Virus record (IMG/VR): IMGVR_UViG_3300046007_002916
Location: 1-44,118 of that record
Source of the DNA: a virus
DNA length: 44,118 nucleotides
Direction: 5' to 3' (one strand)
A program made the position numbers and the translations under genes. Position 1 is the stretch's first letter. The number at the start of each line of letters is the position of its first letter. Shown here one piece after another: positions 1 to 44,118 of the stretch. The notes under the pieces were generated by a model. That model ran no database searches, had not been told where the DNA came from, and worked only from the letters and a program-made list of their open reading frames with translations.

Positions 1-212
1 CTTTCCACAGGAGGACGGCAAGTGAGCAAGAAGAAACCAAAGACGATTGATGCTTCCTGCCCCGTTACGTTGATGGGGTGCGAAGGAGAAGTGATCGTAG
101 AGATGACTCCGACCGAGGCAGTTTCGATGCTCGAAAAGGCATGGCAGGAAAACAAGCGACTGCGGCAGGAGAACGCAACCCTCACCGCCGAGCGCGACGA
201 GGCGAGGCGGGA
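1..212. repeat. Contig-end redundancy, left copy
   Basis: The first 212 bases reappear at 43905-44116 with two differences (positions 133 and 148 here are G, T in the right copy). The overlap lies inside a gene between the replication and virion modules, not at the late/early junction where T7-like genomes carry their physical ends. It is best read as assembly overlap of a circularly closed contig, so roughly 43,904 bases are unique. Confidence 0.85.
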
Positions 213-309
213 GTTATGCCACGAAATATTCACCAACGGTGGACTGCGACCAAGCGAATACGCGAGACATCGTTGCTGGGATTGCTACAAGGCGGACGAC
301 AATGCCTGA
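22..309 (+). CDS. Small coiled-coil phage protein (95 aa), unknown function
   Basis: This is a 95-residue protein of unknown function. Translation starts at a GTG with a perfect AGGAGG at 9-14, seven bases upstream. Residues ~38-65 (leucine, glutamate and arginine rich, ending TAERDEARR) should form a coiled coil; the C-terminal part contains a CWDCYK motif. The TAERDEARRxxC segment and the W-C-tail recur in the 72-residue protein at 43711-43929, immediately upstream once the contig is closed, so the two are probably tandem duplicates. Its stop overlaps the start of the next gene, indicating co-translation. No catalytic motif is visible. Confidence 0.8.
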   Translation: MSKKKPKTIDASCPVTLMGCEGEVIVEMTPTEAVSMLEKAWQENKRLRQENATLTAERDEARRELCHEIFTNGGLRPSEYARHRCWDCYKADDNA

Positions 310-706
310 CCATCAACAGGACGGCATGACGCTCAAGGATTCGGGTGACCGTCAGACCTGGGAAACAGGGAGCCGCCGGGATACTCGGGACGGTAAGGGG
401 AGGTTCGACCTCCTGCCGTGGTCCGTGTTGTGGCAGGACGCCAAGTACATGGAGCTCGGTGCCAAGAAGTACGGGGACCGGAATTGGGAGAAGGGGCAAC
501 CTCTGTCCCGTTACCTGGATTCTGCCTGCCGCCACCTTGCCAAATACATGATGGGCCTGCGGGACGAGCCTCACCTCTTGGCCTGCCGCTGGAACATTGC
601 CGCGTATGTGTGGACCCTTGAGCGGATCAAGGACGGCTCTTTGCCCACCTCCCTAGACGACATGGGTGAGTCCTTCAATGCACCTATGGAGCAGAATGGC
701 ACCTGA
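302..706 (+). CDS. dATP/dGTP diphosphohydrolase-like protein (DUF5664 type)
   Basis: This 134-residue protein resembles the N-terminal domain of phage dATP/dGTP diphosphohydrolases (DUF5664), all-alpha proteins proposed to hydrolyse purine dNTPs. The recognisable core, residues ~31-110, runs from GKGRFDLLPW through AKKYGDRNW to a helix with RHLAKYMMG, H and R positions and WNIAAYVWTLERI. The ATG at 302 overlaps the previous stop and begins MPDHQQDG; a longer in-frame start at 239 would overlap the upstream gene heavily and is rejected. Such proteins can adjust the dNTP pool in phages with modified adenine, but no PurZ-like gene is seen here, so its role in this phage is open. The assignment rests on remembered family similarity. 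Confidence 0.72.
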   Translation: MPDHQQDGMTLKDSGDRQTWETGSRRDTRDGKGRFDLLPWSVLWQDAKYMELGAKKYGDRNWEKGQPLSRYLDSACRHLAKYMMGLRDEPHLLACRWNIAAYVWTLERIKDGSLPTSLDDMGESFNAPMEQNGT

Positions 707-905
707 CGACCTTCCCTTTGTCCACCCGACGTTTGTGGACGCCTTGAAAAAGCGGTTCCCGGTGCCCGTCCCCTCCCTTGATGACTCGGACCGTGCTATC
801 TGGCATCGGCTCGGTGCTTGGTCTGTCGTCCAGTTCATCGAGCGCATCGTCAAAGAACAACAGGAGAGAGCAACCCGTGTGCAGTCCCAGCATCCCGAAG
901 CCTAG
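696..905 (+). CDS. Small conserved phage protein upstream of portal (69 aa)
   Basis: This short protein (MAPDDLPFVHP...) is of unknown function. The ATG at 696 overlaps the preceding stop and has GGAG a few bases upstream; an in-frame ATG at 666 would lengthen the overlap and has a poorer context. It is rich in V, F and W with a predicted C-terminal helix (SVVQFIERIVKEQQERA). T7-like phages often carry small genes just ahead of the portal gene, and this one probably belongs to the virion transcription unit. No motif allows a functional call. Confidence 0.65.
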   Translation: MAPDDLPFVHPTFVDALKKRFPVPVPSLDDSDRAIWHRLGAWSVVQFIERIVKEQQERATRVQSQHPEA

Positions 906-1074
906 CCCGCCGCCGGCACCACCCCCGGCTCCCGTGAAGATGACCGAGTCCATGACTCCAACTGCTTTGGCCCGGTCGAAGCGCGTTGATGGCGGATACG
1001 GTCTTGACCTTCTGACGATCCCGATGATGTCGAACAGCTCAATGAAGGCCGGGGCGCAGATCCCAGGAACCTGA
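877..1074 (+). CDS. Small proline-rich protein preceding portal (65 aa)
   Basis: A GTG start at 877 preceded by AGGAGAGAG gives a 65-residue product beginning MCSPSIPKPSPPPAP, followed by a less repetitive tail (TALARSKRVDGGYGLDLLTIP). An in-frame ATG at 778 exists, but it lies inside the upstream gene and would encode a low-complexity Ser stretch. The stop TGA overlaps the portal ATG, so translation is coupled to the portal gene. Short genes of this type occur directly ahead of the portal in several T7-like phages, possibly as minor virion components. The function is unknown. Confidence 0.6.
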   Translation: MCSPSIPKPSPPPAPPPAPVKMTESMTPTALARSKRVDGGYGLDLLTIPMMSNSSMKAGAQIPGT

Positions 1075-2624
1075 TGGAAAACGGACAAGCACTCTGGACC
1101 CGGCTTGAGTCGGAGAAGTTCTCCTACATCAACCGAGCGCGTGAGGGGGCAAAGCTCACCCTCCCGTTCATCTACCCGCCCGCCGGTACGGGTTCCGTGA
1201 CTGCCCTCCCGACCCCCTACAACAGCCTCGGCGCCCGCGGAGTGAACAACCTTGCGGCCAAGCTGCTGCTGTCCCTGCTGCCCCCCAACACCCCGTTCTT
1301 CCGGTTCACCATGAACCGTGAGGTTGTGCGCCAGGCTCAGTCTGAGGAGATGCTCGGGGAACTTGACTATGCCTTCTCTGAGATGGAGAAGGAGATCATG
1401 GAAGAGATTGAGCGGATGCAGACCCGCCCGATCCTCTACGAGGCCATGCGTCACCTCCTGATCTGCGGCAACGGTCTCCTTGAGCTGACCCCTGCCGGGA
1501 AATGGCGGTTCCGTGGGTTAACCAATTACGCCATCAACCGAGACGCATCTCAGAACATTCTCCAGCTCGTCACCTGTGACTCCATCCAGTTCTCTGCGCT
1601 CCCGGCCTACATCCGGGAAGCCACGGGGATGGACTACCACGGCAACGATCAGCCCGTGGATGTCTACACCATCGTCATCCGCCGGGACAAGAACTACGAA
1701 GCCTGGCAGGAGGTCTGCAACATTGAGGTTCCGGACTCCCGGACCACCTACTCGTTCGACGATCTGCCCTACGTTGTCCTCCGGTGGAACCGGGTGTACG
1801 ACGAGGACTACGGGCGTGGTCTCGTAGAGGAGTACCTCGGCGACCTGATCTCCCTTGAAGGTCTCACCCGCAGCATCGTGGAGGCAAGCCTTGCCGCCTC
1901 TCGCATCCTGTTCTTGGTGAACCCGAACGGCCTGACTTCGTCCCGCACCCTTCAGGACGCCCCCAACGGAGCCATCCGCGAGGGTAACCCGGACGATGTC
2001 GGGGTGCTCCAGGTTGAGAAGTACAACGACTTCCGGGTTGCTCTTGAGACTATGGGCGGAATCAAGGAACGGCTTGGACAGGCGTTCCTGCTGAACACGG
2101 CGGTCCAGCGCAGCGGTGAGCGAGTGACGGCGACCGAAATCCGCGCAATGATTTCGGAACTTGAGTCGGCCCTCGGCGGCGTCTTCGCCACCTTGAGCGA
2201 CGAACTGAGCACCCCGCTTGTGAACCTGGTCATGGGCCAGATGATCAAGCGGAAGAAGCTCCGCAAGTTCCCCAAGGGTGTGGTTCGCCCGATCATCGTC
2301 ACGGGTCTCGACGCCCTTGGCCGGGGTCAGGACCTACAGAAGCTTGACGTCTTCATGGCCGGCATCCGGGACACCATCGGTCCGCAGGTTGCCGCGCAAT
2401 ACCTTGACGTTCAGGGCTACTTGGTGCGCCGCGCCTCGAGCCTCGGTCTTGATCTCAACGGACTCGTCAAGAGCCCGGAGCAGATGCAGGCCGAGCAGCA
2501 GGCCGCACAACAGCAGGCAATGGTCCAGCAGCTTGGTCCTTCGGTGGTCCAGGGCGGATCGAAGCTGATTGCACAGCAGATGCAGCAGCAGGGACAGGGA
2601 CAGGAGATGACTCAGAATGGCTGA
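1074..2624 (+). CDS. Portal (head-tail connector) protein, T7 gp8-like
   Basis: This 516-residue protein matches the T7 gp8 connector in length, position and sequence character. Twelve copies are expected at the capsid vertex, where they form the channel for DNA and the tail attachment site. Recognisable stretches include LWTRLESEKFSYINRAREGAKLTLPF near the N-terminus, GARGVNNLAAKLLLSLLPPNTPFFR, and an acidic-helical crown region around 330-360. The C-terminus is Gln-rich (QAEQQAAQQQAMVQQ), common in connectors. It overlaps the gene before it by one base and the scaffold gene after it by eight, consistent with tightly coupled virion genes. Confidence 0.95.
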   Translation: MENGQALWTRLESEKFSYINRAREGAKLTLPFIYPPAGTGSVTALPTPYNSLGARGVNNLAAKLLLSLLPPNTPFFRFTMNREVVRQAQSEEMLGELDYAFSEMEKEIMEEIERMQTRPILYEAMRHLLICGNGLLELTPAGKWRFRGLTNYAINRDASQNILQLVTCDSIQFSALPAYIREATGMDYHGNDQPVDVYTIVIRRDKNYEAWQEVCNIEVPDSRTTYSFDDLPYVVLRWNRVYDEDYGRGLVEEYLGDLISLEGLTRSIVEASLAASRILFLVNPNGLTSSRTLQDAPNGAIREGNPDDVGVLQVEKYNDFRVALETMGGIKERLGQAFLLNTAVQRSGERVTATEIRAMISELESALGGVFATLSDELSTPLVNLVMGQMIKRKKLRKFPKGVVRPIIVTGLDALGRGQDLQKLDVFMAGIRDTIGPQVAAQYLDVQGYLVRRASSLGLDLNGLVKSPEQMQAEQQAAQQQAMVQQLGPSVVQGGSKLIAQQMQQQGQGQEMTQNG

Positions 2625-3423
2625 ATCGACACCCATCATCGCAACTGACACATCGGTCGGCCCCAACGACGCGAAATTCATCGCGCTCGCTGATGCCGCA
2701 CAACAGGCAGCGGAACAGGCCAAGCAGCCTGCCGGCGAGTTCGGAATCGAAGACGCTCAGGTTCCTTCGGGCGACCTGCCGTCATCCACCGACTCGCCGG
2801 CTCCGCTTGCCGGGAAATTCAAGGACGCCAAGGACCTCGAGAAGGCATACCTGGAACTTCAGAAGAAGCTCGGAGAGAAGCCGCAGGACCCCAAGGCACC
2901 CACCGAACAGGAGGTTGCCAAGACCATCGGTCAGGATGCCCTGAGCGAATTCGTCACCGAGTTCCGCACCAACAACACGCTTTCCGAAGACTCCTATGGG
3001 AAGCTCCAGAAGATGGGGCTGTCCAAGGACATTGTCGATGCCTACATTGAAGGCCAGAAGTCTCTTGCCGAACGGCAGGTAGAGTCGGTGTACGCAAAGG
3101 TCGGTGGCCGTGAGTCGTTCCAGCAGGTGGTCGAATGGGCCACGCAGAACCTCCCGGCTGACGAACAGGAGGCGTACAACGCAATCATGGCATCAGGCGA
3201 CATGAAGGCGGCAGGCTTTGCCATCTCCACCCTTGCCGCCCGATACCAGGCAAGCGGTAATCGTCCACCCAACCGAATTGAAGGCAAGCCGACCATCGGC
3301 CAGGTGGGTTTCAGAAGCCAATCCGAAATGATCTCCATGATGGCCGACCCCCGGTACAAGACGGATCCTTCGTTCCGTCAGGATGTCGTCCGTCGCATGG
3401 CTGTCACCAAGTTTGCCGACTGA
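2617..3423 (+). CDS. Capsid assembly (scaffolding) protein, T7 gp9-like
   Basis: This 268-residue acidic protein lies between portal and major capsid, the position of the T7 gp9 scaffold that directs procapsid assembly and then leaves. The N-terminal ~70 residues are Ala, Gln, Pro and Ser rich and probably disordered; residues ~70-180 are helical and charged (FKDAKDLEKAYLELQKKLGEK). The C-terminus is basic and aromatic (YKTDPSFRQDVVRRMAVTKFAD), as expected for the coat-binding end of a scaffold. Translation is coupled to the portal gene by overlap. Length and context are typical, but primary sequence conservation in this family is low. Confidence 0.88.
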   Translation: MAESTPIIATDTSVGPNDAKFIALADAAQQAAEQAKQPAGEFGIEDAQVPSGDLPSSTDSPAPLAGKFKDAKDLEKAYLELQKKLGEKPQDPKAPTEQEVAKTIGQDALSEFVTEFRTNNTLSEDSYGKLQKMGLSKDIVDAYIEGQKSLAERQVESVYAKVGGRESFQQVVEWATQNLPADEQEAYNAIMASGDMKAAGFAISTLAARYQASGNRPPNRIEGKPTIGQVGFRSQSEMISMMADPRYKTDPSFRQDVVRRMAVTKFAD

Positions 3424-3983
3424 TGCGAATCGCCATCATCTGCCTTGTGTTGGTTGCAGGATGCAGCTCCACGCAGCGGATCTCGTCTTCCTCAGGTGAC
3501 ATCCGAACCGAGGCCCATGCCCTCATTGAGCATGGTCGTGAGACCAATGATCCGGAGGTGGTGAGCAGGGCGTCACGGATCGACGCCTTGGCCACCAAGA
3601 TCAACACGGACGTTGCCAACGTGCAGGACAAGACTCCTGCATGGATGACCATGCTCACCTACATGGCCATCGCGGTGGTCTGTGTTGCCACGGTCATCGT
3701 GCTTGCCCAGACCGGATTGGGGTCAGCCCTGAAAGCCGTTCTCGGGTGGATCCCTGTGAAGACACGGAACGATGCGCGTCTGGCCGCATCGGTACTGGAT
3801 GACGGAAAGCCAGAGAACGTCAGGGAATGGATCGCAAGTAAACGGACGGACCCTGTTTGGAACAGGGCGTTCGTAGACGCAAAGAAGGAACTCACCGAAT
3901 GCTCAACGACATCTTCCTCGCCATCATCATCCTCGCCGCAGGATTTGTCACCGGCTACTGGGCCTGCAAGTCCAAGAAGCTGA
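3423..3983 (+). CDS. Predicted lipoprotein with a central membrane segment; spanin candidate
   Basis: The 186-residue product starts MRIAIICLVLVAGCSS, a lipoprotein signal with a VAGC lipobox and Cys14 as the acylated residue. Residues ~15-72 would be periplasmic; residues ~74-96 (WMTMLTYMAIAVVCVATVIVLA) form a clear transmembrane helix. About 85 residues follow, ending in a Ser/Pro-rich tail that overlaps a second small gene. An outer-membrane lipid anchor plus an inner-membrane helix is the plan of single-molecule spanins, which fuse the membranes at lysis. Here the membrane helix is central rather than C-terminal and the periplasmic part is short, so this is only a candidate. Its place between scaffold and capsid genes is unusual. 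Confidence 0.7.
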   Translation: MRIAIICLVLVAGCSSTQRISSSSGDIRTEAHALIEHGRETNDPEVVSRASRIDALATKINTDVANVQDKTPAWMTMLTYMAIAVVCVATVIVLAQTGLGSALKAVLGWIPVKTRNDARLAASVLDDGKPENVREWIASKRTDPVWNRAFVDAKKELTECSTTSSSPSSSSPQDLSPATGPASPRS

Positions 3984-3991
3984 ACTTCTGA
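3899..3991 (+). CDS. Nested 30-residue membrane peptide
   Basis: An ATG at 3899 opens a 30-codon frame (MLNDIFLAIIILAAGFVTGYWACKSKKLNF) lying almost wholly inside the 3' end of the lipoprotein gene in another frame. It has one hydrophobic segment (IFLAIIILAAGFVTGYWA) followed by a basic tail, the pattern of a single-pass peptide with its C-terminus inside. The overlapped Ser/Pro-rich lipoprotein tail looks less protein-like than this frame, suggesting the small gene is the constrained one. GAAGG lies upstream as a possible ribosome-binding site. A lysis or membrane role is possible but unproven. Confidence 0.5.
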   Translation: MLNDIFLAIIILAAGFVTGYWACKSKKLNF

Positions 3992-4000
3992 GAAGTACAG

Positions 4001-4123
4001 ATGCAGAAGGGAAAGAACAAAGAGTTTGCCCGCATCGTCCGCAAGACGGCGGCGCAGGCAGCGAACGCAAAGCCGAGTAGTCATCGGACTGCTCCGGCGA
4101 AGACTCGCAAAACCGGAAGATAA
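4001..4123 (+). CDS. Small very basic protein (40 aa)
   Basis: Nine bases after the previous stop, an ATG opens a 40-codon frame rich in Lys, Arg and Ala (MQKGKNKEFARIVRKTAAQA... ending KTRKTGR). The composition suggests nucleic-acid or capsid-interior binding, but there is no recognisable domain and only a weak ribosome-binding site. The codon choice resembles its neighbours. It may be a minor virion component or a chance frame. Confidence 0.4.
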   Translation: MQKGKNKEFARIVRKTAAQAANAKPSSHRTAPAKTRKTGR

Positions 4124-4322
4124 ACTTCCACAAGCCAGCGGTTCCAAACGGAGCCGTTGTCTATTACTTCCGTGTGATCCTGGCAGGATCATGCGGATGA
4201 CGTCCAGATTGGGCAGCAATGTCCGCCAAGGCCCCATGCGTGGGATACCCCTGGCGTTGATTTCGCATGGCCACGGACCGACCCGTACTGCCAACGCAAT
4301 AGTTACATAAGGAGTCACCACA
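4124..4322 (+). promoter_or_regulatory. Non-coding leader upstream of major capsid gene
   Basis: This 199-base stretch precedes the capsid gene, where T7 carries its strongest late promoter. It holds a short dyad (GATCCTGGCAGGATC) and ends in AAGGAG, a good ribosome-binding site for the capsid ATG. A specific promoter for the phage RNA polymerase could not be identified, because no clearly repeated promoter motif was found across the window. Two frames here read like protein but lack start codons. Confidence 0.4.
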
Positions 4323-5381
4323 ATGGCTGGTGAATTCAACTTTACTGGAAACCGTACTGGTCGTAACAACGACGGTTCGGATCGTCGGGAACTGTTCCTC
4401 AAGGTGTTTTCTGGCGAGATCCTGTCGAACTTCTCCACGAAGCTCGTCCTCGCTCCGCTCGTCCGCAACCGCTCCATCGCGGTCGGTAAGAGCGCGACCT
4501 TCCCGATCTACGGCAAGGCGTCCGCCAAGTGGCACACCCCCGGCCAGAACATCCTGGAGTCTGCTGCCGGAATGCTCTCTGACTTCAAGTACGGTGAGCG
4601 CGTCATCAACATCGACAACATGCTGACGGCGAACACGCTGATCCATGACGTCGATGAGCTGCTCAACCATTGGGATGTCCGTGGTCCCATCGCCACCGAG
4701 CTTGGCTACGCCCTCGCCCGCGCGATGGACGGCTTCGCCATGCGTACGATGGTTGCCGCTTCTCTCGCAACCAACCCGATCAGCAATACCTCGGGTAACG
4801 GTACGGCGCTTGCAGGCGAGACGATCACCTCCGGCACCACCGGCTCGGTCACGGGCGGCGAAATCCTTACTTCCCTGTACACCGCGCAGGAGAAGTTCGA
4901 CAACAAGGATGTCCCCGAAGATGGTCGTTTCTGCATCCTTCGTCCCGAGCAGTACAACGCGCTGATTGCTACGGCTGGTTCGTCGGGCACGGCTTTCCGT
5001 TTCAGCCGTGACTTCAACAGCGACCTTCCCACGGCAAACGCGGGTCAGGGCTCTGCGTCTCCGCTGGATGTCGCCGGTTTCAAGGTGCTCAAGAGCAACC
5101 TGTTCCCGCGCAATGTTGACGACAGCTCGACGGACCTCTACACCAACAGCAACATCATCAACGATCCGTTCGGTGCTGATGGTGCGGGCTACGGTGCGAA
5201 CCTGTCGAAGTACTGGGGCGTCTGCGGTCATGCCGACGCCATCGGCATCATCAAGAAGCTTGATGTCGCTACTGAGATGGAGCGCAAGATCGAGTACCAG
5301 GGCACCCTCATCGTGTCGAAGCTCATGGCTGGCTTCGGTGTCCTGCGCCCGGAGTGCGCCATCGGCATGAAGTGGACCTGA
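4323..5381 (+). CDS. Major capsid protein, T7 gp10-like
   Basis: This 352-residue protein matches T7-type major capsid proteins in length and sequence. The N-terminus is MAGEFNFTGNRTGRNNDGSD, followed by the E-loop region with SATFPIYGKASAKWHTPGQ, and later FAMRTMVAASLATNP and CILRPEQYNALI, which fit the HK97 fold spine and A-domain. It assembles the icosahedral shell around the scaffold. It has a strong ribosome-binding site (AAGGAG, 4310-4315). Two GC-rich hairpins follow the stop, in the position of the T7 late terminator. No slippery sequence for a gp10B-type frameshift was seen near the stop. Confidence 0.97.
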   Translation: MAGEFNFTGNRTGRNNDGSDRRELFLKVFSGEILSNFSTKLVLAPLVRNRSIAVGKSATFPIYGKASAKWHTPGQNILESAAGMLSDFKYGERVINIDNMLTANTLIHDVDELLNHWDVRGPIATELGYALARAMDGFAMRTMVAASLATNPISNTSGNGTALAGETITSGTTGSVTGGEILTSLYTAQEKFDNKDVPEDGRFCILRPEQYNALIATAGSSGTAFRFSRDFNSDLPTANAGQGSASPLDVAGFKVLKSNLFPRNVDDSSTDLYTNSNIINDPFGADGAGYGANLSKYWGVCGHADAIGIIKKLDVATEMERKIEYQGTLIVSKLMAGFGVLRPECAIGMKWT

Positions 5382-5406
5382 TCCACTTGATTTGAAGTGA
5401 ACCTCA

Positions 5407-5436
5407 CCGCCTGCCCGGGGAAACCCGGGTAGGTGG
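5407..5436 (+). terminator. GNRA-capped hairpin after capsid gene
   Basis: A near-perfect 13-bp stem (5407-5419 with 5424-5436, two G-T wobbles) is capped by the tetraloop GAAA. It begins 25 bases after the capsid stop. T7 has its late terminator at the same place. There is no clean T tract, so it may reduce read-through or stabilise the capsid mRNA 3' end rather than terminate fully. Confidence 0.6.
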
Positions 5437-5459
5437 ATTCCTCCTTTCCCCCCTCTGAG

Positions 5460-5491
5460 GCCCCCGGGCAGGATCTAATCCTCCCGGGGGC
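5460..5491 (+). terminator. Strong bulged hairpin between capsid and tail genes
   Basis: GCCCCCGGG at 5460-5468 pairs with 5483-5491, and AGGAT at 5470-5474 pairs with 5478-5482 around a CTA loop. This gives 14 base pairs with one bulged C. Together with the hairpin at 5407-5436 it forms a tandem structure separating capsid from tail genes, probably an attenuator that keeps capsid transcripts in excess. Confidence 0.65.
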
Positions 5492-5505
5492 TGGAAGGAA
5501 CAACG

Positions 5506-6072
5506 ATGGTAGAGACCACCCAGCTTCAGGCAATCAACACGATGCTTTCCTGCATCGGAGAAAGCCCGGTATCAAGCCTCTCGTCAACGAACTCGGCGGA
5601 CGTCACGGTCGCCATGAACATCCTTGATGAGGTGTGTCGTGACCTGATGACCCGGGAGTGGTACTGGAACACCAAGAAGAATGTGACGCTGAGTCCGACC
5701 GCAAGCAACAAGATCATCATTCCCACCAACTGGGTCCGCATTGACCATGAGACCCTTGATCTCATCAAGCGTGGTGCTTACCTGTGGGACCGTGAGAACG
5801 AGACCGATGTGTTCACGACTGAAGTAAAGGAACTAACCGTCGTGATGTTCCTTGATTGGAACGACATGCCCGAAGCGGCCCGACGCTACTGCATGATCCG
5901 TGGCGGACGAACCCTTGCAGCCCGCATGGTCTCGAGCGAGAAGGCCGTTGGATTCACCGAGCGGGATGAGCAGCAGGCGTTCATGGTTCTCCGCGAGTTT
6001 GAGGTGGAGCAGGCGGATTACAACATGTTCAACAACCCCGACATCGCATACCGGAACCGACGCTGGGCATGA
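5506..6072 (+). CDS. Tail tubular protein A, T7 gp11-like
   Basis: This 188-residue protein corresponds to T7 gp11, the ring that joins portal to nozzle and forms the fibre attachment site. Typical features are the N-terminal AINTMLSCIGESPVSSL, the helix MNILDEVCRDLMTREWYWN, and a C-terminal helix with RDEQQAFMVLREFEVEQADYNMF. A good ribosome-binding site (GGAAGGAA) precedes the ATG at 5506, and the 3' end overlaps the next gene by four bases. Confidence 0.94.
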   Translation: MVETTQLQAINTMLSCIGESPVSSLSSTNSADVTVAMNILDEVCRDLMTREWYWNTKKNVTLSPTASNKIIIPTNWVRIDHETLDLIKRGAYLWDRENETDVFTTEVKELTVVMFLDWNDMPEAARRYCMIRGGRTLAARMVSSEKAVGFTERDEQQAFMVLREFEVEQADYNMFNNPDIAYRNRRWA

Positions 6073-8411
6073 GCCTCATCTCCATCCAGGTACCGAACCT
6101 CATCCAAGGGGTTTCGCAGCAGCCGCCCCAGATGCGACTGCCGTCCCAGCTCTCGGCTCAGGTGAACGCCTACCCATCGCTCACAGACGGCCTCACCAAG
6201 CGCCCCCCATCAAACCATGTGGCGAAACTCTCGTCATCGACGGATACCCCGTCGTTCGTTCACTTCATCAACCGCGACTCCACCGAACGGTACGTTGTGT
6301 GGATCACGGCTACTGCGCTGCGGGTGTTCACGCTTGATGGTGTTGAGAAGTCCGTCTACACCACGCTCACGGGCGATACGGCCTTCACTCTCCCGACATA
6401 CCTGGCTTCTCCGGGGAACCTCCGGGCAGTCACCATCGCTGACTACACGTTCCTGCTGAACAGAAGCCAAACCACGGCGATGACTACCACAACGTCATCG
6501 GCGGCGTCTAAAGAAGCGTTGGTGACCGCCATCCAGGTTGGGTACTCCATCGTCTATACGGTGACGCTGAAGGTCGGCACCAGCTCTTATTCATACACGT
6601 ACACCTCGCCGGCTACCGGAAACGCCATCAGCACCGAAGCGGTAATCACCTCTTTGGTGACGTCGATCAATGCGGCTACTGCAACAAGCGGACTTTCGGC
6701 GACCTCATACGGATCAACGCTGCTTGTGTCCCACACCTCCACAGACTTCTCGGTGAAGGTGTCTGACTCCGCCGGCGGTAGTTACATGAGCTGCGCCAAG
6801 GGCAAGGTCGCACGACTTGCGGATCTCCCGAAGCAGGGGAAGCATGGGTTCAAGGTGGCGGTCGGGGCCGCTGTTGACTCTCCGGACCTCACCGACTACT
6901 ACGTCCAGTTTGTTGCAAATGATGGAGTAAGCGGGTCCGGGTTCTGGGAAGAGACTGTCGGATTCTCTGTACCGACCACCATCAACGGCGCAACGATGCC
7001 GCTTGCGTTGGCTCGGCGGAGCGACGGGAACTTCGCTTGCTTCACCCCAACCTGGTCTGCCCGGGCCGCAGGCGATGACACCACGGCACCCAAGCCATCC
7101 TTCATTGGACGCAAGTTGAAGGACATCTTCCTGTTTAGGAATCGCCTCGGGTTCGTTGCAGATGACAAGGTCGTCCTGAGCGAGGCCGGCTTCTACTACA
7201 ACTTCTTCCGGACAACGACCGCGCAGCTCATCGACTCCGACCCCATCGACGTTTCGGTCGGTCACTCCAAGATCGCAAGCCTTGAGTCTGCGCTTCCTTG
7301 GGACGAGCGGCTCATCCTGTTCTCCCCGCTGACTCAGTTCAGCCTTGGGTCTGGCGGCGACACCGCGCTCACGCCCAAGAGCGTGGAGGTCATCCAGACC
7401 ACGGAGTTTGAGAACGCCTGTGAAGTCTGCCGCCCGGAGGCCACGGGGCGGTCCTTGCTGTTCCTTCAGCGGAACGGTTCGTACACGGGCGTCCGCGAGT
7501 ACATCCGTATCTCGTCTCGAGAGCAGTACGACGCGATGAACCTCACCGCAAACGCTCCGGCGTACATCAGCGGTAACCCAAAGACCATTGCCGTGAGCAG
7601 CCATGACTCCGTGGGATTCATCCTTACGGACGCAGGGTTGTGGAACTACAAGTGGTTCGTAAACGGCAACGAGAAGATTCAGTCTGCCTGGAGCAAGTTT
7701 GATCTCGGGGCAGGCGCGACCGTCCTTGGGATTGATTGGATCGACCACTACCTGTACCTGGTGGTTGCCCGTGCGTCCCAGACGTACCTCGAGCGGATCG
7801 ACTTTGGTGGGCGGTTCATCGACGCAGACGCCGGCTTTGGAGTCCATCTTGACCGTCGGATCTACGTTGTGGGCGCTACGTCCGGTGCGTCCACGAACTG
7901 CACCAGGTTCTCAACCGCGTCAAACAACATCTCCTACGAAGGCTTGAATCCCGTGGTTGTCGTTGACGGGGTCCAGCGGGCCGTGGTCGCTACGACGTCT
8001 ACGTATGTTGAAGTGGTCGGTCAATTCAACGGTAAGTCAGGCTGGGTGGGCGTCCCGTACGACATGTCATGGACGTTCTCCACTCCGTTCCTACGGAACA
8101 ATGGCGACGCGATCATCGACGGACGCCTCCAACTGACCTATGGAAAGATTTCCTACGAATCGACCGGACACTTCCTTGTGACGGTCACCCCGAAATACCG
8201 GGAGTCCTACTCCTACGTGTTTGACGGGGGCCGGCTCGGTGCGGACCTGACGCTTGGTACCGCCTTCCTTGAGACGGATTCGCTCCGGTTCCCGATCCAT
8301 TGCAAGAACGTGGACGCGACCATCACGGTCAGCAGCGACTCGTTCCTGCCGTGTCGGATCCAGAGTGCTTCGTTTGAGGGTAACTACACGACTAGGAGCA
8401 GGGCAGTATGA
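6069..8411 (+). CDS. Tail tubular protein B (nozzle), T7 gp12-like
   Basis: This 780-residue protein matches T7 gp12, which forms the six-subunit tail nozzle. Characteristic sequence includes IQVPNLIQGVSQQPPQMRLPSQLSAQVNAYPSL at the N-terminus, the central LKDIFLFRNRLGFVADDKVVLSEAGFYYNFF, and later YISGNPKTIAVSSHDSVGFIL. Length is close to the T7 protein. It overlaps tail tube A and the following internal protein gene by ATGA-type junctions. Confidence 0.95.
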   Translation: MSLISIQVPNLIQGVSQQPPQMRLPSQLSAQVNAYPSLTDGLTKRPPSNHVAKLSSSTDTPSFVHFINRDSTERYVVWITATALRVFTLDGVEKSVYTTLTGDTAFTLPTYLASPGNLRAVTIADYTFLLNRSQTTAMTTTTSSAASKEALVTAIQVGYSIVYTVTLKVGTSSYSYTYTSPATGNAISTEAVITSLVTSINAATATSGLSATSYGSTLLVSHTSTDFSVKVSDSAGGSYMSCAKGKVARLADLPKQGKHGFKVAVGAAVDSPDLTDYYVQFVANDGVSGSGFWEETVGFSVPTTINGATMPLALARRSDGNFACFTPTWSARAAGDDTTAPKPSFIGRKLKDIFLFRNRLGFVADDKVVLSEAGFYYNFFRTTTAQLIDSDPIDVSVGHSKIASLESALPWDERLILFSPLTQFSLGSGGDTALTPKSVEVIQTTEFENACEVCRPEATGRSLLFLQRNGSYTGVREYIRISSREQYDAMNLTANAPAYISGNPKTIAVSSHDSVGFILTDAGLWNYKWFVNGNEKIQSAWSKFDLGAGATVLGIDWIDHYLYLVVARASQTYLERIDFGGRFIDADAGFGVHLDRRIYVVGATSGASTNCTRFSTASNNISYEGLNPVVVVDGVQRAVVATTSTYVEVVGQFNGKSGWVGVPYDMSWTFSTPFLRNNGDAIIDGRLQLTYGKISYESTGHFLVTVTPKYRESYSYVFDGGRLGADLTLGTAFLETDSLRFPIHCKNVDATITVSSDSFLPCRIQSASFEGNYTTRSRAV

Positions 8412-8884
8412 ACCCGTTTGTCAGGCCATCCATCGAATCAGATTGCGAGTACATCGCAGACCACATCCGCGCAGCTGACCAGCGCGAGTGCGATCTATGG
8501 GAACTCCTCCCCAAGGACTCCTTGTCAACGGGGTTCCGCTACTCCGTTCAGCCGCTCACGGTCGTTGACCGCAACGGTAACCCGGCGGCGATGTTTGGTG
8601 TCACCCAGGCGGAAACGCCCGGGTTCGACAAGAGCAGCGATGCGACTATCTGGCTGCTCGGTACGGATGAACTGTTCACGTTCCCTGTTGAGTTCGTGCG
8701 ACAGAGCCTCATGTGGATCGACCACATCTGTCGCCCCTTGGCAGCAAAGCATGGGCATGTCGGAAACTGGGTCGATGAGCGAAACACCAAGCATGTCGAT
8801 TGGCTCATCTGGGTCGGGTTTGTCCGGACATCGTCCATCATCAAAGGTGACGTAAGCATCGCCTACTACAGAAAGGCAATCTAA
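8408..8884 (+). CDS. Internal virion protein, T7 gp13-like (GNAT-like fold)
   Basis: This 158-residue protein is in the T7 gp13 position and resembles the DUF2833/gp13 group, distantly related to N-acetyltransferases. It begins MNPFVRPSIESDCEYIADHIRAADQREC, like a GNAT N-terminal strand and helix, and includes PAAMFGVTQ and WIDHICRPLAAKHG. T7 gp13 is needed for correct particle morphogenesis rather than acting as an enzyme. Translational overlap with gp12 supports the start. Confidence 0.85.
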   Translation: MNPFVRPSIESDCEYIADHIRAADQRECDLWELLPKDSLSTGFRYSVQPLTVVDRNGNPAAMFGVTQAETPGFDKSSDATIWLLGTDELFTFPVEFVRQSLMWIDHICRPLAAKHGHVGNWVDERNTKHVDWLIWVGFVRTSSIIKGDVSIAYYRKAI

Positions 8885-8887
8885 GAC

Positions 8888-9598
8888 ATGTGCCTTCCAT
8901 TCCTTGCTCCCCTCGGATCCGCCCTTGGCGCATCGGTGGCTGCTCAAGCCGCCGTTGGCACTATGGCGGCTTTGACGGTTGCAGCATCAGCCGCCGGCGC
9001 TGGCATGGCGTTCGTTGGGCAGAAGCAGGCTGCTGATTCCCAGCGGTACCAGTACGACCAGACGCAGCGGTTGGCAAACGAGAATCTTCAGATTCAGTAC
9101 CAGCAGATGGCTGTTCGTGCGCGGGAAGAGCAGATTGCCAAGAGCCAGCAGGTGCAGGAGATTCAGTCCCAGGCAGAGCAGGCGTTCGGAGCAATCCGTG
9201 TTGAGGCAGGCGAGGCGGGGATTCAGGGTAACTCTGTCAACAGTTTGATGAACGAGTTCGCTCGGCAGCAGAACGAGTCCCTGGCGAATCTTGACATCAA
9301 CTACGACTTCCGGAACCGCCAGCTCTACATGGAGCAGCTTGGTATGCGTGGGCAGGCCGAGTCTTCCATGATCCGGGCATACCCGAACCAGACGGCGCCG
9401 AGCATTGCAACTCCGCTCCTACAGACGGGTGCTTCCGTACTGAACACGGTCAATATGTATGGGAACATTGAGAGGATGCCAATGTTCGGTGGCGGGTCTT
9501 CGTCGTCGGTCGGTCAGTACAGCAGCATCGCCCGCAGAGACTCGTTCGTGAATTCGCTGTCCCCCTACTACCGGAACATCAACCGAGGTTGGTACTGA
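8888..9598 (+). CDS. Internal virion protein, T7 gp14-like
   Basis: This 236-residue protein begins MCLPFLAPLG and has a hydrophobic Ala/Gly-rich segment (residues ~10-47) followed by a long Gln/Glu-rich coiled coil (residues ~55-125). The arrangement is typical of T7 gp14, which leaves the virion first and lodges in the host outer membrane as part of the DNA ejection channel. It contains QAEQAFGAIRVEAGEAGIQGNSV, a stretch common to the family. Its stop overlaps the start of the next core protein. Confidence 0.9.
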   Translation: MCLPFLAPLGSALGASVAAQAAVGTMAALTVAASAAGAGMAFVGQKQAADSQRYQYDQTQRLANENLQIQYQQMAVRAREEQIAKSQQVQEIQSQAEQAFGAIRVEAGEAGIQGNSVNSLMNEFARQQNESLANLDINYDFRNRQLYMEQLGMRGQAESSMIRAYPNQTAPSIATPLLQTGASVLNTVNMYGNIERMPMFGGGSSSSVGQYSSIARRDSFVNSLSPYYRNINRGWY

Positions 9599-12012
9599 TG
9601 GCAAACTCACTCTCACCGAACAACCTCACCCAGGTTGCCATTCAGCCGGTGGCCTCCCCGGTCAGCCTGAACATCCTTCCTGCCCCGGGGCAGCAGTTCC
9701 AGGGGAACCAACTCCAGCAGCTCGGTGAGTCGCTTGCCGCATTCAGCCCTGCACTCCAAGGGATGCTTGCACGGCGTGTCGAGGAAGACAAGCGGATGCT
9801 AGCGGCGCAGGGGCAGTCGGTTGACTTCGGCCAGGTCAACCTTGACGTTAGCCCAAACGCATCCCCGGAAGAGAAGCAGGCTGCTCTCAACAACGCCTTC
9901 AAGGATGCCATCCGGAAGAACAACGCCCCGGACAGCGCAAACCCCTTCTTCCTCATTGCGGCTCGTCAGAACTTCGGGCGTACGGTCGGGTTGAAGTACC
10001 GGAACGCCTTGGCGTCCCTTGAGGGTCAGGCCACGGACCCGGACAACCCGACCCCGTTCCACGAATTGGCTCAGAAGGCGTCTGAGATGGTCGGTGCGGA
10101 GGCCGTCACCTCAGACGTCTACGGCGCTGCCGGCTTTGCCTCGGTGGCTCAGGAGGCAAACGCTGAGATGCAGTCGCGGTTCCAGCAGGAACTGCGAAAG
10201 CGGAACGACTTTGTTGCTCTAGAGCGTACCCAGCAGGGTATTGCGGAAGCCATCGTTACTGGGGCTATAAGCGACGGGGCGTGGACTGAGGAGAGCCCCG
10301 TGTACCAGGCTGCTCAGAGCTCCATCGACTCCATCCAACTCACCACGACCGATCCTGCGGTCGCCCGCAAGGCCGTGCTCGGGGCATCCGTTGTGGCCTT
10401 CTCCCAGATCAAGGATCCCGACGACCTCGACGAAGCACTCTCGTCGGTTGCCAAGCTCCGGTTTGGCAAGTCCTACATCAGGGACAACCCGGCGCTCTTC
10501 ATGGAGATCGCCCGCCGCAAGGACGAACGGATGGACGAACTCATCCGCGAAGGTACCCGCCAAGACCAGCTTGTCAACAAGCAGGTGGACAGGTTCTCCA
10601 GGGAGGCAAGCAAACTTGGGTTCAACGAACAGGTGTCCGATGCCGTACTCAACGGTACTCCGGAAAAGGCACAGCAAGCCCTTGATTCGATCATTGACAA
10701 GATCGTCACGGCAAACCCGGACATGCCTGCCGTTGTCAAGGACGAACTTCGGGCCAAGATGCAGAAGAACCTGACGTCCCTGGCACAGAGTGTCCAGTAC
10801 TCACGCAATGCCATCAACGAAGCCGGCTTCACCGACACCTTTGAGCTGATCGACTTGGGTGTCGTTGACAACATGGAAATTCTTCGGCAGCGCATGGATG
10901 ACCTCCGTCTTCCTACTCCGCAGCAGATCCAGCTCCGCAAGTACTTTGAGGAGAACGTGGGTGTGGTCAGCACGGCGGGTACCGCGTACTCCATGTCGAA
11001 CGGCAAGTCCATCGTCGGTCGAATCATGCAAGGCATGACTTCTGCCGGCATGACCCAAATGGACCCGGCTACGGGACAGCAGCGACTCCCCCTCGACAAG
11101 ATGGACGAGGCGCAGCAATACGAGACCACGTGGCGCATTGAGGCAAACAAGCACGTTCAGAAATTCCTCCGTGGCGACGTCACGGATCCGGCCACAGGTA
11201 AGTCGTACACGGAGTTGAAGAATTCCTTCGGCACCGAGTTTGCCAACAAGGCCATCAACAGCGTCTTGGACTCGTTCTACGACAAGCGGATTAACGACCT
11301 CAACGGTCAGTTCAAGGCAGAGCAGGCAGCAAGCGCGGCAAACGTCCAGGCCCGTTCATCGACCGGAGAGGTCGGGTTCACCGACATGGTTGCGAGGCAG
11401 CAGAAGGCCGCGGCTGACAACGTGGCTGGCGTGATCGAAGGCAGTCAGGGGTCCACCACAGACATCGACAAGGTCATCATCAAGGGCCTTCAGTCTGAGA
11501 TTGACGATGTAAAGAAGGTGGGCGCTGAGGTTGGATTTGGGTATGGCCGAGCCTTTGAACCTCAGCAGCTCGTCAGCCACCTCGGCGAGATGTGGAAGGT
11601 CGCTTCTGAGAAGGGGTCCGTTGAAGTCAACGTCAACGGGTTTGTCTGGGATAGTCCACAGAAGTTCTCCGCGGACGCCGTTCTCCAACGGTATGGGCGC
11701 ATGAAGCGGTCCGTTGCCGTCGGCTTGGATCCCTACGAGGTCACCTTCAACCAGACCCGTGAGGGTCTGCCGGTGTTCGGCGTGGTTCTCCCCAAGAAGG
11801 AGGACGCGGTTGAGTTCGCCTTCTCAATCCCGATGTTCAGTTACGAGGAACAGCTCCGGGACCCCGAGGTCGCCAACGACCTCATGGATGCCCTGAACCT
11901 CCCGGCAAACGTCCGTGAATCATTCATCGCCCGCCAGGCAACGCTCCTGCGCGTCCGCAAGTCGCTTGAGTCGAACATCGACCCAGCGAAGAAGATCAGC
12001 AACATCAAGTAA
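9598..12012 (+). CDS. Internal virion core protein, T7 gp15-like
   Basis: This 804-residue mostly helical protein occupies the T7 gp15 position and length class. gp15 and gp16 form the ejection tube through periplasm and inner membrane. The ATG at 9598 (MANSLSPNN) overlaps the preceding stop as TGATG; a TTG three codons upstream is less likely. The N-terminal ~60 residues have Gln-rich turns (GQQFQGNQLQQLGESLAAFSPAL), and the rest is charged helices without enzymatic motifs. It is followed three bases later by the giant core gene. Confidence 0.9.
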   Translation: MANSLSPNNLTQVAIQPVASPVSLNILPAPGQQFQGNQLQQLGESLAAFSPALQGMLARRVEEDKRMLAAQGQSVDFGQVNLDVSPNASPEEKQAALNNAFKDAIRKNNAPDSANPFFLIAARQNFGRTVGLKYRNALASLEGQATDPDNPTPFHELAQKASEMVGAEAVTSDVYGAAGFASVAQEANAEMQSRFQQELRKRNDFVALERTQQGIAEAIVTGAISDGAWTEESPVYQAAQSSIDSIQLTTTDPAVARKAVLGASVVAFSQIKDPDDLDEALSSVAKLRFGKSYIRDNPALFMEIARRKDERMDELIREGTRQDQLVNKQVDRFSREASKLGFNEQVSDAVLNGTPEKAQQALDSIIDKIVTANPDMPAVVKDELRAKMQKNLTSLAQSVQYSRNAINEAGFTDTFELIDLGVVDNMEILRQRMDDLRLPTPQQIQLRKYFEENVGVVSTAGTAYSMSNGKSIVGRIMQGMTSAGMTQMDPATGQQRLPLDKMDEAQQYETTWRIEANKHVQKFLRGDVTDPATGKSYTELKNSFGTEFANKAINSVLDSFYDKRINDLNGQFKAEQAASAANVQARSSTGEVGFTDMVARQQKAAADNVAGVIEGSQGSTTDIDKVIIKGLQSEIDDVKKVGAEVGFGYGRAFEPQQLVSHLGEMWKVASEKGSVEVNVNGFVWDSPQKFSADAVLQRYGRMKRSVAVGLDPYEVTFNQTREGLPVFGVVLPKKEDAVEFAFSIPMFSYEEQLRDPEVANDLMDALNLPANVRESFIARQATLLRVRKSLESNIDPAKKISNIK

Positions 12013-12015
12013 AAC

Positions 12016-15000
12016 ATGGAAGACAACAACACTTCGGGGCGGTACTTCTCGGAAGACGAGCTGAGCGCCATCGTCGATGGTTCTGTCACTCCGCGGATGG
12101 AGGCTGACTTCGGGACTCCGGAGAAGAAGCAGGAAGAGGACAGGCCGATCTTCGACACCGCGGACACGCTCATGGCAGTCCCTCGAGGTGTCGTTGGTTT
12201 CGGTAAGAGCGTCTACAACCTTGCTGATTATGTCAGCGGCGACATGATGCCTGATTGGACCACGAATCCGCTCGGGGAATCCAAGTCGATGGTCGGCGGG
12301 TTTGTTGAGGGAATCGCGGAACTCATCCCGGGATTCATGGTCGGAGGGGGAGTCTTCTCGGCAGCATCAAAGGTGCCTGGTGCCGTGGGTGTAGCGGCGC
12401 GGTTCCTCGGTGCCCCTGGCTTCCGGGGCATGATGGCCAAGGGTGCTGTTGCTGACTTCATCTCGTTTGAAGGCAACGCGGGTCGGCTGTCAGACCTGAT
12501 GACGAAGTCTGAAAACCCCCTGCTGAACAACACGGTCACCCAATACCTGTCCACGGATATGGAGGACGGGGAGCTCGAGGGTCGTCTCAAGAACGCCCTT
12601 GAGGGAGGCATTGCCGGCGCGGCCCTTGAGGGTGTCATCAAGGGTGTTACTGGCTCGGTAAAGGCCATCAAGCAGTACCGGACCCTGAAGGCCGCTGGGG
12701 TGGCTGAGGAGGAGGCACTTGAGCAGGCTGCTAAGTACGCCGGGAAGGACCTTCAGGAAGCCCAGGAACTCTTGGACAAGGCGCGGTTCGACGAACCGTC
12801 CGCTGTTGATGGTGCAGCAAGAGGGGCGGACGAGCCTCAGGCGACTGCTGCCCTTGAACAGGCGTTCGATATTGACGGAGGTGGGACTGCAAACCCGTTC
12901 AAGAACCGGGTGATGTTTGACCCGGAGACGGGACTCCCGGCCTCCAAGTCAAAGTCTGATACCTCCTATCCGATCAAGCGCGGTATGGACGCGATGATCG
13001 ACCGGATCAACCGAGAGGGTAGTTCCGGAAGCATCGACAGAGAAGAAGCTTCCTTTATGGTTGGTCTAATCAACCGACTCGGAAGCGGAAACTTTGAAAC
13101 GATGGGCCTTCGTTTCCGGAAACTGGAGGAAGGTACTGGCGGATCCTTTGACTTCCTCCGTGATGTCATTACGGTCAGCACTCGCGCCGTTAATCCGGAG
13201 CGGACCTTCGTCCACGAAATCTGGCACTCTCTCACAGGCCGAATTGACGACGGGATGTTGAAGTCCATGAACAAGGACTTTATGAAGGCACGTGCTGCGT
13301 TTGAGAAGCAGCACGGACTTGCTGCCGGGTCTATCGAGGGGATGACGTTCTCAAAGCTGAAGGGTTTTGCGGAGTCGAAGAACATCGACAAGGAATCGTG
13401 GTATCGCCTGAAGGACCTTGATGAATGGGTCGCAGAGACGATGACTGACTCCACCTACAAGCGGCTGAAGCTTGAGGCGGACTCAAAGACTCTGTTCGGA
13501 TTCCTCCGGTACTTCACCAGCAACTTCGTCGCAGAATTCAAGGCCAAGTTTGGTGGCAAGAAGTACGACAAGCTTGCAAAGGATTGGCTTGACGGTCGGT
13601 ATAGCAAGTCCACGGAACTGTACTCAGGTCTTGAGCGCCCGGCATCGGAGCGGTTTATCGGGAAGTTCGGTCCAGAGGATCCCAAGACCATCGCCTACTC
13701 AATCAACGGTGGTCGGAACTTCGGAGTCGATCAAGCACGTGCTGTTGCCTCTCCTGGGGCAACCGCTGCCGCCTTCCGTGAGATCCGCGACCTCATCAAC
13801 ACCGGGGCCGGGCAGGGCGCCATCGCCGCAAAGATTGAGCAGCTCCGTGCAGCCGGAATCATCAACCTTCGCCCGGTCGTCCAAAGCGGACAACGGAGCG
13901 CGTATGCGGAAGCACTCATTGCTATCAAGCAGGCCGAGGCTAACCCAACGGTCATTGGCCCTTCCGCCAGACTCCCCAACGAGCAGGCACGGAAGATGGC
14001 GTCAGCGCAGCTTCAGGCCGCGATGGACACCGGCGGTCTCAATGTCGCCGAGATCAACAAGGTCCTCCAGGATGGCGTGGTGTCGGCGCAGCAACTTGTG
14101 GCGAATCTGCCGTTCCTGTTCGGCATTGAAGCCCACATGCGGAGTGAGGTCATTCGTGGTCTTCGGACCGGGCGGGCCGACATCGTTCCGCTAGTTCAGG
14201 CATTCACCACTGCGGCAGGGGCGGTCCGTAACGTCAAGTCCAACCTTGGTCGTGGTCTTCAGATGATCCAGGGTTTCGGCACCGTAGATGACATCACCAA
14301 GGCGTTCAAGGGAATGGCTCCCGAGGATAGAAAGATCCTCAGCGAACAGTACGCAGATGTCCTTGACATGCTTGTCGTTGACCCGGAGACGGGTAAGGCG
14401 ATGGCCAAGACCGTCATGGATGGGCTCTCGACAAAGTGGGGCCGGATCGGTGCAGAGGCTTTCCGAAACTCCCTCCTCAGCGGACCGAAGACCCTTGCGA
14501 AGAACGTTGCCAGCGCGGTGATGACGCTTGCCATGCCGCTTGAGCGCGGTGCGGGAAGGCTTCTTGCCGGCCAGCGCGATCAGGCAGCGAAGGAGATCGG
14601 GACGGTCTGTCGCTACATCAATGAGGCGCAGGATGCGTTCCAGAACTTCAAGACATCGTTGGTGGCTGAGGAAGGAAACTCTGTTGTCCTTGGTCGCGGT
14701 AACACCGATGTTGGTGAATTCCGCCCCGGTCGTGCGATCTCTAGCCGCACCTTCACATCCCTGAACATGGTTGACCCTGCCACGGGTGGTGTCACCCGAA
14801 ACGTGGCAGGAGCGGCGGTTGATTGGATTGGGCAGACCTTCAACCTTCCGATGCGGGCGATGGGTTCGTCTGACGAGTTCTTCCAGACGCTCATCGCTCG
14901 TTCCGAATCGGATGTGGTGTTCCGCCGGATCGTTGCGGAGAAGATGAAGCTGCCGCTTACCTCGGTTGCGGTGTCCAACGAGGTCAACAGACTCAAGCAG

Positions 15001-16713
15001 TTGGTGTTCGTTGACGGTCAGTTGCAGAACAGGAAGACGACCGTTGAACGCGCATTCAGGATTGCCAAGGACAAGTACCTGCCGGGAGCCCTCCAAGAAA
15101 CGCTGACTGATTCGGTGGCAGCGAAACTCGGCCTGTCCGCAGCAGACCCCGCCGTCCAGGCGGAAGTAGGCCGGCTGCTCCCGCAGGCGATCTCCGGTGG
15201 AAAGATCCGTCCGCTTTCTGAAATCAAGGCAAGCAAGGACGCAACGGTTCTCCTTCAGTCCATCAACGCTGCTGGCACCCGGGTCAAGTCGAACCCGATG
15301 TTCCTGCCCACGGTGCAGCGGTACGTCGATCAGAACTGGGATGCGTTTGTAGATGCTGACTTTAAGAACGCAGGCATCGGAAAGAACTTCCAGGGTCTTG
15401 CCGGCGAGGACATGAAGATCATCCAGCAGGCTTCTGCGGAGATTGAACGGCGTGTTCGTGAGGCTTCGTGGAAGCGTGACTATGCGGACATGGCTGAAAG
15501 TTCCGTGTTCGGTACCCGGGTCGTTGGCAGCATCGGTCAAGCCACCGCATCTGCTATCAATCACGTTCCGGCTCTTCAGCTCGTTGTGCCGTTCGTCCGG
15601 ACGCCCACCAATCTGCTTGCCTTTGTGACGGACCGTAACCCGCTTGGCCGTACATACGCCTGGGCGCAAGCGGCACGGGCCGGGGATAAGGCAGCAATGT
15701 CAGAAGCAGCAGGGCGTCTCTGCACCGGAACGCTCATGTACTCCATCGGCGTCATTGCCGCAGCCAACGGGATGATTACCGGCAAGGGGCCGAAGGATCC
15801 CGCCCTCCGCAAGGACCTGATGGCCGCAGGTTGGCAACCGTACTCCTTCCGACTTGGAGACACCTACGTCTCCTACGGGCAGAGCGACCCAGCGGCGACG
15901 TTCCTTGGGTTGGTCGCGGACCTCCATGAGATTTCGTCCCAGACATACAACCCAAACCCGACCGACGGTGCCGAACTGACCAACATTGCAACAGCGGTGA
16001 TCGGCGCCGTCTCCAACAACGTCACCAACAAGTCCTATTTGACGGGCCTCGTCACTACCCTCGGAGCCGTCACGGGAGACGAAACGAAGTGGGAGCAGCT
16101 CAAGCGGCAATACGCCGGCGCGGTTGTCCCGAACCTGTTCGCCCAGGTTGAGAACTCCTCCATCGACAGGGATGTCAAGGAAGTCCGTTCGATGATGGAC
16201 GCCATCCGCGCCCGTACCCCGTTCGTTGGTGACTCCGTGGACAAGGTCCGGGACCCTACCGGAGAGCCGATCAAGGGGAACGAGACTTGGTGGTCCATGT
16301 TCCTCCCGACGGTTGTCAGTAAGCGGACCAAGGATCCGGTGCGTGAGGAACTGGCGAACTCCCTCATTGGAGTCGGGGCTCCCCGCAGCACTCTCCCGGG
16401 CGGGATCGACCTCCGGTCAATCAAGCTTGAGAGCGGTCAGTCTGCCTACGACCGCCTCCAAGAACTCTCCGGTCAGGTCAGGCTTGGCGGCAAGTCCCTC
16501 AAGGATCAGCTCGGATCCCTCATCCGAAGCCCGTTCTACCAGCAACTCCCGGCAATGGGACGGGAGGACTTCAACAGCCCTCGAGTCAGCCTTGTCCGTG
16601 GGTACGTCTCCAACTACCGCCGTGCGGCTATGGAGAAGCTGATGCGTGAATCACCCGAACTCGCCCAGGCGGTCGGCAACAGCCGTCAAATCAAGTCGCA
16701 GATGTTTCGATAA
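12016..16713 (+). CDS. Large internal virion protein (gp16-like) with HExxH motif
   Basis: At 1565 residues this is longer than T7 gp16 (~1318) and lacks the N-terminal lytic transglycosylase that opens gp16. Residues ~30-230 are amphipathic and Gly/Ala-rich, possibly membrane-active. Residues 400-404 read HEIWH, a zinc-peptidase signature; E470 and E474 in DEWVAETM could provide a third ligand. The C-terminal third carries sequence typical of internal proteins of marine T7-like phages (VPFVRTPTNLLAF, MAAGWQPYSFRLGDTYVSY). The protein is probably ejected with DNA, and the HExxH domain may cut peptidoglycan crosslinks or host protein. The peptidase function is inferred from motif and spacing only. 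Confidence 0.85.
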   Translation: MEDNNTSGRYFSEDELSAIVDGSVTPRMEADFGTPEKKQEEDRPIFDTADTLMAVPRGVVGFGKSVYNLADYVSGDMMPDWTTNPLGESKSMVGGFVEGIAELIPGFMVGGGVFSAASKVPGAVGVAARFLGAPGFRGMMAKGAVADFISFEGNAGRLSDLMTKSENPLLNNTVTQYLSTDMEDGELEGRLKNALEGGIAGAALEGVIKGVTGSVKAIKQYRTLKAAGVAEEEALEQAAKYAGKDLQEAQELLDKARFDEPSAVDGAARGADEPQATAALEQAFDIDGGGTANPFKNRVMFDPETGLPASKSKSDTSYPIKRGMDAMIDRINREGSSGSIDREEASFMVGLINRLGSGNFETMGLRFRKLEEGTGGSFDFLRDVITVSTRAVNPERTFVHEIWHSLTGRIDDGMLKSMNKDFMKARAAFEKQHGLAAGSIEGMTFSKLKGFAESKNIDKESWYRLKDLDEWVAETMTDSTYKRLKLEADSKTLFGFLRYFTSNFVAEFKAKFGGKKYDKLAKDWLDGRYSKSTELYSGLERPASERFIGKFGPEDPKTIAYSINGGRNFGVDQARAVASPGATAAAFREIRDLINTGAGQGAIAAKIEQLRAAGIINLRPVVQSGQRSAYAEALIAIKQAEANPTVIGPSARLPNEQARKMASAQLQAAMDTGGLNVAEINKVLQDGVVSAQQLVANLPFLFGIEAHMRSEVIRGLRTGRADIVPLVQAFTTAAGAVRNVKSNLGRGLQMIQGFGTVDDITKAFKGMAPEDRKILSEQYADVLDMLVVDPETGKAMAKTVMDGLSTKWGRIGAEAFRNSLLSGPKTLAKNVASAVMTLAMPLERGAGRLLAGQRDQAAKEIGTVCRYINEAQDAFQNFKTSLVAEEGNSVVLGRGNTDVGEFRPGRAISSRTFTSLNMVDPATGGVTRNVAGAAVDWIGQTFNLPMRAMGSSDEFFQTLIARSESDVVFRRIVAEKMKLPLTSVAVSNEVNRLKQLVFVDGQLQNRKTTVERAFRIAKDKYLPGALQETLTDSVAAKLGLSAADPAVQAEVGRLLPQAISGGKIRPLSEIKASKDATVLLQSINAAGTRVKSNPMFLPTVQRYVDQNWDAFVDADFKNAGIGKNFQGLAGEDMKIIQQASAEIERRVREASWKRDYADMAESSVFGTRVVGSIGQATASAINHVPALQLVVPFVRTPTNLLAFVTDRNPLGRTYAWAQAARAGDKAAMSEAAGRLCTGTLMYSIGVIAAANGMITGKGPKDPALRKDLMAAGWQPYSFRLGDTYVSYGQSDPAATFLGLVADLHEISSQTYNPNPTDGAELTNIATAVIGAVSNNVTNKSYLTGLVTTLGAVTGDETKWEQLKRQYAGAVVPNLFAQVENSSIDRDVKEVRSMMDAIRARTPFVGDSVDKVRDPTGEPIKGNETWWSMFLPTVVSKRTKDPVREELANSLIGVGAPRSTLPGGIDLRSIKLESGQSAYDRLQELSGQVRLGGKSLKDQLGSLIRSPFYQQLPAMGREDFNSPRVSLVRGYVSNYRRAAMEKLMRESPELAQAVGNSRQIKSQMFR

Positions 16714-16716
16714 ACC

Positions 16717-19700
16717 ATGAACTACTACGAACTGCCATACCAATCCCGGACCTGGTATTACGGAAACGGCGCACAGAAGGACTTTGCTATCACGTTTAGC
16801 GGTGGTCCTCCGCTTGACCCGAGCCATGTCAGGGTGTTCCTTGGTGGTTCGGCTCTGACAACCGGGTGGAGCCTTGTGACCGTGTCTGGGCAGGATTACG
16901 TCCGGTTCAACGACGCACCCGGGCTCCCGGATGATGGCGACCCGCCGAACGTGATGTTGAAGCGGGTGACTCCTACGTCTGCCTACGACCGTGTCGTTGA
17001 CTTCACAGACGGGACTGTTCTTGACGCTGCCGTCCTTGACAAGGCACAACTCAACTCGCTCTACGTCTCCCAAGAGTCGTCGGACCTGTTCCTTGACCAG
17101 GGTGGTGCGGCGGTGAACGTGACGCAGCCGCAGACCATCGGCGGTGACAAGACGTTCACGGACAAGGTCATCGTTGACTCCGATGGTGGGATGCAGTTCA
17201 AGCCCAACACCCCGTTGAGTTCGCTTGTCGGTGGTACCCAATGGGTGCTTGCGGCATCCGATGCGGACGGAAACGTCACCTGGGAAAAGACGCTTGTCAG
17301 CGAATCAAGTCTCCCGAACAACGTAGTCCTCACCGATAAGCCTACGGCAGCAGCACAGACGATTACTGCACCGAAGCGGTTTGAGGGTCAGGTGACCGTC
17401 CTCAACGGGAACCTGAAGGTTGAGGGTACGGGCACCATCAACAAGGCCGTGGTGGCCACCGACAACAACGGCACAACGTCTCTTCAGCCAATCGTGAACG
17501 GGATTCGCCTTGGTTCTGCTAGTGCTGCTGTGTCTACCGGAGTCATCACGATTACTCCGGAATCAATTCAGGCGCTTTCGGCAAACACTTCAGGCGGAAC
17601 CCAGACGGTGTCTGCAAATGTGGTGTTTCAGAACAACGTCAATCTCGGTGACAACGCCGCCGCTGACAAGCTGACCATTGACAGCAACATCTACATTCCT
17701 ACTGGAGCGGAACTTGGAAAGGTTCTGACATGCACGGGATCCAATGGGTCAGCGTCGTGGGCTCTTCCGGCGGCAACCGGAATTACGAGTGTTAACAGCA
17801 AGACGGGTGTCGGATCTGGTGGAGCAGTAACGCTTACCGCAGCGGACGTTGGTGCTGTTTCGGTTGGGGAGACGCAGAACATCGACGGCGCAAAGACGTT
17901 CACAAACAACGTCAATCTCGGCGTTGATCAGTTTGACATCATCACGGTCAACGGTGAGTTCAGGATCCCGGGAGGTACTGCTGGGCAGGTCTTGATGCAG
18001 ACCGCAGCCGGTAAGGCCATCTGGCAGACCCCGACTGCCGCTGGCGTATCGTCCATCAATAGCCAAACCGGGGCTGTGACGATTAGCGCGGCTAGCCTTG
18101 GCGCCTATACGTCATCCACAATCCCGACCGCGACGACGACTCAGAAGGGCATCATGCAGGTCGGGAGCGGCCTGAGCGTGACTGACGGTGTCGTGAGCGT
18201 CAATCAGAACGCTACCCTCCCGGTGGCCTCTACAACGACTCTCGGTGGAGTGAAGATTGGCAGCAACCTGTCGATCAACCAAGACGGCGTCCTGTCCGCG
18301 ACCCTCAACGGAAGCGTTGGTGTAAACAAGTTCAACAACCGTGTCGGTGATGTCACTCCAGCATCTGGCGACTACACCGCCGCCCAGGTCACCAACGCCG
18401 TGGACACCAACACGGCACAGACGATCTCTGCTTCTAAGAAGTTCTCCGCAACGCAGTCCGTGACTGCCTCGAGCGGTACGGTCGGAACGAATGGTCAGGC
18501 CGGTGTTCTCCTTGACCCATCGGGCGTTATCAAAGCACAGGCTGCTTCAGGGAATACCCGTGTATTTGAGGCCATCTCCCCGGCAGGCGGTACGGTCGCG
18601 TGGATTGACAGCGACGGTGATGCCACGTTCAGCGGTCTTGTCTACGCCAGCACCGGCTTTGAATCCCCTGGTGGCCTGAAGATCGGGCAAAACACCGCAT
18701 CCGGTATCGACATCACCGGAACACTCACCATCAAGGGTAACGGTACTCCAGGCGCAGGCAAAGTCCTCACATGCACCAACACGAACGGTAACGTTGAGTG
18801 GCAGGTTCCGTCGAACGCCCCGGTCACGGACGTCAACGGCCTGACCGGCAATGTCAAGATCAATCTTGATGGTGAAGCAAACCCCGGGCAGACGCTCAAC
18901 GGCGTCACCAAGGGGACAACGCAGGTCATCTCTGGATCGAAGACCTTCAGCGTCAACCAGACGTTCAGCGCAGGCGTGACCCTTGGGTCTACCGCCGCAA
19001 ACGCCATCACGATCAGCGGTACCCCGTACATCACCCAGAACGCCACGGTAGGCAAGGTTCTGACCTGCACCAACACGACTACAGGTGAAGCTTCGTGGCA
19101 ACCGGCGCCCGTTGTCTCTGTGAAGGGCGACCAGGGAACCGCCAAGACGGGTGAAGTCACTCTGACTGCATCCGATTTCGGGGCGGCGACTACCGCGCAA
19201 CTAACCACCGTAGATACCAAGGCGACCAACGCGCAGTCCACGGCAAACACGGCAAGTAGCACCGCAAGCAACGCGCTTACTACGGCGCAGTCCAAGCTGA
19301 CGTCGGTATCCACGATTGCTACCCCAAACGGCGGCGGTACCGGAAGCATCACATGCTTGTCTGGAAACGGTACGTCGGCAAGCCCGCTTCAGGTGCTTGG
19401 AGCATCGCCTCTCGGTGTAGCTGGCGGCGACCTCAGCGGTAGTTACCCAAATCCAAGTCTTGCATCCAAGGCGGTGAACTTCGCCAAGTTCCAGGACATC
19501 AACCCGCAGAAGCTCCTCGGCGGTCCGACTACGGGCACGGCGGTTGGGCAGGTCCGTGAGATCAGCCTTGGGGCAGGTCTCGGATTCGTTGATGGAAGCC
19601 TGACGAACACATCTATTCCAACTGTGTCTGCGGGTGGAACAAACACGTTTACCGCGGCAAACACTTTCAACGGAAACGTGACCTTTGGAACCGCGACCAC

Positions 19701-20214
19701 TACAACGGTGGGCGGAGCGTTCGCCACAAACAGCACCACGACCCTCGGTAACGAGGTTGGAGATGCTGTTGAGATCAAGGGTGCCCTCAAGTACACGGGT
19801 AGCTCCACAGCCGCAGGCGCTGGCAAGGTTCTGACGTCCGATGCCAACGGCAACGCGACTTGGGCTGCACCGGCTCTCACTAACCCGTTCGTTCCGACCA
19901 TCAACGACGTTGGATCCGTGTGTTTCGCGCGACTTTCGTTTGGATCCGGATCCGGTGGTTGGGTTATTGAGGCGCAAACCAACCCTGGGCTGCTCGTAAT
20001 CACAACCGTAAACGGTAACAAGAGGCTAAGTACGAGAGCCAACGGGGGTACGTGGACGGGTATCAGTCTTGCCGGAAACACAGGAACAAACTCAGCTGTA
20101 ACTGACATGAGAACAATTACGGTCTCGCCGACATCTGCAACAAATCTAAACACCTTTGGCGGTAGTTCTAATGGCGGCGACGGACTTTGGGTTTTCCTCA
20201 AGACTGCGAACTGA
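16717..20214 (+). CDS. Tail fibre protein with T7 gp17-like N-terminus and repeats
   Basis: Residues ~1-130 (YELPYQSRTWYYGNGAQKDF..., ending LNSLYVSQESSDLFLDQ) match the T7 tail-fibre domain that attaches to the tail. The remainder of the 1165 residues is modular: the unit Q.I.G.KTF occurs about five times, and G.VLTCT..NG...W about five times, with TG.V.L...D.GA between them. This suggests a trimeric beta-rich shaft. The last ~60 residues, rich in G, N and T, should form the receptor-binding tip; their DNA is visibly more AT-rich than the shaft, suggesting tip exchange. No intramolecular chaperone domain was recognised. Confidence 0.92.
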   Translation: MNYYELPYQSRTWYYGNGAQKDFAITFSGGPPLDPSHVRVFLGGSALTTGWSLVTVSGQDYVRFNDAPGLPDDGDPPNVMLKRVTPTSAYDRVVDFTDGTVLDAAVLDKAQLNSLYVSQESSDLFLDQGGAAVNVTQPQTIGGDKTFTDKVIVDSDGGMQFKPNTPLSSLVGGTQWVLAASDADGNVTWEKTLVSESSLPNNVVLTDKPTAAAQTITAPKRFEGQVTVLNGNLKVEGTGTINKAVVATDNNGTTSLQPIVNGIRLGSASAAVSTGVITITPESIQALSANTSGGTQTVSANVVFQNNVNLGDNAAADKLTIDSNIYIPTGAELGKVLTCTGSNGSASWALPAATGITSVNSKTGVGSGGAVTLTAADVGAVSVGETQNIDGAKTFTNNVNLGVDQFDIITVNGEFRIPGGTAGQVLMQTAAGKAIWQTPTAAGVSSINSQTGAVTISAASLGAYTSSTIPTATTTQKGIMQVGSGLSVTDGVVSVNQNATLPVASTTTLGGVKIGSNLSINQDGVLSATLNGSVGVNKFNNRVGDVTPASGDYTAAQVTNAVDTNTAQTISASKKFSATQSVTASSGTVGTNGQAGVLLDPSGVIKAQAASGNTRVFEAISPAGGTVAWIDSDGDATFSGLVYASTGFESPGGLKIGQNTASGIDITGTLTIKGNGTPGAGKVLTCTNTNGNVEWQVPSNAPVTDVNGLTGNVKINLDGEANPGQTLNGVTKGTTQVISGSKTFSVNQTFSAGVTLGSTAANAITISGTPYITQNATVGKVLTCTNTTTGEASWQPAPVVSVKGDQGTAKTGEVTLTASDFGAATTAQLTTVDTKATNAQSTANTASSTASNALTTAQSKLTSVSTIATPNGGGTGSITCLSGNGTSASPLQVLGASPLGVAGGDLSGSYPNPSLASKAVNFAKFQDINPQKLLGGPTTGTAVGQVREISLGAGLGFVDGSLTNTSIPTVSAGGTNTFTAANTFNGNVTFGTATTTTVGGAFATNSTTTLGNEVGDAVEIKGALKYTGSSTAAGAGKVLTSDANGNATWAAPALTNPFVPTINDVGSVCFARLSFGSGSGGWVIEAQTNPGLLVITTVNGNKRLSTRANGGTWTGISLAGNTGTNSAVTDMRTITVSPTSATNLNTFGGSSNGGDGLWVFLKTAN

Positions 20215-20215
20215 C

Positions 20216-20434
20216 ATGCACCATGACCAAGATGTGATGCTTGCAATCGGGCGTCTCGAGGGGAAGCTCGACTCCCTCCTCCAGATGCGTCTTCAGCAGC
20301 AGCAGGAGATCAAGGAACTGGACGTTCGCGTCCGCCAGCTTGAATACGTACGGGGCCACATGATGGGGTACGCCGCCGCCATCGGTGCATTCATCGGGAT
20401 CGCGGCGAACTACGTCATCCGACACTTCATCTGA
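20216..20434 (+). CDS. Holin-like membrane protein (coiled coil plus C-terminal TM)
   Basis: The 72-residue product has an N-terminal coiled coil (residues ~8-45, LEGKLDSLLQMRLQQQQEIKELDVRVRQLE) and a C-terminal membrane segment (residues ~49-68, GYAAAIGAFIGIAANYVI). This layout resembles XhlA-type holin-associated proteins. In T7 the holin gene 17.5 also lies directly after the tail fibre and before the terminase genes. The ATG at 20216 immediately follows the fibre stop; a longer in-frame start at 20156 would lie inside the fibre gene. A lysis role is likely but rests on topology and position. Confidence 0.7.
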   Translation: MHHDQDVMLAIGRLEGKLDSLLQMRLQQQQEIKELDVRVRQLEYVRGHMMGYAAAIGAFIGIAANYVIRHFI

Positions 20435-20447
20435 GGAATATCAAACC

Positions 20448-20828
20448 ATGCAAACCATTCGTCTTGCCGACGCCACCGCCATGAGTGCTGCCATCACGGG
20501 CAGCTCCGTGAATTTCCGCCCGATCTCCGGCTACGTCTCCACCGTTGTCGTTGAGGTCAAGCAGACCTCCGCTACCAACCCGAGCGGTACCTGCACCATC
20601 GAGATCCAGGGAAGCATTGACGGAACTGATTGGGTGACGCTCTACAGCGTCTCTTCTGCTTCGCTTACCAGGCCCCTCGGCGTCACCCCGGACTTCGGTG
20701 CTGGCAACGGTGGTTACCGCTCAAACGCCCAGGTCATCCAGGCCCTCCCGCTGATGCGGGCCTGCACCTCCGCCGCCCTCACCAACGGCGCAAACGCCGC
20801 TCTCACGGTCATCCTCGGCAATGGCTGA
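20448..20828 (+). CDS. Beta-rich phage protein, possible virion decoration (126 aa)
   Basis: The ATG at 20448 (MQTIRLADATAM) is preceded by GAGGAATATC. The 126-residue product is Ser, Thr, Ala and Gly rich with alternating hydrophobics (VSTVVVEVKQT, GTCTIEIQGSIDGTDWVTLYSVSS), indicating a beta-sandwich. Similar small beta proteins in phages are head decoration or appendage proteins, which would fit a late gene between holin and terminase. No enzyme motif is present. The stop overlaps the small terminase start by eight bases. Confidence 0.6.
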   Translation: MQTIRLADATAMSAAITGSSVNFRPISGYVSTVVVEVKQTSATNPSGTCTIEIQGSIDGTDWVTLYSVSSASLTRPLGVTPDFGAGNGGYRSNAQVIQALPLMRACTSAALTNGANAALTVILGNG

Positions 20829-21048
20829 CGAAACCAAGAAGGTCCTCAAGGACCTCCACGCCCTCCTGTGCGACGAGCTTGTCCGCAGGATCAGGTCGGG
20901 GGAGGCTTCGCCCACGGACCTCAACGTGGCCCGTCAGATGCTCAAGGACAACTGCATTGACCAGGCGGCTCTCGAGGGGACTCCTGTGCTTCGGTTGGCG
21001 CAGACCCTCCCGTTTGATGATGAGGTCAACCGCAAGACCGGCACCTGA
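20821..21048 (+). CDS. Terminase small subunit (DNA maturase A), T7 gp18-like
   Basis: This 75-residue protein lies just before the large terminase, as T7 gp18 does. It has helix-forming sequence KKVLKDLHALLCDELVRRIRSGEASPTDLNVARQMLKDN, the N-terminal DNA-recognition helices of small terminases of T7-like phages. It should recognise concatemer junctions and recruit the large subunit. It is shorter than T7 gp18 (~89 aa) but within the family range. Confidence 0.85.
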   Translation: MADETKKVLKDLHALLCDELVRRIRSGEASPTDLNVARQMLKDNCIDQAALEGTPVLRLAQTLPFDDEVNRKTGT

Positions 21049-21051
21049 CGC

Positions 21052-22737
21052 ATGGACATCGACCCACGCCTGAAGGACTTCAGGAACGCCTTGTTCCTGA
21101 CATGGAAGTCTGTTGGGCTACCGGAGCCGACGCCCGTGCAGTACGACATGGCTGATTGGCTCCAGAGTGGGCCAAGGCGGCGGGTGCTGATGGCATTCCG
21201 AGGCGTGGGCAAGAGCTGGATCACTTCGGCGTACGTGATGCACAGCCTCCTGCTTGACCCGTCACGGCAATTCCTGGTCGTGTCGGCATCGAAGAACCGT
21301 GCCGACGAATTCACCAACTTCTGCAAGAAGCTGATGAATGCGGTACCGATCTACCAGCACCTCTTGCCCAGGGACAACCAACGGGACTCTGCGATTGCCT
21401 TTGACGTTGCCCCGGCACCACCGAGCCACGCCCCGAGCGTGAAGAGCCTCGGCATCACCGGGCAGCTGACGGGCAGTCGTGCCGATGAAGTGATCCTTGA
21501 TGACGTCGAGGTCGCCAACAACTCCGCCACGGCCACCATGCGTGAGCTCCTCCGAGAGCGCATCAAGGAAGTGGATGCCATCATCAAGCCGGGTGGTCGC
21601 GTCACATTCCTCGGTACCCCTCAGACCGAGGAGTCCATCTACAACACCCTGATGGAGCGCGGGTACGAGTGCCGCATCTGGCCGGCCCTCTACCCAACGG
21701 AGCAGGAGATGTCGGCCTACGGAGGACGCTTGGCACCTATGGTTGCCGACAAGTGGTCCAAGACATCCGCAGGGAAGCCCACGGACCCGGAACGCTTCGA
21801 CGAAGACGACCTCCAGGAGCGAGCCCTGTCCTACGGACGCAGCGGGTTCTCTCTCCAGTTCATGCTCAACACCTCGTTGAGCGATGCGGATAGGTACCCC
21901 CTCCGCCTCTGCGACCTCATCGTCCACGGCGGGGATGTTGAGCAGGCCCCGGAACGGATCGCCTGGGGCGGGATGCAGGACACCATTGAGGACGACCTAC
22001 CGGCGGTCGGGTTCAAGGGCGACCGCTATCACCGCCCGCAGAGCATCTCAGACAAGTTCGTCCCCTACACCGGGTCGGTCCTGGCCATCGACCCCTCCGG
22101 ACGCGGCGAGGACGAAACCGGGTACGCCGTGGTGAAGATGCTCAACGGGTGGATGCACCTGACCGCTGCCGGCGGGCTGCGTGGGGGCTACACGCCAGAC
22201 AACCTCAAGGCGTTGGCCAAGGTGTCCCGGGACCAGAAGGTCAACAAGATCCTCATCGAAAGCAACTTCGGTGACGGCATGTTCACCCAGCTGCTCACGC
22301 CCTACCTCCGGGATACCTGGCCCTGCACCGTGGAAGAGGTCAGGCACTCCACGCAGAAGGAGCGGCGCATCATCGACACCATCGAGCCCGTGATGAATCA
22401 GCACAGGTTGGTGGTGCATCCCTCGGTCATCCGGGCTGACTACGAGTCAACCAAGGGTCTACCCACGGAGAAGCAGCTGGCCTACATGCTCTTCTACCAA
22501 CTCACCAGGATCACCCGTGACCGGCAGAGCCTCCGTCACGACGACCGCATCGACGCCCTCAGCATGGCCGTTGGCTACTGGGCCAAAGCCGTGGCCGTGG
22601 ACGTTGACATGATGGTCAGGGAACGCAAGGACAGGGACATGGCCAAGGAGCTCGAGAAGCACGAACGAGCCTACGCCATGTGCTTCGGCAACAAGATCGA
22701 CACCGGATTGAACTGGATCAGCAAGAACCACCCATGA
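21052..22737 (+). CDS. Terminase large subunit (DNA maturase B), T7 gp19-like
   Basis: The 561-residue packaging motor has a Walker A motif FRGVGKS at residues 49-55 (Lys54), a Walker B region VILDDVE around 147-153, and an RNaseH-like nuclease domain starting LAIDPSGRGEDETGYAV with catalytic Asp347. A late Asp pair in RHDDRIDALSMAVGYW completes the nuclease site. It packages concatemeric DNA into procapsids and cuts it at the ends. Length and motif order match T7 gp19. The stop overlaps the next ATG (ATGA). Confidence 0.97.
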   Translation: MDIDPRLKDFRNALFLTWKSVGLPEPTPVQYDMADWLQSGPRRRVLMAFRGVGKSWITSAYVMHSLLLDPSRQFLVVSASKNRADEFTNFCKKLMNAVPIYQHLLPRDNQRDSAIAFDVAPAPPSHAPSVKSLGITGQLTGSRADEVILDDVEVANNSATATMRELLRERIKEVDAIIKPGGRVTFLGTPQTEESIYNTLMERGYECRIWPALYPTEQEMSAYGGRLAPMVADKWSKTSAGKPTDPERFDEDDLQERALSYGRSGFSLQFMLNTSLSDADRYPLRLCDLIVHGGDVEQAPERIAWGGMQDTIEDDLPAVGFKGDRYHRPQSISDKFVPYTGSVLAIDPSGRGEDETGYAVVKMLNGWMHLTAAGGLRGGYTPDNLKALAKVSRDQKVNKILIESNFGDGMFTQLLTPYLRDTWPCTVEEVRHSTQKERRIIDTIEPVMNQHRLVVHPSVIRADYESTKGLPTEKQLAYMLFYQLTRITRDRQSLRHDDRIDALSMAVGYWAKAVAVDVDMMVRERKDRDMAKELEKHERAYAMCFGNKIDTGLNWISKNHP

Positions 22738-24569
22738 CATACAGCAACACCTTCACGCCGCCATCGACCTCGACAAACGTCGTCGCATTCACGGGGATGC
22801 CGAAGCGCACCAGGAATACGGCCAAGCGATTGCTGCCTGGCAATGGCGACGGCTCCACGCTTTCGCTTGATTTCACCACGGGTGTCCTTGACCCGCGCCT
22901 GACGTTCACGCGCAGCACCAACGCCACCTTCATCAACTCGCAGGGGTACGTCCAGTACGCCAATGCGAACATCATGAAGCAGTCGGAAAATTGCGGGTCG
23001 TGGTCAGGAGGGCAGAACATCGCGCCTACTGCCGATGCGGCTGTTGCCCCAAACGGAACCCAGACTGCGGATCAACTAAACCTTCTTGCCACTAGTTTCA
23101 GGTATCAAGTTACAGCAAGTGTCTACGCTGTCGGTCAGCCCTATGTTGCTAGTATCTGGATGCGTACCGTTTCTGGAACCGCATCTGTCGGGTTCAGAAT
23201 CGCAAACACGAACACCGGATCCAATAGTGCTATCGCAACTTGCTCTGTCACGGAAACATGGCAGCGGTTCAATACCCCCGCATTTACGCTGACTGATACG
23301 GCAAATCGCACGATTGACGTTGGAGTCGATCAGCGATCAATCGTAAGCGGACCAAACGTGGCGGCGAACATCTATGTCTGGGGACTGCAAGTTCAGCCGG
23401 GTACTTCTGCTGGCGAATATCTGCCAACGACCACGACAGAGGAATTCGATACCCCCCGCTTCGACTACGACCCAACCACGCTAGCTCCTCGCGGGCTGCT
23501 GATTGAGGGAAGCGCGGCTACTCTTGTTGCTAGAAGTCAGGCTCTAAATCAATCTTCGTGGCTCAAAACTTCAGCAACGAGTATTTCTGAAACAGGTACA
23601 GGCTCTCCGGCAAATGACGCAACATCTAATGTCCTAACGTGGACAAATGGAACGGCAGTAGGGAATGCGTACACGGAGCAATCGGGGCTTCCTGTGTCTG
23701 CTAGTCAGCCGTATACATGGAGTGTGTGGCTGAAGAACCGTGGCAATCGCCGCGTATCGGTATTCGGATTTACCAAGACATCAGCAAATGCCTTTGCAGG
23801 CAACTTGGAAATGACCATTGATTTCAGCGTGGCAACTCCAACCGCAACCATTACTACATCTACCAATTTTACCAGTACGTCGGCAGTTACGCCGGTTGCG
23901 TTTGGAAACGGGTGGTACCGCTGCGTGATGATTGGAACGACTCCAAGCAACGCGGCTGTAACTGGTTTTGGTATCTCAAACAAAGATGCTGTCCCAGCAA
24001 GTGGAACAAACGGCTGCGAGGTTTGGGGCGCACAACTGGAAGCAGGAACTGGCGCATCCTCGTACATCCCGACCGGGGCAAGCACGGGCAGCAGGGCAGA
24101 GGATACCTGCTATATGGACGGGACAAACTTCTCGTCTTGGTACAGCGCATCCACGCAGACTGGAACGCTGTTTGCAGACATCACGCACTCCGCATTGGCA
24201 AATGCAAACGGTGGAATCGAACTTGGAAACGGCTTGGGAAGCCAAACATCCTCCAATCGCGTGTCTTTGCGTCGGGATGTGGCAATTGTGGATGGAGTCA
24301 GTTCTATTACGGTGTCTCCAACTGGTGCATCGCAGCGATTCAAGACGGCAATCGCGTTTGCTCCAGGAACAGGCAACACGGCTGCTTGTCGAAACGGCGG
24401 AACCGTCAGCAATCCGGCACAAGCGGCGGGGACACTCAGCGGAATCAACGCGCTGAAGTTTTACATTGATGCGTCACCAGCTCTGCGACCGTATGGCTGG
24501 ATTCGGCAGGTGAAGGTGTGGCCCACCAACATTGCAAACACAACCCTTCAAGCAATTACGACCCTCTGA
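22734..24569 (+). CDS. Second tail fibre/spike-like protein (611 aa), AT-shifted
   Basis: The ATG at 22734 overlaps the terminase stop. The 611-residue product contains two similar beta-sandwich-like halves: residues ~80-225 (QSENCGSWSGGQ..., VYAVGQPYVASIWMRTVSG, IYVWGLQVQPGTSAGEYLPTT) and ~270-430 (ARSQALNQSSWLKTS..., QPYTWSVWLKNRG, CEVWGAQLEAGTGASSYIPTGAS). Each resembles carbohydrate-binding folds in phage spikes. The C-terminal part looks like a LamG-type domain. From about 23080 the DNA has more A/T in third positions than the surrounding virion genes, suggesting recent acquisition. It probably binds host surface glycans; no hydrolase residues are evident. Confidence 0.75.
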   Translation: MTYSNTFTPPSTSTNVVAFTGMPKRTRNTAKRLLPGNGDGSTLSLDFTTGVLDPRLTFTRSTNATFINSQGYVQYANANIMKQSENCGSWSGGQNIAPTADAAVAPNGTQTADQLNLLATSFRYQVTASVYAVGQPYVASIWMRTVSGTASVGFRIANTNTGSNSAIATCSVTETWQRFNTPAFTLTDTANRTIDVGVDQRSIVSGPNVAANIYVWGLQVQPGTSAGEYLPTTTTEEFDTPRFDYDPTTLAPRGLLIEGSAATLVARSQALNQSSWLKTSATSISETGTGSPANDATSNVLTWTNGTAVGNAYTEQSGLPVSASQPYTWSVWLKNRGNRRVSVFGFTKTSANAFAGNLEMTIDFSVATPTATITTSTNFTSTSAVTPVAFGNGWYRCVMIGTTPSNAAVTGFGISNKDAVPASGTNGCEVWGAQLEAGTGASSYIPTGASTGSRAEDTCYMDGTNFSSWYSASTQTGTLFADITHSALANANGGIELGNGLGSQTSSNRVSLRRDVAIVDGVSSITVSPTGASQRFKTAIAFAPGTGNTAACRNGGTVSNPAQAAGTLSGINALKFYIDASPALRPYGWIRQVKVWPTNIANTTLQAITTL

Positions 24570-24570
24570 C

Positions 24571-24873
24571 ATGGACTACCTACTCCGCTCAAACACAGAG
24601 TCCGCTCTTGACGATGCACTCATTGCCGCTGGCGTGGCGCAGGAAGTCACCGATGCCGATGGCGAAGTCACCGTGCAGCCCGTGACAGGGGTCACGCTAG
24701 ACCGTATCGGCGCAATCCCGGCTCGGGTGGACGAGGAGAACGTCATCATCAGCCCTGGCGACCCCCGCTACCACGCCAACCTCCGGGTCAGCATTGAGCT
24801 GACCAAGGACCAAGAGGACGCCCTGCCGGTCTTCACCCCCGCCCCTAGCATCCCCTACCGGGTGTTCATCTGA
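24571..24873 (+). CDS. Conserved phage protein downstream of fibre gene (100 aa)
   Basis: The ATG at 24571 follows the fibre stop by one base. The protein (MDYLLRSNTESALDDALIAAGVAQ..., ending PAPSIPYRVFI) resembles small proteins often found after phage fibre genes, with alternating helix, beta and Pro-rich segments (RIGAIPARVDEENVIISPG, YHANLRVSIELTKDQEDALP). A role as fibre accessory or assembly factor is suggested by position only. A 16-bp inverted repeat starts nine bases after its stop. Confidence 0.65.
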   Translation: MDYLLRSNTESALDDALIAAGVAQEVTDADGEVTVQPVTGVTLDRIGAIPARVDEENVIISPGDPRYHANLRVSIELTKDQEDALPVFTPAPSIPYRVFI

Positions 24874-24881
24874 ACAACCCC

Positions 24882-24963
24882 TAGGATGCCCCAGGATGCG
24901 TCCGGTTCTCCCAGACCACCACAGGTAGCCAAAGACTCCCCAAACGAATCCTGGGGCATCCTA
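24882..24963 (+). repeat. Perfect 16-bp inverted repeat at end of late genes
   Basis: TAGGATGCCCCAGGAT at 24882-24897 is exactly complementary to 24948-24963, separated by 50 bases. It lies directly after the last fibre-associated gene. It could be a late transcription terminator, an mRNA 3' protector, or part of the packaging junction. There is no T tract. Confidence 0.75.
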
Positions 24964-24983
24964 AGGGCCTTACAAGGCAATCT

Positions 24984-25013
24984 CGGAACAGTCCCCATCC
25001 CGGAACTGTCCCC
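24984..25013 (+). repeat. Short direct repeat CGGAAC[A/T]GTCCCC
   Basis: CGGAACAGTCCCC (24984-24996) is repeated as CGGAACTGTCCCC (25001-25013) with one change. It lies in the 655-base non-coding junction between late genes and the HExxH gene. The role is unknown. Confidence 0.5.
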
Positions 25014-25254
25014 AAGACCAAACAGGCACCCCAACCCCGTGACACCTATGGAAGCAGCGAAGGTTGCTGTCCAAACCGCCCTGGGCCGGTCAAGAGTCCA
25101 GGTGCCAATCCTCCGCGAGGCTCTGGCTTCGATGACGACAGGATCGTTGTCGCTGCCATCCTCCTGTCCGTGATAGATACTTGGGAGATCCTTCGGTGAT
25201 CCTCAGGACCATCATCCACCGGATCGTCCGTATGGGACAAGGTATCCAGAAGCT

Positions 25255-25340
25255 AGGGTTACCTAGGGTAGTCAAGGATAGGTAAGGGTAGACTTAGGGT
25301 TATCTAAGGGTAAACCTAGGGTAAGACAAGGATAGATAGG
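25255..25340. repeat. Helically phased AGGG/AGGA array, candidate genome-end repeat
   Basis: AGG[G/A] cores begin at 25255, 25265, 25275, 25285, 25296, 25307, 25318 and 25329, and a final AGG at 25338. The mean spacing is about 10.4 bp, one DNA helical turn. T7 has arrays of short CCTAAAG repeats next to its terminal repeat (SRL and SRR), and this array is at the same place in the gene order. The phase suggests a protein contacting one face of the helix. Little protein-coding signal is present from 24874 to 25528. Confidence 0.7.
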
Positions 25341-25364
25341 TTTGGGGTAGGGGGTCTACTGACT

Positions 25365-25389
25365 TAAGTCCTTATCAGACAAGGACTTA
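25365..25389. repeat. Nine-bp inverted repeat between the two AGGG arrays
   Basis: TAAGTCCTT (25365-25373) and AAGGACTTA (25381-25389) are perfectly complementary around a 7-base centre. They sit between the two AGGG arrays, where the terminal repeat of a T7-like genome would be expected. Confidence 0.65.
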
Positions 25390-25444
25390 CGGATAATGGA
25401 TGAATGGGGATACAGTTCTGGGTAAGTATGGCAGAATTGATCCA

Positions 25445-25485
25445 AGGAGTCTGAGGGTTGACTTAAGGTTATCTAAGGGATAGGG
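25445..25485. repeat. Second AGGG cluster, direct repeat of the first
   Basis: AGG cores recur at 25445, 25454, 25466 and 25476. The 20-mer at 25460-25479 differs at one base from 25291-25310, a direct repeat 169 bp apart. The order array, ~110-bp segment with dyad, array parallels SRR, terminal repeat, SRL of a T7 concatemer junction. Confidence 0.65.
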
Positions 25486-25528
25486 ACTAGACGGAGACCC
25501 TGCTCGGTGTTGGGCTATGGAGACCAAC

Positions 25529-25792
25529 ATGGCCAAGGGAGACAAGACAGTCAGCATCCGAGGGAAGAGGTGGAGGATCAGGTTCGTACCGAACCTCGGG
25601 GACAAGTGGGGGGAATGCGACTACGAGTCCAGGGTCCTCAGGGTTGCCTTCGGGCAATCAGAGAAGGACGAACTGGACACCCTGGTCCATGAGATCCTCC
25701 ATGCTGCCACAGAGCTCGAGGAGGATGCCGTGGGGCAAACCGCTGAGGCTATTGCCGGGGTACTCTGGGGATTCGGGTGGCGTAAGACCTGA
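25529..25792 (+). CDS. Small HExxH putative metallopeptidase (87 aa)
   Basis: The 87-residue protein carries VHEILHAAT with H54, E55 and H58, a zinc-peptidase signature, and later glutamates (ELEED, around 62-66) that could supply a third ligand. A beta-rich N-terminus (KTVSIRGKRWRIRFVPN) precedes it. Similar HE-[IM]-LHA proteins occur in phages and bacteria as uncharacterised minimal metallopeptidases. The ATG at 25529 is preceded by GGAG with good spacing; an ATG at 25517 has none. It is the last gene before the terminator at 26040. As no familiar endolysin is present, a role in cell-wall cleavage is possible but speculative. Confidence 0.75.
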   Translation: MAKGDKTVSIRGKRWRIRFVPNLGDKWGECDYESRVLRVAFGQSEKDELDTLVHEILHAATELEEDAVGQTAEAIAGVLWGFGWRKT

Positions 25793-26039
25793 GGTTTAGG
25801 CGCAAAGTTGCGAAGTGGTATATCGGGGGTGCTTCCGCCAGGTTCCCCCCGGGCCGGCATCGCGCCCGCCCACGCGCCCGGATCCGCGCACGTTCCGCCA
25901 CCAAACGACACGCCGCCGCGCCACGTGCCGCACGAACACGCTAGACGTTCCCGCACGACCACGGGATCAAACATCCGGTGCGTGTGTCACGCCCGTCATG
26001 CGTGAGGGGTGAGGCGAAGACGCTGGGGAAATTGAAACG
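25793..26039 (+). other. Non-coding GC-rich spacer
   Basis: This stretch between the HExxH gene and the terminator is very GC-rich with many CG dinucleotides (around 25855-25930). Open frames here lack ribosome-binding sites and show no protein-like composition. No repeat or promoter was identified. It may contain part of the terminal repeat of the packaged genome. Confidence 0.4.
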
Positions 26040-26076
26040 ATGCCTACATTTGATTGTAGGCATTTCGCATTTTTTG
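26040..26076 (+). terminator. Terminator at late/early boundary
   Basis: ATGCCTACA (26040-26048) pairs perfectly with TGTAGGCAT (26055-26063) around TTTGAT, followed by TTCGCATTTTTT. The run of six T begins seven bases after the stem, so the fit to an intrinsic terminator is good but not ideal. It would stop late transcripts just before the early promoter. Confidence 0.75.
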
Positions 26077-26087
26077 GAGATTGACTA

Positions 26088-26116
26088 TTGCAGGATCGGA
26101 ATAGTGGCGATATAGT
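26088..26116 (+). promoter_or_regulatory. Host sigma70-type early promoter
   Basis: TTGCAG (26088-26093) and TATAGT (26111-26116) are separated by exactly 17 bp. Transcription would start at about 26121-26123, the first base of a stem-loop. The position matches T7's A1-A3 promoters: after the genome-end region and before the first early genes. A TTGACT seven bases upstream of the chosen -35 would give a 24-bp spacer and is rejected. Confidence 0.75.
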
Positions 26117-26120
26117 GATG

Positions 26121-26145
26121 GTGTCGCGGGCGTAATCCGCGACAC
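26121..26145 (+). promoter_or_regulatory. 5'-terminal stem-loop of early transcript, loop GCGTAAT
   Basis: GTGTCGCGG (26121-26129) pairs with CCGCGACAC (26137-26145) around GCGTAAT. The same 7-base loop caps stem I of three of the four ribozymes downstream, one base differing in the fourth. The hairpin begins at the predicted transcription start but has no ribozyme core around it. It therefore imitates the 5' end that ribozyme cleavage would give every other early mRNA. Its stem sequence is unrelated to the ribozyme stems, so the loop is what is conserved. Confidence 0.75.
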
Positions 26146-26172
26146 GCACAACGCAAGAAAGTAGGAACCACA

Positions 26173-26271
26173 ATGCTCTGCACCGTCCTGATTGCCACGC
26201 AATGCTGCTGCGCCCTTGTGGCCGGAGCGGCCATCATCAGCAACGTTCTCCGCGCCGCCCGCAACGCCTAA
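26173..26271 (+). CDS. First early gene: 32-aa hydrophobic peptide
   Basis: An ATG at 26173 after the leader GAAAGTAGGAACCACA encodes MLCTVLIATQCCCALVAGAAIISNVLRAARNA. It has one hydrophobic segment with three consecutive Cys and a basic C-terminal tail, so a single-pass inner-membrane peptide is likely. The GAAAGTAGGA leader is shared with other early genes, which supports translation. It is the first gene of the operon; function is unknown, though early phage peptides often alter host envelope or enzymes. Confidence 0.6.
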   Translation: MLCTVLIATQCCCALVAGAAIISNVLRAARNA

Positions 26272-26295
26272 CCGTCAACCGAAAGTAGGAACACA

Positions 26296-26754
26296 ATGGA
26301 AATCTCTCGCCGTATCGGTTACTTCACCGCGCAAGCAAACGCGAACATCCGCCGCGACAACCCGCAATACACAGAAGCACAACTACATGAAGAGGGTTTG
26401 CTCTTCGATGACAACGATATGTTCCGGGCGCAGGGAATCAACCACGCAGACTGCTACATCGGCACGGACGATGCGTCCATTTGGGCTATCAAGTTTGGCA
26501 CGGCCTACCCGGACTACTGTCTGTGCTATGAAGGTACGAACGTGGAGAGCATGGATACGTTCACGCATGAGGAAGAACGGTGGAGCGTGGAATTGTACGA
26601 ATTGAAACTCCGCGACACCAACGAATCCATCTACGCGGTGGAGCGTTCGGACGATACCGGACGGCCCGTGGTCACGTTCTACGAATGTCCTGCGGAGGCG
26701 CAGGATGCGTTCGATGGGGAATGCGGTGAGGATATGGATGGTGGTCGCTGCTGA
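26296..26754 (+). CDS. Highly acidic early protein (152 aa)
   Basis: This protein has about 33 Asp/Glu against about 12 Lys/Arg, spread along its length with a very acidic C-terminus (CGEDMDGGRC). It is preceded by CGAAAGTAGGAACACA, the shared early leader. T7's early gene 0.3 encodes Ocr, an acidic DNA mimic that blocks type I restriction enzymes. The position and charge are similar, but no sequence similarity to Ocr was recognised. It contains several aromatic and Cys residues (DYCLCYEGTN) and no known motif. The first ribozyme begins about ten bases after its stop. Confidence 0.8.
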   Translation: MEISRRIGYFTAQANANIRRDNPQYTEAQLHEEGLLFDDNDMFRAQGINHADCYIGTDDASIWAIKFGTAYPDYCLCYEGTNVESMDTFTHEEERWSVELYELKLRDTNESIYAVERSDDTGRPVVTFYECPAEAQDAFDGECGEDMDGGRC

Positions 26755-26763
26755 CCACACGCC

Positions 26764-26822
26764 GCCCGAAACCGCCTACGGGCGGTCCGTCCGGAGCGTA
26801 ATTCCGGATGCTGATGATGGGC
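26764..26822 (+). ncRNA. Type II hammerhead-like ribozyme, copy 1
   Basis: Elements in order: GCCC (26764-26767, stem II), GAA (26768-26770), stem III ACCGCC/GGCGGT (26771-26776, 26781-26786) capped by TACG (a UNCG tetraloop), C17 at 26787, stem I (26788-26795 with 26803-26810) capped by GCGTAAT, CTGATGA (26811-26817), one extra T, GGGC (26819-26822, stem II). The predicted cut is between 26787 and 26788. It lies between the acidic gene and the next early gene, and the upstream product would end in the stem III hairpin. The extra base before stem II departs from the standard core. Confidence 0.85.
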
Positions 26823-26854
26823 AGACACTCCATTACCGAAAGTAGGATTTCGCA

Positions 26855-27199
26855 ATGCCACAGATGGATATTGAAATCAAGGGTTCACGGATCATCGTCA
26901 ACGGCGTCCCCGTTCGAATCCCCCAGCGCGCAACGCTTGACGAGTCCGACCTCAAGCGCGGCGAGGTTTGCTTCTTCTTCTTGGATTCCTACGTCACCCT
27001 GCGATTCCGACCGGAGCCGCCATCGTCCAATTGTGGGACGTTTGCGCTGACGGTCGAAGCAGCGCACCCGGAGATGGAGGAAATCGAAGCGACTCTCCCG
27101 ATGCTTGCTTGCGAATTCTTGGAGGGGACCGGGGACGCCAGGCTTTCCCGATTCCTGCGGGCGGTGTGTGCGCCCGTCCGGAAGGGAGGATCCCGCTAA
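26855..27199 (+). CDS. Early protein of unknown function (114 aa)
   Basis: The ATG at 26855 is preceded by CGAAAGTAGGATTTCGCA, the common early leader. The 114-residue product begins with beta-type sequence (MDIEIKGSRIIVNGVPVRIP), continues with CFFFLDSYVTLRFRPEP, and ends with a helical basic part (FLEGTGDARLSRFLRAVCAPVRKGG). No known motif is seen. It should be the first gene on the mRNA released by ribozyme 1, with a 5' stem-loop about 45 bases before the start codon. Its stop overlaps the next ATG. Confidence 0.75.
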   Translation: MPQMDIEIKGSRIIVNGVPVRIPQRATLDESDLKRGEVCFFFLDSYVTLRFRPEPPSSNCGTFALTVEAAHPEMEEIEATLPMLACEFLEGTGDARLSRFLRAVCAPVRKGGSR

Positions 27200-27489
27200 T
27201 GCAATTCTTCCACGCTCACCTGGCTACCCCGAACTTCGATTTCGATGGCTACGGCGAAACCCCGGAACACGCGGCGGGGGCTTTGATTGAATCCCTACGT
27301 CTTCACGGCAAGGGATACAAACTTCCCGCATCATGGTATTTCCAATTCCTTCCGGATGCCGTGGTACGGGAAATCCGCACCAATGAACCGTATCGGGACG
27401 GGGAGCGAATCAATACCGTTTCCCCGTGGAATGGCGCGAACAATTCTAATGGGCGCATCCTGCGTACCGGGCGTGTCGTTTGGGATTGA
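27199..27489 (+). CDS. Early conserved phage protein (96 aa)
   Basis: The ATG at 27199 overlaps the preceding stop (TAATG) and has GGAGGA upstream. The 96-residue protein begins MQFFHAHLATPNFDFDGYGETPEHAAGALIESLRLHG, which resembles small proteins recalled from other phages; YRDGERI appears later. Its first ~40 residues suggest a strand-helix unit. Function is unknown. It is translationally coupled to its upstream neighbour, and ribozyme 2 begins 13 bases after its stop. Confidence 0.75.
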   Translation: MQFFHAHLATPNFDFDGYGETPEHAAGALIESLRLHGKGYKLPASWYFQFLPDAVVREIRTNEPYRDGERINTVSPWNGANNSNGRILRTGRVVWD

Positions 27490-27501
27490 TTCATCGCCGC
27501 C

Positions 27502-27560
27502 GCCCGAAACCGGCTAGCGCCGGTCCGCCAGGAGCGTAATTCCCGGCGCTGACGATGGGC
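27502..27560 (+). ncRNA. Type II hammerhead-like ribozyme, copy 2
   Basis: GCCC (27502-27505), GAA (27506-27508), stem III ACCGGC/GCCGGT (27509-27514, 27519-27524) with loop TAGC, C17 at 27525, stem I (27526-27533 with 27541-27548, one A-C mismatch) with loop GCGTAAT (27534-27540), CTGACGA (27549-27555), extra T, GGGC (27557-27560). The C at position 7 of the core, where copies 1 and 4 have T, is the one position that is free to vary in hammerheads. The predicted cut is between 27525 and 27526. Confidence 0.85.
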
Positions 27561-27587
27561 AGACTCCCGAGCTTGAAAGGTATCCCG

Positions 27588-28094
27588 ATGAAAGTCTCCG
27601 AATTCAATTCCATCCATCCTCTCGCGGCGGCGGTGCGTGTGCAACTGGGGCGAAATTCGATTCCCGAAACGCTCCAAATCCTGGCCGACGTTCGCCGTGG
27701 TGGTGCCGATGCCGGGTTTAGTGGGTTCTGCTACTACGCCGATACCCTGGATTTCGCCAAGCGTAACCGTGGCGCGATTGTGGAATCCCTGATTTCCGAC
27801 GCGGATGATTTGGGGGAGGGGAAGGGGATTTCCGGTGCGGTGCGTGTCGTCAAGGGGTTCCGGTGCGTTGAAGGGGTATCCGAGGATTCCATATTGGCGG
27901 TGCTACTTCCGTCCTACTCCCGGACGCCGGTGCGAAGCTCCGAGGGATCCCGAAAGCGCCGAGAGGGGGGCGGACGTTCCCGTCAATTTTTCCCAGCATG
28001 GGCGGACCAGGACGAATGCGACACGGTGCTAAACGGGCTTGCTTGGTACGCCCTGGAAACCGTTGCCCATGCGGCGGAATCTTTGCGGGACTAA
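27588..28094 (+). CDS. Early conserved phage protein (168 aa)
   Basis: The ATG at 27588 is preceded by TTGAAAGGTATCCCG, a variant of the shared leader. The 168-residue product contains GFSGFCYYADTLDFAKRNRGAIVESLISDADDLG (residues ~43-76), a stretch typical of a family of phage proteins of unknown function (DUF7222-like by recollection), then a Ser/Arg-rich linker (~108-130) and a C-terminal segment with NGLAWYALETVAHAAE. No catalytic motif is evident. It is the first gene on the mRNA that ribozyme 2 would release. Confidence 0.75.
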   Translation: MKVSEFNSIHPLAAAVRVQLGRNSIPETLQILADVRRGGADAGFSGFCYYADTLDFAKRNRGAIVESLISDADDLGEGKGISGAVRVVKGFRCVEGVSEDSILAVLLPSYSRTPVRSSEGSRKRREGGGRSRQFFPAWADQDECDTVLNGLAWYALETVAHAAESLRD

Positions 28095-28133
28095 CCGTCT
28101 CGATGTCGATACACTCCCCAAATAGGAACAACT

Positions 28134-28379
28134 ATGCGCCGCACCACCTACACCGTTTCCGATTCCATTTCCCGCATCGTCCGATTGGTTGACGCTGGAT
28201 CCTGGCGAACGTCCCGCGTGTCCGCGTACCGGATCATTTCGGAATGCCAGGAGCTCACCGACGGGGATTCCGTTTCCCTGCTGACGGATGCCGAGCGTTC
28301 CTGGTTGACCGGCGCCGTTGTCTGGGTTTCCGAATCGTTGGAGGATGCTGCACGTGGGGAAGGGATCTACATGGATTGA
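28134..28379 (+). CDS. Early protein of unknown function (81 aa)
   Basis: The ATG at 28134 follows AATAGGAACAACT, a reduced form of the early leader, with no ribozyme in the 39-base gap before it. The 81-residue product (MRRTTYTVSDSISRIVRLVDAGSWRTSRVSAYRIISECQ...) has a basic N-terminal half and acidic C-terminal half (SESLEDAARGEGIYMD) and is probably helical. It shares an mRNA with the preceding gene. No family is recognised. Confidence 0.7.
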   Translation: MRRTTYTVSDSISRIVRLVDAGSWRTSRVSAYRIISECQELTDGDSVSLLTDAERSWLTGAVVWVSESLEDAARGEGIYMD

Positions 28380-28384
28380 CCGCC

Positions 28385-28444
28385 GCCCGAAACCGGCCTA
28401 GTGCCGGTCTAGCCCGAGCGTAATTCGGGCTACTGACGATGGGC
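28385..28444 (+). ncRNA. Type II hammerhead-like ribozyme, copy 3
   Basis: GCCC (28385-28388), GAA (28389-28391), stem III ACCGGC/GCCGGT (28392-28397, 28403-28408) with loop CTAGT, C17 at 28409, a perfect 8-bp stem I (28410-28417 with 28425-28432) with loop GCGTAAT (28418-28424), CTGACGA (28433-28439), extra T, GGGC (28441-28444). Stem I differs from copy 1 at several pairs on both strands, a clear covariation. The predicted cut is between 28409 and 28410, and the element begins six bases after the upstream stop. Confidence 0.88.
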
Positions 28445-28475
28445 AGAATTCCCAGGATTGAAAGTAGGAAATCGA

Positions 28476-29144
28476 ATGTCTCTCACTCACTCCACCGTCT
28501 TTATTCCGGTCGCCACCCCGATTCATAAGGCTTGTGCGCCCGATGCCGGTCGCCGATTCTCTTTCCAGGACGCCGCGGCGTACGTCACGGCGGAATCGAA
28601 GTGTCTCCTGGCCGCTACCGATGGCCGTATGGCCGCGTATGTCCCTTTCCTTACCCATGATCCGAAAGACCGTGGTGCCGATGCCGATGCAATTCGCTTG
28701 ATTCCCGCGGCTGCGTTGAAGGCTTTGAAGAGGCGCGCAAAGGGCCCCGTTCCGGTGGTTCATATGAATGGAACGGCGTCTATTCCCGGCGGAGCCTCTT
28801 TCCCTCTTTCGGACATGGAAACGTTCCCGCCGATGGCCGATGTTCTCCCGAATGCCGCGAAGCTCAAGGATACGGTGGTCGTTACGTTGAATCCCGAGCT
28901 CCTGGCCCGCTTGGCAGAGGCGCTGGGGAGCGCCAATTCCGTGACGATTGTGGCGGACCGTGAGGGGAAGAATCCGTTGGTAGTCATTCCTGGGGAAGAG
29001 GCGCCGTGCGATGCGGTTGGTCTGCTTATGCCGCTCGCGTTTGCAAAGGGACGCGACGATAGGGCCGAGGCGCTCCGCCGTACGGCGAATGCCCGCGCCA
29101 TTATCGAAGAGACTGAAACGCGCAAGCGCCGCGCTGGCAAGTAA
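28476..29144 (+). CDS. DNA sliding clamp-like protein (222 aa)
   Basis: The ATG at 28476 is preceded by TTGAAAGTAGGAAATCGA. The 222-residue protein has the rhythm of DnaN clamp domains: CLLAATDGRMAAYVPF (residues ~46-61), IPAAALKALKRRAKGPVPVVHMNG, DMETFPPMADVLPNA (compare clamp FPDY..VIP), a VTLNPELLARLAEALG helix and a strand ending NPLVVIPG. Only about two of the three DnaN domains fit in this length. A clamp could aid the phage polymerase, which lacks obvious thioredoxin partner evidence here, or act as a decoy for host clamp-binding proteins. The basic C-terminal tail (ETRKRRAGK) is unusual for clamps. Confidence 0.65.
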   Translation: MSLTHSTVFIPVATPIHKACAPDAGRRFSFQDAAAYVTAESKCLLAATDGRMAAYVPFLTHDPKDRGADADAIRLIPAAALKALKRRAKGPVPVVHMNGTASIPGGASFPLSDMETFPPMADVLPNAAKLKDTVVVTLNPELLARLAEALGSANSVTIVADREGKNPLVVIPGEEAPCDAVGLLMPLAFAKGRDDRAEALRRTANARAIIEETETRKRRAGK

Positions 29145-29149
29145 CCGCC

Positions 29150-29217
29150 GCCCGAAACGGCCCGGGGTTTCCCGGCGCCGTCCCAGTGGAGCGTGATTCC
29201 ACTAGCTGATGATGGGC
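29150..29217 (+). ncRNA. Type II hammerhead-like ribozyme, copy 4
   Basis: GCCC (29150-29153), GAA (29154-29156), stem III outer ACGGC/GCCGT (29157-29161, 29177-29181) extended by CCGGG/CCCGG (29162-29166, 29171-29175) with loop GTTT and a bulged C, C17 at 29182, stem I (29183-29190 with 29198-29205, one C-A mismatch) with loop GCGTGAT, CTGATGA (29206-29212), extra T, GGGC (29214-29217). The longer stem III is outside the conserved core. The predicted cut is between 29182 and 29183. Confidence 0.83.
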
Positions 29218-29250
29218 AGAATTCCCGTATTGAAAGATAAACGGTATAGA

Positions 29251-29358
29251 ATGATCCCCGTGTTCCTTGCCCTGGCATACTGCGCCATTCCCATTCTGCT
29301 CCTGGTTGCCGGTGGCATCCTGGGGTGGATTGTGAATAGAAAGCGCACCTACCCCTAG
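29251..29358 (+). CDS. 35-aa membrane peptide at end of early operon
   Basis: An ATG at 29251, after TTGAAAGATAAACGGTATAGA, encodes MIPVFLALAYCAIPILLLVAGG and then ILGWIVNRKRTYP. It is one long hydrophobic helix with a basic C-terminus, so a single-pass inner-membrane peptide with the tail in the cytoplasm. It would be the only gene on the last, ~260-base mRNA made by ribozyme 4 and the terminator. The dedication of a whole processed mRNA to it suggests it is a real gene; function is unknown. Confidence 0.65.
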   Translation: MIPVFLALAYCAIPILLLVAGGILGWIVNRKRTYP

Positions 29359-29375
29359 CATGGTCGTATACCGCC

Positions 29376-29397
29376 AGTAGGATTCCATCTGCCTACT
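29376..29397 (+). promoter_or_regulatory. Hairpin containing sense and antisense leader-like sequence
   Basis: AGTAGG (29376-29381) pairs with CCTACT (29392-29397) across a 10-base loop. AGTAGGATT matches the early ribosome-binding leader, and CCTACTTTCG (29392-29401) is its antisense. No start codon follows at the normal distance, so this is not an active leader for a recognised gene. Confidence 0.45.
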
Positions 29398-29401
29398 TTC
29401 G

Positions 29402-29440
29402 CCCCCTCCCTGGAATTACGCTCCGGGTCGAGGGGGTTTT
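29402..29440 (+). terminator. Early-operon terminator with loop ATTACGC
   Basis: CCCCCTC (29402-29408) pairs with GAGGGGG (29430-29436), followed by TTTT. The stem continues inside as CCTGGA/TCCGGG (29409-29414, 29422-29427) with a 7-base loop ATTACGC (29415-29421). This loop is the exact reverse complement of the GCGTAAT loops of the early 5' hairpins, and GGAATTACGCTCC is the exact reverse complement of ribozyme 1's loop and adjoining stem. It ends the early unit. Confidence 0.85.
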
Positions 29441-29456
29441 CATCAATTCCCGTCCG

Positions 29457-29519
29457 TTTCCGGATCCGGAAAAACTTTCAGGATTTCCCATTGACAAGTG
29501 TTCCGAAATGAGGACACTT
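29457..29519 (+). promoter_or_regulatory. Palindrome and dyad upstream of the regulator/integrase genes
   Basis: TTTCCGGATCCGGAAA (29457-29472) is a perfect 16-bp palindrome. Downstream, TTGACA (29491-29496), a consensus -35 box, overlaps a dyad AAGTGTTCC/GGACACTT (29496-29504, 29512-29519). No good -10 box is found at 16-18 bp, so promoter activity is uncertain. The layout looks like an operator region; the MarR-like protein at 30368 is a possible ligand. Confidence 0.4.
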
Positions 29520-29527
29520 CCCTCTAG

Positions 29528-29701
29528 ATGACTGAGGAAGGCGTTTACGTAGGCCGTGCGGTCCTGAAGGCAAGGATCGCGGAACTGGAATTGCAGGTCG
29601 AAGCGCAGGGAATCGCGCTGAGAGCAGTCAACGCGGAGCTGATGAGGCTTCAGAAAGAAGGCAAGGATGCTGAACAGGACTTCCGTCCAGGTAGTCGTTG
29701 A
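29528..29701 (+). CDS. Small coiled-coil protein (57 aa)
   Basis: An ATG at 29528 encodes MTEEGVYVGRAVLKARIAELELQ... with an amphipathic helix through residues ~10-46 and a polar tail. There is no strong Shine-Dalgarno sequence, and the gene overlaps the next by 35 bases. Composition is protein-like. It is the first gene after the operator-like region. Function is unknown. Confidence 0.5.
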   Translation: MTEEGVYVGRAVLKARIAELELQVEAQGIALRAVNAELMRLQKEGKDAEQDFRPGSR

Positions 29702-29885
29702 GTACTTGAAGGCGAGAGCAGCAGCAGAAGCCCGGGGCATGGACTGTTACCCGGAGAGTCTGATGTTGACCAAGGCCGCTGATGTCATTACCGAATTGAG
29801 TGCCGAGCTGGCTTCCGCCAAGGAGCGGACGCGCCGGCTCCAGTTGCAGGTTTCCGAGTTTGAATGCCGGGAGGGTGGGCTATGA
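29667..29885 (+). CDS. Small coiled-coil phage protein (72 aa)
   Basis: The ATG at 29667 has AAGGCAAGG just upstream. The 72-residue product contains SLMLTKAADVITELSAELASAKERTRRLQLQVSEFE, a coiled coil that parallels PSIMLEAADTIERLTAERDEARR in the protein at 43711, suggesting the same small-protein family. An internal ATG at 29739 is an alternative start that would avoid the overlap with the upstream gene. Function is unknown. Confidence 0.55.
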   Translation: MLNRTSVQVVVEYLKARAAAEARGMDCYPESLMLTKAADVITELSAELASAKERTRRLQLQVSEFECREGGL

Positions 29886-30223
29886 AGGCTTTCCTGGCGC
29901 GTGATTATGGGATTGACCCGGATCTCCAGAATCTCTCCGATGGTCTCCTGAAATCCCCTTGCGTTCGTTCAACGCTTCGCTATTCTTCCGCCGAGCGGCG
30001 GCTTGAGAGAGCCGTTATCCGGGAGCTTCTGCGTAATCCGGAATCGAAGCGGGTGGTTCTCGATGCTGTCTGTCTCCGCAGGGTGTTAGGTAATTCCTGG
30101 GAAGAAGTCGTCAGTTCCCTGGGGCGTCCCGGCCTATCGCGTGTCTCGCTGTTGGTTTGCGAGGCGTGTGTCCGGGTAACCGTTGGTTTTTCCGGAAGCC
30201 GGATTATTGCCGAGGTCTACTGA
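29882..30223 (+). CDS. Hypothetical phage protein (113 aa)
   Basis: The ATG at 29882 overlaps the previous stop (ATGA) and has GAGGGTGGGC upstream. The product is helical and basic (STLRYSSAERRLERAVIRELLRNPESKRVVLDAVCLRRVLGNSWEEVVSSLG). The segment NSWEEVVSSLGRPGLSRVSL could be a small helix-turn-helix, but this is not a confident match. Its stop overlaps a further ATG at 30223. Confidence 0.6.
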   Translation: MKAFLARDYGIDPDLQNLSDGLLKSPCVRSTLRYSSAERRLERAVIRELLRNPESKRVVLDAVCLRRVLGNSWEEVVSSLGRPGLSRVSLLVCEACVRVTVGFSGSRIIAEVY

Positions 30224-30726
30224 TGCGTTTGCTTATCTCCTCTGTGTCACTAAAGTGGATACATTTCGATTTTGAGACAGCCAAAGCCGGGGTTTATTAC
30301 CTGAACTTCGGTAGGCGGTGGGACTTCTTCATTGACATTCGTCCATCACGTTGGTACAACCGTTTCCATGAGAACGCCTGTCTCGCGGATGATGGATGCC
30401 TTCAAGATTCTCCGGACGGTGGATCCGGAGATGCAGCTGCTCTATGCGGCGGTCTTCCTCGAGATTGCCTCCAGGCACCCGAAGCCGTGTCCGATGGCGG
30501 ACCTCGGTCCGATGTTCGGGGTATCCCGGGCGACCATCAGCCGGATCCATGTCTATCTGTCTCACCATGTCATCAAGACAACGGTGGACAAGCGGGCGGG
30601 GCACGGGTTGATTCGTGCGGCGGAGAATGCGGAGAACCGGAGTCACCTGGATCTCACGCTCACGGCCAAGGGCAAGACGATGTACGAACAGGTGCAGGCT
30701 GCTCTCGAAAGGAAGTGACTGTATGA
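30223..30726 (+). pseudogene. Possible disrupted gene running into the regulator gene
   Basis: An ATG at 30223 overlaps the preceding stop as TGATG. The first ~45 residues look like real protein (MRLLISSVSLKWIHFDFETAKAG, VYYLNFGRRWDFFIDIRPSRW). After about 30365 the frame continues under the MarR-like gene with low-complexity Gly/Asp/Pro composition typical of a shadow frame. It may be the 5' remnant of a gene cut by acquisition of the regulator, or a short gene with an out-of-frame end. The full 167-residue product is unlikely to be functional. Confidence 0.35.
30368..30718 (+). CDS. MarR-like winged-helix regulator (116 aa)
   Basis: The 116-residue protein has a helical N-terminus (MQLLYAAVFLEIASRHPKPCPMADL), a helix-turn-helix at residues ~43-62 (MADLGPMFGVSRATISRIHV), a wing, and a C-terminal LTLTAKGKTMYEQVQAALER that is typical of MarR proteins. 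The ATG at 30368 is favoured; a TTG twelve codons upstream is possible. Its position before the integrase suggests control of integration or of the RNA polymerase. Dyads at 29496-29519 and 31964-31981 are candidate operators. A phage-specific role is inferred. Confidence 0.75.
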   Translation: MRTPVSRMMDAFKILRTVDPEMQLLYAAVFLEIASRHPKPCPMADLGPMFGVSRATISRIHVYLSHHVIKTTVDKRAGHGLIRAAENAENRSHLDLTLTAKGKTMYEQVQAALERK

Positions 30727-31772
30727 AGATCACCAAGCGGGGCAGTTCATGGCAGGCTTCGGTGATCCAGGACGGGAAGCGCACCCGCTACTCGTTCAAG
30801 ACGGAGCAGGAAGCCCGTGTCTGGGCGGCAGAGGCAGAGCTTGCGATGGTCAAGGGCGTCTCCGTGCCGACCCGTGGGGATTCCACGGGGACTGGCGGCA
30901 AGACCCTCATGGAGCTATATCGGATCACGCATGAGACGAGATGGTCGGCTTGCTGGAGCGATGCCATGACCATCTTGGGGAACACGGTGGTCCGTGAGCT
31001 CGGTCCGGATACCGATGTCTCCGACATTGGGTTCTCCACAATCTCGTCGTGGGTTGGCACCCTCCGCACCAAGGCACTCTCGCAGTCCACGGTGAACCGG
31101 CGTCTTGCTGCGTTGAGCACCATGCTCGGGACGGCGGTCAACCTCGGGTGGATCCGGGAGAAGCCGAAGATCCCGATGGGCAAGGAAGCCCGTAGGGAGC
31201 GCCGGTATCTCACGCATGAGGAAGAGGAAACGATCCTTTCTCAACTCAAGGGCACCCGCGAGTGGGGCCTGGCAGTCGTTGCTGCCGATACTGGGCTCCG
31301 TCTTTCCGAGCTTCTCAACCTTCGGTGGCGGAGCGTCCGCAATGACTTCGTGACCGTTGAGAAGTCCAAGAACGGGAGTCCCCGGACTATTCCCCTTTCT
31401 TCCCGGTCCCGTGGGGTGATCGCTGGGATCCCCAGGGACAAGGCGGGTCCCTTTGCCGGCATGGATCGGTTTGAGACGAGCCGGCGGTTCAAGCGGGCTA
31501 TCGTGGCTGCTGGCATCACCGACGATGCGGTCGTCTTCCATTCCCTTCGCCATACCTGCGCCTCGCGGTTGGTGATGATGGGGGTGGACATCATGCGGGT
31601 GCGTCAATGGATGGGCCACAAGAGCATCGCTACGACGATGATCTACGCCCACCTGGCACCCGATTCACTATCGGACGTTGTGGCAAAGATTGACGCCTGC
31701 ACAAGAGAAAAACTCTTGTGCGAAAGTCGTGCCACAATCTGTGGCAAACTGCCACAGTCAGAGGCATCGTGA
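30723..31772 (+). CDS. int: Tyrosine recombinase, phage integrase
   Basis: The start MKITKRGSSWQASV at 30723 follows GAAAGGAAGTGACTGT; the frame open upstream is low complexity. The 349-residue protein has an N-terminal arm-binding region with ...KRTRYSFKTEQEARVWAAEAE, a core-binding domain (~60-160), and a catalytic domain with Arg193 (DTGLRLSELL), His273/Arg276 (HSLRHT), His299 (MGHKS) and Tyr308 (MIYAHL). All five classic residues are in place. It should integrate the phage at a host tRNA-Leu gene matching the att core 24 bases downstream. Integrases at this place are known in T7-like phages of cyanobacteria and SAR11. Its 3' end carries a stem-loop and the first of the TGTGGCA repeats. 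Confidence 0.95.
   Translation: MKITKRGSSWQASVIQDGKRTRYSFKTEQEARVWAAEAELAMVKGVSVPTRGDSTGTGGKTLMELYRITHETRWSACWSDAMTILGNTVVRELGPDTDVSDIGFSTISSWVGTLRTKALSQSTVNRRLAALSTMLGTAVNLGWIREKPKIPMGKEARRERRYLTHEEEETILSQLKGTREWGLAVVAADTGLRLSELLNLRWRSVRNDFVTVEKSKNGSPRTIPLSSRSRGVIAGIPRDKAGPFAGMDRFETSRRFKRAIVAAGITDDAVVFHSLRHTCASRLVMMGVDIMRVRQWMGHKSIATTMIYAHLAPDSLSDVVAKIDACTREKLLCESRATICGKLPQSEAS
31679..31757. repeat. Cluster of TGTGGCA repeats and a hairpin by the att site
   Basis: TGTGGCA occurs directly at 31679-31685 and 31740-31746 and inverted (TGCCACA) at 31730-31736 and 31750-31756. Between them lies a perfect 9-bp hairpin, GCACAAGAG/CTCTTGTGC (31699-31707, 31713-31721) with loop AAAAA. The cluster lies inside the end of the integrase gene, just before the att core, so it may bind integrase or an excision factor. 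Confidence 0.55.
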
Positions 31773-31795
31773 CTAATAATACACCCATCTTACAT

Positions 31796-31836
31796 GCGGG
31801 CGTGGCGAAATTGGCAGACGCATCAGATTTAGGTTC
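31796..31836. other. Phage attachment site (attP core): 5' half of tRNA-Leu(UAG)
   Basis: The 41 bases starting GCGGGCGTGGCGAAATTGGC match the 5' acceptor strand, D arm and anticodon loop (TTTAGGT, anticodon TAG) of a bacterial tRNA-Leu. After that the sequence diverges: there is no T arm, no matching 3' acceptor strand and no CCA. A complete tRNA is therefore excluded, and the segment is read as the identity core for integration into a host tRNA-Leu gene. T7-like cyanophages have a similar tRNA-Leu core in the same position. Confidence 0.85.
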
Positions 31837-31878
31837 CGATGTCATAACTGTTTCGATATGCGAACTCACGCATCGGAA
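31834..31878. repeat. Inverted repeat at the edge of the att core
   Basis: TTCCGATG (31834-31841) and CATCGGAA (31871-31878) are complementary. The left arm crosses the point where tRNA similarity ends, so it may mark the strand-exchange region or an accessory site. Confidence 0.4.
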
Positions 31879-31963
31879 TGGACAATACGCCCATTCTTGT
31901 TGGGAAATCACGACGTTGTGCCTGTTTCGATCTGGGAACTGTATGAGAAACGCTGCATCATTC

Positions 31964-31981
31964 TGACACAACCTTGTGTCA
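31964..31981. promoter_or_regulatory. Perfect dyad upstream of RNA polymerase gene
   Basis: TGACACAA-CC-TTGTGTCA is an 18-base dyad with a 2-base centre, too tight for a hairpin but fitting a dimeric repressor. A half-site TGACACA recurs around 32007. It lies between the att site and the RNA polymerase gene, an obvious point for lytic/lysogenic control. No host promoter boxes with good spacing were found next to it. Confidence 0.5.
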
Positions 31982-32047
31982 CGGCGTGGGGCAGGGGATG
32001 AGTGACTGACACACTTTGGCCAAGGATCGGCCAAGAAAGGTGGACGC

Positions 32048-34462
32048 ATGGGACGCGGCATTAGCCAGCATGAGCTCGATCAAGAGGGGTTCGAGCGGGG
32101 ACGCAAGCGGTACTACAAGTCGGTCCGTCGGGCGATGGATGCGGGAGCGGAATCGTCCACCAACTGGGGAAGCCGGATGGTGGAGTCGGCCATCCTGCCC
32201 ATGTCGATCCGCTTGAAGGACGCGATGGAGACCGATAAGGGGGTCGGGGCTGTCCTGCTTCGGCAGCTTGACATGGACCCGAAGGTCATGGCGATGCTTG
32301 CGTTTCAGTCCCTCCTAGACGGGTCGGCCAAGGGCAAGACGTTTACCCGGGGATGCATTGAGACCGCCCGGGTAGTCCAGCATGAGGCAATGGCGTCCAT
32401 GCTCAAGGAGGTGGACGAGCGCCGGTTCGACCGCTTCAAGCTCTACACCGCCGGGCGGGGGTACAAGAACTGCCTCAAGAACTTCAAGAAGATGCTGAAG
32501 CACACGAATCCGGAGATCGTGGAGAAGTACGCCTGGAGCGACGAGGAAGCCATCAAGGCCGGCTATGTGCTGGCAATGGTGGCCATCGAAACCACGGGTC
32601 TCCTCGAGCGGATCGTTTACCAGAAGACTCGGCGAATGTCGGTGTCCACCTTGGTCCTCACCAAGGATGCCTGGGAGTACATCCACAAGTCGATGAAGAA
32701 GTCGGAGGCGCTGTACCCCATCAAGCTCCCGATGGTTGTGCCCCCGCGCAAGTGGGTGGACCCGGACAACGGTGGCTACGAGCAGGGGTTTGGCGATCCG
32801 TTGGTGCGCGGGGCAACCAAGGTAGCCAAGGCTTCCCATACCAAGGAGGCGATGCCGCTTGTGTATGACGCCATCAACATCATCCAGCACACCCCGTTCC
32901 GGGTGAACAAGGAAGTACTTGACGTTGCCTTGAAGGTCTTTGAGGACCGTATCTCCATTGGCGATCTTGATGTTCACGAAGAGCGGGTGCTTCCGGTCGC
33001 CCCTCCGGAACTCCAACTGGAATACAAGTGCAGGACCGAGGAGCAGTACCGCACGGTGCGCCTGTTCTTCTTGGATTGCTCCCGCGTTGCCGAGTTCAAC
33101 CGCAGGATCAACAGCCGCCGGATCACGGTCTCGCAGACCATCAGCCTGGCCCGTCGCTTTGCGGAGGAGCAGGACCTCCGGTTCTTCCATGCCGCTGCCC
33201 TTGACTTCCGTGGACGGTTCTACTGTCAAGCAACCGGGCTTTCCCACCAAGGGAGTGACCTTCAGCGTGGTCTGATTGAGTTCGGACTCGGTCACGTAGT
33301 TCCCCACAATTCCGAAGCCATGCACTCTTGGCTTCGCCACGGTGCTGCGGTGCTGGGGAAGAAGGGGACGCTTGAGGAACGGGCCAACGCCATGTCCGCC
33401 ATCATCCGTAGCGGAGAGGCGGAGGCCATTGCCAAGGATCCCGCTGGCACGATCTCCTTGTGGGGCAAGGCCGACGAGCCGTTCTCCTACCTTGCCTGGT
33501 GTCTTGACGTTCGCAACGTCCGTGCCGGCAAGCCATCTCATCTCATGGTTGCCGTGGACGGGAGCTGCAACGGGATCCAAGTCCTCTCGCTCCTGCTCCG
33601 TGACGAGGTGGGTGCTGCTGCCGTCAACCTGATCCCGTCATCCAAACCGAACGACATCTACCAGATGGTCGCGGACCGCACCATGCAGCGCATCGAAGAG
33701 GCGGTCGCTCGAGGCGAGTCGTACGCCGAAGGTTGGAAGAAGATTGGGGTGAGCCGCAGCATGGTGAAGCGGCCCGTCATGTGCCTGCCGTACAGCATCT
33801 CGATGCGGTCAGCCATGATGTACCTCAAGGAGGCGTACATGGAGTACCACCGGGATGGGCCGTGGAGTGATCCGTCAATTCCCTGCGGGTTCCTCATCAA
33901 GAAGGTATGGCCGTCGATCCAGGAAATCGTGGTGAAGGGGACCCAGTTCCTTGCTTGGGCGCGGGCCGCGGGAAGCATCATCACCAACCAGGGGATTCAC
34001 CCGGTTTGGGTGACGCCCGACGGCTTCACCGTCCAGCAGTCCTACTTCTCCTACGAACCGAGCCGGGTCCGGACAACCTTGGGCAAGGAAGCCCACATCT
34101 GGCAGATCCGGAAGGAAACCGCAAGGATCAACCGCAGGAAGCACTCCGCCGGTCTTGTCCCGAACCTGGTGCACAGCCTTGACGCAACCGCAGCGCGGGA
34201 AACCGCAAGGCGGTTGCACAAGGCAAACATCCCGGACATGGCGTTCGTCCATGACTCGTACCTCTGTCACGCCGCATTCCACCCGCAGCTTGCCAAGGAA
34301 CTCCGTGAGGCGTGGATCACCACCTTCTCTGGTGACCCGCTGCGGGATTGGGTGCGGCAGATTGAAGCGCAGCTCCCGAAGGGTGTTGTGCTGCCCCCAC
34401 CCCCTGAGTACGGGAACCTTGACATCAATGTCATCCGTGAATCTCGGTATTTCTTCTCGTAA
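32048..34462 (+). CDS. T7-type single-subunit DNA-directed RNA polymerase
   Basis: The 804-residue enzyme transcribes middle and late genes from phage promoters. Motif A is MVAVDGSCNGIQ with catalytic Asp504, motif B is SRSMVKRPVMCLPYS with Lys574, and motif C is AFVHDSYLCHA with Asp736. The N-terminal domain is shorter than in T7 (883 aa), as in other T7-like phages outside the coliphages. The ATG has AAAGGTGG just upstream. It is the first gene after the att site, so integration would separate it from or join it to host sequence. The enzyme defines the phage group. Confidence 0.98.
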   Translation: MGRGISQHELDQEGFERGRKRYYKSVRRAMDAGAESSTNWGSRMVESAILPMSIRLKDAMETDKGVGAVLLRQLDMDPKVMAMLAFQSLLDGSAKGKTFTRGCIETARVVQHEAMASMLKEVDERRFDRFKLYTAGRGYKNCLKNFKKMLKHTNPEIVEKYAWSDEEAIKAGYVLAMVAIETTGLLERIVYQKTRRMSVSTLVLTKDAWEYIHKSMKKSEALYPIKLPMVVPPRKWVDPDNGGYEQGFGDPLVRGATKVAKASHTKEAMPLVYDAINIIQHTPFRVNKEVLDVALKVFEDRISIGDLDVHEERVLPVAPPELQLEYKCRTEEQYRTVRLFFLDCSRVAEFNRRINSRRITVSQTISLARRFAEEQDLRFFHAAALDFRGRFYCQATGLSHQGSDLQRGLIEFGLGHVVPHNSEAMHSWLRHGAAVLGKKGTLEERANAMSAIIRSGEAEAIAKDPAGTISLWGKADEPFSYLAWCLDVRNVRAGKPSHLMVAVDGSCNGIQVLSLLLRDEVGAAAVNLIPSSKPNDIYQMVADRTMQRIEEAVARGESYAEGWKKIGVSRSMVKRPVMCLPYSISMRSAMMYLKEAYMEYHRDGPWSDPSIPCGFLIKKVWPSIQEIVVKGTQFLAWARAAGSIITNQGIHPVWVTPDGFTVQQSYFSYEPSRVRTTLGKEAHIWQIRKETARINRRKHSAGLVPNLVHSLDATAARETARRLHKANIPDMAFVHDSYLCHAAFHPQLAKELREAWITTFSGDPLRDWVRQIEAQLPKGVVLPPPPEYGNLDINVIRESRYFFS

Positions 34463-34529
34463 TTGGTGTCACCACTAGCATACTGTCACTACATCGTTAC
34501 ACTAAAGCAATCCAAGGAAGGAGCAACGT
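34463..34529 (+). promoter_or_regulatory. Intergenic segment before SSB gene, possible phage promoter
   Basis: This 67-base gap between RNA polymerase and SSB is one of the few sizeable gaps in the DNA-metabolism region. It contains CACTAGCATACTGTCACTACATCG and ends in GGAAGGAG, the SSB ribosome-binding site. A phage promoter is likely from position, but no motif shared clearly with other gaps could be established. Confidence 0.3.
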
Positions 34530-35159
34530 ATGCGTAAGGCAAATCAGAACGTGACCACTCCGGTCGGAACCCTCCAGTACCCGTCTCTCATTGAGGCGGA
34601 CACCCGATTTAACCCGGAGGGGATGTTCAAGACGAACATCGTCATCCCCGCCGGTGATGCGGCAGACAAGTTTGAAGAGGTCCTTGAGAACGCCCGCCTC
34701 TCTGCCATCGAGGAGGAGAAGGCAAAGAGCGGCGGGAAGAAGATCAAGGTGAACACCTCGGTTCCCTTTGAGCGTGACGACAGCAACAACCTGGTCGTGA
34801 AGGCAAAGCTGCCCGCCCGCGTGGAGACGAAGACGGGCAAGTCGTGGCAGCAGCGTCCCGCTCTGTTCGACTCCAAGGGTCAGAAGCTTGTCACCGACGG
34901 GATGCGGGTGGGCAGCGGTACTCGGGCGCGTGTCTCCATTGAGATCGCCCCGTACAACGTCCCCGCAACCGGGGCCGGCATCAGCCTCCGCCTGCGTGGG
35001 GTGCAGATCATTGAGCTGCGGGAGCCCTCTGGCGGTCGCGCCGAGGACTTCGGCTTCGGTGCCGAGGCGACCGGCTACGTGGCGGAGTCCTTTGACAACT
35101 TTGAGGACGACGCGAAGCCGGTCAGCAAGGCAGAACCCAAGCGGGCCCAGGACTTCTGA
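34530..35159 (+). CDS. Single-stranded DNA-binding protein, T7 gp2.5-like
   Basis: This 209-residue protein resembles gp2.5-type SSBs of T7-like phages: N-terminal MRKANQNVTTPVGTLQYPSLIEADTRFNPEGMFKTNIVIP, an OB-fold centre (SGTRARVSIEIAPYNVP, ISLRLRGVQIIEL) and an acidic C-terminal region (FDNFEDDAKP) ending in Phe. The terminal Phe and acidic tail in gp2.5 contact polymerase and primase-helicase. Its stop overlaps the next ATG (TGATG), so the two are co-translated. Confidence 0.92.
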   Translation: MRKANQNVTTPVGTLQYPSLIEADTRFNPEGMFKTNIVIPAGDAADKFEEVLENARLSAIEEEKAKSGGKKIKVNTSVPFERDDSNNLVVKAKLPARVETKTGKSWQQRPALFDSKGQKLVTDGMRVGSGTRARVSIEIAPYNVPATGAGISLRLRGVQIIELREPSGGRAEDFGFGAEATGYVAESFDNFEDDAKPVSKAEPKRAQDF

Positions 35160-35968
35160 TGAATCAGTTCTTGATTCAAGGCCCAGCAATCATCTCGTTC
35201 AGCGGTGGACGAACGAGCGGATACATGCTTCGCCAGGTATTAGATGCTCATGGCGGAACTCTCCCAGAAGACGTCAAGGTTGTCTTCTGCAACACAGGCC
35301 GTGAGCATCCCGCTACCTACGACTTCGTTGACCAAGTGTCTCGATCATGGAACTGTTCCGTGGTGTGGGTTGAGTGGGTTCCCGAGAAGCCGTTCGTGAA
35401 GGTAGTGGATTCCACGACCGCTGACCGCGACGGTTCGGTGTTTGCTCGGTTGATTGAGAAGCGGAAATACCTACCCAATCCCATCACTCGGTTCTGTACC
35501 AGCGAGATGAAGGTGCTTGCCGTTCGTCGGTATGCGACTTCAGTCCTTGGGTGGGATGCCTGGACTACTGCCGTTGGGATCCGTGCTGATGAACCACGCC
35601 GGGTGGCAAAGATCAAGGATCACGGGGACGAGATCAAGGTCTGCCCGCTGGCCCGTGCTGGAGTAACCGTAGATGACGTCAATGCGTTCTGGAAGAGCGC
35701 CCCATTCGACCTCGCGTTCCCGTCCGGTGACAACTCCGCTGGCAATTGCTTTGGTTGCTTCCTGAAGAGCAGGAAGACTCTGGAGCGGCTAATTGCACAG
35801 GACCCGGAGCGGATGGCGTGGTGGATTGCGATGGAAGACAAGATTGGGGCCAAGTTCCGTAAGGACATCCCGACGTACAAGCAGCTCGTCCAGCAGGTGT
35901 CGATTCAGGGAGTGTTGTTCCAGGGGCCGGATACGGAGGGCATCGCTTGCGGTGCTTGTACTGACTAA
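35159..35968 (+). CDS. PAPS reductase-like ATP pyrophosphatase family protein
   Basis: The 269-residue protein has the PP-loop FSGGRTSG (Ser15-Gly21) that binds the phosphates of ATP in the adenine-nucleotide alpha-hydrolase fold. Family features include VVFCNTGREHPATYDFV, PITRFCTSEMKV (Cys at the position often binding metal in CysH/DndC proteins), NCFGCFLKS and a C-terminal CGACTD. Phage members are usually annotated as PAPS reductases; related enzymes act in sulfate activation or DNA phosphorothioation. Five clustered Cys suggest a metal or Fe-S site. The biological substrate in phage is not known. It is coupled to SSB. Confidence 0.85.
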   Translation: MNQFLIQGPAIISFSGGRTSGYMLRQVLDAHGGTLPEDVKVVFCNTGREHPATYDFVDQVSRSWNCSVVWVEWVPEKPFVKVVDSTTADRDGSVFARLIEKRKYLPNPITRFCTSEMKVLAVRRYATSVLGWDAWTTAVGIRADEPRRVAKIKDHGDEIKVCPLARAGVTVDDVNAFWKSAPFDLAFPSGDNSAGNCFGCFLKSRKTLERLIAQDPERMAWWIAMEDKIGAKFRKDIPTYKQLVQQVSIQGVLFQGPDTEGIACGACTD

Positions 35969-36180
35969 TGATCCATGAGTTCCGCCAGTTCATTCCGGTG
36001 AAGACTCCGCTTGGTGACGGGTGGCTTCTGTACGTGACTGATACAGGTTGGTACTCAAACGCCATCTATGCGGTGGTCTGTTGCTCAGACGGGCAGATCA
36101 GGTTTATGACCGATGCCCAGTTCACGGTCTACCCAAACCACACCGCAGGGATCGCTGTTCCTGAGAAGGGTAAGGAATGA
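35968..36180 (+). CDS. Conserved phage protein (70 aa), unknown
   Basis: The ATG at 35968 overlaps the preceding TAA. The 70-residue product (MIHEFRQFIPVKTPLGDGWLLYVTDTGWYSNAIYAVVCCSDGQIRFMT...) resembles short beta-rich proteins of many phages, with the PVKTPLGDG and YVTDTG signature, and is probably an SH3-like or barrel fold. It sits between the PAPS-like gene and the resolvase gene in a tightly coupled series. No function is known. Confidence 0.75.
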   Translation: MIHEFRQFIPVKTPLGDGWLLYVTDTGWYSNAIYAVVCCSDGQIRFMTDAQFTVYPNHTAGIAVPEKGKE

Positions 36181-36524
36181 ACAACCGCGAGAGAGGGAAG
36201 CGTGGCGAACGTGATGCCCGCGATGCCGTACGTGAGTACCTCGGTGTTCGAGGCGCGTACAGGGCAGCGCAGTCGTCAGGCTCCCTCTCCGCGGATCTTG
36301 GCGGTACTGGGAATATCCACTTTGAGGTGAAGCTCCGGAAGTCACTTGCTGTTTATGACTTCCTCGAGCAGGCGTTGCGTGATTGCAGAGACAAGGTTCC
36401 GGCTGTCCTCATGCGCCGGGACCGAGACGAATGGCTGTTGATGGTTCGTCTCAAGGATGCCATGAGTTTCATTGGAGCATTGAATGACCTACAAGCTGAA
36501 GACAAATCCGAGCCTGGTTCCTGA
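36177..36524 (+). CDS. PD-(D/E)xK nuclease, Holliday junction resolvase-like
   Basis: The 115-residue protein begins MNNRERGKRGERDARDAVREYLG, like the N-terminal helix with Glu11 of archaeal Hjc and phage resolvase-type nucleases. Asp40 (ADLGG) and Glu50-x-Lys52 (HFEVKL) complete the PD-(D/E)xK catalytic set, followed by a helix (DFLEQALRDC) and strand (VPAVLMRRDRDEWLLMV). It probably resolves branched replication intermediates, as gp3 endonuclease I does in T7. ATG overlaps the previous stop. The next gene overlaps its end by 41 bases. Confidence 0.85.
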   Translation: MNNRERGKRGERDARDAVREYLGVRGAYRAAQSSGSLSADLGGTGNIHFEVKLRKSLAVYDFLEQALRDCRDKVPAVLMRRDRDEWLLMVRLKDAMSFIGALNDLQAEDKSEPGS

Positions 36525-36723
36525 CGATTCCTCCAAGCCCACGTTTAGCGTTGTCGATGGTGAACTCCGGATTACGTGCGGAGATGTCATGTTCACCCTG
36601 AGCAAGGATGATGCACGGCACCTGGCGTCCTTCATCGACCGGCAGTTGGTGACTACGTTTATGACCGATCTGCTGCCGCCGAAGAAGACGATGTCCTCGC
36701 GTTGCTACGCGCTGGAGGCGTAA
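36484..36723 (+). CDS. Small hypothetical protein (79 aa)
   Basis: The ATG at 36484 is preceded by TTGGAGCATTGA. The 79-residue product has a beta-hairpin-like centre (TFSVVDGELRITCGDVMFTLSK) and a helix (DDARHLASFIDRQLVTTFM). It overlaps the nuclease gene by 41 bases in another frame, a large overlap for this genome, but the sequence is protein-like and the stop is coupled to the next start. No known family was recognised. Confidence 0.6.
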   Translation: MTYKLKTNPSLVPDDSSKPTFSVVDGELRITCGDVMFTLSKDDARHLASFIDRQLVTTFMTDLLPPKKTMSSRCYALEA

Positions 36724-36974
36724 TGGCTATCAAATACGATGGGCAAGGACAGCTCATCACGGTCTCCTTCTACCTGAAGGAGTTGGATCATCCCTACGAC
36801 GCCGGCGTCACCATCCGCCGGGTCCGCGCAGGGAAGCGCGGTTGTGGATCACGGGTTGATGAGAAGTGGTTGCCCGTTGACCGCTCGGATGCCCTTGTTC
36901 TCCTGAAACATCTTGGCTCCGTTGTGAATGCCGTGTGGGCCGAAGGTGACCGCTTTGCCGTGGTGCTTCCATGA
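36723..36974 (+). CDS. Small hypothetical protein (83 aa)
   Basis: The ATG at 36723 overlaps the upstream TAA, with GGAGG eight bases before. The 83-residue product (MAIKYDGQGQLITVSFYLKELDHPY...) ends with a helix (DALVLLKHLGSVVNAVW) and a strand (RFAVVLP). It resembles its upstream neighbour in general layout (strand-rich start, then helix), so the pair may be diverged duplicates, but this is weak. It overlaps the primase-helicase start by four bases. Confidence 0.6.
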   Translation: MAIKYDGQGQLITVSFYLKELDHPYDAGVTIRRVRAGKRGCGSRVDEKWLPVDRSDALVLLKHLGSVVNAVWAEGDRFAVVLP

Positions 36975-38578
36975 GCGACTCCACGTTCCTTCGGCATGAG
37001 CCCTGTCCGTCATGCGGCTCTCGCAACAACCTTGCTCGGTACTCAGATGGCCATGCGTGGTGCTTCGGATGCAACCACCGTGAACGTGGTGATGGGGTGA
37101 CGGTTGAACCGGAAACGGTACGGAGGATCCCAGGAATGATCGAGGTTGAATACGTTTCGCTGGACAAGCGTGGACTCACCGAGGAGACCTGCCGGCTTTG
37201 GCAGTACGGGGTAGGGGAGCACCACGGTCAGGCCGTGCAGGTGGCGCATTACCGGGATTCGTCCGGGGAGATCATCGCCCAGAAGCTTCGTACCGCCGAC
37301 AAGCAGTTCCGGATCCTCGGCGATTCCTCAAAGATGGTCCTGTTCGGTCAGCACCGCTTCTCCGGTCAAGGCCGGATGGTCGTGGTGACTGAGGGCGAGA
37401 TTGACGCCATGAGCCTGAGTCAGATCCAGGAGCACAAGTGGCCTGTCGTGAGCGTCCCCAACGGGGCGCAGTCTGCGGCCAAGGCCGTTGCAAAATCCCT
37501 TGACTTCCTTGAAGGTTTCGACCGCGTTGTCTTTGCGTTCGACATGGACGAACCCGGGCAGAAGGCGGCAAAGGAGTGTGCTCGGGTTGTTAGCCCGGGG
37601 AAAGCATTCATCGCCCAGCTTCCCTTGAAGGACGCCAACGACTGCATGAGGAACGGCAAGTCGAAGGATCTTGTCAACGCAATGTGGAATGCGCCGGCCT
37701 ACCGCCCTGACGGCATCGTTGCGGCCACGGATATCTGGGAGCGAATTGAGTCTTTCGACGCCTCTCCGGGTATCGCCTACCCCTGGGAGCCCCTGACGCA
37801 GATGCTTCACGGCATCCGTCCTGGGGAATTGGTTACGGTTACCGCAGGAACCGGAGTCGGTAAGAGTCAGTTCTGCCGTGAGCTTGCCTACCACCTCATC
37901 AAGCGAGACGTTCCTGTTGGCTACATCGCCCTTGAGGAATCTGTAGCGCGAACCGCCATCGGCCTGATGAGCCTGGAGGCAAACCGCCGGCTTCATCTTG
38001 GGGCAAACAAGGCGGAACTCCGCGAGTCCTTTGAGCGTGTGTTCGGGTCCAACCGCGTGTTCCTCTATGACCACTTCGGGTCCACCGAGGGGCAGAACCT
38101 CCTTGACCGTATCCGCTACATGGGCAAGGGCCTTGGGTGTAAGGCCGTGGTACTTGACCACATATCCATCGCAGTCAGCGGGCTGAACGATGGCCAAGGC
38201 GACGAGCGCAGGATGCTTGACTCCCTGGTCACCAAGCTCAGGACGCTCGTTGAGGAAACCCAGATCACTCTGTTCATGGTCTGCCACCTGAAGCGCGTGG
38301 ACGGACGGAGCCATGAGGAGGGCGGGGAAGTGAGCTTGAGTCACCTTCGGTCAAGCCAGGGCATCGCGCAGCTCTCTGATGCCGTCATCGCTCTTGAGCG
38401 AAATCAGCAGGGCGAGAACCGAAACCAGACTCGCGTCCGTGTTCTCAAGTGCCGTTACACCGGCGAGACGGGAACGTGTCTTGCTCTCGAGTACGACAAG
38501 GAGACGGGACGCATGAGCGAGTGTGCGATGTTTGATCCTGCTACGGACAAGGGAGAAGTAGAGGAAATCCCGTTCTGA
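36971..38578 (+). CDS. Primase-helicase, T7 gp4-like
   Basis: This 535-residue replicative enzyme has an N-terminal zinc ribbon (Cys12, Cys15, Cys31, Cys34), a TOPRIM primase centre with VVVTEGEIDAMS (Glu141, Asp145), and a RecA-like ring helicase with Walker A GTGVGKS (Lys298) and later VLDHISI, MVCHLKR and QLSDAVIALERNQ. The C-terminus is short, acidic and ends in Phe (EVEEIPF), like gp4's polymerase-binding tail. It unwinds the fork and primes lagging-strand synthesis with the polymerase and SSB encoded nearby. Length is close to T7 gp4A (566 aa). Confidence 0.97.
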   Translation: MSDSTFLRHEPCPSCGSRNNLARYSDGHAWCFGCNHRERGDGVTVEPETVRRIPGMIEVEYVSLDKRGLTEETCRLWQYGVGEHHGQAVQVAHYRDSSGEIIAQKLRTADKQFRILGDSSKMVLFGQHRFSGQGRMVVVTEGEIDAMSLSQIQEHKWPVVSVPNGAQSAAKAVAKSLDFLEGFDRVVFAFDMDEPGQKAAKECARVVSPGKAFIAQLPLKDANDCMRNGKSKDLVNAMWNAPAYRPDGIVAATDIWERIESFDASPGIAYPWEPLTQMLHGIRPGELVTVTAGTGVGKSQFCRELAYHLIKRDVPVGYIALEESVARTAIGLMSLEANRRLHLGANKAELRESFERVFGSNRVFLYDHFGSTEGQNLLDRIRYMGKGLGCKAVVLDHISIAVSGLNDGQGDERRMLDSLVTKLRTLVEETQITLFMVCHLKRVDGRSHEEGGEVSLSHLRSSQGIAQLSDAVIALERNQQGENRNQTRVRVLKCRYTGETGTCLALEYDKETGRMSECAMFDPATDKGEVEEIPF

Positions 38579-38646
38579 CCCTTGCATGGCCTGATATCAC
38601 CGAGACAATGTAACGATCTCGCAACGCTTACTAATACGAGACAACA
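38579..38646 (+). promoter_or_regulatory. Intergenic segment before methyltransferase, possible promoter
   Basis: This 68-base gap contains ACTAATACGAGACAACA directly before the methyltransferase ATG. The TAATACGA part resembles the start of the T7 promoter, but the match ends there and the polymerase is divergent. ACTAATA also occurs at 31772-31778, upstream of the att core. Evidence for a phage promoter is weak. Confidence 0.3.
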
Positions 38647-40215
38647 ATGACCATCAAGTACCTATCGGTCTGCTCTGGCATTGAGGCTGCATCGGTTGCG
38701 TGGCATGGCCTGGGTTGGACCCCGGTTGGCTTCAGCGAGATCGAACCATTCCCAAGCGCGGTACTCGCGCATCACTACCCCAGCGTCCCCAATTTCGGAG
38801 ACATGACGAAGCATGAGCAATGGCCCCTTCAACCCGGATCAATTGACCTTCTCGTGGCCGGAACACCATGCCAGTCATTTAGTGTTGCGGGACTCCGACA
38901 AGGACTCAAAGATCCACGCGGAAACCTCATGCTTACCTACCTTGCAATCGCTGCACGTTTACGGCCTCGATGGGTTGTGTGGGAAAATGTCCCCGGTGTT
39001 TTGTCAAGCAACGGAGGACGGGATTTTGGTTCCTTTCTCGGGGCGCTGGGGGAACTGGGGTATGGGTGGGCCTACAGGGTCTTGGACGCTCAATGGGTGC
39101 GAACACACGGGCATCCCCGCGCCGTCCCGCAGCGCAGGCGACGTGTCTTCGTTGTCGGATGTCTTGGAGATTGGGGGCGTGCTGCCCAGGTTCTCTTTGA
39201 GCGCGAAAGCGTGCAGCGGGATTCTTCGCCGCGCCGAACGCCGGGGCAAGGCGCTTCCGCCGATGCTGAAGGTTGCGCTGGAACAGTCAGCAGCAAATGG
39301 GCAAAGGGAACAGGCGGACCCGCAGGCGACGAGTGCTACAACCTGACTACGCAGCCCATCGGCTACCGCTGGCAGAACAACCGTGATGGTCTACAGCAGG
39401 ACGATGCCGTTGCTGCCATGCGGGCTTCAACCGGAAGCTCAGGCTTCCATGAAATGAATCATCCGGTAGTGGTTCAGCCCGTCCCGTTCACCAAGTCCAA
39501 GCGCGCCCAGTCCGTAACCGATGACGAGACCTGGGTGGATGGGCAGGTCAACCCCACGCTATCGCTGTTCGATCAGGGCGACACGCGGGCAACCACGGTA
39601 GCGGTGGCGTTCCCCATCAACACGCTGACTCTTGGCGGTCGGCCCGATGCGGTCAACGACAAGCGTATGACTATGGGCGTGGGGGAGAACGGCGATCCGC
39701 AATTCACGTTGCAGGCTGCTCACGGTCATGCGGTGGCTCACGCCTTCTACAGCACGGGCGGAACGCACGGTGTGAACCAACATCCCGAAGTGTCTCCTGC
39801 CATCAAGGTGGGTAGCGGACTTGGCATTCCTTCGCCGCCGGCGGTGGCGTTTCAGCAAAACCAAATTGGAGAAGTTCGATGTGGCAACATCGCTGGAACA
39901 GTCAACACCAATAGCAACGCAAGCGGACGGAACACTCCGATGGTGGCGCACGCCCTGCGCGGCGAGGGCTTTGATGCTAGCGAGGACGGCACCGGGCGGG
40001 GGACGCCGCTGATTCCGCAAGCCATGACCGTGCGCCGCCTTACCCCCCGCGAATGCGAACGCCTTCAGGGCTTCCCGGATGATTACACGCTCATCCCGTG
40101 GCGCAAGAAGCAGGCTGAGGACTGCCCGGACGGACCGCGCTACAAGGCGCTCGGAAACAGCATGGCGGTGAATTGCATGGCATGGATCGGAGAGAGAATT
40201 GCGGGTGTCCTGTGA
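38647..40215 (+). CDS. DNA (cytosine-5) methyltransferase
   Basis: The 522-residue enzyme starts with SAM-binding motif I (LSVCSGIEAASVAWHGLG), has catalytic Cys75 in TPCQSFSVAG, Glu113 in WENVPG, and QRRRRVFVV (motif VIII). Motifs IX-X are at the C-terminus (RRLTPRECERLQGFPDDYT, YKALGNSMAV). Between them lies a long ~230-residue region holding the target-recognition domain and insertions. It methylates C in a DNA site that cannot be predicted from sequence, probably to protect phage DNA from host restriction. A second plausible frame runs inside its first half. The stop overlaps the GTG of the polymerase. Confidence 0.95.
   Translation: MTIKYLSVCSGIEAASVAWHGLGWTPVGFSEIEPFPSAVLAHHYPSVPNFGDMTKHEQWPLQPGSIDLLVAGTPCQSFSVAGLRQGLKDPRGNLMLTYLAIAARLRPRWVVWENVPGVLSSNGGRDFGSFLGALGELGYGWAYRVLDAQWVRTHGHPRAVPQRRRRVFVVGCLGDWGRAAQVLFERESVQRDSSPRRTPGQGASADAEGCAGTVSSKWAKGTGGPAGDECYNLTTQPIGYRWQNNRDGLQQDDAVAAMRASTGSSGFHEMNHPVVVQPVPFTKSKRAQSVTDDETWVDGQVNPTLSLFDQGDTRATTVAVAFPINTLTLGGRPDAVNDKRMTMGVGENGDPQFTLQAAHGHAVAHAFYSTGGTHGVNQHPEVSPAIKVGSGLGIPSPPAVAFQQNQIGEVRCGNIAGTVNTNSNASGRNTPMVAHALRGEGFDASEDGTGRGTPLIPQAMTVRRLTPRECERLQGFPDDYTLIPWRKKQAEDCPDGPRYKALGNSMAVNCMAWIGERIAGVL
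38813..39346 (+). CDS. Overlapping +1-frame gene inside the methyltransferase (177 aa)
   Basis: In the +1 frame within the methyltransferase gene, an ATG at 38813 opens a 177-residue protein (MSNGPFNPDQLTFSWPEHHA...). Its composition is protein-like, with regular hydrophobic spacing, e.g. GILVPFSGRWGNWG. The C-terminal part, SLSDVLEIGGVLPRF, SLSAKACSGILRRAERRG and KALPPMLKVALEQ, matches a pattern recalled from hypothetical phage proteins (S-L-S-x-[VI]-L-E and LSxxAcxGILRRAxxRGKxLP). Both frames thus look conserved in the same bases. The host gene frame there encodes the methyltransferase motif VIII region. Function is unknown. Confidence 0.5.
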   Translation: MSNGPFNPDQLTFSWPEHHASHLVLRDSDKDSKIHAETSCLPTLQSLHVYGLDGLCGKMSPVFCQATEDGILVPFSGRWGNWGMGGPTGSWTLNGCEHTGIPAPSRSAGDVSSLSDVLEIGGVLPRFSLSAKACSGILRRAERRGKALPPMLKVALEQSAANGQREQADPQATSATT

Positions 40216-41969
40216 GTGCAGTAATCGTTGACATTGAGACCGACGCTCTTGATAACTACACGGTCATCCACTCCATCGTGGTCCGTGACGCGGTCACGGC
40301 AAACGTCCTGGCTTCGACCTATCAGGAGATCGGTCACGCCGCATCGCTTCGTTTGCTTGAATCTGCTACGGCAATTGTCGGTCACAACGTCATCAACTTC
40401 GATCTCCCCGCCCTGCGGAAGTTGCTTGGGTTTGTCCCGACTGCCCCCATCATCGACACGTTGGTCCTGTCGCGGCTTGCCTTCCCGGACATCCGCAACG
40501 ATGACTTCAAGCTGAAGGACTTCCCGAAGGTCCTGATTGGAAGCCACTCCCTGAAGGCTTGGGGATATCGCCTCGGTATCCACAAGGGGGAGTTTGGGGA
40601 AGCCGCTGATTGGTCACGATGGACTGAGGATATGCAGCGGTATTGCGAACTGGACACGGAGGTCACCCGGAGGCTGTACCACCACCTTGTCCAACAGCGA
40701 GTGTCTGACCGGGCGCTGGCCCTTGAGCATGAAGTTTCCGCGATCTGCCGCAACATCGAGATTGCTGGGTGGACGTTTGACATTACCGGCGCAGAGCGGC
40801 TGACGGCAACGCTGCTGTCGCGGCGGATTGAGTTGAAGGAGCAGCTCGTCAAGGTTTTCCCTCCCAAGAAGGAGTACCTCAAGACCAAGACCAAGACGAT
40901 CCCGTTCAACCCCGGCAGTCGTATGGAAATTGCCCGGGGACTCAACGAGCTCTACGGGTGGAAGCCCGTGCTTGTCACCCCCTCCGGACAGCCCAGGATT
41001 GACGAAGAGATCCTGTCCGAACTGAAGTACCCCGAGGCCCAGCTGCTCACCGAGTATCTGTTGGTGGTCAAGCGGCTCGGGCAGATTGCCGAAGGCGAGG
41101 AAGCCTGGATCAAGTTAGTGCGGAACGGCAAGATCCACGGGCGCATCAACCCGGGTGGCACGTTGACCGGACGGGCTTCCCATGCCCGCCCGAACATGGC
41201 CCAAGTCCCCGCCTCGAGGAGCCCCTACGGTAAGGAATGTCGGTCACTATTTCTTCCAAGGAAGGGCTTCACCCTGGTTGGTGCGGACGCATCCGGACTT
41301 GAGCTTCGGTGCCTTTCGCACTTCCTCCACCAGTACGACAACGGCACCTACGGCAAGGCCGTGGTGAGCGGAGACGTCCATTGGGAGAACGCGATTGCTT
41401 TTGGTTTGGCGACCGCCGGCACCAAGCGTGACAAGCACAACGAGGATCACGAAGCAGCCCGGAACCAGAGCAAGACCCTGATCTACGCCATGATCTATGG
41501 CGCTGGCGACCAGAAGCTCGGCTCAGTCTTGGGTTGTGACGCAAAGGTTGGGCGCCGCCTGCGGACATCGTTTGAGAAGAAGGTCCCGGCCTACAAGATG
41601 TTGAGGGATGCGGTGGCCACGGCGTCCAAGCGGGGGTACTTGGTCGGCCTTGACGGTCGCCACCTACCGATCCGCTCGGAGCATTCGGCCCTGAACACTT
41701 TGCTTCAGTCTGCCGGCGCGGTGGTGATGAAGGTTGCCTTGGTGGAGTTCGTCCGCGACATGGCCCTGTCGGGCTATGCGTGGGGTGACGACTACGCCGT
41801 CGTGGGGTGGATACATGACGAGTTTCAAATCGAATGCCGAGCGGAGTTGGCCGAGCGTGTTGGAAACGGTGCGGTCTCCTCAATCGGGTGGGCGGGGGAG
41901 CGACTTGGGTTCCGCTGCCCTCTCGCCGGGGAGTTTCGTGCCGGGTCTTCATGGGCCGAGACTCATTGA
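40212..41969 (+). CDS. DNA polymerase, family A with 3'-5' exonuclease (T7 gp5-like)
   Basis: The start is GTG at 40212, overlapping the methyltransferase stop, giving MSAVIVDIETDALD with exonuclease residues Asp7 and Glu9. The 585-residue polymerase has motif A LVGADASGLELR (Asp359), motif B RNQSKTLIYAMIYGAG and motif C GWIHDEFQIE (Asp536). The residue corresponding to E. coli Phe762 is Tyr, as in T7. It is shorter than T7 gp5 (704 aa); no obvious thioredoxin-binding loop was identified. It replicates the genome with the primase-helicase and SSB. Its 3' end overlaps a homing endonuclease gene. Confidence 0.97.
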   Translation: MSAVIVDIETDALDNYTVIHSIVVRDAVTANVLASTYQEIGHAASLRLLESATAIVGHNVINFDLPALRKLLGFVPTAPIIDTLVLSRLAFPDIRNDDFKLKDFPKVLIGSHSLKAWGYRLGIHKGEFGEAADWSRWTEDMQRYCELDTEVTRRLYHHLVQQRVSDRALALEHEVSAICRNIEIAGWTFDITGAERLTATLLSRRIELKEQLVKVFPPKKEYLKTKTKTIPFNPGSRMEIARGLNELYGWKPVLVTPSGQPRIDEEILSELKYPEAQLLTEYLLVVKRLGQIAEGEEAWIKLVRNGKIHGRINPGGTLTGRASHARPNMAQVPASRSPYGKECRSLFLPRKGFTLVGADASGLELRCLSHFLHQYDNGTYGKAVVSGDVHWENAIAFGLATAGTKRDKHNEDHEAARNQSKTLIYAMIYGAGDQKLGSVLGCDAKVGRRLRTSFEKKVPAYKMLRDAVATASKRGYLVGLDGRHLPIRSEHSALNTLLQSAGAVVMKVALVEFVRDMALSGYAWGDDYAVVGWIHDEFQIECRAELAERVGNGAVSSIGWAGERLGFRCPLAGEFRAGSSWAETH

Positions 41970-42348
41970 AAGGAGCCTCTGGATTGCTTATCTGGCTGGC
42001 TATTTGGATGGCGAAGGATGCTTCACGGTCTGGCATCAAGCGACTCCTGCGATCAGCGTCTCCAACACGTTTCCGTACGTCATTGAGGCGATGCGGAAAG
42101 AGTGGGGCGGACACATCAGCAAGAAGCAGCAGCGGGACGGGAGCAGAACCGCGTGGGAGTGGCGGGTCTGGGGGGACACGGCCATCCAGGTTGCCCGGAT
42201 GGTCTCCCCCTACCTGGTTGAAAAGCGGATCCAAGCGGACCTGATGGCGCAGATACGGGTGTGGCCGGCGGGGTCGCAACAGCGGAAGGATTTGATTGAG
42301 CGACTGCGGTCGCTGAAGAAGGTTGATTACGGAAAGGAACCAGCATGA
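41938..42348 (+). CDS. LAGLIDADG homing endonuclease, single-motif
   Basis: A GTG at 41938 with GGGGAG at good spacing gives a 136-residue protein containing LWIAYLAGYLDGEGCF; the motif LAGYLDGEG is residues 19-27, with acidic Glu26 at the catalytic position. The rest (WRVWGDTAIQVARMVSPYLVEKRIQADLM) fits a single-motif enzyme that works as a homodimer. It overlaps the polymerase C-terminus by 32 bases in another frame. Such free-standing endonucleases insert next to conserved phage genes such as DNA polymerase. There is no sign that the polymerase is split. The start is inferred, since no ATG lies in a good place. Confidence 0.8.
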   Translation: MPGLHGPRLIERSLWIAYLAGYLDGEGCFTVWHQATPAISVSNTFPYVIEAMRKEWGGHISKKQQRDGSRTAWEWRVWGDTAIQVARMVSPYLVEKRIQADLMAQIRVWPAGSQQRKDLIERLRSLKKVDYGKEPA

Positions 42349-42569
42349 AGCCTGATCTGACACTCATCACGACTACCGAGCTGCTTGACGCTGTCGCCGA
42401 GCGGGTCGATGCATTTCTCTTTATCGGCTACCAAGACCGGAGCAAGTCCTCTTACGCGCTGATGACTGAGTGTAAGGGCAACAGCCTGGAGATCATCGGT
42501 CTTGCCGAGATGCTCAAGGACCGTATGAAGGAAGTCGTTGCCGGATCCAAGGAGCAGGGGGAGACATGA
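42345..42569 (+). CDS. Small hypothetical protein (74 aa)
   Basis: The ATG at 42345 overlaps the previous stop and has GGAAAGGAAC upstream. The 74-residue product (MKPDLTLITTTELLDAVAERVDAFLFIGYQDRSKSSYALMTECKGN...) looks like a small alpha/beta protein with a strand (AFLFIGYQD) and a C-terminal helix (IIGLAEMLKDRMKEVVAG). Similar small genes are frequent near phage exonucleases, but no function is known. It overlaps the exonuclease gene by four bases. Confidence 0.7.
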   Translation: MKPDLTLITTTELLDAVAERVDAFLFIGYQDRSKSSYALMTECKGNSLEIIGLAEMLKDRMKEVVAGSKEQGET

Positions 42570-43312
42570 GTACCCACATCGTCATCGACGGTGACATCCT
42601 CTGCTACACGGCGTCGGCGTCCGTGGAGAAGCCGATCCATTGGGGGGACGATTTCTGGACTCTCCATGCGGATCTAGCGGAGGCCAAGAGCCGGGTGGAC
42701 ATCGACATCGTTGAGTTCGTTGAGCGGCTGAACGGTTCCTCCTACACGGTTTGCTTCAGCGACTCAGAGAACTTCCGTAAGGTCATCTTCCCGGAGTACA
42801 AGGCAAACCGCAAGGACACGCGAAAGCCTGTGTGCTTCACGGCACTCCGCGCCTACATCATGGAGTGCTGGCCGTGCGTCAAGTGGAAGAACCTCGAGGC
42901 CGACGATGTCATGGGCATCATGGCAACGGACCCGAAGAAGGACGTTGTGATCGTGTCTGCCGACAAGGACATGAGGACGATCCCGGGCAAGTGGTTCAAC
43001 CCGAACAACCCAGACGCCGGGGTGATTGAGGTAAGTCAGGCCGATGCCGACCGGACGCACCTGATGCAGACCCTCACGGGTGACCGTGTTGATGGCTACG
43101 CCGGGTGCCCAGGGATCGGCCCTGCCCGTGCAGAGAAGATCGTTGACGGCGGATGGCCCGCTGTCGTGGAGGCGTATGTCAAGGCCGGTCTGAGCGAGGC
43201 CGTTGCGATCACCCAGGCGCGGATGGCGTACATCTTGCGCCGGGGTGACTACGTGAAGAAGTCAGGGAAAGTGCGATTGTGGACACCAAACAAGAAGGGA
43301 GTAGCCACGTGA
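42566..43312 (+). CDS. 5'-3' exonuclease (FEN family), T7 gp6-like
   Basis: The 248-residue protein begins MSTHIVIDGDILCY, with Asp8 and Asp10 of the metal site, then FRKVIFPEYKANRK (helical arch), NLEADDVMGIMATD, VVIVSADKDMRTIPG and a helix-hairpin-helix-like CPGIGPARAEKIVDGG. This is the FEN/5' nuclease order seen in T7 gp6. It degrades host DNA and RNA primers and helps recombination. It begins within the previous gene's stop region and ends overlapping the next GTG. Confidence 0.93.
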   Translation: MSTHIVIDGDILCYTASASVEKPIHWGDDFWTLHADLAEAKSRVDIDIVEFVERLNGSSYTVCFSDSENFRKVIFPEYKANRKDTRKPVCFTALRAYIMECWPCVKWKNLEADDVMGIMATDPKKDVVIVSADKDMRTIPGKWFNPNNPDAGVIEVSQADADRTHLMQTLTGDRVDGYAGCPGIGPARAEKIVDGGWPAVVEAYVKAGLSEAVAITQARMAYILRRGDYVKKSGKVRLWTPNKKGVAT

Positions 43313-43578
43313 TTACAAGTGACTCATGGATTACGTTTCAGTTTTGCCGCCATGAAATCGACATCCAGAACCACCTTGATGAGGGTGCGCTGGACGACAC
43401 CACGAAGCTCAAGTTCAAGGCGGAAGCCAACATTGGAGATGGCATGGTCTGCTTCTACCTGTTCGCCGGTAGCGGTGCGGACGAATCTGCAATCTCCATC
43501 AACGTCCCGGCGCATCTCGTCAAGGCGATGGCGGATGTCATGGCGGTTGCTACCCACCAAATCCCGGAGGCACCGTGA
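43309..43578 (+). CDS. Small hypothetical protein (89 aa)
   Basis: A GTG start at 43309 preceded by AAGGGAGTAG encodes 89 residues (MITSDSWITFQFCRHEIDIQNHLDEGALDDTTKLKFKAEANIGDG...). The sequence is beta-rich and acidic with a C-terminal helix (LVKAMADVMAVATHQ). The GTG overlaps the exonuclease stop, so translation is coupled. No family is recognised. Confidence 0.65.
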   Translation: MITSDSWITFQFCRHEIDIQNHLDEGALDDTTKLKFKAEANIGDGMVCFYLFAGSGADESAISINVPAHLVKAMADVMAVATHQIPEAP

Positions 43579-43721
43579 ACAGGCTTGAGCTTGAGGACAA
43601 GTATGGGCATGTCTGCGACTGCCGTATCAAGGACGATCCTCCCGAATCCCTGTGCGGTTCCTGCCGTCGGATCCGGGAGGACCAGGACTCCGACCAAGAA
43701 GGAGACGTTCATGGCTGCTGA
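43575..43721 (+). CDS. Small Cys-rich protein (48 aa), possible zinc binding
   Basis: A GTG at 43575, with CGGAGG upstream, opens a 48-codon frame: MNRLELEDKYGHVCDCRIKDDPPESLCGSCRRIRED and a short acidic tail. The pairs C-x-C and C-x-x-C separated by 12 residues could form a minimal zinc site. Its stop overlaps the next gene, which has its own ATG at 43711. It is too short for wider inference. Confidence 0.55.
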   Translation: MNRLELEDKYGHVCDCRIKDDPPESLCGSCRRIREDQDSDQEGDVHGC

Positions 43722-43929
43722 CATCGTCAACCTGCTGAGGAAGAACAGCGAATGCCTCGCGCCGTCGATCATGCTTGAGGCGGCAGACACCATCGAACGC
43801 CTTACCGCCGAGCGCGACGAGGCAAGGCGGATGTATTGCGGGCGGGTATCCCGCGATGTGCAACCTGATGCGTTTGATATTGCGAAGAATCACGGTTGGA
43901 ACTGCTTTCCACAGGAGGACGGCAAGTGA
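43711..43929 (+). CDS. Small coiled-coil phage protein (72 aa)
   Basis: The ATG at 43711 has AAGGAG seven bases upstream. The 72-residue product (MAADIVNLLRKNSECLAPSIMLEAADTIERLTAERDEARRMYC..., ending NHGWNCFPQEDGK) contains the TAERDEARRxxC stretch shared at DNA level with the gene at 22-309, so the pair is a probable tandem duplication with diverged ends. The Trp-x-Cys-Phe tail parallels WDCYK there. Similar short proteins are frequent in phages but unassigned. Confidence 0.7.
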   Translation: MAADIVNLLRKNSECLAPSIMLEAADTIERLTAERDEARRMYCGRVSRDVQPDAFDIAKNHGWNCFPQEDGK

Positions 43930-44116
43930 GCAAGAAGAAACCAAAGACGATTGATGCTTCCTGCCCCGTTACGTTGATGGGGTGCGAAGGAGAAGTGATC
44001 GTAGAGATGACTCCGACCGAGGCAGTTTCGATGCTCTAAAAGGCATGGCAGTAAAACAAGCGACTGCGGCAGGAGAACGCAACCCTCACCGCCGAGCGCG
44101 ACGAGGCGAGGCGGGA
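43905..44116. repeat. Contig-end redundancy, right copy
   Basis: These bases repeat 1-212 with G-to-T changes at 44037 and 44052; the last two bases (44117-44118) also differ. The pattern fits lower-quality sequence at the end of a circular contig rather than biological terminal repeats. Confidence 0.85.
43926..44039 (+). pseudogene. Truncated second copy of the gene at 22-309
   Basis: The GTG at 43926 corresponds to that at 22. The G-to-T change at 44037 turns codon 38 (GAA) into TAA; the second change at 44052 turns codon 43 (GAA) into TAA as well. The intact version at the left end is the gene to use. The nonsense changes are most likely sequencing errors at the contig edge. Confidence 0.7.
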
Positions 44117-44118
44117 TC

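Follow-up and report, generated by a model that had tools for sequence, protein, structure and literature searches.

Predicted type II hammerhead ribozymes in the early operon of a T7-like phage, with a matching leader hairpin and a complementary 3' hairpin

Organization of the early operon

The stretch of viral DNA analysed here (the window, 44,118 nt) contains a predicted early operon of short genes interspersed with four hammerhead-like elements; a promoter-like site and a leader hairpin lie at its head, and a terminator-like hairpin at its end (Table 1). Just downstream of the array lie an integrase gene and a gene for RNA polymerase (phrog_414, E 3e-182), and head-tail adaptor, tail and internal virion proteins are present, in the module order of T7-type (Autographiviridae-like) phages. 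The T7-like setting suggested in the initial annotation is borne out by these genes, and the phage is probably temperate. Relatives also have a sigma-70-like promoter at the head of the operon, with TTGACG-17-TACCAT or TACAGT at the equivalent position, and the operon (approximately 26.12-29.44 kb) is probably read by host RNA polymerase. An automatic scan for promoters and terminators listed neither the promoter-like site nor the 3' hairpin.

The 222-aa early protein has no match in Pfam, PDB or among phage proteins, and its structure model is unusable (mean pLDDT 35.8). The hydrophobic segment of the 35-aa product is probably a membrane segment; relatives carry counterparts of this ORF, of similar size and character, on the plus strand.

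Table 1. Features of the early operon, in window coordinates
Feature	Position	Strand	Remarks
Early promoter-like site, sigma-70 type	26088..26116	+	TTGCAG-17-TATAGT; predicted from sequence
Leader hairpin	26121..26145	+	GTGTCGCGG-GCGTAAT-CCGCGACAC; predicted transcript start; MFE z = -3.9
Shine-Dalgarno of first early gene	26157..26165	+	GAAAGTAGG; further copies at 26281, 26838, 28460
Early ORF, 152 aa, upstream of copy 1	26296..26754	+	No family found
Type II hammerhead, copy 1	26764..26822	+	Predicted cleavage after C26787; RF02276 E 4.4e-5; R1 model 85 bits
Early ORFs 3 and 4	26855-27199, 27199-27489	+	No family found
Type II hammerhead, copy 2	27502..27560	+	Predicted cleavage after C27525; RF02276 E 2.5e-4; R1 model 83.7 bits
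Early ORFs 5 and 6	27588-28094, 28134-28379	+	No confident family
Type II hammerhead, copy 3	28385..28444	+	Predicted cleavage after C28409; RF02276 E 1.1e-3; R1 model 88.8 bits
Early ORF 7, 222 aa	28476..29144	+	Conserved clade-wide, 42-86% identity
Type II hammerhead, copy 4	29150..29217	+	Predicted cleavage after C29182; RF02276 E 0.04; R1 model 86.5 bits
Small ORF, 35 aa	29251..29358	+	One hydrophobic segment
CCTACTTTC	29392..29400	+	Exact complement of the early Shine-Dalgarno GAAAGTAGG (9 nt)
Terminator-like hairpin	29401..29437	+	Loop ATTACGC (29415-29421), exact 7-nt complement of GCGTAAT

Four predicted type II hammerheads between the early genes

The pattern GAAAC..GTC..CTGANGANGGGC has four exact matches in the window, against 0.01 expected, and none of 100 shuffles reaches four. 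These are the same segments that the initial annotation had picked out, and it had also placed the scissile C17 correctly in each. Every copy begins 5-12 nt past a stop codon (within about 13 bases, as described earlier) and upstream of a Shine-Dalgarno sequence. Stems I and III are hairpins and stem II joins both ends in all four copies. The core, that is, C3UGANGA9, G12AAA and GUC, together with A15.1-U16.1 and UH at the predicted cleavage site, is found in four of four copies in the window and in 17 of 17 distinct copies in the clade.

A covariance-model search with the Rfam Hammerhead_II family (RF02276), which had been suggested as a check, finds the element at all four places, but the bit scores of copies 1-4 (36.6, 33.7, 31.2 and 25.3) are all below the gathering score of 37, a cut-off that is set by a curator and does not define the ribozyme. 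Copies 1-3 have significant E-values, and, given these three values and the covariation within the clade (see below), the predicted assignment of the four copies to RF02276 stands. They resemble the family in the core, the order of elements, the open stem II, the hairpin stems I and III and the GUC cleavage triplet; they differ from it in having an extra U, a stem II of 4 bp (GCCC/GGGC) and scores under the gathering threshold, and in that no pseudoknot between loop I and the tail is evident.

The extra U is inserted between A9 and stem II in each of the four copies, the core being otherwise intact. As initially described, GCCC and GGGC pair in every copy, but this stem II forms only with the U after A9 as an extra, unpaired nucleotide, which had not been stated. 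The G10.1-C11.1 pair is present in all four copies, but separated by the U from A9; this pair is the most conserved one in stem II, quasi-conserved and not essential, and a U10.1-U11.1 mismatch has been reported to be active (PMC3088659). One extra nucleotide at the same place, between A9 and G10.1, is tolerated as A10 in the plus-strand hammerhead of Chrysanthemum chlorotic mottle viroid, a viroid rather than a phage ribozyme, where changing A10 to U raised trans-cleavage 3-4 fold (PMC3705267). Among distinct viral type II copies with the GCCC/GGGC stem II, 29 have an extra base after A9, which is U in 27 of them, and 23 others have none; one copy in a relative (L056, 5145-5214) is also without the extra U.

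The majority of type II hammerheads have a pseudoknot between loop I and the tail, which was required for high speed in one tested case (PMC3088659). By inspection, no such pseudoknot is evident here, the tails having no complementarity of at least four bases to GCGTAAT; another contact is possible. The MFE fold is the hammerhead in copies 1, 3 and 4. Stem I of copy 2 contains an A-C mismatch, and the MFE fold of this copy is an alternative one, so that it may misfold. Copy 4 has GCGTGAT as the loop of stem I, unlike the other three.

Conservation and covariation in relatives

Within the window, the fifth pair of stem III is C-G in copies 1 and 4 and G-C in copies 2 and 3, and the third pair is G-C only in copy 4, just as initially reported. 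Seventeen distinct copies from the window and its relatives provide a broader comparison: 99.3% of cells are paired, as opposed to 79.5% in shuffled alignments; 54 cells are double changes versus 17.5; and the covariation score is 0.506, compared with 0.127 for shuffled alignments and at most 0.106 for slides. None of 500 shuffles comes up to the real alignment. Stems I and III covary strongly among these copies, and do so in the homologous phages, to which the initial annotation had pointed as a check. It had described covariation at most of the outer six pairs of stem I and had not mentioned the mismatch in copy 2. Stem II, paired in every copy, is invariant within the clade and therefore has no covariation support. 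The 19 loci found via RNA polymerase alone give 29 hammerhead matches at E < 1e-15, some of which are copies that were already in the model, and the same hammerhead pattern is matched by 14 bacterial contigs.

In T7, host RNase III cuts the early polycistronic mRNA at intergenic sites. In the window, the early mRNA would likewise be cut at intergenic sites, but by RNA acting in cis where T7 relies on a host protein. The location and general role of the elements would equally suit structures processed by host RNase III, with a chance likeness to hammerheads; however, the core and the covariation exclude chance, and the hairpins of stems I and III are short, unlike the long substrates of RNase III, so that we give this reading hardly any credence.

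A leader hairpin and its complement at the operon end

The loop of the leader hairpin, GCGTAAT, is identical to the stem I loop of the hammerheads, and the leader hairpin itself is no ribozyme. In relatives the leader loop is kept, as AGCGTAA or GCGTAAT, and the stems differ. The four copies of GAAAGTAGG listed in Table 1 are the only ones on the plus strand of the window, and every one of them precedes an early gene; the operon has eight early genes, and the exact sequence belongs to no more than four of them. The initial annotation had noticed neither the leader hairpin nor its complement at the 3' end, and had not stated that both belong, with the array and the promoter-like site, to one defined unit.

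The region of the 3' hairpin (29400-29445) has an MFE z of -4.1, and the T-run that follows is weak. In a scan of relatives that asked for ATTACGC alone, the 3' element lay between the last ORF and the next operon in every one of the 13 that cover the region, each time with CCTACTTTC ahead of the hairpin. The ATTACGC loop is invariant, whereas the surrounding stems vary yet stay paired. Loop and complement never vary together, and therefore no covariation between them is visible. Across all of IMG/VR, the pattern of the 3' element occurs in 14 contigs, each of which has hammerheads; a similar pair of leader and complement, sought in other hammerhead arrays, gave background-like matches only. 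A ranking of leaders by duplex energy with the anti-Shine-Dalgarno stretch was also tried and did not single out the early genes, because G-rich leaders score equally well via its CCCCC run.

On the minus strand, the same element reads as a GCGTAAT leader hairpin and then GAAAGTAGG, and might be the leader of a leftward transcript, which would either carry a leftward gene or run as a long antisense RNA across the early operon, for instance during lysogeny. An ATG is found at the normal distance in some relatives, but three of them (L056, L058 and L065) have no start codon there, and we rejected a gene on the minus strand with its start at the 3' element, since start codons are not conserved. 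Moreover, in each of seven distinct versions of the hairpin the better fold is that of the plus strand, by a clear margin in two of them owing to U-G pairs, and the small ORF that precedes it is the one conserved on the plus strand. A role on the minus strand seems improbable to us.

Copies of the loop occupy the promoter start, every intergenic site and the end of the operon, as would be expected if the hairpins were DNA or RNA sites for a phage regulator that recognizes GCGTAAT, the hammerhead fold being secondary or inactive; orientation-free DNA sites would also account for the inverted copy. Such sites, however, would hardly need the full catalytic core that is present at every intergenic site, and the spacing from the loop to GAAAGTAGG varies between places, so that we consider regulator sites very unlikely.

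A proposed mechanism

The family match, the core, the covariation and the position lend good support to the idea that type II hammerheads would cut the early polycistronic mRNA. We infer that cleavage occurs in the cell and that processing is its purpose. The hammerheads would fold during transcription, and each would then cut after C17, splitting the early transcript into one- or two-gene units; it is quite likely that the ribozymes partition the mRNA in this manner. The upstream unit would terminate with stem III, folded as a hairpin and bearing a 2',3'-cyclic phosphate, and the downstream unit would start from the stem I hairpin with a 5'-OH, followed by its own Shine-Dalgarno sequence. Because the stem I loop GCGTAAT is the same as the loop of the promoter leader hairpin, all cistrons would receive similar leaders, and every cleavage would recreate the 5' leader of the promoter.

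The array may nevertheless be an ordinary one that processes mRNA, without any function that would link the shared loop to the complementary hairpin at the 3' end; we give this close to an even chance. The loop would then be kept solely for tertiary contacts of the ribozyme, and the 3' hairpin would be the leftover of an inverted leader turned terminator. Ribozyme folding alone can conserve loop I, because CGT(N)A occurs also in distant phage hammerheads, and hammerhead arrays without such a 3' element are common. It is harder to explain in this way why the promoter-proximal hairpin, not a ribozyme, has the same loop, and why ATTACGC is invariant while its stem changes, when drift would be expected for an unused terminator loop.

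We tentatively propose that the 3' end serves as an antisense feedback element on the early leaders. The 3' end of the last unit would bind leaders in trans, by loop-loop contact and by pairing with the Shine-Dalgarno sequence, and would thus damp early translation or mRNA life. This would amount to a feedback circuit free of proteins, where the ribozymes create the regulator (the freed last cistron with its 3' antisense hairpin) as well as its leader targets; such a circuit is conceivable, at somewhat less than even odds. The 3'-UTR-derived small RNAs OppZ and CarZ of Vibrio cholerae, which are freed by RNase E, base-pair with their own transcript and inhibit its translation (PMC7398697). Similarity to them consists in the location at the 3' end of an operon and complementarity to its own leaders; in contrast to the RNase E release of OppZ and CarZ, release of the putative RNA here would be by ribozymes.

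Relation to known hammerhead arrays and significance

The initial annotation had regarded the array as new for T7-like phages. Indeed, neither motif nor model reveals a hammerhead in six characterised T7-like phages (RNA polymerase approximately 30% identical), where the best E of the model is 0.04, and an Rfam run on three of the six gave tRNAs only; GenBank phages have no DNA similarity match to the array, and a search of the literature found no report of such arrays in Autographiviridae. On the other hand, both prophage arrays and the idea of mRNA processing were published in 2011: Perreault et al. (PMC3088659) described clustered prophage hammerheads around single genes or short blocks in Clostridium scindens, Azorhizobium caulinodans and Agrobacterium tumefaciens, proposed mRNA partitioning, and had three arrays cleaved in vitro. 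Many viral contigs hold hammerhead arrays, with up to 11 copies. Like the 2011 arrays, the one in the window consists of several hammerheads in phage DNA that lie on either side of single genes or short blocks of genes; unlike them, it belongs to a T7-like clade and a defined early operon, with a stem I loop that matches the promoter leader and with a complementary 3' hairpin. Hammerhead arrays as such are known, whereas their carriage by an integrase-bearing clade of T7-like phages appears to be undescribed; what is new surrounds the array, namely, a leader hairpin with the matching loop and, at the 3' end, a hairpin complementary to it.

The purpose of bacterial and phage hammerheads was left open in 2011 (PMC3088659). 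The surroundings described here offer a concrete answer, in which the genes of a single operon would all receive the same kind of leader from the ribozyme, with a matching antisense end on that operon. If this is true, self-cleaving RNAs and small-RNA feedback would be joined in one system, showing how a T7-like phage could tune its early genes with neither RNase III nor a repressor protein.

Hammerhead-like ribozymes in the early operon

The contig carries T7-type structural, packaging and replication genes (Table), and its tyrosine integrase sits between the early genes and the RNA polymerase, an arrangement shared with Pseudomonas phage LUZ100; this is a probably temperate T7-like phage. 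Bases 1-214 and 43905-44118 overlap (214 bases, 98% identity), so that the sequence is probably an almost complete genome with an arbitrary opening point. The early unit consists of eight ORFs, divided by the ribozymes into groups of 2, 2, 2, 1 and 1 genes. A terminator-like hairpin precedes its promoter-like site, whose counterpart in related phages reads TTGACG-17-TACCAT or TACAGT. One early product, a 222-aa protein with 42-86% identity within the clade, matched no family and no homologue in the phage collection, and its structure model was unusable.

Table. Features of the early region and its surroundings
Feature	Position	Remark
Terminator-like hairpin	26039-26064	
Promoter-like site	26088-26116	TTGCAG-17-TATAGT
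Leader hairpin	26121-26145	
Hammerhead copy 1 (+)	26764-26822	predicted cleavage after C17, 26787
Hammerhead copy 2 (+)	27502-27560	C17, 27525
Hammerhead copy 3 (+)	28385-28444	C17, 28409
Early 222-aa protein	28476-29144	
Hammerhead copy 4 (+)	29150-29217	C17, 29182
Small ORF	29251-29358	
Shine-Dalgarno complement	29392-29400	3' element
3' hairpin	29401-29437	3' element
-35-like hexamer over inverted repeat	29490-29520	TTGACAAGTGTTCCGAAATGAGGACACTT
Tyrosine integrase	30615-31772	
Single-subunit RNA polymerase	32048-34462	
Phosphoadenosine phosphosulfate reductase-like gene	35159-35968	amid replication genes; phrog_424, E 9e-53

The four hammerhead-like segments lie where the initial annotation had placed them, and all match the strict pattern GAAAC..GTC..CTGANGANGGGC, against 0.01 matches in shuffles. 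In the model search that it proposed, Hammerhead_II matches all four copies on a 3.2-kb region and is the sole Rfam family there (E 4.4e-5, 2.5e-4, 1.1e-3 and 0.04), while at the curated threshold no Rfam family is found in the window. An extra base after A9, together with a stem II unlike that of the family, would fit the shortfall against the gathering score. Every copy has the layout GCCC-GAAAC-stem III-GUC-stem I-CUGANGA-U-GGGC, in which GCCC/GGGC pairing requires the U after A9 to be unpaired; a copy lacking this U (CTGATGAGGGC) in the closely related contig L056 (5145-5214) supports treating the U as inserted. Of the distinct viral hammerheads whose stem II is GCCC/GGGC, 27 have the extra U, two an extra G and 23 no extra base; these numbers come from pattern scans and so are no unbiased survey. 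At the same place a viroid hammerhead has an extra A, and its replacement by U makes trans-cleavage 3-4 fold faster (PMC3705267). Copy 2 has a mismatch in stem I and a competing fold. No loop I-tail pseudoknot is evident in the window's copies, which makes their speed at cellular Mg2+ uncertain.

Nineteen IMG/VR loci were found via the phage RNA polymerase. From 17 distinct copies, the window's own included, a covariance model was made that scores the window's four at 84-89 bits and finds 29 copies in these loci. Stems I and III covary across the 17 copies: both sides have changed at 8 pairs, with 54 doubly changed cells vs 17.5 in shuffles and 99.3% paired, and the signal is lost when partners are slid by 1-3 columns. 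Stem II is invariant, and is thus neither backed nor opposed by covariation. Judged from their sequences, the four elements are very likely hammerhead ribozymes.

Distribution of hammerhead arrays

A pattern scan requiring U after A9 recovered at least 119 viral stretches, and in seven contigs searched 25 copies exceed Rfam's own cut-off. Nine viral contigs (L126, L177, L132, L138, L121, L140, L185, L175 and L217) have 4 to 11 type II hammerheads apiece (L126, 11; L177, 9), at intervals from several hundred bases up to roughly 2,000, and mostly following stop codons; most of these arrays are longer than any in the window's clade. Prophage hammerheads clustered around genes were described by Perreault et al. 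(2011), who proposed mRNA partitioning and demonstrated in vitro cleavage for three arrays (PMC3088659). Phage hammerhead arrays are therefore a known kind, and the novelty claimed initially narrows to the T7-like clade, where the array appears undescribed within the literature searched; neither motif nor model finds it in six characterised T7-like phages.

Leader hairpin and complementary 3' element

Directly 3' of the promoter lies GTGTCGCGG-GCGTAAT-CCGCGACAC, followed by GAAAGTAGG and ATG. This hairpin is itself no ribozyme, and the hammerhead stem I loop is the same as its loop. Each relative has a GCGTAA-loop/GAAAGTAGG leader just after the promoter-like -10; the stem differs, and the loop (AGCGTAA or GCGTAAT) and GAAAGTAGG are kept. 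Both motifs were required when these leaders were gathered, so that motif invariance is not the point. With cleavage after C17, the downstream piece would open with stem I; from this layout we infer that all pieces would begin like the primary transcript.

Past the last small ORF lies CCTACTTTC-GCCCCCTCCCTGGA-ATTACGC-TCCGGGTCGAGGGGGT, in which ATTACGC is complementary to GCGTAAT and CCTACTTTC to GAAAGTAGG. The element is present in 13 of 13 relatives covering the region, each time with CCTACTTTC, in a search that asked for ATTACGC alone; across IMG/VR the full pattern occurs in 14 contigs, all with hammerheads. Its seven distinct versions vary in the stem with pairing kept, hold both complementary stretches invariant, and fold better on the plus strand than on the minus (7/7). 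In the window and in relatives, an ORF of 30-35 aa with one hydrophobic segment always lies just before the hairpin; past the window's hairpin, the inverted repeat (GTGTTCC..GGACAC) may serve the following operon as an operator.

Of the 12 arrays with two or more copies, every one has the GCGTAAT loop in its upstream copies and another (GCGTGAT, GTGTGAT, GCGTCAT or GCGCAT) in the last copy before the 3' element; these arrays are related, with few independent events behind the difference. Such a loop would weaken pairing inside the last piece, freeing the 3' element for other pieces. Shine-Dalgarno pairing energy fails to single out early genes, and leader loop and complement never vary together. 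An ordinary array, in which shared loop and 3' hairpin have no joint role, is close to an even chance, an estimate that covers the feedback part only. Antisense feedback by the 3' element is a tentative reading with a little under half the weight. The ordinary array includes partitioning too, and early mRNA of this phage is likely to be partitioned by its ribozymes.
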